DNA of 38,721 nucleotides from positions 1 to 38,721 of the forward strand of contig JAISNL010000032.1 in the NCBI GenBank assembly GCA_031276235.1, in the 5' to 3' direction. The notes beneath the pieces are model-generated. The model was not told the DNA's origin. It searched no databases and saw nothing but the letters and a program-made list of their open reading frames with translations. Position numbers and translations under genes: made by a program. Numbering within the stretch: the stretch's first letter is position 1; each line of letters starts with the position of its first letter. This document shows positions 1 through 38,721 of the stretch, piece after piece. Source of the DNA: Prevotellaceae bacterium (lineage in GTDB: Bacteria; Bacteroidota; Bacteroidia; Bacteroidales; UBA932).

Positions 1-825
1 ACAAACCTGTCGCAGCGTAACCTTGTACAAAACCCAAGTATTTTGAGTGGAGATAATTTGTATCATACTGTCATCAGCGCAGGCAGCATGATAAGCGGCG
101 CAGATACCGCAAGATTAGATGGCTTTGTTATCAGAAACGGCAAGGCAAACGGCAGCGGCGCAATCACTGTAAACAGTCAGTCTATAAGCGCAAACAGCGG
201 CGGCGGAATATATTTTGCAAACTCTGCGCCAAATATAGTTAATGTAGAAATAAAAGGCAGCGAAGCATCAGCATCTGGCGGTGGGATATATGCAAATAAT
301 TCATCGCCAAAACTTATAAATGTGGTTGTGAGCGGGAATCTATCAGCGAGCGGCGGTGGTATCTATCTCAACGGCGGTTCGCCCGCGCTTACAAATATCA
401 CGGTAAGCGGCAACAGAGCAACAACAAGCGGCGGAGGAATATATACAAATAATTCATCTCCTCAAATTGGTAATTCCATAGTTTGGGGCAATGCCGCAGG
501 CAGCAGCAACAATATTTACAGCACAGGCGGTTCACCAGCATATCAATATTCGCTAATTCAGGATTTGAACCCATCAGGCGCAGGCAACATAAACGGTACA
601 AATCCGTCAAATGCTCCTGCCTTTATGCATCCTGTTTCAGCATCAGCCGCGCCAAGCATAGATGGTTATTATCGCCCTCAACTTGGCAGTCCAGCGCTCA
701 ACGCCGGCAACAACGCCCTCAACCGCGAACCGACAGACATTGAAAGCGCCCCCCGCATCCAAGAATCACAAATAGAATTAGGCGCATACGAAGTAAACTA
801 CAACTTTGAATGTAATTGCGAGTGA
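1..825 (+). CDS. Parallel beta-helix surface protein, C-terminal part (5' end outside window)
   Basis: The reading frame is open from base 1, so the first ATG at 43 is internal and the true start lies outside the window. The 274 visible residues are a run of short imperfect repeats rich in G-G-G-I-Y, N-S-S-P and V-S-G-N, typical of right-handed parallel beta-helix proteins. They end in a block reading SPALNAG, then IELGAYE, which resembles the 'choice-of-anchor Q' C-terminal module of secreted bacterial surface proteins (family knowledge). The last residues are NYNFECNCE. No Por-secretion C-terminal domain is visible. The same 825 bases occur without any gap on the minus strand at 34784-35608. 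The gene has a strong terminator directly after the stop. A surface or adhesin-like role is inference; no enzymatic motif is visible. Confidence 0.85.
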   Translation, partial: TNLSQRNLVQNPSILSGDNLYHTVISAGSMISGADTARLDGFVIRNGKANGSGAITVNSQSISANSGGGIYFANSAPNIVNVEIKGSEASASGGGIYANNSSPKLINVVVSGNLSASGGGIYLNGGSPALTNITVSGNRATTSGGGIYTNNSSPQIGNSIVWGNAAGSSNNIYSTGGSPAYQYSLIQDLNPSGAGNINGTNPSNAPAFMHPVSASAAPSIDGYYRPQLGSPALNAGNNALNREPTDIESAPRIQESQIELGAYEVNYNFECNCE

Positions 826-839
826 GTAAGTAAATGAGT

Positions 840-878
840 AAACCCATCCCGCAGGCGAAGCCTGCGGGATGGGTTTTT
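840..878 (+). terminator. Rho-independent terminator of the left beta-helix gene
   Basis: A 16-bp perfect GC-rich stem (841-856 with 860-875) closes on the three-base loop GAA and runs into TTTTT. It starts 15 bases after the stop codon. The stem contains the core CATCCCGCA/TGCGGGATG, which recurs in the terminator of the paralogous gene at 34730-34768. Confidence 0.9.
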
Positions 879-1082
879 GTTATAAATATTCGTCGCTACT
901 AACCGCTAAAGTTGCTTATGAATAATAAATTGCAAAAGAAGATTAGCAAAAAGATAATATTGTTACAGTAAATTGTATTCGTAATGACCGATTATATGTT
1001 TTTCATATTATCAAACTGGATTTAGTTGGAAAAAGTATGTAATGATAAATATTTGACAATCAGAAAATAAAAATTCTATTTT
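879..1082. other. AT-rich spacer between converging genes
   Basis: This stretch lies between the terminator of the left beta-helix gene and that of the ribosomal protein operon, in a 326-base gap between stop codons. It is AT-rich, and I see no ORF, RNA gene, promoter or repeat in it. Confidence 0.6.
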
Positions 1083-1125
1083 ATAAAAAGCGAGAATAGA
1101 GTCCTGTTCAGACTCTATTCTCTTT
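1083..1125 (-). terminator. Terminator of the rpsF-rpsR-rplI operon
   Basis: A 12-bp perfect stem (1092-1103 with 1111-1122, loop of seven bases) lies 27 bases past the rplI stop. Read on the minus strand it is followed by GCTTTTTAT, a terminator-like T tract. On the plus strand only TTT follows, so it fits the minus strand best. Confidence 0.8.
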
Positions 1126-1151
1126 AAGAATTACTAATCATGAAAAAAACT

Positions 1152-1604
1152 TTATTCCGCAACTACTTCAAATTTTATTGAAGATTTTATATCACGATAA
1201 ATTTTTATTTCTGCATCAAAAATTCCGAGTTCTTTTACATTACTTTCTCCTCCAAGCATTACAATATTTTTGCGATCTATTTCAAAACCTTTGGCTGCAA
1301 GAGCTTCTGCAATTTGAATATTTGTAATAGATCCGAAAATTTTACCTGTAGAGCTTGCTTTTGCGCCTACTGTAATTGTCAAACCTTCGAGTTTAGCAGC
1401 CAATGCTGTTGCATCTTCGCGAAGTTTTGTTTCTTTATGCGAGCGTTGGCGTATATTTTCGGCGTGCATCTTTTTTGCCGAAGACGTTGCCATTATTGCA
1501 AATCCTTGTGGAATAAGATAATTTGTAGCATATCCGTTTTTAACGGTTACAATATCATCTTTATGACCTAAATTTGAGACATCCTGTTTTAATATAATTT
1601 CCAT
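1152..1604 (-). CDS. rplI: 50S ribosomal protein L9
   Basis: A 150-residue protein of normal length for bacterial L9, which binds 23S rRNA at the base of the L1 stalk. The N-terminal domain shows the L9 signature: a K-D-V-x-N-L-G start, then V-K-N-G-Y-A-x-N-Y-L-I-P-Q-G (about residues 21-34). A long charged connecting helix follows (about 45-75), and then the C-terminal domain. The start ATG at 1604 has an AGGAGA ribosome binding site about eight bases upstream. It is the last gene of the rpsF-rpsR-rplI operon, 18 bases after rpsR, and is followed by a terminator. The gene order S6-S18-L9 is the classical bacterial one, which supports the call. Confidence 0.97.
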   Translation of the reverse strand: MEIILKQDVSNLGHKDDIVTVKNGYATNYLIPQGFAIMATSSAKKMHAENIRQRSHKETKLREDATALAAKLEGLTITVGAKASSTGKIFGSITNIQIAEALAAKGFEIDRKNIVMLGGESNVKELGIFDAEIKIYRDIKSSIKFEVVAE

Positions 1605-1622
1605 TTCAATTTCTCCTGCAAA

Positions 1623-1883
1623 TTATTTCAACATATCGGTTACAAATGGAAGCAAAGCGAGATGACGCGCACGTTTTACGGCTTGTCCCACTTTGCGTTG
1701 AAATTTCAACGATGTTCCTGTCAGTCGGCGAGGAAGAATTTTCCCCTGCTCGTTCAAAAATTTTTTCAAAAATTCTGCATCTTTATAATCAACATATTTG
1801 ATGCCTGCTTTTTTGAAACGGCAATATTTTTTGCGTTTTACATCCGTTTTTGTAGGATTTAAATATCTTATTTCGTCTGTCAT
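1623..1883 (-). CDS. rpsR: 30S ribosomal protein S18
   Basis: I place the start at the ATG at 1883, giving 86 residues beginning [10 protein letters not shown]. That ATG is preceded by AGGAGA at good spacing. The frame is open further upstream to 1940, but that would run into rpsF and add 19 residues unlike S18. The family core is visible: K-K-Y-C-R-F, Y-K-D, then [10 protein letters not shown] and the basic C-terminal segment ending in [11 protein letters not shown]18 sits on the 30S platform and pairs with S6, which is encoded immediately upstream, 16 bases away. It belongs to the rpsF-rpsR-rplI operon. Confidence 0.96.
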
Positions 1884-1899
1884 GTTCTTTTCTCCTACT

Positions 1900-2235
1900 T
1901 TAATTTTCGTTGTTATTTCTTCGTTTTTCAGCATATTCAACAGCGTGTTTATCCATTCTGAAAGTTAAAAAACGAATAATACGCTCGTCGCGTCTATACT
2001 GAATTTCGAGTTTGTTAATAAGTTCACCTTCCGCCATAAATTCGATAAGATGATAAAAACCTGTGGTTTTTTTCTGGATTGGGTAAGCCAGCTTTCTCAA
2101 GCCCCAATCGTCTTCGTAAACTATTTCGCTACCGTTTTCGGTAAGAAAATTACGAAATTTTTTAACTGTTTCCTTTACCTGACTTTCTGATAAAACGGGA
2201 GTTACGATGAAAACAGTTTCATAATGATTCAACAT
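1900..2235 (-). CDS. rpsF: 30S ribosomal protein S6
   Basis: A 111-residue protein, close to the usual S6 length. It starts [13 protein letters not shown], and the features R-x-L-A-Y-P-I-x-K (around residues 47-55) and [10 protein letters not shown] (around 80-89) are those of S6. S6 forms a heterodimer with S18 on the 30S platform. It is the first gene of the operon, with a Bacteroidota-type promoter about 50 bases upstream. No clear purine-rich ribosome binding site precedes the ATG; the leader is AT-rich, as is common in this phylum. Confidence 0.96.
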
Positions 2236-2286
2236 AATTTTATTCTAAAATTTTATTATTAATGTAATTATTAAATTTTCGAGCGG

Positions 2287-2316
2287 CAAAGGTAATCAAA
2301 ATTTATGAATTGCAAA
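2287..2316 (-). promoter_or_regulatory. Promoter of the rpsF operon
   Basis: Read on the minus strand, a TACCTTTG box (2294-2287) matches the Bacteroidota -7 consensus TAnnTTTG. A TTTG (2316-2313) lies 18 bases upstream as the -33 element. The predicted transcription start would be about 45 bases before the rpsF ATG. Confidence 0.7.
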
Positions 2317-2588
2317 ATAATATTCAATTTTTTTTGTCGTTTTTTCGGTACAAAGATGCTCAACTCCGCATTATTTTTCAAAAAAAATATTATTATTTTA
2401 TTAATATTTAACAAAATACGGTATTTATAATGAACAACTATCTAATATGAATTAAAAATTAATTTGTGCCAAAAAAGAAAATACTTGCTGACATACGATA
2501 TTCAAATTCGTTTTATTTTTCCCATATTTTTATGCTGACTTAACAATATTTAGTGATGTTTATACATGAAAATCATAATAAATAGGGA
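2317..2588. other. AT-rich spacer between divergent operons
   Basis: Most of the 404-base gap between rpsF and the flavodoxin gene. Apart from the two divergent promoters at its edges I see no ORF, RNA gene or repeat. It is strongly AT-rich. Confidence 0.5.
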
Positions 2589-2619
2589 TTGCCATATAAA
2601 AAATATGCCTGTACCTTTG
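2589..2619 (+). promoter_or_regulatory. Promoter of the flavodoxin gene
   Basis: TTG at 2589-2591 and TACCTTTG at 2612-2619 are separated by 20 bases, an excellent match to the Bacteroidota sigma-ABfr promoter. The flavodoxin ATG follows 20 bases after the -7 box, so the leader is very short. Confidence 0.75.
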
Positions 2620-2639
2620 CACTCAAAAAATAAACAGAT

Positions 2640-3140
2640 ATGAGTAAAATTGGAATTTTTTATGGTTCAACAACCGGAAATACAAAAGACATAGCAGTAA
2701 AAATAGCCGAGAAATTAGGAATAAACTCGGCAGATGTACACGACGTTGCATCAGGATACGTTGATTTTGACAATTATGATGTATTGCTTTTCGGAACATC
2801 AACATGGGGATTTGGAGATTTGCAGGATGACTGGGAAGATTACAAAAAGAAATTGGCATCGGCAAATTTGGCAAGTAAAAAAGCGGCTTTATTTGGTTGT
2901 GGCGATTCTTCTGCATATTCTGATTCTTTTTGCGATGCTTTGGGGAAAATTTATAGCATAATAAATGAAAAAGGATGCACAGTAATCGGCATGGTTGATA
3001 TAGACGGATATTCGTTTGATTCGTCCGAAGCGGTAATAGATAATAAATTTGCAGGCTTGCCGCTTGATGTAAACAACGAAGACAATCTTACAGAAAGCCG
3101 TTTGGATGCATGGATTAACCTGTTAAAGAAAGAAATGTAA
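2640..3140 (+). CDS. fldA: Flavodoxin, long-chain type
   Basis: A 166-residue FMN-binding electron carrier, the size of long-chain flavodoxins. The N terminus KIGIFYGSTTGNT carries the phosphate-binding loop (S-T-T-G-N-T, residues 10-15). A second isoalloxazine-binding segment G-T-S-T-W-G-F-G-D-L follows (around 57-66). The third, G-C-G-D, lies near residue 90. Flavodoxin is a cytoplasmic low-potential redox partner, for example for radical SAM enzymes and pyruvate:ferredoxin-type reactions (family knowledge). The radical SAM enzyme lipA lies 3.5 kb downstream, but no operon link is shown. The gene has its own promoter and its own terminator, so it is probably monocistronic. Confidence 0.95.
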   Translation: MSKIGIFYGSTTGNTKDIAVKIAEKLGINSADVHDVASGYVDFDNYDVLLFGTSTWGFGDLQDDWEDYKKKLASANLASKKAALFGCGDSSAYSDSFCDALGKIYSIINEKGCTVIGMVDIDGYSFDSSEAVIDNKFAGLPLDVNNEDNLTESRLDAWINLLKKEM

Positions 3141-3182
3141 TATATAAATTTACGAAGCCACTCGGAAATTATTAATTAAACA

Positions 3183-3227
3183 CGGGAAAATCAGACAATA
3201 TTAATTTGCCTGATTTTTTTATTCCCG
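3183..3227 (+). terminator. Terminator after the flavodoxin gene
   Basis: An inverted repeat of AAATCAG around 3188-3194 with CTGATTT around 3210-3216 is followed by a run of seven T. An outer CGGGAA/TTCCCG pair extends the stem beyond the T tract. It lies about 45 bases after the stop codon. Confidence 0.7.
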
Positions 3228-3329
3228 ATACTGTAAATTGAACAAAAAAAATTTGCATCAAAAGTCAATAATCAATATATACAGTTCCGACTTTCAGACA
3301 GTTTTTAATCAACCATAAAAATATTTCAT

Positions 3330-3337
3330 TATTTTTG
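3330..3337 (+). promoter_or_regulatory. Candidate -7 box of dsbD
   Basis: TATTTTTG matches TAnnTTTG 37 bases before the dsbD ATG at 3374. I find no convincing TTG at -33. The frame runs open through this box with a TTG at 3335, so the box argues against that upstream start. Confidence 0.45.
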
Positions 3338-3373
3338 CATTTTAATTTGAACATAATAAAAAATAAAGAAAAT

Positions 3374-5362
3374 ATGAAAATTTTATTTCGCTACATATCA
3401 ATAATAACAATCATGCTGTGCGCAACATTAAGTTTTGCGCAACCAAATCCTGTTAGTTGGAAAACATCAATATCACAAATTGAAGATTCTGTTTATCAGA
3501 TAGTTTTTGAAGCAGATATTGAAAATCACTGGCATTTGTACGATATTGGACCTTATGAAAATGGACCAAATGCAACAACATTTAAATTCGATTTACCTGC
3601 AAACGTAAATTTAATCGGCAATATCGAAATGCTGGACAAACCGTTTATAAAATATGATGACATGTTTGAGATGGAAATCGGACTGTTTGAAAAAAGAGCG
3701 AGATTTGGTCAGAAAATAAAACTTGCAGGCAAAAGCGCAACAATAAAAGCCAATGTAGAATGGATGGTTTGCGATGACAAACAATGCCTGCCGCCTGTTG
3801 ACGAAGATTTTACTGTAAACATCGGAGCGAAAAGCAATACGGAAAATTCAAATATTGCAGCAGAACAGCAGAATCAACTTGCAGATGCAAGTCAAAACGA
3901 CAGCGACAAGTCGCTATGGTCTTATATTATCGATGCAATTTTATGGGGGCTGATAGCAATTCTCACTCCCTGCGTTTTCCCGATGCTGCCGATGACTGTA
4001 TCGTTTTTTATGAAAGGATCGAAAAACAAAGCCAAAGGCAAAGCAGATGCATCTGTTTACGGATTTTTCATAATATTGCTCTACACTTTGCCGATAGCCG
4101 CCATTATTTTGATAATACGAACAGTAGGCGGAGATGACACAACTGCAAATATTTTTAACTGGCTGTCAACTCACTGGTTGCCAAATACAATATTTTTCCT
4201 TGTGTTTATAATTTTTGCAGCATCCTTTTTCGGCGCATTCGATATAACGCTACCGAGTTGGATGGTCAATAAAAGCGACAAAAATGCTGATAAAGGCGGA
4301 ATTATAGGAATATTTTTTATGGCATTGACTCTGGTTCTTGTTTCTTTTTCGTGTACAGGACCAATTGTCAGCACAATAATAATCAAAGCATTTGCAGGCG
4401 AATTTTGGACTCCGATAGTCGTCATGCTTGTGTTTTCTACAGTGTTTGCGTTTCCGTTCATACTTACGGCGCTGTTTCCTGCGGTATTAAACAAATTGCC
4501 GAAAAGCGGCGGATGGCTCAATTCCGTAAAAGTTATTCTCGGATTTATTGAAGTTGCATTGAGCTTGAAATTTCTCGGAACTGTCGATCAGGCTTATCAT
4601 TTGCACATTCTTGACCGCGAAATTTATCTAGCTGTCTGGATTGTAGTATTTTCACTAATGGGATTTTATCTTTTGGGCAAAATCAAATTTGCTCACGACA
4701 GCGACATCAAACATATTGGAGTAGGGCGTCTTACATTGGTAATCATCACATTCAGTTTTGTCGTTTATTTGATTCCCGGAATGTGGGGCGCTCCGCTTAA
4801 AGCGCTTTCGGGCTATCTTACTCCTATTACAACTCAAGATTTTGTGATAGAATCGCAAGCATCTTCATTGCAGTTAAATGATGAGGGGAAAAACGTTAAA
4901 TACAGCGATTTTTTACATCTTCCTCACGGGTTGAAAGGATTTTTCGATTACAAGGAAGCAAGCGCGTATGCTGAAAAAGCAGGAAAACCTTTGTTTATTG
5001 ATATTACGGGACATGGCTGCGTAAATTGCCGCGAAATGGAAGCCAGAGTTTGGTCTGCGCCCGAAGTACTTGAAATATTGAATAATTACTATGTCGTTCT
5101 GGCACTTTATATTGACGACAGGAAAACATTACCCAAAGCCGACTGGATTACAACCGAAAACGGCAAAATATTGAAAACGCTTGGTAAAATAAATTTCAAT
5201 TTCGTTTTCAACAAATATAATGCAATATCGCAGCCGCATTATGTTTTGGAAGGGCGCAACGGTAAAATTCTTGTACCTCCGCGCAATTATGATTTGGATA
5301 TAAACGGTTTTGTTCAATTTTTGAAAAGCGGAATAGAAGCGTATAAGAATGATAAACAGTAA
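3374..5362 (+). CDS. dsbD: Thiol:disulfide interchange protein DsbD (transmembrane thiol reductase)
   Basis: DsbD passes electrons from cytoplasmic thioredoxin across the inner membrane to periplasmic thiol proteins, cytochrome c maturation or peroxide defence. All three domains are present in 662 residues. A signal peptide (1-22, cleavage about SFA/Q) leads into the N-terminal alpha domain with Cys133 and Cys138 followed by L-P-P. A membrane domain of about eight helices starts near residue 185 and has Cys200 in L-T-P-C-V-F-P and Cys327 in S-F-S-C-T-G-P. The C-terminal thioredoxin-like domain has C-V-N-C at 549-552. All six catalytic cysteines are therefore visible. I start at the ATG at 3374, because the upstream in-frame TTG at 3335 overlaps the likely promoter. 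It precedes rsgA by 85 bases. Confidence 0.93.
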   Translation: MKILFRYISIITIMLCATLSFAQPNPVSWKTSISQIEDSVYQIVFEADIENHWHLYDIGPYENGPNATTFKFDLPANVNLIGNIEMLDKPFIKYDDMFEMEIGLFEKRARFGQKIKLAGKSATIKANVEWMVCDDKQCLPPVDEDFTVNIGAKSNTENSNIAAEQQNQLADASQNDSDKSLWSYIIDAILWGLIAILTPCVFPMLPMTVSFFMKGSKNKAKGKADASVYGFFIILLYTLPIAAIILIIRTVGGDDTTANIFNWLSTHWLPNTIFFLVFIIFAASFFGAFDITLPSWMVNKSDKNADKGGIIGIFFMALTLVLVSFSCTGPIVSTIIIKAFAGEFWTPIVVMLVFSTVFAFPFILTALFPAVLNKLPKSGGWLNSVKVILGFIEVALSLKFLGTVDQAYHLHILDREIYLAVWIVVFSLMGFYLLGKIKFAHDSDIKHIGVGRLTLVIITFSFVVYLIPGMWGAPLKALSGYLTPITTQDFVIESQASSLQLNDEGKNVKYSDFLHLPHGLKGFFDYKEASAYAEKAGKPLFIDITGHGCVNCREMEARVWSAPEVLEILNNYYVVLALYIDDRKTLPKADWITTENGKILKTLGKINFNFVFNKYNAISQPHYVLEGRNGKILVPPRNYDLDINGFVQFLKSGIEAYKNDKQ

Positions 5363-5447
5363 AATGCAAAAATTTTATTTAATCAAATCTGGCTGATGTG
5401 TGATTTCACGGATTATGATATTGTTATAGTAAAAAAAATAAAAAACA

Positions 5448-6386
5448 ATGAAAACGGGAACAGTGATAAAACACGCAGGTATTCAATACACGGCGCTGCT
5501 GAACGAAAACGGCAAGCGTATAAGTTGCACTTTGCGCGGAAAATTGCGCCTTAATGAAGACAAAACCACCAATCCCGTTGCCGTAGGCGATATTGTTGAT
5601 ATTGATTTTGATGAAAATAATAATTCGGGAATAATCGTAAATGTTCATCCGCGCAAAAACTATATAATCCGCAAACCGTCAAACCTGTCGAAACAGTCTC
5701 ATATAGTTGCAGCAAACATCGATACGGCTTTCCTTGTTGTTACAGTTACAATGCCCGAAACTAAACTCGAATTTGTTGACAGATTTTTGCTTACTACCGA
5801 AGCCTATCATATACATACAATAATAATTGTAAATAAAACAGATTTGTATAAAACAGACATTTTGAAGCAATCGCTTGCCGAGTTTAAAGATATTTACGGC
5901 AAAGCAGGTTACGAAATACTGGAAATATCGGCAACCGAAGAAATCAATATTAACATACTGAAAGAAAAATTGAAAGATAAAGTTTCCGTATTTCTGGGCA
6001 ATTCTGGAACAGGCAAATCAACGTTGATAAATAGTATTGACGGTTCGTACAAGGCTAAAACAGGCAAAATGTCAGAGGCTCACAAATCTGGAATGCATAC
6101 CACAACATTTTACGAAATGTTTAATCTCAATTTTGGCGGATACATCATTGACACTCCGGGCATAAAAGGCTTCGGACTGACAGATGAATTTGAAAAGACC
6201 GAACTGTACCATTTTTTCCCCGAAATTTTCAAGTTTTCAAAAAAATGCAAATACAATCCGTGTCTGCATACGCACGAGCCGCAATGCGAAGTGAAACTCG
6301 CCGTTGAACGCGGAGACATTGCAAATTCGCGATACAATAACTATTTGAAAATTATGAACAGCGACAATGCCAAATACAGATACTGA
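5448..6386 (+). CDS. rsgA: Ribosome small-subunit biogenesis GTPase RsgA
   Basis: RsgA (YjeQ/YloQ) is a circularly permuted GTPase that checks late 30S assembly. The 312 residues show the permuted order. An OB-fold with K-L-R-L comes first (about 1-70), then G4 N-K-T-D (129-132) and G5 S-A-T (161-163). The P-loop G-N-S-G-T-G-K-S-T (184-192) and G3 D-T-P-G (235-238) follow. The C-terminal zinc site is made by Cys267, Cys272, His274 and Cys280. It is downstream of dsbD and may be cotranscribed, but no promoter is clear in the 85-base gap. Nothing is missing compared with the family. Confidence 0.96.
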   Translation: MKTGTVIKHAGIQYTALLNENGKRISCTLRGKLRLNEDKTTNPVAVGDIVDIDFDENNNSGIIVNVHPRKNYIIRKPSNLSKQSHIVAANIDTAFLVVTVTMPETKLEFVDRFLLTTEAYHIHTIIIVNKTDLYKTDILKQSLAEFKDIYGKAGYEILEISATEEININILKEKLKDKVSVFLGNSGTGKSTLINSIDGSYKAKTGKMSEAHKSGMHTTTFYEMFNLNFGGYIIDTPGIKGFGLTDEFEKTELYHFFPEIFKFSKKCKYNPCLHTHEPQCEVKLAVERGDIANSRYNNYLKIMNSDNAKYRY

Positions 6387-6477
6387 CATTATTATATGCA
6401 AAATAAAATTTTACAGTTCTTTTGTTTCCGAATTAACATATTGAAAAAACGGCAGCGCCATAATTGTATAATACTGC

Positions 6478-6528
6478 AACCACGCACCGCATCATTGCGA
6501 AGGCTTTAGCCTGAAGCAATCCAGAAAA
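6478..6528 (+). repeat. Dispersed intergenic repeat, copy 1
   Basis: About 50 bases beginning CAACCACGCA and containing TCATTGCGAAGG, then GAAGCAATCCAGAAAA. The same start and end, with a different middle, occur at 10157-10203. It lies in the 219-base gap between rsgA and lipA. The inner part forms a short hairpin (AGGCTTTAGCCT). It looks like a small REP-like or MITE-like element; its mobility is unknown. Confidence 0.6.
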
Positions 6529-6577
6529 TAACAAAAAGGGGAAACACGCCACAGAATGGCGGCAATCTTTTTATTAT

Positions 6578-6585
6578 TATCTTTG
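6578..6585 (+). promoter_or_regulatory. Candidate -7 box of lipA
   Basis: TATCTTTG matches TAnnTTTG exactly and lies 21 bases before the lipA ATG. The -33 region shows no clear TTG. Confidence 0.5.
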
Positions 6586-6605
6586 CGGTCATACACAAAA
6601 ATATT

Positions 6606-7457
6606 ATGTTAACAGAGAAACGGAAGCCGGACTGGCTAAAAATAAAATTACAGCACAATAAACTTTCGGTACAGGTGAGCGATACGGTGCGCAAACATCA
6701 ACTGCATACAATATGCACAAGCGGGAAATGCCCCAATCAGGGCGAATGCTGGAACTGCGGCACGGCTACATTTATGATATGCGGAGATGTATGCACGCGT
6801 TCATGCAAATTTTGCAACGTAAAATCAGGGAAACCATTAAACCTTGACCCAAACGAACCCGAAAATATTGCAGAGGCTGTGAAACTGTTAAAACTGAAAC
6901 ATGTTGTAATTACATCTGTTGACAGAGACGACCTTGCAGATTTGGGAGCTTCGCACTGGGCGGCGGTGATAAAAGCCGTGAAATCAAAAAATCCTGCGGT
7001 TACAATGGAAACGCTGATTCCAGATTTTCAGGGAAGAAAAAATCTGATAGATTTGATTATGAAAGCCAGCCCTGAAGTAATTTCACATAATCTTGAAACA
7101 GTAAGGCGACTGTCAAAATACATACGCAGCAAAGCAAGCTACGAAACATCGATGGAAGTTGTACGGCAAATTGCATCGTCGGATATCACGGCAAAGTCGG
7201 GAATTATGCTCGGACTTGGCGAAACGCATAACGAAATTCTTGAAACAATGGACGATTTACTTGATGCCGGTTGCAGCGTGATGACCATAGGACAGTATCT
7301 GCGCCCGTCGAAACAAAATATTGAAGTGGCAGAATATATACAGCCAAAAATATTTGAACAGTATCGCAGTATCGGGCTTGAAAAAGGATTTGCTCATGTA
7401 GAAAGCGCTCCTTTGGTAAGGTCGAGCTATCACGCCGAAAGGCATGTAAAACATTAA
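6606..7457 (+). CDS. lipA: Lipoyl synthase (radical SAM)
   Basis: LipA inserts two sulfur atoms into protein-bound octanoate to make lipoate for 2-oxoacid dehydrogenases and glycine cleavage. In 283 residues both iron-sulfur sites are visible. The auxiliary cluster motif C-x4-C-x5-C is at Cys37, Cys42 and Cys48. The radical SAM motif C-x3-C-x2-C is at Cys63, Cys67 and Cys70. The C-terminal R-S-S-Y motif, whose serine ligates the auxiliary cluster, lies near residue 270. The length is at the short end for the family but complete. lipB starts 40 bases downstream on the same strand, so the two steps of lipoate assembly are probably cotranscribed. Confidence 0.96.
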   Translation: MLTEKRKPDWLKIKLQHNKLSVQVSDTVRKHQLHTICTSGKCPNQGECWNCGTATFMICGDVCTRSCKFCNVKSGKPLNLDPNEPENIAEAVKLLKLKHVVITSVDRDDLADLGASHWAAVIKAVKSKNPAVTMETLIPDFQGRKNLIDLIMKASPEVISHNLETVRRLSKYIRSKASYETSMEVVRQIASSDITAKSGIMLGLGETHNEILETMDDLLDAGCSVMTIGQYLRPSKQNIEVAEYIQPKIFEQYRSIGLEKGFAHVESAPLVRSSYHAERHVKH

Positions 7458-7497
7458 AAGCAAAAATATTAATCGCAACGTATTAAAATTATTGATA

Positions 7498-8172
7498 ATG
7501 ATAAAAACAAGATTAATTGATTTAAAAACATCGGGGTATAGAGAAACATGGACGCAGCAGCAACTTTTGCTTGAGCGGTTGAAAGAAGAAAAACGGCTTG
7601 GGCGGCAGAGCATAAATTATCTGTTGCTTGTAGAACATCCTCATGTATATACGCTCGGACGCAACGGCGACCAGCAAAACATGCTGATAGATGCAATTCA
7701 ACTGAAAACAAAAAATGCCGAATTTATCAAAGTTGATCGCGGCGGCGATATCACTTATCACGGACCGGGGCAACTTGTTGCATACCCTGTTATTCGTTTG
7801 GATATGTTTGAAACAGGAATCAAAGAATACGTAAATCGTTTGGAAGAAGTTGTTATTCACACGCTATACAAATATGCAATAAAAGGCGAACGGCAGAAAG
7901 GCGCTATAGGAGTGTGGCTTGATGCCGACACCGAAACGGCGCGTAAAATATGCGCTATAGGAGTAAAATGTTCGGGCTTTGTTACCATGCACGGTTTTGC
8001 ATTGAATATAAATACCGATTTGAATTATTTTAATTATATCAATCCCTGCGGTTTTGTGAACAAAGGAGTAACATCAATAGAAAAAGAATTAAAACATAAA
8101 GTTGATTTTGAAGAAGTAAAAACATTTATTCTGCAAAATTTTGCAGAAGTTTTCGGAATGGAGTTTGTTTGA
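7498..8172 (+). CDS. lipB: Octanoyl-[acyl carrier protein]:protein transferase LipB
   Basis: LipB moves octanoate from acyl carrier protein to lipoyl domains, the step before LipA. I start at the ATG at 7498 (224 residues); an in-frame TTG at 7492 would add only two residues. Family motifs are visible: L-G-R-N-G-D around 53-58, R-G-G-D-I-T-Y-H-G-P-G-Q at 81-92, the catalytic Lys157 in A-I-G-V-K and the acyl-carrying Cys184 in N-P-C-G-F. It follows lipA by 40 bases and is likely in the same transcript. No terminator is obvious after the stop. Confidence 0.95.
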   Translation: MIKTRLIDLKTSGYRETWTQQQLLLERLKEEKRLGRQSINYLLLVEHPHVYTLGRNGDQQNMLIDAIQLKTKNAEFIKVDRGGDITYHGPGQLVAYPVIRLDMFETGIKEYVNRLEEVVIHTLYKYAIKGERQKGAIGVWLDADTETARKICAIGVKCSGFVTMHGFALNINTDLNYFNYINPCGFVNKGVTSIEKELKHKVDFEEVKTFILQNFAEVFGMEFV

Positions 8173-8556
8173 AAAATTCCCCGCTCCAAATATCAGCATT
8201 GATACCGCGAGATAGGATTTTTGCAGTCTTCGCTACTCATATCTTGCTCCATGCAAAGCCATCCCAGTTCCGAACTAGGAATTCCTCGCTTTTCGTGACA
8301 AAATGGCAGTTTTGACAGTTGACTGTTATTTTTTCACTTTTCACTTATTAATCGGAAAGAATGAATAATGAGGTAATGAGGCTGTGATAGTTGGTTTATT
8401 GCGGTTGCTGATGTTGTTTTGTTGGGAAAATCAGGTCAAAATGAGGTTTTCTTTTGCTATACCTTTATTTATTTTTCATCGCTTAAAATGAATATAAATT
8501 AAAAAACATTTTCATTTTTTTTTGCAGTCTTATACATCCATGTAAACATTTATTTG
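8173..8556. other. Intergenic region without a gene, with a dispersed repeat
   Basis: Most of the 506-base gap between lipB and the aminopeptidase gene. It holds the repeat at 8285-8317, followed by a GACAGTTGACTGTTATTTTTT stretch that resembles 10082-10107. Otherwise it is low-complexity AT-rich sequence, and I see no ORF or RNA gene. Confidence 0.5.
8285..8317 (+). repeat. Dispersed repeat with CCTCGCTTTT and GTGACAAAATG, copy 1
   Basis: The sequence CCTCGCTTTTCGTGACAAAA continues as TGGCAGTTTTGA. It recurs at 17991-18022 with only two or so differences, directly after the 42-base tandem repeat array. Both copies are intergenic and on the plus strand. Confidence 0.6.
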
Positions 8557-8564
8557 TATTTTTG
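8557..8564 (+). promoter_or_regulatory. Candidate -7 box of the aminopeptidase gene
   Basis: TATTTTTG matches TAnnTTTG about 115 bases before the ATG at 8679. The leader would be long and AT-rich, and no strong TTG is seen at -33, so this is tentative. Confidence 0.35.
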
Positions 8565-8678
8565 CTTTGCTAATAAAAAAATCAAAAAAAGTATTTTTTT
8601 TATTAGTTTTATTAAAAAAATATTTTAACAAAAGACTTTAATATCAATAAATAACGATTAATTTAAAATTATAAAATA

Positions 8679-10076
8679 ATGTTTGAAACAAAGGTTTACG
8701 TAGAAAGAAGAAACAAATTAAAAAACATGTTTCGCAAGGGGACGGAATTATTACTGTTTATAGGAAACGGAGAATCTCCAATGAATTATCCATCCAACGC
8801 TTACAGATTTCGTCAGGACAGCACATTTTTATATTACTGGGGCATCAATTATCCCGATTGCGCCGCCGTAATAGATGTAGAAAAAGATACGGAATGTCTG
8901 TACATTAATGATGTTGACATTGACGACATAATATGGATGGGACCTCAGGAATCGGTAAAAGCAAAAGGAGCGCGCGCCGGAGTAAAATCGGTATATCCGC
9001 TCAAAGATCTTTTTACATCAATAAACAACGCCGTACGGGCAGGACGCAAAATCCATTTTTTGCCTCAATACCGTCAGGATAATGCAGAAATGCTGTCAAC
9101 GCTTTTGGGTATAAAATCAAAACATGTGAAAAACTATGTTTCTAAAAAATTTATAGACGCCGTAATAGCCATGCGCTCGGTGAAAGATGAATACGAAATA
9201 GAAGAAATAGAAAAAGCCTGCAATATCGGCTATAAAATGCACACAGCCGTAATGCGCAAATGTAAGCCCGGACTGATGGAGTATGCTCTGGCAGGCGAAA
9301 TAGAAGGAATAAGCATAGCCGAAAACGGATATATTTCGTTTCCTGTGATATTGTCGCAAAACGTACATATACTGCACAATCATGACCACAGCCAAAAACT
9401 TGCAGAAAACAGAATGTTGATAACGGATGCAGGCGCAGAAAACAACATGAACTACTGCTCGGATTTTACGCGCACAATACCTGTAAACGGTAAATTTACA
9501 CAGAAACAAAAAGACATTTACAACATAGCGCTTGCCGCAAACAACAAAACAATAGAACTTGCAAAGCCCGGCGTTACCTACAAAAGCATACATCTCGAAA
9601 TAGCAAAAATAATAACGCGCGGCTTGTGCGATTTGGGAATAATGCGCGGCAACGTTGACGATGCAGTAGAAAATGGAGCGCACGCACTTTTCCTGCCTCA
9701 CGGACTCGGACACATGATGGGACTTGACGTCCACGATATGGAAAATCTTGGCGAAGATGCCGTAGGATACGACAGAGAAACTGTGCGTTCCACTCAATTC
9801 GGCACATCATCGCTGCGCATGGGACGCCAACTGCAAAAAAACTTTGTGGTAACAGACGAACCCGGAATTTATTTTATTCCAGAACTTATTGCCAAATGGA
9901 AAAGCGAAAAAATCAACGAAGCGTTTATCAACTACACCAAAGTGAACGAATATATGGATGTAAGCGGAGTACGCATCGAAGATGATTTGCTTATTACCGA
10001 AAACGGTTGTCGTCTGCTTGGCAAAAAACGTATTCCGATAACAGTTGACGAAATTGAAGAAATGATGAAAAAATAG
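8679..10076 (+). CDS. pepP: Xaa-Pro aminopeptidase (family M24B)
   Basis: This 465-residue metallopeptidase releases N-terminal residues that precede proline. An N-terminal AMP_N domain (about 1-160) has the typical N-Y-x-x-N-x-Y-x-F-R-Q-D-S-x-F-x-Y segment. The pita-bread catalytic domain follows. All five dinuclear metal ligands can be placed: Asp250 (T-D-A-G), Asp262 (S-D-F-T-R), His345 (L-P-H-G-L-G-H), Glu394 (D-E-P-G-I-Y) and Glu434 (R-I-E-D-D). No signal peptide is seen, so it should be cytoplasmic. The start at 8679 fits the family N terminus. It stands alone between two repeat-bearing intergenic regions. Confidence 0.94.
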   Translation: MFETKVYVERRNKLKNMFRKGTELLLFIGNGESPMNYPSNAYRFRQDSTFLYYWGINYPDCAAVIDVEKDTECLYINDVDIDDIIWMGPQESVKAKGARAGVKSVYPLKDLFTSINNAVRAGRKIHFLPQYRQDNAEMLSTLLGIKSKHVKNYVSKKFIDAVIAMRSVKDEYEIEEIEKACNIGYKMHTAVMRKCKPGLMEYALAGEIEGISIAENGYISFPVILSQNVHILHNHDHSQKLAENRMLITDAGAENNMNYCSDFTRTIPVNGKFTQKQKDIYNIALAANNKTIELAKPGVTYKSIHLEIAKIITRGLCDLGIMRGNVDDAVENGAHALFLPHGLGHMMGLDVHDMENLGEDAVGYDRETVRSTQFGTSSLRMGRQLQKNFVVTDEPGIYFIPELIAKWKSEKINEAFINYTKVNEYMDVSGVRIEDDLLITENGCRLLGKKRIPITVDEIEEMMKK

Positions 10077-10432
10077 TTGACAGTTGACACTTGACAGTTA
10101 TTTTTTTATTCACTCTTATGGATTGCTTCGTCGCTACGCTCCTCGCAATGACGAATCAACCACGCAGCGCGTCATTGCGAGCGTAGCGAAGCAATCCAGA
10201 AAAGTGAAATAAATAAGGTTTTATCATCGCTTGTTAAACACTATGAGTTGTTATATTCTATTTATTTTTCATCACTATATTAGAAAAACCTCACATGCAT
10301 CATTTGTTAATTTTTAATAGAACAAAATAATAGTTTACTGACTACGTTTTAATATAAACCATTTGCAGCAAATCAAAATATTTGCTTCTAACTTTGACAT
10401 ATAATGTAAGAATGTAGATTACAAATTTGACT
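10077..10432. other. Intergenic region with inverted repeat, no gene
   Basis: This 356-base gap separates the aminopeptidase from the small HTH gene. Its first third holds AGTTGACAGTTGACACTTGACAG repeats and the inverted repeat at 10120-10197. The rest is AT-rich, and I see no ORF or RNA gene. Confidence 0.5.
10120..10197. repeat. Imperfect inverted repeat made of two copies of a dispersed element
   Basis: The left arm (10120-10152) and right arm (10171-10197) are reverse complements except for two extra triplets (TCG and CCT) in the left arm. The shared core is GTCATTGCGAGCGTAGCGAA followed by GCAATCC. The right half and its flank, through AGAAAA at about 10203, match the copy at 6478-6528. 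The arms could fold as a long hairpin downstream of the aminopeptidase and may act as a transcript end. Confidence 0.65.
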
Positions 10433-10681
10433 TCATTTATCTATTGATGCAAAAAAATCAGACATGGAGATAGAGAAATATTTACAAATATCATTTAATG
10501 TACTAACAGTTATATTTGTTTTTCCGTTTTCGATTCGTGCTATATGTATATCTGTATCAATAAAAAAACTATCTTGAGAAATATTTTTCTCTATTCGTAA
10601 TTGCTTAATTCGCTTGGCAATTAACGCGATTAGTTCTATATTACATCTATGCGGCGTCATTTTTTTTGACAAAAATGACAT
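10433..10681 (-). CDS. Small XRE-type helix-turn-helix regulator
   Basis: An 82-residue protein that is almost only one HTH_3/XRE DNA-binding domain. It shows I-A-K-R-I-K-Q-L-R-I-E-K-N-I-S-Q (about 24-39), then I-A-R-I-E-N-G-K (about 48-55) and T-L-N-D-I-C-K-Y-F (about 62-70). The start at 10681 lies five bases from a 44-base palindrome. An alternative ATG at 10660 would remove seven residues and leave the domain intact. It is transcribed away from three plus-strand genes that begin at 10758. The arrangement suggests autoregulation and control of the divergent genes through the palindrome. That is inference; stand-alone HTH proteins of this size also serve as antitoxins or phage-type repressors. 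Confidence 0.85.
   Translation of the reverse strand: MSFLSKKMTPHRCNIELIALIAKRIKQLRIEKNISQDSFFIDTDIHIARIENGKTNITVSTLNDICKYFSISMSDFFASIDK
10656..10679. promoter_or_regulatory. Second small dyad near the start of the HTH gene
   Basis: GTCATTTTT (10656-10664) is the reverse complement of AAAAATGAC (10671-10679), with six bases between. The TGAC half-sites resemble those at the centre of the larger palindrome. It could be a second operator, but it overlaps the predicted start of the HTH gene. Confidence 0.35.
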
Positions 10682-10685
10682 TTTT

Positions 10686-10729
10686 AAAAATATCTTTCGC
10701 TGACAAATTTGTCAGTGAAAGATATTTTT
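10686..10729. promoter_or_regulatory. 44-base palindrome, candidate operator between divergent genes
   Basis: Two 22-base arms meet at AAA/TTT with no spacer and a single G-T imperfection (10699/10716). The centre is TGACAAATTTGTCA and the arms extend through CGAAAGATATTTTT. It overlaps the predicted -33 element of the plus-strand operon and lies immediately upstream of the HTH gene start. That is where a repressor site acting on both directions would be expected. The dyad is seen in the sequence; binding by the HTH protein is inference. Confidence 0.6.
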
Positions 10730-10739
10730 TATAATTTTG
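10709..10739 (+). promoter_or_regulatory. Promoter of the three-gene island operon
   Basis: TTG at 10709-10711 and TAATTTTG at 10732-10739 are separated by 20 bases and match the Bacteroidota -33/-7 pattern. The -33 element lies at the centre of the 44-base palindrome, so a protein bound there should block this promoter. Confidence 0.65.
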
Positions 10740-10757
10740 TGAAAATATTTTAAGAGT

Positions 10758-10994
10758 ATGAAAAAAAGTAAAATTATTTTAGTTATTAACCTACTTATTA
10801 ATTGGTGTATAGGTTTAATTAAATTTTCTTCCGTAAGAAGAAATGAGGAAGTTAATTCTGCAGAATTGACAAGTGAAAAGATTGAGTATCTTAAAATTTT
10901 AAGTAAAGATACTTATGTAAAGCTTAATGCAAAAGCAATATTTAATGTTTTTGATGGCTTATCTAAAAATTTTGAGACAAACGCATTTAAATAA
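10758..10994 (+). CDS. Small membrane-anchored protein of unknown function
   Basis: A 78-residue protein with a hydrophobic N-terminal segment (about residues 5-22, S-K-I-I-L-V-I-N-L-L-I-N) followed by a charged, mostly helical tail. It begins 18 bases after the -7 box of a good promoter and is the first gene of a plus-strand operon. I do not recognise a family. An N-terminal membrane anchor with the rest in the cytoplasm or periplasm is the simplest reading. The base composition is AT-rich, like the next two genes. Confidence 0.6.
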   Translation: MKKSKIILVINLLINWCIGLIKFSSVRRNEEVNSAELTSEKIEYLKILSKDTYVKLNAKAIFNVFDGLSKNFETNAFK

Positions 10995-11007
10995 GGACGA
11001 ATATAAA

Positions 11008-11406
11008 ATGACTATGGAAATTTTTAACGAAAAACAAAAAAAATCTCTTGCAAATTTTTTTATTTGCTATTTAATTGATGACTATGAAAAAGCATTTCCT
11101 ACTATGTTTGGGTATGTTGATATTGATAGTACATGGATGATGCACTTTGATAAATTGCAAAAATTATTCAGCAAATCTGAATTAGATTTAGATGAATTTG
11201 ATGTTAGGGAAATTCAATATATGGATTCAAATACCTCATTAAATATTATTAAAAATTTTAATACAGAACAAAAGAATGTATTAAACAAAATAATCAAGAC
11301 CAAGTCTATTTCTCTTTTGGCAGGTTCATTAGACCCAAAGTTCTCTAATATGTTGGCAGAATTAGTGCATTTAATTAATTATTTACGATCCTTTAATGAA
11401 AAATAA
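11008..11406 (+). CDS. Unrecognised soluble protein of the island operon
   Basis: I start at the ATG at 11008, preceded by AAGGACGA, giving 132 residues from MTMEIFNEKQ. An upstream in-frame start at 10927 would overlap the previous gene by 68 bases. The protein has no signal peptide or membrane segment. It is acidic to neutral, and looks all-helical with a central E-L-D-L-D-E-F-D-V-R-E segment. I recognise no family and no catalytic motif. The stop overlaps the start of the next gene within ATGAAAAATAA, which suggests translational coupling. It begins 13 bases after the small membrane protein. Confidence 0.65.
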   Translation: MTMEIFNEKQKKSLANFFICYLIDDYEKAFPTMFGYVDIDSTWMMHFDKLQKLFSKSELDLDEFDVREIQYMDSNTSLNIIKNFNTEQKNVLNKIIKTKSISLLAGSLDPKFSNMLAELVHLINYLRSFNEK

Positions 11407-12292
11407 AACTATGGAAAAAGATGATATTTTATATTTACTACGCAAAAAATACGATGAAGTTTTCCCTTTTTCCGAAGGATTATCACGAGTAAAAAGAAAT
11501 GAAAAATGGGGATATGTTAACGAACACATGGAGGAAGTTATATCTTTGAGATTTGATATTGCTAATGATTTTAAAAATGGAATAGCAATTGTAAATTACA
11601 ACGATGCTTTATCTGGTTTACTTGCATTAAGTATAATGGACAGAAAGGATGCTTCAGACGAAATTAAGAATACGGCAATGCGTGTAGCATTGTATGGCAA
11701 ATGGTTAGTAATAAATACAGAAGGTCAAAGTATTACAAAAAGAGCCTATGATAGCATAGAAGAATTTGCAGATGGACGAGCATTAGTTGGTATAGGGGAT
11801 GAATTCAATAGAAAATTTGGATACATTGATACAAATGGTAATGAAATTATTTCAGTACAATACGATTTTGCAAAATCATTCAACAATGGAATTGCTTTAG
11901 TTAGATCAGATGACATATCAAAAGGTATAGATTTTTTTATAGATATCAATGGTAATAAAATATCTAATGATATAGTTATTGAACTTAAATATAAGGATTA
12001 CCATCCTGAAGACATTATCAATATATCAGAAGAAATTTCTGGGATGATAGCATATAGGAGAAAAATGCTCCATGATGAAAAAGATGTTACTATGAAAGAG
12101 TGTTTATGGGACATCTTAAAATTTAAAAAACAAAATAGAGAACTAAAGGCACATACTGAATGGGTGGAGAATCATCCAGAGGAATTTTATAAAAACCTTG
12201 CAGATGATTATAAACGAGTAGAAAAAAATAGTTGTATAGGTGTTATAATAATAGTGATAATAATAAGTGTAATAATTATTGCATTGGTTTAA
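11396..12292 (+). CDS. WG-repeat protein with C-terminal membrane anchor
   Basis: This 298-residue protein contains WG-repeat (beta-strand) units. They read E-G-L-S-R-V-K-R-N-E-K-W-G-Y-V-N (about 22-37), A-D-G-R-A-L-V-G-I-G with F-G-Y-I-D-T-N-G-N-E (about 122-149), and N-N-G-I-A-L-V-R-S-D (about 162-171). A charged helical part follows, and a very hydrophobic C-terminal segment of V and I (about 279-298) sits at the very end, as in tail-anchored proteins. There is no signal peptide, so the repeat domain probably faces the cytoplasm. WG repeats occur in proteins of mostly unknown function. An in-frame ATG at 11411 is an alternative start. It is the last gene of the island operon. Confidence 0.8.
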   Translation: MKNKTMEKDDILYLLRKKYDEVFPFSEGLSRVKRNEKWGYVNEHMEEVISLRFDIANDFKNGIAIVNYNDALSGLLALSIMDRKDASDEIKNTAMRVALYGKWLVINTEGQSITKRAYDSIEEFADGRALVGIGDEFNRKFGYIDTNGNEIISVQYDFAKSFNNGIALVRSDDISKGIDFFIDINGNKISNDIVIELKYKDYHPEDIINISEEISGMIAYRRKMLHDEKDVTMKECLWDILKFKKQNRELKAHTEWVENHPEEFYKNLADDYKRVEKNSCIGVIIIVIIISVIIIALV

Positions 12293-12368
12293 ATATTTAA
12301 TGCTTGCAATTTTAAATATTGAAATAAATAAAATTTCTCATCTATCGCCTTTATTATGTCAAAGTCTA

Positions 12369-12385
12369 ATTAGCCGTTCCTTACA
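12369..12385 (+). repeat. 17-base sequence shared with the transposase remnant
   Basis: TAATTAGCCGTTCCTTA here is the exact reverse complement of 30848-30864, at the upstream edge of the degraded ISAs1-type transposase. It lies in the 259-base gap after the WG-repeat gene. It may be a leftover of the same element. Confidence 0.45.
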
Positions 12386-12474
12386 AATTAAATTAAAGTA
12401 GCATTTAAGTATGATATTTCAGAAAAAAATGCGAAAAAAAGTTGTTTGGCTTTTGCCACCAATATTTCCCTAAA

Positions 12475-12504
12475 TTCCGCCGAGGGTTCGTTCTTACTTT
12501 CGGA
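12475..12504 (+). repeat. Dispersed repeat with GAGGGTTCG and TTTCGGA
   Basis: TTCCGCCGAGGGTTCG, seven variable bases, then TTTCGGA. The same arrangement with one change in the first block occurs on the minus strand at about 22731-22760. Both copies are intergenic. Confidence 0.45.
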
Positions 12505-12551
12505 AACATTCTGCACTGTATTTTTATTTGTTTTTGAATTGCGGCATATCA

Positions 12552-14378
12552 TCAAAATCTGTAAGTAAGCCCTACGGAAGCGATGAATCCCGGCACTTGA
12601 TAGCGGCTGTAAATATCGTATTTTTGATTTAACACATTAGCCAGATTACCGAATACCGAAAAATTATTTGTAATAAGATATTCCGCTCCTATACTTAAAT
12701 CAAATACATCTTTCAGTTTGCGGGAATAAGGTTTTGAAGGAGGAGACCACTGTTGAGAAATAAAATATTGAAGAGCATAACGTTTTAATAAGGCGCGCAA
12801 ATCGGCAGTAAGAACCAAATCGTAAGAAATTTTATAACGCAGGTTCAAATTGCCTTCAAATATCGGTTTGTGCCATGCGTGTTCAATTTCCGTATTATTT
12901 TCGGTTTTCAGGTTATATTTATTATAAACAGCCTTTGCATAAACCGAAAATATGTCATCTACGTATGATAATTCCGCTCCTATGTTTATCTTATTTCCTT
13001 TTGCATATATTACAGCAAATTCTTTGTAATCGCCACTGATAATCGGATTTGGATTTAGATTTGGAGGTGGAGGTGGCAGAAGATTTAAGGTTGTCGCGAC
13101 ACTATTTCCATAGAGCGGTAAATATTCGAGTTTTGAATAGGATGTAAAGACATTATACGAAAAAGATTCTACATCTCCTTTTATTGAAAATACTCCGATA
13201 ATTTTGTGATTGGTATTTTTGAATATTGGATTTAAATAGGCAGCAAAGACAGGACTTTGTATAATGTCCACAATATTTCCGAAAGATATATAGTTATTTT
13301 CCATAGCAAGTTTGCGGAAATTATTGACTTCGGTTTCGCCTTTTATTTCTATTGAAGGAGTAAAATAGTCGTGAATTTTATAGGATGCTGAAACGGCTGG
13401 ATATATTCGATGTTTTGTTGTTTTGTTGTAATTGTCCAAAAGGTACTGAGCGCCGAGTTTAACCGAAAGATAGTCGTCATTGTAAGCCCACGAAGGCAGG
13501 GCGCTCAAAAGGATATTGTTGCCGGCAGAGTCAAGCGCCTTGTTGCGGTTGTACAATGCAGCACGCGCCGCTATTGACACCGACTGTGTGTCGTCGTCGA
13601 GGTCTGCGCCAAGCAAGCCCGAAAGGGCAAAGGCGTTTTCTTTCATTGTTGCGGTTTTTATGTCTTTATGTTTATCTCTCGCATTGAAAAGTTGGTAAGA
13701 TGCGCCAAACGAGTAGAACACTTCGCCTGCGTCCCTGTCCGATTTCCAGAGAAGATTTCCGTTAAACAGATTCATTGCTCGCCTGTCATTATCCAATGAA
13801 GGGTATAAATCTCCCAAATAAATATCTGGATCGAAGCCGTAGAGATACAAATCGCGGCGCGAATAATCCACATTCAGCGTAACAGTAGAACCATCGAGAA
13901 AGAATTTTGAAAAAATTCCCAAGTCGTTATTCATAAAATCGCTTTTAACTTTTTTTGTGTGTTTATTGCCTTCGAGTTTTGTTTTTCCGAAAAACGAGCG
14001 GTGATTGGCATAAAAACCCACCAAAACCGATTCTGCATTTTTGTTGCTTATATAAAAATCGAACAGCGGCGAGATTTGATAACCGATTCCCGCTCTGATA
14101 TAGCCAAGTCCGGGCAGCGAGTTTTCGCCGTCAATAATTTTTGCAGACGAAATGGGCGCAAGCCCGAAATTTCCGGGCGATGATTTTGGGAATATTGAAT
14201 AACTGAAGGCATCGCGCACATTGGATGAGTCGGCGGCGACTGTCGGTTCGTACCATATTTTTTGAGCATCCATAACCGTCGGGTCATAGTTGCGCGTAAC
14301 TTCAACGTCTTTGTTGGGTTGAGCGGCAAGCGCAAATGCCATCCCGCTCAAAATAAATATTGATAAAAGTTTTTTCAT
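12552..14378 (-). CDS. Outer-membrane beta-barrel protein (plug-less, TonB-receptor-like)
   Basis: A 608-residue exported protein with a signal peptide (1-19, cleavage about ALA/AQP). After it comes V-E-V-T-R-N-Y-D-P-T-V-M-D-A-Q-K-I (about 25-41), a segment I recall from Bacteroidota barrel proteins annotated as TonB-dependent receptors without a plug. The rest is alternating beta strand with many aromatic girdle residues. It ends in L-T-Y-R-F, a typical outer-membrane C terminus recognised by the Bam machinery. A loop with P-P-P-P-P-N-L-N-P-N-P (about 440-450) is presumably exposed. It lies 22 bases downstream of a 1001-residue TPR protein, so the two are likely cotranscribed and may form one envelope complex. 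The substrate is unknown. Confidence 0.8.
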   Translation of the reverse strand: MKKLLSIFILSGMAFALAAQPNKDVEVTRNYDPTVMDAQKIWYEPTVAADSSNVRDAFSYSIFPKSSPGNFGLAPISSAKIIDGENSLPGLGYIRAGIGYQISPLFDFYISNKNAESVLVGFYANHRSFFGKTKLEGNKHTKKVKSDFMNNDLGIFSKFFLDGSTVTLNVDYSRRDLYLYGFDPDIYLGDLYPSLDNDRRAMNLFNGNLLWKSDRDAGEVFYSFGASYQLFNARDKHKDIKTATMKENAFALSGLLGADLDDDTQSVSIAARAALYNRNKALDSAGNNILLSALPSWAYNDDYLSVKLGAQYLLDNYNKTTKHRIYPAVSASYKIHDYFTPSIEIKGETEVNNFRKLAMENNYISFGNIVDIIQSPVFAAYLNPIFKNTNHKIIGVFSIKGDVESFSYNVFTSYSKLEYLPLYGNSVATTLNLLPPPPPNLNPNPIISGDYKEFAVIYAKGNKINIGAELSYVDDIFSVYAKAVYNKYNLKTENNTEIEHAWHKPIFEGNLNLRYKISYDLVLTADLRALLKRYALQYFISQQWSPPSKPYSRKLKDVFDLSIGAEYLITNNFSVFGNLANVLNQKYDIYSRYQVPGFIASVGLTYRF

Positions 14379-14400
14379 ATATGTATTTTTAATTTAATAT

Positions 14401-17400
14401 TTAATTTTTTCCTTTTAATTTTTTAATAGTTTCAACTGTTTCTTTTGCTTCGCTGATAACTCCGTCATCTGTTTTTCTATAATTTTCTATTATACTGTTC
14501 AGAGTGGCTTCTGCCTGAAAGTAATCTTTTTTGTCGATATAAATATTGGCAAGTATAATAAAACTGCGGGCAAGCCATTCTCCATGAAATGCTTTGGATT
14601 CGTTAAATTTGAAAATCATTTTTTCCGCTTCATCCGCTTTTCCTTTTTGATATGTATAGTCAATAATATTGTAAGTGGCTTCAGAGCCTTCTATAGTTTT
14701 TGGATTTTCCGCCAGAATTTTGAAAACGCTTATAGCGTCGTCATCTCTGCCGAGTTCTTTCAACGCATGGGCTTTTGTTATGAGCGCCTCGGTTCTGCCG
14801 TCGGCTTTTATTGTTGGCAATGCTGCATATTTTGTTGCCATTTCGGCTGCCTGTTCATAATTTTTAACTTTATTATACGCTCTCATTGCAAACAGCAGAG
14901 CCTCGCGCACATCTTCGCTGTTTTCCGATTCTCTGGCGGCGCGTGCAAAGGCTTGCGCAGCCGCTTCAAAATCTTCTGTCATATATTTTGCGCGTGCGTA
15001 TCTGTTCAGTATGTTTTTCGGTAATCCGTTTCCTGATGGAATATTTATTAAATCTTTAAACATGTCGGCTGCTTCTGCATATTTTTCACGCCTGTAATAG
15101 CAATCGCCGATGTAATATTTTGCGTTTAAATGGCTGTTTCCATTCGGAAAATCTTTCAAATACTGTTGCATTGCTGCTGTTGAGCCGCTGCAATCGCCAA
15201 AAAGATACTTGCGTTCGGCTGCTGCAAACGAAAGCGAATCGCGATTATCTTTTGTTACCGTAATTTTTTTTCTGTCCGCGTATGCAAAAAATTCATTTAC
15301 GTTTCCTCCGTTCACATAAATATCTTTTATTCCATCAAGCGCGGTTTTTGCTTCCTGCGAGTTCGGATATTCATCTATCACCCGTTTATAATATACCAAA
15401 GCGTCATCTGTTCTTTCATCGTTGATGCTGATAAGTCCGAGTTCTATCAATGCCTGACGGTAATAAGATGTTTTTCCGTATTTGTTCAGTATTACCTTAA
15501 AATCTTTTTCGGCATTCTCATAATCCTGTTTTTGAACGTACATTCTGCCCGATTCAAAACATGCCGCCGCCGCATATTGCGAATTTGGGTATTGTGAAAT
15601 AACTGCCGCAAGCAGTTTTCGTTTTTTTACATCATCGTTGAGCAAACCCAGCGACAAAGCGTTTTGATACAGGGAATAATCGGGATTTGACTTTTTAATT
15701 GAGTAAGCGCGTTCATAGTTTTCACTTGCCGTTCTAAAATCTCGCTGCTTGAATTTACAGTCGCCTATACGGTTATAGCAATCGGCAACATAAACATTTT
15801 TTGAATTTCCTGCAAGGTTCAAATATTTTGTAAACCACGATGCTGCTTCGTTGATGTTTTTGTTATCAAGTTCGCAATAGCCAAGCGTATAATGCGCCAT
15901 TTTGTATTCGTCGGTATTTTTTGTAATATTTGTATTTATAAAATTTTGCAATCCTGTTTTTGCCTCGTCATAATTTTTTTTGCTGTATTGAATTTCGGCT
16001 TGCCAGTATTTTGCAAGGCTTGCAATAGAGGCATCGTATTTCGACAGTTTCAGCGATGAGTCAAAATATGTCATAGCCTCGTCGATTTTTTTTGCTTTGA
16101 ACGCTTCCAGTCCTGCATAATATGCGGCTTTTTGAAGGTTTGCATAATCCTGTTCCGTGGGATTTGATACGCTTTCTATCAATGCGATTGCTTCGCTGAA
16201 ACGTTTTTCAGTAATATAGGTATTCATCAAAAAGTTTCTTATTTGCGGGTCATTTGCTTTCGATTTGTCTTTTTTCAAAAAATCGCTCATTGGTTTTGTA
16301 TCGCCTTTCAGTTCCAAAGCAAGTTTGGCATGGTTGAATGTTGCATCAGCGGTTGTTTCCTCATCAAAATTCATTTTGCCTGCGCGTTCAAACATCGGCA
16401 GGGCTTTATCTTTTTTGCCGGTATTTGCATAAATTCCGCCAAGCAGATATAAAGTTTTTTGGCTCAAAGTATCGTTTTTTATTGGGATTCGCTGTAATGT
16501 TTGCGCCGCCTTATCATAATTTCCCTGCTGAAAATCTATGTAAGCCATTAAATAATAATCGGCGGCAGAAATTTTTCCTCGCGCCGAAGATGAATTTTCA
16601 TATTTATCAAAATATTCACGCGCTTTTGTGTAATCGCTTTTATTCATATATGATTCTGCAACAACTCTTGCTATTTCGCCCTGTCTCTGCTTCGAGGCTT
16701 TTTCGTAAAAAACCGTTCCTTCCTCTATCACTTTATCATATTCTTTCTGATAAAAATAAATCTGTAAAATATAGTACGGAACAACACTTGCATAATCATC
16801 GTCATTTTTGAGATTTAGAAAACTTTCGAGAGCGGATGCGTATTTTTTCTGTTCGTACAGAGTATGCGCATAATAGTATTCAGCCTGCGATGCAAAACGC
16901 GTATGAATATTGTTTTTTGTATTGGCAAAATACTGTAACGCTTCATCGGTAGCGCCTGATTTGAGATGAATCTGACCGTATTTGAAATCAAATTCGCCCT
17001 GTTCGCCCGGCGATAATTCGCTACGTTTTACCTGTTTAAAATATTTTTCAGCATCGCGATACGAATTTTTTACATCATAAAAATAAACTCCGAGAGCAAA
17101 TACCAAATCATTGCGCAATTTGCTTTCGGTATATTTGTTGATGAATGTTTGCGCCGTAACTTCTGCATTTGGCTGTTTCAGTTTGAGTGAGCACATGGCA
17201 TTGTAATAGTCAATGTTTGACAATTTAGTCTGGTCGGTAGCAGGAACAGAAGAGCGCTCCTGTACAAATAACTGTTGCGCTTCTACATAAACGCCTTTAT
17301 TATAAAGGTCGATAGCTTTGTTGTAGTTGCTTTGTGCTTTTGCCGAAACACATACTGTTACAGATGTGAAAGCAACCAACGCGAATTTCAATAATTTTAA

Positions 17401-17406
17401 TTTCAT
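14401..17406 (-). CDS. Large periplasmic TPR-repeat protein
   Basis: This 1001-residue protein has a signal peptide (1-24, cleavage about AKA/Q) followed by tetratricopeptide repeats along almost its whole length. The repeats carry A-x-x-x-Y-x-x-x-L and A-x-x-Y-F-x-K-Y patterns every 34-37 residues. No enzyme domain or C-terminal sorting signal is visible. TPR arrays are protein-protein scaffolds. In Bacteroidota, large TPR proteins of this kind work at the outer membrane or in cell-envelope assembly (family knowledge), and the barrel gene directly downstream supports such a role. A possible -7 box TAATTTTG lies on the minus strand at 17497-17490. Because the array is uniform, I cannot say which TPR subfamily this is. 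Confidence 0.85.
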   Translation of the reverse strand: MKLKLLKFALVAFTSVTVCVSAKAQSNYNKAIDLYNKGVYVEAQQLFVQERSSVPATDQTKLSNIDYYNAMCSLKLKQPNAEVTAQTFINKYTESKLRNDLVFALGVYFYDVKNSYRDAEKYFKQVKRSELSPGEQGEFDFKYGQIHLKSGATDEALQYFANTKNNIHTRFASQAEYYYAHTLYEQKKYASALESFLNLKNDDDYASVVPYYILQIYFYQKEYDKVIEEGTVFYEKASKQRQGEIARVVAESYMNKSDYTKAREYFDKYENSSSARGKISAADYYLMAYIDFQQGNYDKAAQTLQRIPIKNDTLSQKTLYLLGGIYANTGKKDKALPMFERAGKMNFDEETTADATFNHAKLALELKGDTKPMSDFLKKDKSKANDPQIRNFLMNTYITEKRFSEAIALIESVSNPTEQDYANLQKAAYYAGLEAFKAKKIDEAMTYFDSSLKLSKYDASIASLAKYWQAEIQYSKKNYDEAKTGLQNFINTNITKNTDEYKMAHYTLGYCELDNKNINEAASWFTKYLNLAGNSKNVYVADCYNRIGDCKFKQRDFRTASENYERAYSIKKSNPDYSLYQNALSLGLLNDDVKKRKLLAAVISQYPNSQYAAAACFESGRMYVQKQDYENAEKDFKVILNKYGKTSYYRQALIELGLISINDERTDDALVYYKRVIDEYPNSQEAKTALDGIKDIYVNGGNVNEFFAYADRKKITVTKDNRDSLSFAAAERKYLFGDCSGSTAAMQQYLKDFPNGNSHLNAKYYIGDCYYRREKYAEAADMFKDLINIPSGNGLPKNILNRYARAKYMTEDFEAAAQAFARAARESENSEDVREALLFAMRAYNKVKNYEQAAEMATKYAALPTIKADGRTEALITKAHALKELGRDDDAISVFKILAENPKTIEGSEATYNIIDYTYQKGKADEAEKMIFKFNESKAFHGEWLARSFIILANIYIDKKDYFQAEATLNSIIENYRKTDDGVISEAKETVETIKKLKGKN

Positions 17407-17497
17407 ATAATATCTATTTAATAAATAAAACTCTCTAAATCTTTTACTACTGGATTTATTAAAAACTATTTTTCAGTGTTTTGTTGAAACAAAATTA

Positions 17498-17754
17498 TAC
17501 ATATTTTTTAATATCAGCGAAAATTAGATGATTTGCTACATGTTAAATTATCGAAAATATTAGATATCAGACATTCTCGCCGAAATAAATATTAGCCGCA
17601 ATGTGCAGTATGCGCGTTGTATGACATCATAATAACGCAGTTCGTTGTTGCGAGCGCAAACGGCAGCAAACAACAATTCCCTCCGATACAGCAAAATTTG
17701 ATTTTAACAGATGGATTTCTTTGTTATAATTCATCAATCATCGCTCCGAGCGTC
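17498..17754. other. Intergenic spacer before the tandem repeat
   Basis: Part of the 665-base gap between the TPR gene and btuB. This stretch has no supported gene, RNA or hairpin; the rest of the gap is the repeat array and its flanking dispersed repeat. Confidence 0.5.
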
Positions 17755-17985
17755 TTGTTCGACTCTTTTAGAACCTCGCGAGGCTCTCAGAGAACCTTGT
17801 TCGACTCTTTTAGAACCTCGCGAGGCTCTCAGAGAACCTTGTTCGACTCTTTTAGAACCTCGCGAGGCTCTCGGAGAACCTTGTTCGACTCTTTTAGAAC
17901 CTCGCGAGGCTCTCGGAGAACCTTGTTCGACTCTTTTAGAACCTTGATCGACTCTTTTAGAACCTCGCGAGGCTCTCGGAGAACC
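17755..17985. repeat. 42-base tandem repeat array (five full units and one half unit)
   Basis: The full units are 17755-17796, 17797-17838, 17839-17880, 17881-17922 and 17944-17985. A 21-base half unit at 17923-17943 sits before the last. Each begins TTGTTCGACTCTTTTAGAAC (TTGATC in the last), continues with the palindrome CCTCGCGAGG, and ends GCTCTC(A/G)GAGAACC. Units 1-2 have A and the others G at the variable base. Because 42 is a multiple of three, several frames stay open on both strands. That explains the apparent ORFs here, which I do not regard as genes. Units can fold as small hairpins. Confidence 0.85.
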
Positions 17986-17990
17986 TTGAT

Positions 17991-18022
17991 CCTCGCTTTT
18001 TGTGACAAAATGACAGTTTTGA
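17991..18022 (+). repeat. Dispersed repeat with CCTCGCTTTT and GTGACAAAATG, copy 2
   Basis: CCTCGCTTTTTGTGACAAAA continues TGACAGTTTTGA and nearly equals 8285-8317. It directly abuts the 42-base array, so array and element may have arrived or evolved together. Confidence 0.6.
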
Positions 18023-18071
18023 GAAAAAACGCTCGCCTCTTTTTTTATTTGCTCAATAATTCGCATATATT

Positions 18072-20138
18072 TTATTTCCTTTTTTTAAATTCAGGTTTCA
18101 CTTCTATAAACAAACCAAAGTTTCTGCCTGCCATCGGTCTTGATAAAACAGACTGGTATTCTTCGTTGAAAATATTATTTACACACAGTTTAATCGAAAG
18201 CCTCGCCCATTTCATCTTCATGGTTTTTTCTATAGCAATGTCGCTCATAAAATAAGGTTCGAGGCTGGATATTTTTGTATTTTTTTCATTGTTTGATGTA
18301 GTAAAACGCTCGCTGTAATAAGTCCATTTATAAGTAAGCATCCATGTTTTCCACGCAAGTTTGGATGTAAGGGCAGCCGAAAATTCGGGGATATACACAA
18401 GCTGCTTGCCTGTTGACCTGTCAGCCCAGTTCACGGGGCTGTCGTGGTTTATGGAGCGTGTCCATGCAAAATTTCCATCTGTTGAAAGTTTTATGTTTTT
18501 AATAAAATCAATATCGTTTTTTAATTTAACTTCAAGTCCGTAACTGTTCACTTTTTTCACATTTGAAGGCGACCAGAAGCCTTTGAAACTTGGCAGCCAC
18601 ACTATCCAGTTTTTTATATTTGAATTAAACGCCGTTATTTCCGCTTTCAGATTTGCGCGTCTGCCCTGTAAATTAAATTCAATTCCGCCATCGTAAGTGT
18701 AGCCTGTTTCGTTGCGGAGCGAATCATTTCCTCCGGGCATGAAGTAAAGGTCATTGAGCGTGGGATAGCGGTAATTTTTCGCAATGGATGCTTTGGCTTT
18801 TATGTTTCCGTTTGCCGAGATGTCGTAATTGATGAATGCGGCGGGAATCAGAGGCGTATTTTTGTTGCCGTAAAATTCTTCGCGAAAGTTCACTGCAATC
18901 CCCAGCCTTTCTGCGGGTCTATATTTTGCCGCCACAAAAGACGAAAGTTCAAATCTAGATTTTATATATCCAATAATTACAGGCTGATTGCTCGAATTGA
19001 TGATTGCATTATCTTTGCTGTTCACAGCATTTTGATGCGCAGTAACATTTGCCGTCAGCATCCACTTTTTGCCCAAGTAATATTCAATGTCGAATTTTGC
19101 GAAAGCCGTATTTACGCGGCTTTGCGAATGTATCATTTTCACCATTTCGCCTGTTCCATCGCTGCCCGAATATGAATACGACAAATCGGTATATGTATAG
19201 CCCGCCTTTGCCTGCAATTTGATGTTTGCAAAAAATTTATTCCACGACAGCGCCATGCGTAGCGTTTGCTCGTTCTGCTGGCTGCGGCTGCTGTTTTCTT
19301 CGCGATAGTCGAGGTTAAGTACAGGTATTCCGCGTTTGGATTTTAAATACCATGCCGACAGTCCGAAATGCGAGCCGTCTTCGGCAGTGAAATAAACCTC
19401 CTGCAAAGCGTGAAAATCTGTGTAATCGCCGTTTTTGTTGCGTTCAACAGGATATTTGAACCCCGCAATATTGCCGTTTTCGTCTTTTTTATATTCTTTT
19501 TTATCGTAATTTACATATTTAAAATCATTATCCGAATCGGTATAGGCAATGCGTGTAGAAGAATGGAAATTTTTTTTCCCGAAGTCAAGCCTCAAAAAAC
19601 TGTCGTATGTATCAAAACTGCTTATGCCCTGAACATATTGCACAGCCAGTCCATCATCTGTGGCAGGTTTTGTATTCATTGCTATTGCGCCGCCAAGCCC
19701 GCCTCCTGTTACGCTCACCGAACTTGCGCCGTGATATAAACTTGCATCGTCAATAAAATATGATGGTATCAGCGAGAAATCTACCATGCCAAGCATGGGA
19801 GAATTAAGTTTCATTCCGTTCCAAGTAACCTGAGTATGCGAAGGAGCAGCGCCGCGAAACGAGGCTGTTGACAGAGTTGCCCGTCCGTATGATTTAATGA
19901 AGATTACAGTGTTTTGCGTAAGCACATCCGCCATGGATACGACAATATTTTCGCGCAGGGCAATGGTATCGAGTTTGGTTTGCTGCACTCCTATATCTTT
20001 CATAATGCGTTGAGCGGTTACAGTCGCCGAATCAATGCTCATACGCCATAGGGGTTTATCGTGTTCGCCGTCTGTTTGCGAAAGACCTGTATATGCAAAC
20101 GATATTAAAGCCGATATTACAGTGAAAAATTTCCTCAT
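18072..20138 (-). CDS. btuB: TonB-dependent outer-membrane receptor, BtuB-type
   Basis: A 688-residue TonB-dependent transporter with a signal peptide (1-20) and a TonB-box-like start around D-S-A-T-V-T-A-Q-R. The plug domain (about 55-165) has S-F-R-G-A-A-P-S-H-T-Q-V-T-W-N-G and G-G-L-G-G-A-I, followed by a 22-strand-type barrel. It is the third gene of an operon behind a cobalamin riboswitch and follows a BtuG-type lipoprotein, so the substrate is most likely vitamin B12 or related corrinoids. Transport needs TonB-ExbBD energy from elsewhere. The barrel sequence alone does not prove the substrate. It starts 27 bases after the preceding lipoprotein gene and ends near the 42-base repeat array. 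Confidence 0.88.
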   Translation of the reverse strand: MRKFFTVISALISFAYTGLSQTDGEHDKPLWRMSIDSATVTAQRIMKDIGVQQTKLDTIALRENIVVSMADVLTQNTVIFIKSYGRATLSTASFRGAAPSHTQVTWNGMKLNSPMLGMVDFSLIPSYFIDDASLYHGASSVSVTGGGLGGAIAMNTKPATDDGLAVQYVQGISSFDTYDSFLRLDFGKKNFHSSTRIAYTDSDNDFKYVNYDKKEYKKDENGNIAGFKYPVERNKNGDYTDFHALQEVYFTAEDGSHFGLSAWYLKSKRGIPVLNLDYREENSSRSQQNEQTLRMALSWNKFFANIKLQAKAGYTYTDLSYSYSGSDGTGEMVKMIHSQSRVNTAFAKFDIEYYLGKKWMLTANVTAHQNAVNSKDNAIINSSNQPVIIGYIKSRFELSSFVAAKYRPAERLGIAVNFREEFYGNKNTPLIPAAFINYDISANGNIKAKASIAKNYRYPTLNDLYFMPGGNDSLRNETGYTYDGGIEFNLQGRRANLKAEITAFNSNIKNWIVWLPSFKGFWSPSNVKKVNSYGLEVKLKNDIDFIKNIKLSTDGNFAWTRSINHDSPVNWADRSTGKQLVYIPEFSAALTSKLAWKTWMLTYKWTYYSERFTTSNNEKNTKISSLEPYFMSDIAIEKTMKMKWARLSIKLCVNNIFNEEYQSVLSRPMAGRNFGLFIEVKPEFKKRK

Positions 20139-20165
20139 TTTATTATAGCCTGCGCTTTTGTCTGT

Positions 20166-21077
20166 TTATATGTTTTCGTCTTTTATGCTGCAAATTTCCG
20201 TTGACGATTCGCCTGTGCCGTTTTGTCCGTTATGGTTTAAGGCATTTTGTATTTTTATAAAGTCGATATGCTGCAAGTTTGCATCTGTGCCATCTGCTTT
20301 CACGGCGTTACTTATTTTGAAAAAGTTTTTGTTGCCACCGTTTGGCTGCATATCGCTGCCGTAATTATCGGCGTAGCCCCAGCCGTAGTTTCCCGTGTGG
20401 TAAATATTGTCGCTGTCGATATAGCCTTTATCCTGCAGGCGCACACCTGTCAGCGTATAACTGTTTTCGCCAATCCACAGCGGATAATAATAATCTTGAT
20501 CGTTGGTTTCATTAACTTCTATGCTTCCGCTGTTGCCTTTGCTGTCAGTCCAGTTTACAGCCTCTCTCGGATTTTGAGGTTTGTAATATGTAACCGAATA
20601 ATCAGACACTGTTTCGGGCTTGCCGTATTCGCTGCCTTTCAGTTCGTACCATACATCGTCTGGAATACCGTTTTTGTTCACGTCCTGCATAACCCACACT
20701 GCGGCAGGTTCGGAACTGTTGTCAAACTGGTTGCCTTTAATCGAAAAATCGTATCCGTTGAAACTTCCCTTATTTTCGATGCTATGGTCGAATCCCACAA
20801 CAATATAACCTCCAAAAGCGCCAAGCGATACATATTTGGAGTTTTTTAACCTCTGTTCCGCATATTCTATGGCTGCGGCTTCGGTTGTTACGTTTTCAAA
20901 TTCCAGCGAACTTCCGTTAATAAACTGCCCCGGCGCCGGTTTGTATTCATAAACTTTATTGCTGTACGGCGAATAAGTCGGAACTGGCTGAATTATGGTT
21001 TCATCTTTGCTGCACGAAGCAAGCAACAAACAAATAATTAATAATTTTAAAATTTTTTCTTTCATAATATTTTTCAT
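20166..21077 (-). CDS. Surface lipoprotein of the B12 operon (BtuH-like candidate)
   Basis: A 303-residue lipoprotein with lipobox L-L-A-S-C (Cys22). It contains a compact domain with G-A-F-G-G-Y-I-V-V-G-F-D-H-S-I (about 97-111) and a calcium-loop-like D-V-N-K-N-G-I-P-D-D (about 152-161). W-Y-E-L-K-G-S-E-Y and G-N-Y-G-W-G-Y-A-D-N follow. It lies between the BtuG-type gene (20 bases upstream) and btuB in a riboswitch-controlled operon. In gut Bacteroides, additional surface lipoproteins in B12 loci (BtuH) bind B12 directly. Whether this protein is a true BtuH or another 'cell surface protein' family I cannot decide by eye. An in-frame ATG at 21065 would shorten it by four residues without affecting the lipobox. 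Confidence 0.75.
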   Translation of the reverse strand: MKNIMKEKILKLLIICLLLASCSKDETIIQPVPTYSPYSNKVYEYKPAPGQFINGSSLEFENVTTEAAAIEYAEQRLKNSKYVSLGAFGGYIVVGFDHSIENKGSFNGYDFSIKGNQFDNSSEPAAVWVMQDVNKNGIPDDVWYELKGSEYGKPETVSDYSVTYYKPQNPREAVNWTDSKGNSGSIEVNETNDQDYYYPLWIGENSYTLTGVRLQDKGYIDSDNIYHTGNYGWGYADNYGSDMQPNGGNKNFFKISNAVKADGTDANLQHIDFIKIQNALNHNGQNGTGESSTEICSIKDENI

Positions 21078-21097
21078 TTTATTTTAATATTTTATTT

Positions 21098-22144
21098 TCA
21101 TTTAAAGCAAAAGTTTGCAGGGCAAACGCCAACATCTATCGTATCGATGCAAACGTATTGCGCCGTATATCTGTAAATTTTCCCGTTTTGTACATAATCA
21201 ATCGCATCGGCTACATATATTTCCGAATTTGCAGGCGATACGGCTAATCCATAATATGTTGTGCCTTTGTACGGAATAATTGGCGCATCGGGGAGAGCAG
21301 AGGCTGCTATGCTCATTTTCCATATTGATTTGTTTATAAAATACAGCGTATCGAGCGCACTGTTTATGCACAGACGGGATGGAGAATCGTTTAAATCAAA
21401 ATCTATCTTTTTCTCAATTTCAAAATCGGATGTATTTATGCAATACAGTGACGGTATTTCATGTCCGTAGGGATTGCCCTGATAGCCGCCATCCGTCAAT
21501 ACCCAAAGTTTACTGTTTTTGTCGATTACCATTGAATTGGGCTGTATTCCCGTCTTTATGGAGTCAACAATAACATCGTTTTGGCTGTCGATAACAATAA
21601 TTTTGTTGCCGTACGACCAGCAATTTGCAAAAACGTATTTGCCCGACTGCACCATTTGTTCAGTTGATGCCTGCTGATGTAAAGGTATCGCGCCCGATAT
21701 TTTTTTTGTTGCAAGGTTCAGAATATAAATTTTAGAGCCGTACAAATCGGTAACGTATGCCTTGCTGTCGTCCACAAAATGAATATAGCGGGGAGATATA
21801 AATCCTGTTATAATATCAACTGTTTTGAATGTGTTTACATCAATTGTAAAAATCACGCCCGAATTGTTTACTACAATATAGCCAAGCCCGTTGTGAATAG
21901 CCATCGACTGCGCCACATCGCCAAGTTTAATGCCGTTGGCGCGTACAAAAATTTCGGGTTCTGCGTGTTTTTGGTCAATATCGTAATACGACAGTGAAGC
22001 ATTTCCGTACATGAAATTGCCTTCGTTGACAACAAAAAGCCCGTTGCTGCCGTAGAAGTTAAAGTCCGATTCGTTTTTCGGACCGTAATTCATACACGAT
22101 ACGGCAACAAATAATATTGATATGTAACTTGCTATTTTTTTCAC
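21098..22144 (-). CDS. btuG: BtuG-type cobalamin-binding surface lipoprotein (beta-propeller)
   Basis: A 348-residue lipoprotein (lipobox V-A-V-S-C, Cys17) made of YncE/DUF5074-like beta-propeller repeats. It includes G-L-F-V-V-N-E-G-N-F (about 34-43), P-R-Y-I-H-F-V-D-D-S-K-A-Y-V-T-D-L and Q-P-N-S-M-V-I-D-K-N-S-K-L-W-V-L-T-D-G-G. In Bacteroides, BtuG is a surface propeller that binds B12 with very high affinity and docks on BtuB (established knowledge). As the first gene after a cobalamin riboswitch, with btuB in the same operon, the assignment is strong. The propeller should face outside the cell, anchored by the lipidated cysteine. It starts about 130 bases downstream of the aptamer. Confidence 0.87.
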   Translation of the reverse strand: MKKIASYISILFVAVSCMNYGPKNESDFNFYGSNGLFVVNEGNFMYGNASLSYYDIDQKHAEPEIFVRANGIKLGDVAQSMAIHNGLGYIVVNNSGVIFTIDVNTFKTVDIITGFISPRYIHFVDDSKAYVTDLYGSKIYILNLATKKISGAIPLHQQASTEQMVQSGKYVFANCWSYGNKIIVIDSQNDVIVDSIKTGIQPNSMVIDKNSKLWVLTDGGYQGNPYGHEIPSLYCINTSDFEIEKKIDFDLNDSPSRLCINSALDTLYFINKSIWKMSIAASALPDAPIIPYKGTTYYGLAVSPANSEIYVADAIDYVQNGKIYRYTAQYVCIDTIDVGVCPANFCFK

Positions 22145-22277
22145 GTTCTATATATTAAATTAATCTCAATATGTTTACAAATTAATTTTACGTCAACGTG
22201 AATTAAACAAAAAAAGACAGAATTAAATTTTAATTCGACTCAATCGCTCATTCACCGTAAGCGTAAAATCCGTTTTA

Positions 22278-22462
22278 ATGGCAGGTCTTCTGACTTGTTC
22301 CTGTTTTTGACGCCTTCCCAATTTATTCAAATCAGTGGCAGAAGAGTGTCGAAACATTTTGCTCTTAATCGAGCGGAACTCACAGCAGCGGGAACTGTTC
22401 AGGTTTTACACCTGATTCCCATTTAATTCCGTTTAGTTGCTTTGCTCTACAACCTGTGGAAA
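22278..22462 (-). promoter_or_regulatory. Cobalamin (B12) riboswitch
   Basis: On the plus strand the region begins GGCAGGTCTTCTGACTTG, the reverse complement of the B12 box at the 3' end of the aptamer. It includes CTCACAGCAGCGGGAACTG and a paired ACACCTGATTCCC stretch, both hallmarks of cobalamin aptamers. It therefore reads on the minus strand, toward btuG. When B12 is plentiful it should shut off the uptake operon, most likely by hiding the ribosome binding site or ending transcription. No obvious terminator stem is seen before btuG. Confidence 0.93.
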
Positions 22463-22476
22463 CCATTTTGCGAAAA

Positions 22477-22506
22477 CAAAAGTATTACTTTTTGTTTAAT
22501 CTGCAA
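22477..22506 (-). promoter_or_regulatory. Promoter of the B12 uptake operon
   Basis: On the minus strand TTG (22506-22504) and TACTTTTG (22484-22477) are 19 bases apart, a good Bacteroidota promoter. Transcription would start a few bases before the riboswitch aptamer, as expected. Confidence 0.7.
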
Positions 22507-22933
22507 ATAATCTGCAAAAATATTTTTATTTCTGCTTGCTACAAAAACAGTCTGCACCCAAAGTCCAATCTGGACGCAAACCGTATTTTATTCTTAATTA
22601 TTAAATGCTTTCGCCACGCTGTGGCTGGTTTTTCCTTTTTGTTATTATCCGTATTGCTCGCAGAACTACGCTTCGGTTGCACTTGTAATGACAACCATGT
22701 ATAGAAAAGGCTGTAAATATTTCGGAAACATCCGAAACTCTGCCCGAACCCTCAGCGGAACTTTCGCAGGCTTGCGACAGTATAAGCAATCCAAATATCG
22801 AGCATCAACCAGCAGTGCGCCTATTTTACCGTTTTTGGATACATCCATAATATAACATTTGCCTTGAATCAGTTCTTAAAAATGTGCTGTTTTGGGCAAT
22901 ATTTTTCAGAAAAATGATAATTTTTGCTTAAAA
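22507..22933. other. Intergenic region between the B12 operon and serS
   Basis: No supported gene. The short ORFs here lack start signals and family features. It holds a dispersed repeat on the minus strand at about 22731-22760 (matching 12475-12504). At 22645-22690 a degraded copy of the CATTGCGA/GCAATCC type of element is possible. Confidence 0.5.
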
Positions 22934-22966
22934 TTGTATTCAAATACTATTTGTTTTGTATCTTTG
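22934..22966 (+). promoter_or_regulatory. Promoter of serS
   Basis: TTG at 22934-22936 and TATCTTTG at 22959-22966 with 22 bases between fit the Bacteroidota pattern. The serS ATG follows 38 bases later. Confidence 0.6.
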
Positions 22967-23004
22967 TAAGGTTTTTAAATCAATTTTCAAAATTAATAAA
23001 TTAA

Positions 23005-24273
23005 ATGTTAACTATTAAACAATTACGGGACAATCCAGCACATATTATAGAACGGCTGAAAATTAAAGGATTTGATGCTAAAAATATTATCGCCGAAATT
23101 ATAAAACTCGACGATGAACGAAAGGCTATTCAAACAAAATTAGATGCAAATCTTGCCGACCAAAACAGAATCGCAAAAGAAACAGGAATATTGTTTAAGC
23201 AGGGCAAGCAAACTGAAGCCGAAGCAGCAAAGCAGCAAAGTATTGAACTTAAAGAAATTTCAAAAAAAATGCAGGATGAGCAGGTCGAAGTAGAAAAACT
23301 CCTTTCGGAAAAACTAATTTTGTTGCCTAATATTCCCCACGAGTCTGTTCCTGTCGGCAAAACTGCAGATGATAATATAGAAGTGCGGCGCGGCGGCACA
23401 GTTAACGAATTGCATAATGCCTTGCCACATTGGGAACTTGCCAAAAAATACGACATAATTGATTTTGAACTTGGAGTAAAACTTACGGGCGCAGGATTTC
23501 CTGTTTATAAAGGCAAAGGAGCGCGTCTGCAAAGAGCCTTGATTTCGATGTTTCTTGATATAAACACAGCGGCAGGATATTTGGAAATTGAGCCGCCGAT
23601 TATGGTTAACGAAGATTCGGGTTTTGGCACAGGACAGTTGCCCGACAAAGAAGGACAAATGTATCATGCAGAACTTGACAATTTTTATCTCGTACCTACC
23701 GCCGAAGTTCCTGTAACAAATATTTACAGAGATGTAATTCTGAATAAATCCGATTTTCCTGTAAAAATGACTGCCTATACTCCGTGTTTTCGCCGCGAAG
23801 CAGGTTCGTACGGAAAGGATGTGCGCGGACTTAACAGACTGCATCAATTCGACAAAGTAGAAATAGTAGAACTTTCATTGCCTAAAAATTCGTACGCTGC
23901 ATTAGAAAGGATGGTAAATCATGTAGAAGAAATAATCAAACAGTTGGAATTACCTTACAGAATCATTCGACTTTGCGGCGGCGATATGAGTTTTACATCA
24001 GCGCTTACTTACGATTTTGAAGTTTATTCCGAAGCGCAAAAACGCTGGCTTGAAGTAAGCTCGGTTTCAAATTTCGAATCATTTCAGGCTAGTCGTTTGA
24101 AATTGCGTTACCGCGATGAAAATAAAAAAACGCAACTGGCTCATACGCTCAACGGAAGCGCTCTGGCATTGCCGCGAATCGTTGCTGCGTTGCTCGAAAA
24201 CAATCAAACAGAAGATGGAATAACAATTCCCAAACTGTTGCAGAAATATACAGGATTTGAAAGAATTTTTTAA
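23005..24273 (+). CDS. serS: Seryl-tRNA synthetase
   Basis: This class II synthetase of 422 residues charges tRNA-Ser. The N-terminal long coiled coil that grips the tRNA variable arm is visible (about 25-100, rich in K, E and Q). The catalytic core has P-T-A-E-V-P-V-T (the T-x-E loop binding serine), motif 2 F-R-R-E-A-G-S-Y-G-K-D (about 272-282) and motif 3 with A-L-P-R-I-V-A-A-L-L-E (about 389-399). The length and start agree with the family. It has its own promoter, and the next gene begins 47 bases downstream on the same strand. Confidence 0.97.
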   Translation: MLTIKQLRDNPAHIIERLKIKGFDAKNIIAEIIKLDDERKAIQTKLDANLADQNRIAKETGILFKQGKQTEAEAAKQQSIELKEISKKMQDEQVEVEKLLSEKLILLPNIPHESVPVGKTADDNIEVRRGGTVNELHNALPHWELAKKYDIIDFELGVKLTGAGFPVYKGKGARLQRALISMFLDINTAAGYLEIEPPIMVNEDSGFGTGQLPDKEGQMYHAELDNFYLVPTAEVPVTNIYRDVILNKSDFPVKMTAYTPCFRREAGSYGKDVRGLNRLHQFDKVEIVELSLPKNSYAALERMVNHVEEIIKQLELPYRIIRLCGGDMSFTSALTYDFEVYSEAQKRWLEVSSVSNFESFQASRLKLRYRDENKKTQLAHTLNGSALALPRIVAALLENNQTEDGITIPKLLQKYTGFERIF

Positions 24274-24320
24274 ATACAAACATAAATTAATTAATAAAAT
24301 AAATTATAATATTAAAAAAA

Positions 24321-25964
24321 ATGAAAACAATGAAATTTACAATGATTATTGCGCTATTGTACAGCGTAATTATTTGCGGTTGCTCGAAAACGAGCCACCA
24401 CGCGCTTCCTCAACTCGTTGCCGTTCCTCAAAACGCAGCGGTAGTATTATCAATCAATGCCAAACAAATTATTGAAAAGGCAGGATTAAACAAAATGGAA
24501 CAATACAAGTTTCATTCACTTATAATTAAAGAAATAGAAAACGAACCAGCCAACGAAGCAAAAATTATGAAAGATTTTCTGAACGATACCCGTACATCAG
24601 GACTGAATCTTGATAATGTTTTTGCTTATCTGTCAAGCAACGATTCGGATATCTACTACGGTATCACAATTAAAATTGATAATCTGGAAAAGTTTGAAAA
24701 ATTTTTGAAAGAAACCGGGGTAGATGCAGAAATAGGCAACAAACAAATAGACTTGCCTGATGGACATACAATACGGTGGAATGACGAAATTCTGGTAATA
24801 TCAATAAACGCCGTAGAAAACGGAATAGATATATTCAATAAAGACGAATCAAAAAGCATTTTGGCAAACGAACTGTTCAAAAGCGAATATTCCGACAAAA
24901 ACGATGCGTATTTGTATGGAGAATATAATACGTTGATTTCGTTAGTTGAAAAAATTCCTGATTACGTAATGGATAACACGGCAACATTGTCAAACCTTGT
25001 AATGTACAAAGACATGTCGATGTCTGTAAATATGAATGCAGAAAAAGGCGAATTTGTAGTACAAGGAAAAATGCTGCCTGCCGACAAGGCTGCCGAACTG
25101 TCAGGCAAAGTCTATAAAGCTGATTTTAATGACAACCTGTATAAATATTTTCCAGACAAAAGTCTGGTGGCTTTGAAATTTGCAATAAAGCCGCTTGATG
25201 CTTACAACTATTACAAACAAAATCTCGGTATAGGTCAGACAGACGAAAATACGGAAACAACAACCGAAAAAGTAGAAACACTCGACGAAGACGGAAATGT
25301 AATAGAAGAAGAAGATGTTGTTATTGACAAATACAGCGGTTATACAAGCAACTACAATAGAACGCTGAAAATGATGATAGAACAGTATGATGAACAAATA
25401 ATATCGGTTCTCGAAAGTTTCACTGGCGATTTTATTGGAAACTTATCAGGATTCAATGAGTATGCGAAACCCGAATTTTCATTAGCAACAGGTATTGTGG
25501 AAGGAAAAGAAAATAACATCATTGAACTGATAGAAAAAGCAGGATTTGTTAAAAACTCGGATGATTATTATTCGCAAGACATAAATAATATGACCTATTA
25601 CGTTGCTGTAAACAAAAATGCTGCATATTTGACTGTAACTCCCGAAGCAATTGCAAAATTTTTAGACAAAGGTTATGATTCTAACATCTCATCGGCAAAG
25701 GGTGTAGATATTAAAAACGCATTAAACTCTTTTTATCTGAATCTCAACATAAACGATTATCCGCAGATGCTGAGATTTTTTATAGAAATGTCGAACGAAG
25801 GAAGAATGCTGTTGCCTTTGCTTGAAAAATTAAAATCAATCAATGCTACAGCATCAAACACATATGATTTTGAATTTAAACTGAAATTCACGGATAACGA
25901 TTATGCATCAAAAATTCTTTTGAAAGGAATAGATGAATTAATATCACAATCTATCGATGAATAA
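24321..25964 (+). CDS. DUF4836 family lipoprotein
   Basis: A 547-residue lipoprotein with lipobox I-I-C-G-C (Cys21). The early segment V-A-V-P-Q-N-A-A-V-V-L-S-I-N (about 33-46) and the repeated two-domain layout look like DUF4836, a Bacteroidota family of unknown function. A low-complexity acidic stretch with E-E-E-D-V-V lies around 325-340. An in-frame ATG nine bases later (24330) is an equally possible start. It sits between serS and an ABC transporter pair; the ATPase gene starts four bases after its stop, so the three genes are probably cotranscribed. Whether it is functionally tied to the transporter is unknown. Confidence 0.8.
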   Translation: MKTMKFTMIIALLYSVIICGCSKTSHHALPQLVAVPQNAAVVLSINAKQIIEKAGLNKMEQYKFHSLIIKEIENEPANEAKIMKDFLNDTRTSGLNLDNVFAYLSSNDSDIYYGITIKIDNLEKFEKFLKETGVDAEIGNKQIDLPDGHTIRWNDEILVISINAVENGIDIFNKDESKSILANELFKSEYSDKNDAYLYGEYNTLISLVEKIPDYVMDNTATLSNLVMYKDMSMSVNMNAEKGEFVVQGKMLPADKAAELSGKVYKADFNDNLYKYFPDKSLVALKFAIKPLDAYNYYKQNLGIGQTDENTETTTEKVETLDEDGNVIEEEDVVIDKYSGYTSNYNRTLKMMIEQYDEQIISVLESFTGDFIGNLSGFNEYAKPEFSLATGIVEGKENNIIELIEKAGFVKNSDDYYSQDINNMTYYVAVNKNAAYLTVTPEAIAKFLDKGYDSNISSAKGVDIKNALNSFYLNLNINDYPQMLRFFIEMSNEGRMLLPLLEKLKSINATASNTYDFEFKLKFTDNDYASKILLKGIDELISQSIDE

Positions 25965-25968
25965 ATAA

Positions 25969-26613
25969 GTGAAAACGATAATATTAAATAACGTCAAACC
26001 CAATATATTTTCCGAGTCTGAAGTTTCAGGCTCGGAAATTTGGCGTAAAAATATATGCTTCGAAAAAGGCAACATTTATCTGATTTTTTCAGAATCGGGA
26101 AAAGGAAAATCATCGCTGTTCGATTTTATTTATTGCAGACGCAATGACTATTCGGGCAAAATTTTATTTGACGAAAAAAGCGCCGACGAATTTAATTCAA
26201 CACAAAAAAAAGAATTGCGCAGCAATCATATAAGCCTTGTTTTTCAAGGTTTCCGTTTATTTTCGGAACTCACGGCAATGGAAAATGTAGAAATAAAAAA
26301 TCGCTTGACAAATCATAAAACCAAACAGCAAATAATTGAAATGTTTGAACAAATGGACATCTCTGCAAAAATCAATACGCCGCTATCGCTGCTTTCGTTC
26401 GGGCAAAAACAAAGAGTTGCAATAATCCGTTCGCTTTGCCAACCTTTTGATTTTCTTTTGCTCGACGAAGCATTTAGCCATCTCGACGAAACAAATTACA
26501 CTATAGCCTGCCAGCTTATTGCCGATGAAGTTAAAAATCAAAACGCAGCATTATTGGTTGCATCGCTTGGCGAGCCTTATAAATTCAATTATAATCATAA
26601 AATATTACTATGA
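25969..26613 (+). CDS. ABC transporter ATPase, divergent (LolD/MacB-like)
   Basis: This 214-residue protein begins at a GTG four bases after the DUF4836 stop; no later start would keep the first strands. It is an ABC ATPase with Walker A S-E-S-G-K-G-K-S-S (41-49), Q-loop Gln93 in L-V-F-Q-G-F, signature L-S-F-G-Q (142-146) and Walker B F-L-L-L-D-E (162-167). Three positions depart from the norm. The first glycine of Walker A is serine, the second glycine of LSGGQ is phenylalanine, and the switch histidine appears replaced in L-L-V-A-S-L-G-E. The stop overlaps the permease start (ATGA). It probably powers the FtsX-like permease; the substrate is unknown. Confidence 0.88.
   Translation: MKTIILNNVKPNIFSESEVSGSEIWRKNICFEKGNIYLIFSESGKGKSSLFDFIYCRRNDYSGKILFDEKSADEFNSTQKKELRSNHISLVFQGFRLFSELTAMENVEIKNRLTNHKTKQQIIEMFEQMDISAKINTPLSLLSFGQKQRVAIIRSLCQPFDFLLLDEAFSHLDETNYTIACQLIADEVKNQNAALLVASLGEPYKFNYNHKILL
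26009..26038. repeat. Inverted repeat inside the ABC ATPase 5' coding region
   Basis: TTTCCGAGTCTGAA is followed by GT and then TTCAGGCTCGGAAA, 14-base arms with one T-G wobble. It lies 40 bases into the coding sequence, encodes S-E-S-E-V-S-G-S-E, and could fold in the mRNA soon after the GTG start. Confidence 0.6.
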
Positions 26614-27803
26614 TGTTGATGTGGAAATTATTAAGAAAAAATTTGAGTATTCCTCAACTTGCTGGTTATGTTTTTGCAGGCTTTGCAGGACTTTCAATAA
26701 TTTTGTTCGGCATTCAGTTTTATGCCGATACAAAACCGCTTTACAGTTCTAACGACAGTTTTTTGAATCCTGATTTTTTGGTGATAAACAAAAAAGTATC
26801 GGCTTTGTCGAGCCTTTCGTTGTCGGCAAGCACGTTCAGCGAAAAAGAAATCGATGACATACGAAAACAACCTTTTGTTAAAAACACAGGATTGTTCATC
26901 TCAAGCAAATTTGGCATTCGCGCTTCTGTGGCATCATCTACTTTTGGGCGATTTTATACGGAAATGTTTTTTGAATCAGTTCCGGATGATTTTATTGATG
27001 TGCAGAGCGAAAAATGGACTTGGAGCGATGAACAGAATTATATTCCAATCATTATTCCGCGAACTTATTTAACGCTTTACAATTTCGGATTTGCACAATC
27101 GCAAGGATTACCGCAAGTTTCTGAAAACCTTGTAGAAAAAATAAAATTAACCGTAACAATTTACGGAAACGGAAAAAGCAAAAATTATGATGCCCGCATT
27201 GCAGGTTTTTCCGATAAACTGAACACAATATTAGCCCCCGAAGCATTTTTGAAATGGGCAAATACTGAATTTGGAAGCGAAAAGGCATCAAAACCATCTC
27301 GAATTCTTGTAGAAACATACAATCCGGGAGACCCATCAATTGCAAAATATTTCGGAGAAAAAAAATATGAAATAGCCGACTACAGAGGAAATACTGGCAA
27401 AGTTGCATATTTTATGCGTCTTGTAATAATTACCGTTCTGATAATCGGATTGATAATTACGCTTTTGGCAATATCGCTGATGCTGTTGAGTATAAGTTTA
27501 CTAATTTACAAAAATAAAGAAAAACTCGAAAATCTGATTCTGCTCGGATATTCGCGCAAAATTGTTGCAAAACCTTATCAAATATTGGGACTGTTGCTTA
27601 CTTTACTTATATTTTTATTCGCATTTACGGTTGTCGTGATTTTCAGAAAATTTTATATAGAAAAAATTTCTCTTTTATTCGACAATGCCGAAATTGACTC
27701 AAACATAATATTTACATTTTCAACAGGCTTTGTGATTCTGTTCGTAATATGTATGATAAATGCACTGTGGATACGCAAAAAAGTAAACGAAACGGCAAAG
27801 TGA
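26610..27803 (+). CDS. FtsX-like ABC permease
   Basis: A 397-residue membrane protein with the FtsX/MacB layout. One helix near the N terminus (about 17-37) precedes a large periplasmic domain (about 45-265). Three helices follow near the C terminus (about 272-297, 325-347 and 367-390). The conserved coupling region L-I-L-L-G-Y-S-R-K (about 310-318) follows the second helix. It overlaps the ATPase gene by four bases (ATGA), so the two are translationally coupled and form one transporter. Such type VII systems act on lipoproteins, peptides or cell-wall enzymes rather than classical import. It converges with tamL, 11 bases away. Confidence 0.85.
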   Translation: MMLMWKLLRKNLSIPQLAGYVFAGFAGLSIILFGIQFYADTKPLYSSNDSFLNPDFLVINKKVSALSSLSLSASTFSEKEIDDIRKQPFVKNTGLFISSKFGIRASVASSTFGRFYTEMFFESVPDDFIDVQSEKWTWSDEQNYIPIIIPRTYLTLYNFGFAQSQGLPQVSENLVEKIKLTVTIYGNGKSKNYDARIAGFSDKLNTILAPEAFLKWANTEFGSEKASKPSRILVETYNPGDPSIAKYFGEKKYEIADYRGNTGKVAYFMRLVIITVLIIGLIITLLAISLMLLSISLLIYKNKEKLENLILLGYSRKIVAKPYQILGLLLTLLIFLFAFTVVVIFRKFYIEKISLLFDNAEIDSNIIFTFSTGFVILFVICMINALWIRKKVNETAK

Positions 27804-27814
27804 AACAGTAAATA

Positions 27815-30058
27815 TCAGAACGGATAATTTATTGCAAAGTGAATTGAATTATTGTCGCCGCTCAGCCAGTCTTTTACTTTTACAAACCTGTGGTCGGGCA
27901 ACGCAGGATCGTGAATTCTGAAACCCCAATCTATTCTGATGGTGAATATGTTGTTGATGTTGAAACGCGCACCTATACCTGTATTTGTAGCGATAGTTTT
28001 GAAAAATGTATCAAATTCAAATCTCGCTTTTTCGCGGATGTCATCTTTGTTGAGAGTCCAAATATTTCCTGCATCAAAAAATACTGCGCCTTCGAGAAGC
28101 CAAAACACTTTAAATCGCAGTTCGGCATTAAATTCCAAGCGGAAATCGGCAACCTGATTTGGAATTGTAAATATAGTATCGCGCGGCGCAGAGCCTGGCC
28201 CAATGCTTCGCACCTGCCAACCTCGCATACTGTTAGCTCCTCCTGCATAAAACATTTTTTCAAAAGGCATGGAAATTGAATTGCCATAAGCTTGACCAAT
28301 TCCTGCAAAAAGGCGGTAAACAAGTTTATTGTTTTTGTCAATAATTCTGTTTTGCGTAAATGTTAAATCTATTCGCGCATATTGTGAATAACGCGTATCG
28401 AAAATTAATCGTTTATTATTTGCATCTTTCTTAAACAGCGGATTAAACAATGATATAAAACTTCCTGCAATATCAAAATTTATGCGGAAATAATGCGTGA
28501 TTCTTGCATAAGTTTCAAACTGATTTGTGTGAGTAAAACTTGCACTAAGTCCGAGCGAAAAATAATTTTCGTACAGGCTTCTTACGTACGGATCTTTCCT
28601 TATTCTATCATAAAAATCCTGATCCATATTTTTTAATTTCACAATTTTTAATTCTATAGGATTTAAAGTAAATCGCGCATAATCGGATGAATTCCATTCG
28701 TATCCAAACGAAAGTCCCGCTATTGTTCGCGTATAAATATTTCGTTGCTGATGCAGATAATTCGCCGCAAATTTTGTGTGCGGAATATTTTTTTGAAAAT
28801 ATTTAATTTGAAACGGCATAAGAAATTTCGGAATATTGAGAGACGTATTTATTCCAAATTCGGTTGATCTTTTATAACCCTGTTCCTTACCTATTCTGAA
28901 CTGATACATTCCCGACAAATTCAGTTCAAGCTGCTCCGCTCCTTTCAGCAAATTGCGATGAATATAACCCAAAGTCGGCGATATGCCTAAAAGTTCTGAC
29001 GAGTTGGTTGACACTTCCAGCCCCAAATCATAACCTTGAATTGTAAGCGGCGACAGATATATAAAACAATTTAAATATGAAAAACCGTTTTCCTGCTCTT
29101 TATTTTCTGTTTCTTCAAATTCTATCCGCTGCGTTCTAAACAGATTCAGATTTGCAAAATTACTATATGTTTGGTTTACATTTTGTTCGTTATAAACATC
29201 ATTTTCCATAATCAAATTTATTCTTTTAAATAAATTTTCGCCTATATGCTGCGAATCTCGATAAACAATATCCACTCCATCATATTTAACAGTATCCATA
29301 CCTCTTGTAAATCTTGTATTTCTGGAAATTCTGCCTGCATCGGCGCGTGTAAAAACATAAACGTTTTTTATTTTGTATTTTATATGATTATGATAAACTC
29401 GTTTCCCGATGCTGTCAACACTTGAAGCATTTTCGATAGTCATTTTAAGTTTTACGCTGTTTTTTCCTGCCGAACTGTCGGCTCGAAATGCAATATATGT
29501 TTTGTTGAAATAAAAATATCCGTTGTTGCGTAAATTAGATGTAATTCTGTCGCGTTCTGCTTCCATATTTTCGTATGACAAAACAGTTCCGCTACGTATT
29601 TTGGTGGACATGCTGTCGGCAAAAACAAGTTCCTGCACATTTTTGTCGGCAATATCGTAAATCATATTTTTTACTTTGAGCGGCTCATCGATTTTAATTC
29701 TGTAAACAACTTTCGCTTTATTTTTTTTATAAATTATGGTATCGCTGACATCATTTGAATAATATCCGAGTTCGTTCAAATAAATATTGATGTTTGATTT
29801 TGATTTTTCGACCAGCGCCGTATCAAGCGCTACAAACTCTCTTTTTCTGAAAATTGAAGATTTTGCCGGATTATGCTTAATATACAGTTCGATATCCGCT
29901 TTGTTTATTTTTTTTGTATTGATTTCTATTTTGTTTTTTACAAGTTTATACTTACCAGCGTCGAGATGCTGTGTTGTTGAACAGGAAATCAAAAACAAAA
30001 AGCAGACAATAAAGATTATTCGCGAAGGAACATTATTTATATGTTTGTATTTTAACAT
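27815..30058 (-). CDS. tamL: TamL: lipoprotein form of the outer-membrane assembly factor TamA/BamA (Omp85)
   Basis: A 747-residue Omp85 protein that carries a lipobox (F-L-I-S-C, Cys26) rather than a plain signal peptide, the feature of TamL in Bacteroidota. POTRA-like domains lie at about 35-330 (L-Y-L-N-E-L-G-Y-Y and L-R-N-N-G-Y-F-Y-F). The 16-strand barrel follows, with the Omp85 loop-6 motif G-G-A-N-S-M-R-G-W (about 616-624; usual form V-R-G-F/W) and a C-terminal F. It helps insert outer-membrane proteins. It starts six bases after the DUF4293 gene. TamB, its usual partner, is not in the window. Confidence 0.9.
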   Translation of the reverse strand: MLKYKHINNVPSRIIFIVCFLFLISCSTTQHLDAGKYKLVKNKIEINTKKINKADIELYIKHNPAKSSIFRKREFVALDTALVEKSKSNINIYLNELGYYSNDVSDTIIYKKNKAKVVYRIKIDEPLKVKNMIYDIADKNVQELVFADSMSTKIRSGTVLSYENMEAERDRITSNLRNNGYFYFNKTYIAFRADSSAGKNSVKLKMTIENASSVDSIGKRVYHNHIKYKIKNVYVFTRADAGRISRNTRFTRGMDTVKYDGVDIVYRDSQHIGENLFKRINLIMENDVYNEQNVNQTYSNFANLNLFRTQRIEFEETENKEQENGFSYLNCFIYLSPLTIQGYDLGLEVSTNSSELLGISPTLGYIHRNLLKGAEQLELNLSGMYQFRIGKEQGYKRSTEFGINTSLNIPKFLMPFQIKYFQKNIPHTKFAANYLHQQRNIYTRTIAGLSFGYEWNSSDYARFTLNPIELKIVKLKNMDQDFYDRIRKDPYVRSLYENYFSLGLSASFTHTNQFETYARITHYFRINFDIAGSFISLFNPLFKKDANNKRLIFDTRYSQYARIDLTFTQNRIIDKNNKLVYRLFAGIGQAYGNSISMPFEKMFYAGGANSMRGWQVRSIGPGSAPRDTIFTIPNQVADFRLEFNAELRFKVFWLLEGAVFFDAGNIWTLNKDDIREKARFEFDTFFKTIATNTGIGARFNINNIFTIRIDWGFRIHDPALPDHRFVKVKDWLSGDNNSIHFAINYPF

Positions 30059-30064
30059 TCAATT

Positions 30065-30481
30065 TTATCTGATTCGATTATAGGCTCTTATTTTCATTTC
30101 ATCTTTAACTGTAAATCTGATTGCAAGTATTGTAAGTATCAACGAAATTGCAGGCGAAATGTCGCTTACCGAATAATTTATCGTAATGTTTTCTTTTGTT
30201 ATGTTCATCAGAGTAAAAACAACAATTAGTTGCAAAGTCAATAAAAACAGTGAATTTATAATCGAAAATCTGATTTGCAGCCTGCGTTTTTTGAATAGAA
30301 AGATTGTGAAAAGCGGAATTAAAGCCGTAAGCCCTATCAGTATTGCCCATTGCCAATTTTGAGCCAAATTGACAGCTTCTTCGTTAGTTCCGTCAATTAT
30401 GTATGCCTGATTTGAAAACAGCATCACTGTTTGCAAAATTGCAACAGCCAAAAAATAAAGTGTTTGTATCCTTTGTATCAT
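30065..30481 (-). CDS. DUF4293 family membrane protein
   Basis: A 138-residue protein with four predicted helices (about 5-23, 45-63, 73-92 and 106-124). The start M-I-Q-R-I-Q-T-L-Y is typical of DUF4293, a Bacteroidota inner-membrane family of unknown function. tamL follows six bases downstream, so they are cotranscribed. A possible -7 box TATATTTG lies on the minus strand at 30533-30526, without a clear -33. No function can be inferred beyond the envelope context. Confidence 0.85.
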   Translation of the reverse strand: MIQRIQTLYFLAVAILQTVMLFSNQAYIIDGTNEEAVNLAQNWQWAILIGLTALIPLFTIFLFKKRRLQIRFSIINSLFLLTLQLIVVFTLMNITKENITINYSVSDISPAISLILTILAIRFTVKDEMKIRAYNRIR

Positions 30482-30575
30482 ATATTATAAAATGTTAGTC
30501 CATTACAAAATATCGAAATCATGCGCAAATATATGATATTATCTTTGATTTGGAATGTGAAATAAGCAAAAATTT

Positions 30576-30863
30576 TCACAATATGTTTAATTGTCCTTTC
30601 ATGGCTTTATTTGTGCCGTGTATTTTGTTCACAGGGCGATGTCCTGTTTTTCTGACGATTACAAAATTTTTGGCGTCATAACTGGCTCTTTTATCTTACT
30701 TGTCCTCACTAAAAACCATGTTAAGCGTCCAGTGCAAATTATTTTCTACAGTCCAATGGTCGCGAATAAATTTGTTGATTTCTCTCGCTACGTTTTTTTC
30801 ATCTGTTTCTCTCAAAATCACTCCTTCATGCAGACTGAACTGATTGATAAGGAACGGCTAATT
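30576..30863 (-). pseudogene. Degraded ISAs1-type transposase C-terminal fragment
   Basis: Read on the minus strand, one frame gives F-L-I-N-Q-F-S-L-H-E, then F-I-R-D-H-W-T-V-E-N-N-L-H-W-T-L, then F-S-E-D-K. An in-frame TAA follows, and the frame continues collinearly with D-K-R-A-S-Y-D-A-K-N-F-V-I-V-R-K before stopping at 30576. H-W-x-x-E-N-x-L-H-W followed by E-D and N-F-x-x-x-R-K is the C-terminal pattern of ISAs1-family (H-repeat) transposases. The catalytic N-terminal part is absent, the frame is closed by a stop upstream, and an internal nonsense codon is present, so it is a dead remnant. It fills most of the 492-base gap between DUF4293 and the polyprenyl synthetase gene. Confidence 0.75.
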
Positions 30864-30864
30864 A
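30848..30864 (-). repeat. 17-base sequence shared with 12369-12385
   Basis: TAAGGAACGGCTAATTA on the plus strand is the exact reverse complement of 12369-12385. It marks the upstream edge of the recognisable transposase fragment. Confidence 0.45.
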
Positions 30865-30945
30865 CAAAAACATGGTCAAAAAACTAAAATTATAAACAAG
30901 ATTGGAAAATAAAAGAAAAATAATTATCAAATCAACAAATTTGTA

Positions 30946-30953
30946 TATCTTTG
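30946..30953 (+). promoter_or_regulatory. -7 box of the polyprenyl synthetase gene
   Basis: TATCTTTG lies 20 bases before the ATG at 30974. It falls inside the longer open frame that begins at 30902, which argues for the 30974 start. No clear -33 TTG is seen. Confidence 0.55.
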
Positions 30954-30973
30954 CAAAGTTATTTTTAATCGAA

Positions 30974-31951
30974 ATGTACACAGAAATAGAAATCAAATCT
31001 GTAATAGACAAAGCCTTAACAAGCGCTATTACGCTAAAATCGCCTGCCGAATTATACGAACCTATTCTATATAGTCTTTCGGTTGGAGGCAAACGTATAA
31101 GACCAACATTGTGTTTATTTTCTTATAATCTTTTCAAAGACACAATAGACAACAATATTATTATGCCTGCAATTGGCATTGAAGTCTTTCATGGCTTTAC
31201 GCTCATTCACGACGATATTATGGATAATGCCGAAATTCGCAGAGGCAATGCAACCGTTCATCGCAAATGGAACAAAAACGCCGCAATACTTTCAGGCGAT
31301 GCAATGTGTATTGAAGCCTACAGGCTCGTATCGCAAACAAATGCAAATAATTTGCCCCGAGTGCTTGAAATTTTTAACAAAACGGCAGCGCAAGTCTGCG
31401 AAGGACAACAATTAGACATGGATTTTGAAAAAAAATTCCTGATTTCTGACGATGATTATCTTTCCATGATTAGCCTGAAAACGGCGGCAATGATTGCAGC
31501 ATCTGCCAAAATCGGCGCAATTGTAGCAGATGCATCAATCAGCAACTGCGAAAATTTCTACAAATTTGGATATAATTTAGGAATGGCTTTTCAAATTCAG
31601 GATGATGTACTTGACACTTACGGAAATCCATCACTTTTCGGAAAAACAATAGGCGGCGATATTATATCAAATAAAAAAACGTTTTTGCTTGTATCTGCTT
31701 TGATAAGAGCGCATGGAAAACAAATGAGCATCCTTGAAGACCTGCTGAAATCAACGGATATTCCCAGTAATGAAAAAATAAAGAAAACAAAAGAAATATT
31801 TGATAATCTCGAAGTAAAACAACTTGCCGAAACCAGAATCAATCATTATTTCAAAACAGCAATGGAATATCTGGATAATGTAGATGTACAGCCGAATAGA
31901 AAAGAAAATATTATAAAATTTGTAAGCGAACTTATCAATCGAGCCTACTAA
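30974..31951 (+). CDS. Polyprenyl (isoprenyl) diphosphate synthase
   Basis: This trans-prenyltransferase makes linear polyprenyl diphosphates by adding isopentenyl units, for quinone side chains or farnesyl/geranylgeranyl diphosphate. I start at the ATG at 30974 (325 residues, MYTEIEIKSV); a longer frame from 30902 would include the promoter box. Family motifs: G-G-K-R-I-R-P (38-44), first aspartate-rich motif D-D-I-M-D (80-84) with R-R-G (89-91), and second D-D-V-L-D (210-214) after F-Q-I-Q. No bulky pair of aromatics stands just before the first aspartate motif (F-T-L-I-H), which suggests a medium to long product. Chain length cannot be read with certainty. Confidence 0.93.
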   Translation: MYTEIEIKSVIDKALTSAITLKSPAELYEPILYSLSVGGKRIRPTLCLFSYNLFKDTIDNNIIMPAIGIEVFHGFTLIHDDIMDNAEIRRGNATVHRKWNKNAAILSGDAMCIEAYRLVSQTNANNLPRVLEIFNKTAAQVCEGQQLDMDFEKKFLISDDDYLSMISLKTAAMIAASAKIGAIVADASISNCENFYKFGYNLGMAFQIQDDVLDTYGNPSLFGKTIGGDIISNKKTFLLVSALIRAHGKQMSILEDLLKSTDIPSNEKIKKTKEIFDNLEVKQLAETRINHYFKTAMEYLDNVDVQPNRKENIIKFVSELINRAY

Positions 31952-31967
31952 AAAATAAATAAAATTT

Positions 31968-32570
31968 ATGTTTACCTCAACTTGTAATCGCATTTTTAAG
32001 GAAAGTATAGAGAAATATCATGAAACAGATAATGTTGATACTCAGATACAAAATCCTTATGAAGTCAAAACAATAGAATATTTTTTATATTTAAAAAACT
32101 GGATTGATACAGTTCAATGGCATTACGAAGATATTATTCGCAATCCGAATATAAATCCTGACGAAGCCCTTATTTTGAAACGCAAAATAGATAAATCAAA
32201 TCAGGATCGTACCGATTTGGTTGAACTTATAGACAGCTATTTTCTTGATAAATATAAAAATATAAAATCACGCGCAGATGCGGTAATAAATACCGAAAGT
32301 CCAGCTTGGGCTATTGACCGTCTGTCGATTTTGGCATTGAAAATTTATCACATGCGGCAAGAAGTAATTCGTAGCGATGCTTCCGATGAGCATAAAGCCG
32401 CATGTCAAAAAAAATTGGATGTTCTGATTGAACAGCAACAAGACCTTTCATCTGCAATAGAACAATTAATTACGGATATAGAATCGGGTAAAAAATATAT
32501 GAAAGTTTACAAACAAATGAAAATGTACAACGACCCTGCTCTAAATCCAGTGCTTTACGAAAAAAAATAA
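31968..32570 (+). CDS. DUF4254 family protein
   Basis: A 200-residue soluble helical protein without signal peptide. It contains N-P-Y-E-V-K-T-I-E-Y, W-H-Y-E-D-I-I-R, and I-N-T-E-S-P-A-W-A-I-D-R-L-S-I-L-A-L-K-I-Y-H-M (about 103-125), which I recognise as DUF4254. The family is found next to family 9 glycosyltransferases in Bacteroidota. Here it starts 16 bases after the polyprenyl synthetase gene and precedes the glycosyltransferase by 140 bases. A role in cell-envelope glycan assembly is inferred only from this neighbourhood. Confidence 0.82.
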   Translation: MFTSTCNRIFKESIEKYHETDNVDTQIQNPYEVKTIEYFLYLKNWIDTVQWHYEDIIRNPNINPDEALILKRKIDKSNQDRTDLVELIDSYFLDKYKNIKSRADAVINTESPAWAIDRLSILALKIYHMRQEVIRSDASDEHKAACQKKLDVLIEQQQDLSSAIEQLITDIESGKKYMKVYKQMKMYNDPALNPVLYEKK

Positions 32571-32710
32571 TTTTTCGATTTATTTGCGGTGAAAATATTC
32601 ACAGTCAGCAATACTTGTTAGCAGTTATTTTTTTAATATAAAATAGCCGACAATCAATAGTGATAGATTGATAATAATTCAAAATAAAATTTCAAATAAA
32701 AAAAAATAAA

Positions 32711-33703
32711 ATGGCATGCACTTTGGTAATTCGATTTTCAGCAATGGGAGATGTAGCAATGACTGTTCCCGTTTTGTATTCCGTTGCCAGTCGCTATCCT
32801 AACGATAAATTTATATTGCTTACAAAAAACAGTTTTCAATCAATATTTATTCACAAGCCCGATAATGTGGAAATTTTTGCAACTCATACAGGCGGCATAC
32901 ATAAAGGAATAAAAGGCATGTGGAAATTAATGAATGAATTAAATAAAAAAAAAATTGATTATGTCGCCGATTTGCATCAGGTATTGCGATCTATTGAAAT
33001 TGACGGATATTTCAAATTAAAAGGCAAAAAAGTAGCGGTTATCAACAAAGGCAGAGCTGATAAAAAGGCGCTTACGCGAAAAAACAACAAAAAAATTATT
33101 CCGTTGCAATCTTCAATTGACCGTTATCGCAAAGTATTTGAAAATTTGGGATACGATTCTTCGCTGAATTTCACCTCTTTGTTTTTCGACAAAGATAAAA
33201 AAAATGACATTTTTGTAGGCATAGCGCCACTTGCCAAGCATACAGGTAAAATTTATCCGCTTGAAAAAATGGCTAAAGTCATTCGCCTGCTGATAGAAAA
33301 ATCAACAGCTAAAATATTTTTATTTGGAGGACGAAATGAACTCGATTGCCTTGAAAATCTTGGCATCAGGCACGAACGCATAGAAGTGGTTGCAGGGCAA
33401 TTATCGTTTTACGAAGAACTCATGTTAATGAATGATTTGGATGTAATGCTTTCGATGGATTCAGCCAACATGCATTTGGCTTCGCTGGTAAATACTCCGG
33501 TAGTTTCAATTTGGGGAGCAACCCATCCTTATGCAGGATTTTACGGATACGGTCAAAATCCCGACAATGCAATTCAGACAGACATGCCTTGCCGTCCGTG
33601 TTCCGTTTTTGGAAACAAGCCTTGCCGATACGGCTCGTACGAATGTCTTAAAAAAATAGAACCCGAAATGATTGTAGAAAAAATTATGAACATTATTAAT
33701 TGA
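32711..33703 (+). CDS. Family 9 glycosyltransferase (heptosyltransferase-like)
   Basis: A 330-residue GT9 enzyme. The N-terminal L-V-I-R-F-S-A-M-G-D-V-A-M-T-V-P (about 4-19) is the acceptor-side motif of ADP-heptose:LPS heptosyltransferases. The C-terminal half has G-I-A-P-L-A-K-H-T-G-K (about 175-185), M-S-M-D-S-A-N-M-H-L-A-S-L (about 252-264) and V-S-I-W-G-A-T-H-P, which bind the nucleotide sugar. A cysteine cluster (C-R-P-C-S-V-F, and three more nearby) lies near the C terminus. It acts at the cytoplasmic face of the inner membrane on lipopolysaccharide core. The acyltransferase gene starts three bases downstream, which fits. The actual sugar is not known. Confidence 0.9.
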   Translation: MACTLVIRFSAMGDVAMTVPVLYSVASRYPNDKFILLTKNSFQSIFIHKPDNVEIFATHTGGIHKGIKGMWKLMNELNKKKIDYVADLHQVLRSIEIDGYFKLKGKKVAVINKGRADKKALTRKNNKKIIPLQSSIDRYRKVFENLGYDSSLNFTSLFFDKDKKNDIFVGIAPLAKHTGKIYPLEKMAKVIRLLIEKSTAKIFLFGGRNELDCLENLGIRHERIEVVAGQLSFYEELMLMNDLDVMLSMDSANMHLASLVNTPVVSIWGATHPYAGFYGYGQNPDNAIQTDMPCRPCSVFGNKPCRYGSYECLKKIEPEMIVEKIMNIIN

Positions 33704-33706
33704 ATT

Positions 33707-34585
33707 ATGTATTACATTGTTAGCACAATATGGTTTTTATTTTCGTTACTTCCATTTAGAGTACTTTATCTTTTTTCGGATATTTTATATTTTCCTCTGT
33801 ATTATTGTATTCGCTATCGTCGAAAAATTGTAAGAAAAAATCTTTTAAATTCCTTTCCCGAAAAGGATTTGAAAACAATTATCAAAATAGAAAAACAATT
33901 TTATTCTTTTTTATGCGATTGCATAGTCGAAACAATGAAATTTTTTTCTTTAAGTGAAAAAAGCATTCGTAAGCGCATGACTTTTGAAGGCGCAGAAGAA
34001 GTGATGAAAGAAATGGGAAACGACAAATCGTGCATCATAAACATGGGACATTATTGCACTTGGGAATGGTTACCTTCTATTCCTTTGCATTTGAACAGCC
34101 GCTTTTTTTTCGGACAGGTTTATCAACCTTTGCGAAGCAAATTGTTTGATAAACTTTTTTTGAAAATCAGAAGCCGTTTTCGATCACAGAATATTCCTCG
34201 CAAAAACATATTGCGCAACATAGTCAGGCTGAAACAGGAAAATAGACAGTTTGTTATCGGATTTATCTCAGACCAAACGCCGCAGGGAAACAGCGACCAT
34301 CGCTGGATTGATTTTCTCAATCAGGATACCTGCGTTTTTTTAGGAGCAGAACACATTGCCCGCAAAACACAGGCGGTTGTTTTCTATTTGGATGTAACAA
34401 AAATAAAAAGAGGATATTACAGTTGTAAATTTGTGCATTTGACATCAAATCCACAGCAATTGCCCGAATATCTATTAACCGACATGTATTTTCAGCATTT
34501 GGAAAAAAACATACAGCAAAATCCGCCGTACTGGCTATGGTCGCACAATCGCTGGAAACGACCGCGAACAATAATTGGAAAATGA
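33707..34585 (+). CDS. lpxL: Lipid A-type lauroyl/myristoyl acyltransferase (LpxL/HtrB family)
   Basis: A 292-residue enzyme that adds a secondary acyl chain to lipid A or a related lipid. The N terminus is hydrophobic (about 5-35), as expected for an inner-membrane anchor. The catalytic H-x4-E/D motif is present as H-Y-C-T-W-E, where many relatives have H-x-G-N-W-E. Further family features are I-S-D-Q-T-P (about 187-192), F-L-G-A-E and the C-terminal W-L-W-S-H-N-R-W-K-R. It follows the glycosyltransferase by three bases, so the pair is cotranscribed in a lipopolysaccharide cluster. Transcription would end at the hairpin at 34730-34768. Confidence 0.9.
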   Translation: MYYIVSTIWFLFSLLPFRVLYLFSDILYFPLYYCIRYRRKIVRKNLLNSFPEKDLKTIIKIEKQFYSFLCDCIVETMKFFSLSEKSIRKRMTFEGAEEVMKEMGNDKSCIINMGHYCTWEWLPSIPLHLNSRFFFGQVYQPLRSKLFDKLFLKIRSRFRSQNIPRKNILRNIVRLKQENRQFVIGFISDQTPQGNSDHRWIDFLNQDTCVFLGAEHIARKTQAVVFYLDVTKIKRGYYSCKFVHLTSNPQQLPEYLLTDMYFQHLEKNIQQNPPYWLWSHNRWKRPRTIIGK

Positions 34586-34726
34586 TAATATTAGAAAATT
34601 AAAAACGTCATGAATTATTCTTCACGAATCAATTCATATGGCATTGAAAAATAAATTTTTGAGGAAAAACGGCGAAAAAAATTGGTCTGTTATTTGAACA
34701 TTTTTCCCAAAAACCTCAAGCCAACA

Positions 34727-34772
34727 AATAAAACATCCCGCACAAGTTGCATTTGTGCGGGATGTTTTATAT
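34727..34772. terminator. Bidirectional terminator between lpxL and the right beta-helix gene
   Basis: A 16-bp perfect stem (34730-34745 with 34753-34768, seven-base loop) is flanked by A and T runs on both sides, so it can end transcripts from lpxL and from the converging beta-helix gene. Its inner core CATCCCGCA/TGCGGGATG matches the terminator at 841-875. Confidence 0.85.
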
Positions 34773-34783
34773 TTATTCATTCC

Positions 34784-35608
34784 CTACTCGCAATTACATT
34801 CAAAGTTGTAATTTACTTCGTATGCGCCTAATTCTATTTGGGATTCTTGGATGCGGGGGGCGCTTTCTATGTCTGTCGGCTCGCGGTTGAGGGCGTTGTT
34901 GCCGGCGTTGAGCGCTGGACTGCCAAGTTGCGGACGATAATAACCATCTATGCTTGGCGCGGCTGATGCTGAAACAGGATGCATAAAGGCAGGAGCATTT
35001 GACGGATTTGTACCGTTTATGTTGCCTGCGCCTGATGGATTCAAATCTTGAATTAGCGAATACTGATATGCTGGCGAACCGCCTGCGCTGTAAACATTGT
35101 TGCTGCTTCCTGCGGCATTGCCCCAGACAATGGAATTACCAATTTGCGGCGATGAATTATTTGTATATATTCCGCCGCCGCTTGTTGTTGCGCGGTTGCC
35201 GCTTACCGTGATATTTGTAAGCGCGGGCGAACCGCCGTTGAGGTAGATACCGCCGCCACTCGCTGATAGATTCCCGCTCACAACTGCATTGATAAGTTTT
35301 GGCGATGAATTATATGCATATATTCCGCCGCCATATGCTGATGCTTCGCTGCCTTTTATTTCTACATTTACTATATTTGGCGATGAATTAGCAAAATATA
35401 TTCCGCCGCCGCTGTTTGCGCTTATAGACTGCCCATTTACGGTGATTGTGCCGCTGCCTTTTGCCTTGCCGTTTCTAACAACAAAACCGTCTAATCGGGC
35501 GGTATCCGTGCCGCTTATCATGCTGCCTGCGCTTATTACAGTATGATACGAATTATCTCCGCTCAAAATACTTGGATTTTGTGCAAGGTTACGCTCTGAT
35601 AATAATGT
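34784..35608 (-). repeat. Right arm of the 825-base inverted repeat
   Basis: Position x of the left end aligns with 35609 minus x here over all 825 bases with no gap. Protein identity is about 94 percent overall, and the last 99 residues are identical. Similarity stops exactly at the stop codon, where the flanking terminators differ. Confidence 0.93.
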
Positions 35609-38600
35609 TTCCGTACCTGCAAAGCCGCCATAAATCCTGACTCCTGCAGCTATTACAAAGGCTTTATCCTTGTCTGATGTTCCGTTGCCTGCCTTATGCA
35701 GTGGTAGGTATCTGCCTCTTGCAACCCAGATTTCTTTTATCTTTTTTATCTCTGTGCATGCTTTTGATTGTGCCGCCAAAAGCGGGTCTGCCAAGCCCGG
35801 ATAAGCGTTTGCCCATGATGAACCATCTTTGTTGCCTGCGCCTGATACCGTTACATAAACTCTGCCGTTGGCATCGGGAGAGACAGAAATCTCAGCGGAA
35901 TTGTCAAACTCATACGCGCCCATGTCTATTGCAGAGCCGGAAAGGCGCGGATTGCCTGCAACATCCTTCTCGCCGTTAAAATCGGCTATTCCTGCATTCG
36001 TTAAATATGTGGCATTGTAGCCTTGATTTACGCAGGGGCTGCAAGCCTCAAGCTGAAAATCTCCTTCTATAGTAGGAATATATACAGTTGCGCTTTGAGG
36101 ATTTACAAACAGCGGATTATTTGCCTCTATACCGTTTAAATTACCTGTACCTGCAGGATTTAGTCCGTCTATCAGGCAATAAGTATAAGTAGCGCTACTA
36201 CCTGCAGCTACTACCGTGCTATTTCCCCATACAATACTATTATATGCGTTCATCTGACCGCTATTAATATATATGCCCGAACCATTCGGAGTTGCATTTC
36301 CGCTAACGGTTACATTGGTGAATGTGGATATTCCGCCACCTAAAAAATAAATTCCGCCGCCGGAGCCACCTGCCGCATTACCGCTGACAAGTACATTTGT
36401 TAATTTTGGAGAAGAGCCATTAATACATATTCCACCGCCATGGTCATTACTATTACTTGCTGTCATATTGCCGCGTATTTCCAGATTAACCAAGTCAGGC
36501 GAAGAATTGACAATATGTATTCCTGCCCCGTACATGTTTATTGAATGTCCGTTTACAGTAACCGTGCTACTTCCTGTTGCACGACCGTGAATTATGCTGA
36601 AACCGTCCAAGCGGGCATCACCAACATCGCCTGCTGAAATCACTATATGATAACTGTTATCGGTATCTACATCCTCTGTACCTATATCGCCACTCAAAAT
36701 ACATTTGTTGGCTGCAAGGTTGCGCTGTGCGAGGCTTGTTTCCGTACCGGCAAAACCGCCGTAAACCTTAACTCCTGGTACAAGCACAAAGGCATTGTCC
36801 CTGCCGCCGTCAGCACAACCTATGGCGGATGCGTGGTATAGAGGCTTGTATGTGCCTGATGCAACCCATATTTCGTTTACTTCTGCGTGAGTGCGGGCAA
36901 ATATGAGGGCAGTAGCCAGTTCGGGCATAGCATTATCCCATGACGAGCCGTTGCTATTGCCTCCGCTCACAGATTTGTTCACATAAAGCCTGCCGTTGGC
37001 ATCGGGAGTATATTCAAAGCCGTCAAACTCATAAGCGCCCATATCTATGCGCAATCCATGCCTGCGTGCGATGCCCGCTACATCTGTTTGATTGGTAAAA
37101 TCGGCTATTCCAACATGTTCTAAATAAATAGAATCATTGCCTCTATCCACGCAGGGGCTGCAAGCCTCAAGCCGAAAATCTCCCTCTATGGTAGGCGAAC
37201 TGGAAGTAGCCGCCTGGGGATTTATAAAAGTCGGTATATTGATACCGGTTACAAGAGTACCGTCTAAGTTACCTGTACCTTCCGGATTTAGCCCGCTTAT
37301 TAAACAATTAGTATAAGTAGCGCTACCATTTGTATCCGTAGCCACGGTATTTCCCCATACAATGGTATTATATGCTTTCAGCTGACAGTTATAAATATAT
37401 ATTCCCGAACCGTTAGTATTAGTCGAAACATAATTCCCGCTAACAGTTACATTGGTTAATGTAGGTACGCCGGCACTGCCACCAACATATATCCCGCCGC
37501 CGTAATTGGCGCGATTACCGCAGACAAGCACATTTGTCAATTTTGGAGAAGAATTTCCAGCGTATAACCCGCCGCCATAGTATGCGTTATTGCCGCGAAT
37601 TTCCAGATAAACAAGATTTGGGGAAGAATATGTAAGAGATATTCCGCCTCCGTTACGTCGAGAAACAGATTGTCCGTTTACGGTAAGCGTGCTGCTGCCT
37701 CCGTCTGCATTACCGTGAATTATGCTGAAACCGTCTAATCGGGCTGTGTCTGCTCCGCTTATCATGCTACCTGCTACTATAACTACATGATAACAATTAT
37801 CGGTATCTACATCCTCTGTACCTATATCGCCACTCAAAATACATTTGTTTGCAGCAAGGTTGCGCTGTGCGAGGCTTGTTTCCGTACCTGCAAAACCGCC
37901 GTAAATCTTAACTCCTGCAACAAGTACAAAGGCATTGTCCCTGCCGCCGTCAGCACAACCTATGGCGGATGCGTGGTATAGAGGCTTGTATGTACCAGAT
38001 GCAACCCATATTTCGTTTACTTCTGCGTGAGTGCGGGCAAATATGAGGGCAGTAGCCAGTTCGGGCATAGCATTATCCCATGACGAGCCGTTGCCGGTGC
38101 CTCCGCTCACAGATTTGTTCACATAAAGCCTGCCATTGGCATCGGGAGTATATTCAAAGCCATCAAATTCATACGCGCCCATGTCTATGCTCAATCCATG
38201 CCTGCGTGCGATGCCTGCGGCATCGGTTTGATTGTCAAAATTTGATGCTCCAACGTGCGCTAAATAAATAGAATCACTGCCTTTGTCCACGCAGGGGCTG
38301 CAAGCCTCAAGCCGAAAATCTCCCTCTATGGTAGGCGAGCCGGAAGTAGCCAACACGGGATTTATAAAATTCGGTATATTTAATGAAGTAACAAGAGTAC
38401 CGTCCAAGTTTCCTGTACCTGCAGGATTTTGCCCTTGTATCAAACAATTAGTATAAGTAGCGCCGCTACCACTTATACCATTGGTATTTCCCCAGACAAT
38501 GGTATTATATGCTTTCATCTGACTGCTACTACTATATATTCCATAACCATAATTTCCGCTGATAGTTACATTGGTTAATGTCAATACGCTGGCATTATAA

Positions 38601-38721
38601 TTGTATATCCCGCCGCCGGAACTGGCTACATTACCGCTGACAAGTACATTTGTCAATTTTGGAGAAGACAGTTGAGCGAATATCCCGCCGCCCCTATCTG
38701 TTGTCCTATTGCCGCGAATTT
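34784..38721 (-). CDS. Large modular parallel beta-helix surface protein (5' end outside window)
   Basis: The frame is open to base 38721, so at least 1312 residues are present and the N terminus is missing; the TTG at 38656 is internal. The protein consists of four related modules of about 380 residues. A module runs from P-D-A-N-G-R-x-Y-V, through W-V-A-S-G-T-Y-K-P-L-Y, Y-G-G-F-A-G-T-E-T, I-L-S-G-D and beta-helix coils with G-G-G-I-Y and S-S-P-K-L-T-N-V. Each ends in S-P-C-V-D-x-G and I-D-M-G-A-Y-E, resembling the choice-of-anchor Q block. The last module ends with SPALNAG and IELGAYE and equals the left-end gene. It is probably exported and surface-exposed; ligand and anchor are unknown, and no Por C-terminal domain is seen. 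Confidence 0.85.
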   Translation of the reverse strand, partial: IRGNRTTDRGGGIFAQLSSPKLTNVLVSGNVASSGGGIYNYNASVLTLTNVTISGNYGYGIYSSSSQMKAYNTIVWGNTNGISGSGATYTNCLIQGQNPAGTGNLDGTLVTSLNIPNFINPVLATSGSPTIEGDFRLEACSPCVDKGSDSIYLAHVGASNFDNQTDAAGIARRHGLSIDMGAYEFDGFEYTPDANGRLYVNKSVSGGTGNGSSWDNAMPELATALIFARTHAEVNEIWVASGTYKPLYHASAIGCADGGRDNAFVLVAGVKIYGGFAGTETSLAQRNLAANKCILSGDIGTEDVDTDNCYHVVIVAGSMISGADTARLDGFSIIHGNADGGSSTLTVNGQSVSRRNGGGISLTYSSPNLVYLEIRGNNAYYGGGLYAGNSSPKLTNVLVCGNRANYGGGIYVGGSAGVPTLTNVTVSGNYVSTNTNGSGIYIYNCQLKAYNTIVWGNTVATDTNGSATYTNCLISGLNPEGTGNLDGTLVTGINIPTFINPQAATSSSPTIEGDFRLEACSPCVDRGNDSIYLEHVGIADFTNQTDVAGIARRHGLRIDMGAYEFDGFEYTPDANGRLYVNKSVSGGNSNGSSWDNAMPELATALIFARTHAEVNEIWVASGTYKPLYHASAIGCADGGRDNAFVLVPGVKVYGGFAGTETSLAQRNLAANKCILSGDIGTEDVDTDNSYHIVISAGDVGDARLDGFSIIHGRATGSSTVTVNGHSINMYGAGIHIVNSSPDLVNLEIRGNMTASNSNDHGGGICINGSSPKLTNVLVSGNAAGGSGGGIYFLGGGISTFTNVTVSGNATPNGSGIYINSGQMNAYNSIVWGNSTVVAAGSSATYTYCLIDGLNPAGTGNLNGIEANNPLFVNPQSATVYIPTIEGDFQLEACSPCVNQGYNATYLTNAGIADFNGEKDVAGNPRLSGSAIDMGAYEFDNSAEISVSPDANGRVYVTVSGAGNKDGSSWANAYPGLADPLLAAQSKACTEIKKIKEIWVARGRYLPLHKAGNGTSDKDKAFVIAAGVRIYGGFAGTETLLSERNLAQNPSILSGDNSYHTVISAGSMISGTDTARLDGFVVRNGKAKGSGTITVNGQSISANSGGGIYFANSSPNIVNVEIKGSEASAYGGGIYAYNSSPKLINAVVSGNLSASGGGIYLNGGSPALTNITVSGNRATTSGGGIYTNNSSPQIGNSIVWGNAAGSSNNVYSAGGSPAYQYSLIQDLNPSGAGNINGTNPSNAPAFMHPVSASAAPSIDGYYRPQLGSPALNAGNNALNREPTDIESAPRIQESQIELGAYEVNYNFECNCE
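36650..37335 (-). repeat. Internal module repeat, copy 1 (pairs with 37790-38475)
   Basis: This stretch recurs 1140 bases further on with few changes. The best part, about 36657-36990 against 37797-38130, is nearly identical. The period of 1140 bases is 380 codons, so copies stay in frame. Confidence 0.85.
37790..38475 (-). repeat. Internal module repeat, copy 2 (pairs with 36650-37335)
   Basis: Second copy of the 1140-base module of the right beta-helix gene. The beta-helix segments between the copies diverge more than the W-V-A-S-G-T-Y and G-G-F-A-G-T-E parts. Confidence 0.85.

Follow-up and report, generated by a model that had tools for sequence, protein, structure and literature searches.

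The C proteins of restriction-modification systems regulate their own synthesis through a pair of operator sites, the adjacent C-boxes. RptR, an HTH-type protein of 79 amino acids, is a small repressor of type I restriction-modification islands; the available text of its report places it mainly with type I restriction-modification genes (54/117), in Gammaproteobacteria, acting at a 6-bp palindrome (PMC12255303). BrxR is a WYL-domain repressor that, according to the accessible part of its report, stands before varied defence systems, with defence cargo found downstream in 48% (PMC9122601).

In this study, we examine a small XRE-type regulator that is divergent from three tightly packed genes in a stretch of 38,721 nucleotides from a Prevotellaceae bacterium, referred to as the window; the source assembly is a draft of 2.6 Mb spread over 183 contigs. 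A first-pass annotation of this DNA had described a repressor, an operator and a coupled operon with membrane-linked members, and had compared the set to regulated defence or stress modules. Comparison with related genomes, cited here by their G numbers, bears out the repressor, the operator and the membrane-linked operon, and lends no support to the defence or stress theme. The best reading of these sequences is that a regulator-promoter unit has been recombined with changing, often envelope-linked cargo. We put at about 0.7 the probability that the locus is a self-contained repressor-promoter module with exchangeable cargo.

The four ORFs lie where they had first been placed, including the 13-base gap between genes 1 and 2 and the 11-base overlap between genes 2 and 3 (Table 1). 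They are probably all coding, since codon usage trained on genes of the window favours, for each of the four, the ORF's own frame over both shifted ones. The region is AT-rich, as had been claimed, with a GC content of 27-28% in 10001-12000 against 38-42% in many neighbouring kilobases, and an Rfam scan of 10000-12600 gave no match.

Table 1. Positions in the window of the regulator, the facing operon and their predicted control sites.
Feature	Position	Strand	Description
Conserved block	10425-10753		87.6% identical to the sister species G137 by blastn (330 alignment columns)
Regulator ORF	10433-10681	-	82 codons; XRE/Cro-CI type; recognition helix DTDIHIARIE
Predicted operator O2	10667-10680		weaker, imperfect site, 34 bp away from O1; reads TGTCATTTTTGTCA on the strand of the regulator
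Predicted operator O1	10701-10714		14 bp, perfectly palindromic: TGACAAATTTGTCA; central part of a longer palindrome (10686-10729)
Predicted operon promoter	10708-10739	+	TTTG (-33, 10708-10711, inside O1); TAATTTTG (-7, 10732-10739); spacer 20
Operon gene 1	10758-10994	+	78 aa; single N-terminal hydrophobic segment (hydropathy); relatives not found
Operon gene 2	11008-11406	+	132 aa; relatives not found
Operon gene 3	11396-12292	+	298 aa; WG repeats, charged stretch, C-terminal hydrophobic tail

Gene 3 is the one operon gene with a recognisable domain, and its assignment to the WG-repeat proteins was correct: it contains four WG-repeat stretches (PF14903, E 1.6e-31, 108.4 bits against a cut-off of 25.6). 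The membrane segments reported at the N-terminus of gene 1 and the C-terminus of gene 3 are both present as hydrophobic stretches. Because the C-terminal one is strong (best 19-residue hydropathy window from residue 280, mean 3.62), the gene 3 product is probably tail-anchored with cytoplasmic WG repeats. The gene 2 product is probably helical and cytoplasmic. Single-sequence AF2 models of the gene 2 and gene 3 proteins had pLDDT values of 48.8 and 38.1, too low for the models to be usable. Genes 1 and 2 had nothing above the Pfam cut-off, and apart from the WG repeats genes 1-3 were unrecognised by Pfam, NCBIfam, PHROGs and PADLOC. Their PHROG matches were sub-threshold (E 0.02-0.34), and in PADLOC they matched 0 families at E up to 1, in agreement with the earlier statement that the operon carries no known defence domain.

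Relatives of these genes are correspondingly scarce. Gene 1 had none in viral contigs or plasmids, and in the 11 genus genomes it found itself and one chance match, in G082 (E 0.07), which was set aside as a signal-sequence resemblance and not a relative. Gene 2 found only itself in 149 family genomes and had no relatives in plasmids, phages, viral contigs or genome contigs; its three other matches among 295 order genomes (E 0.001-0.006, in ORFs of 700-915 aa) were taken as chance. WG matches to gene 3 occur in 57 of the 149 family genomes, and in the matches listed the alignment covers chiefly the WG part and in no case the membrane tail; its plasmid matches are WG-repeat proteins, and viral contigs gave no match. 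On the genomes searched, the operon genes are species-specific orphans, gene 3 being shared only through its WG repeats. No function for the WG-repeat family was given in the papers found.

The DNA that is conserved is of a different extent. The block shared with the sister species G137 runs from 8 bases past the regulator stop to 5 bases before gene 1, and in G137 it stands at another site, where the DNA on both flanks is unrelated to the window. The genes facing the regulator there encode a membrane protein of 90 aa and two further proteins whose starts look signal-like, and none of the three is similar to the products of genes 1-3, as judged by blastp only and in a genome that is 69% complete. 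One of these facing proteins occurs, for its part, in just 1 of the 149 genomes of the family. That the two loci are one old locus diverged past recognition was considered and rejected, as the regulator DNA is 87.6% identical and the facing genes share nothing by blastp. On this comparison the conserved unit is the regulator and its promoter, not a four-gene set. The candidate four-gene system of the first-pass annotation therefore fails, because the genes are not conserved together: regulator relatives face other genes, and gene 2 has no relative among the family genomes.

The chromosomal setting is also changeable. The upstream aminopeptidase gene is present in 10 of 11 genus genomes, the window's own counted, and in the stretch taken beside it the four genes were found in 0 of the 9 others, some of whose contigs end soon after. 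In G056 and G082 the aminopeptidase gene is followed by two genes, an outer-membrane-type and a TPR gene, that in the window lie on the far side of the block (12552-17406) and are inverted relative to the aminopeptidase; since this pair is inverted, the block is read as standing at a rearrangement point. An inverted repeat pair (GGATTGCTTCG... / ...GCGAAGCAATCC) adjoins the block at 10120-10203, and G082, G094 and G137 have stretches resembling it close to their aminopeptidase genes. Elsewhere in the window, a minus-strand ORF of near-identical repeats (QGSPRASRGSKRVE...) at 17734-18066 is perhaps a repeat array and not a gene, and large, repeat-rich, secreted-looking ORFs occupy either end (43-825 and 34784-38656).

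The regulator itself matched only HTH families in Pfam, above the curated cut-offs: HTH_26 (E 7.7e-8, 32.9 bits, cut-off 22), HTH_3 (E 7.9e-8, 32.7 bits, cut-off 23) and HTH_19 (31.9 bits, cut-off 30.2), which places it in the XRE / Cro-CI group (PF01381, PF13443). It has no sensing domain, and the Pfam scan found no WYL domain. PADLOC, NCBIfam and PHROGs added only HTH-level matches. The best in PADLOC, to a restriction-modification control protein (E 9.9e-9), is of ordinary HTH level, and those to the antitoxin models Y4mF (E 6.6e-4) and PezA (E 0.0032) are weak. The ORF of 82 residues is present as annotated, but the true start is probably at codon 8 (position 10660), giving 75 aa, because the relatives begin at the equivalent codon and the first annotated codons overlap the conserved operator O2.

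Regulator relatives (E up to 1e-9) were found in 5 of 398 genomes in the family search and 6 of 393 in the order search, the window's genome counted in both, and the sole close relative in the genus is that of G137 (87% identity). One genome of the order, G752, has 12 regulator paralogs, several of them in tandem on one contig (L107-L112), and none of the 12 has the strict operator described below. In G076 the regulator reading frame is broken (L085 830-1149) and both operator sites are intact. The G007 relative (L086 1335-3974) may ride on a mobile element, because its neighbours are phage/plasmid-type primase genes (D5_N, DUF5906, DUF6371).

The predicted operator O1 is kept with the regulator's recognition helix. 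In all seven close loci, whose regulators have the helix HIAR(I/V)E, a match of 12-14 of the 14 positions lies within about 140 bp upstream: it is exact in the window, G137, G063 and G076 and is 12-13/14 in G007, G725 and G721. Shuffled upstream DNA reached the observed score in 0 of 2000 trials for six of these loci and in 2 of 2000 for G007. A second site, corresponding to O2, lies exactly 34 bp regulator-ward in four of the seven (window, G137, G063, G076). Matches fall to 8-9/14 in G706 and most G752 copies, with 10/14 in the G752 copy L091 (helix HVARIE); no match was obtained for rows L092 and L101 of this scoring. Within the 11 genus genomes, exact copies of TGACAAATTTGTCA occur only at the two regulators, and one-mismatch copies are no commoner than those of the reversed control pattern. 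The only occurrence of TGACAAATTTGTCA found in print, inside a Staphylococcus primer, was judged a coincidence.

A looser form of this site extends across the class. A profile of six regulators (E up to 1e-12) found 29 places in 25 of 395 Bacteroidia genomes, and the 28 non-self places together with the seven close loci make up a set of 35 regulators. Outside this set, G543, G706 and 12 G752 places served as controls along with 13 generic XRE loci; of these 27, L048 gave no usable match and the other 26 collapsed to 22 distinct proteins, some control rows being anchored on the same neighbouring paralog. The dyad NGAC-N6-GTCN lies within 130 bp upstream of 22 of the 35 regulators, where 0.09 would be expected from shuffles, mostly starting 45-67 bases before the core start. 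It was found in the downstream window of 0 of 35 and at 0 of 22 distinct control proteins.

Within these predicted operators, two recognition-helix residues track two operator bases. Helix H goes with an outer T..A pair in 16 of 16 cases and helix N with A..T in 3 of 4 (p 0.0035), the exception being G1072b with helix N and an outer T; a C at base 5 occurs with helix A in 0 of 10 and with helix G in 7 of 10 (p 0.003). Both p-values ignore relatedness and, because the loci are related, overstate their independence. The H/N comparison omits G878 (shifted helix) and G878b (Q), and at loci with two sites one was chosen by hand, usually that nearest -50, but at -91 for G1125 and -64 for G958. XRE membership goes together here with a predicted palindromic upstream operator, co-varying with the recognition helix, in 22 of the 35. 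The strict dyad is missing in 13 of the 35; G1024, G946 and G007 among them have near misses, and G1086 (helix IHVARIE), G1081 and G1056 (IHIGR) have neither dyad nor near miss despite a typical helix. Outside the sample, a plasmid regulator of Hymenobacter sp. BRD67 with helix IHVARLE has TGACAAATGTGTCC upstream, as the helix rule predicts; it lies near AbiEii-like genes. A distant Clostridioides regulator with another helix lacks the dyad.

The operators also bear on the promoter of the facing genes. According to one report (PMC7366714), the -7 element of Bacteroidota promoters is TAnnTTTG, and Bacteroides fragilis has in addition a TTTG around -33, a motif not seen in Flavobacterium johnsoniae. 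In the window, O1 is 43 bases from gene 1 and TAATTTTG ends 18 bases before the gene 1 start. Across the 22 operators, TTTG is present on the cargo strand in 10, and in 7 of those at least five of six -7 positions follow at 18-23 bases. These 7 promoter-overlapping operators compare with 1.42 expected from shuffles and with 0 on the regulator strand. Sigma-70 type promoter matches were at chance level (15 against 18.4). In those seven loci, the window among them, the operator overlaps the predicted -33 element and a correctly spaced -7 element follows, so that a repressor sitting on the operator would mask the predicted promoter of the facing genes.

What stands behind these promoters changes from locus to locus. 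A left neighbour is present at 34 of the 35 loci and is divergent in 31 of the 34, and these 31 facing genes include only three alike pairs: G1092/G816, G1072/G1072b (one genome) and G063/G076 (one genus). By a crude hydropathy and signal rule, applied to related loci, 17 of 31 facing genes are exported-like, against 4 of 32 right-hand genes across the regulator (p 0.0005); among divergent neighbours of control XREs, 3 of 16 are. The 14 facing genes that are not exported-like include the methyltransferase-like pair in G063/G076 and, as scored, the window, where automatic ORF selection used a reading of gene 2 that is 159 aa long in place of gene 1. When ten facing or second genes were scanned with Pfam, 5 of the 10 gave no match; the others yielded type IX secretion tails (in a CHU_C protein and in two proteins related to each other), a DUF6567 protein and, as a second gene, one of glutamine cyclotransferase type. 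In G725 a lipoprotein-like facing gene is followed by a gene for a secretion-tail protein. Since a divergent layout is common at control XREs as well (16 of 21), layout alone says little, and the weight falls on the operator, on its overlap with the predicted promoter and on the way cargo is exchanged.

These points also bear on whether the regulator and the operon belong together at all. An autoregulating orphan XRE could simply lie beside a species-specific WG-repeat operon under independent control, as the failure of regulator relatives to keep these operon genes and the frequency of divergent neighbours at control XREs would allow. We regard this as improbable: O1 sits on the predicted operon promoter at the right spacing, the short gap between O1 and gene 1 holds a predicted -7 element, and an equivalent arrangement recurs at other loci. 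Still less probable is a toxin-antitoxin-like pair, with the XRE protein as both antitoxin and repressor and one of the small operon proteins as toxin. A small XRE protein with HTH-level antitoxin matches beside small genes invites this interpretation, but the genes are divergent and not co-directional, toxin families are unmatched in Pfam, PADLOC, NCBIfam and PHROGs, and the operator is kept while the facing genes swap between sister species, which a specific antitoxin would hardly tolerate.

The alternative with the largest share, though still unlikely, is a mobile-element or defence-type module in which the repressor, in the manner of restriction-modification control proteins, delays or limits the expression of toxic cargo on entry into a new cell and the orphans are membrane anti-phage or abortive-infection effectors. 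The cargo is patchy, AT-rich, orphan and membrane-linked, the G007 relative lies beside primase genes (D5_N, DUF6371), the Hymenobacter plasmid relative lies near AbiEii-like genes, and in PADLOC the regulator comes closest to a restriction-modification control protein. That match, however, is only of ordinary HTH level, genes 1-3 match no defence model, inspection by eye of the window's ORFs around the block revealed no restriction-modification genes, and the facing genes of relatives are often for lipoproteins or secreted proteins.

Because the wider cargo leans towards exported products (lipoproteins, type IX secretion cargo), the proposed repressor-promoter module most likely controls envelope or surface genes of an accessory kind. 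In such a module, a dimer of the 75-aa repressor would bind O1 and block the operon promoter; its binding to O2, at the start of the regulator, would hold down production of the repressor itself. The operon would normally be low and would be expressed once the repressor falls. Since the regulator has no sensing domain, release would come through repressor loss: the repressor might be diluted, removed by proteolysis or countered by an antirepressor, or the module might arrive in a cell that has none. The cargo in the window would comprise a small single-pass protein (gene 1), a cytoplasmic and helical one (gene 2) and a WG-repeat protein with a tail anchor (gene 3); from their topology we would guess that they act jointly at the inner membrane as a membrane-linked complex.

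A broader proposal, held tentatively and at somewhat under even odds, is that these are class-wide plug-in modules of Bacteroidia with a readable helix-to-operator code, which recombine before accessory envelope genes unrelated to one another so that newly acquired surface genes gain a private, self-limiting switch, possibly with a burst of expression on entry into a cell lacking the repressor. If true, this would explain tight local control of accessory, often exported Bacteroidia genes without a sensor domain or a global regulator. The helix-to-operator rule would predict where such genes lie, and the modules would supply natural orthogonal repressor-operator pairs for a gut bacterial class poor in genetic tools.

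Among known systems, the restriction-modification C proteins share the small XRE fold and the paired operator sites for autoregulation, predicted in the window, and supply the regulator's best PADLOC match; they differ in that C-boxes are adjacent, whereas the window sites are 34 bp apart, and restriction or methylation genes were not recognised by eye near the block, where genes 1-3 have no such family match. Unlike the anti-phage systems in PADLOC, genes 1-3 include no recognised effector or sensor protein, and unlike type II toxin-antitoxin loci, the layout is divergent and no co-directional toxin partner was recognised. With the WG-repeat proteins (PF14903), gene 3 shares the WG stretches, its tail being unmatched among the relatives listed. 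RptR and BrxR, both tied to defence in the available text of their reports, are the closest published cases of a single repressor placed ahead of different modules; no such tie was found for the present regulator family. RptR is alike in that its palindromic operator is kept together with the protein in many genomes, usually with at least two sites; its recognition helix is strictly conserved, and at times it precedes genes of unknown function (PMC12255303). Compared by description only and with the accessible part of that report, the present family differs in its host class, Bacteroidia, in its 14-bp site TGACAAATTTGTCA (TAGCTA-type in RptR) and in its mostly exported or orphan facing genes. 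BrxR likewise is one regulator family before many modules with inverted-repeat operators upstream (PMC9122601), and differs, as its available text describes it, in having a WYL ligand domain and defence cargo, whereas the window regulator is HTH only and faces no recognised defence cargo. No description of this regulator and operator module was found in the literature searched, a search whose coverage mostly leaves out subscription journals. Small autoregulated XRE control is of a known kind; what would be new is its class-wide reuse with changing, often exported cargo.
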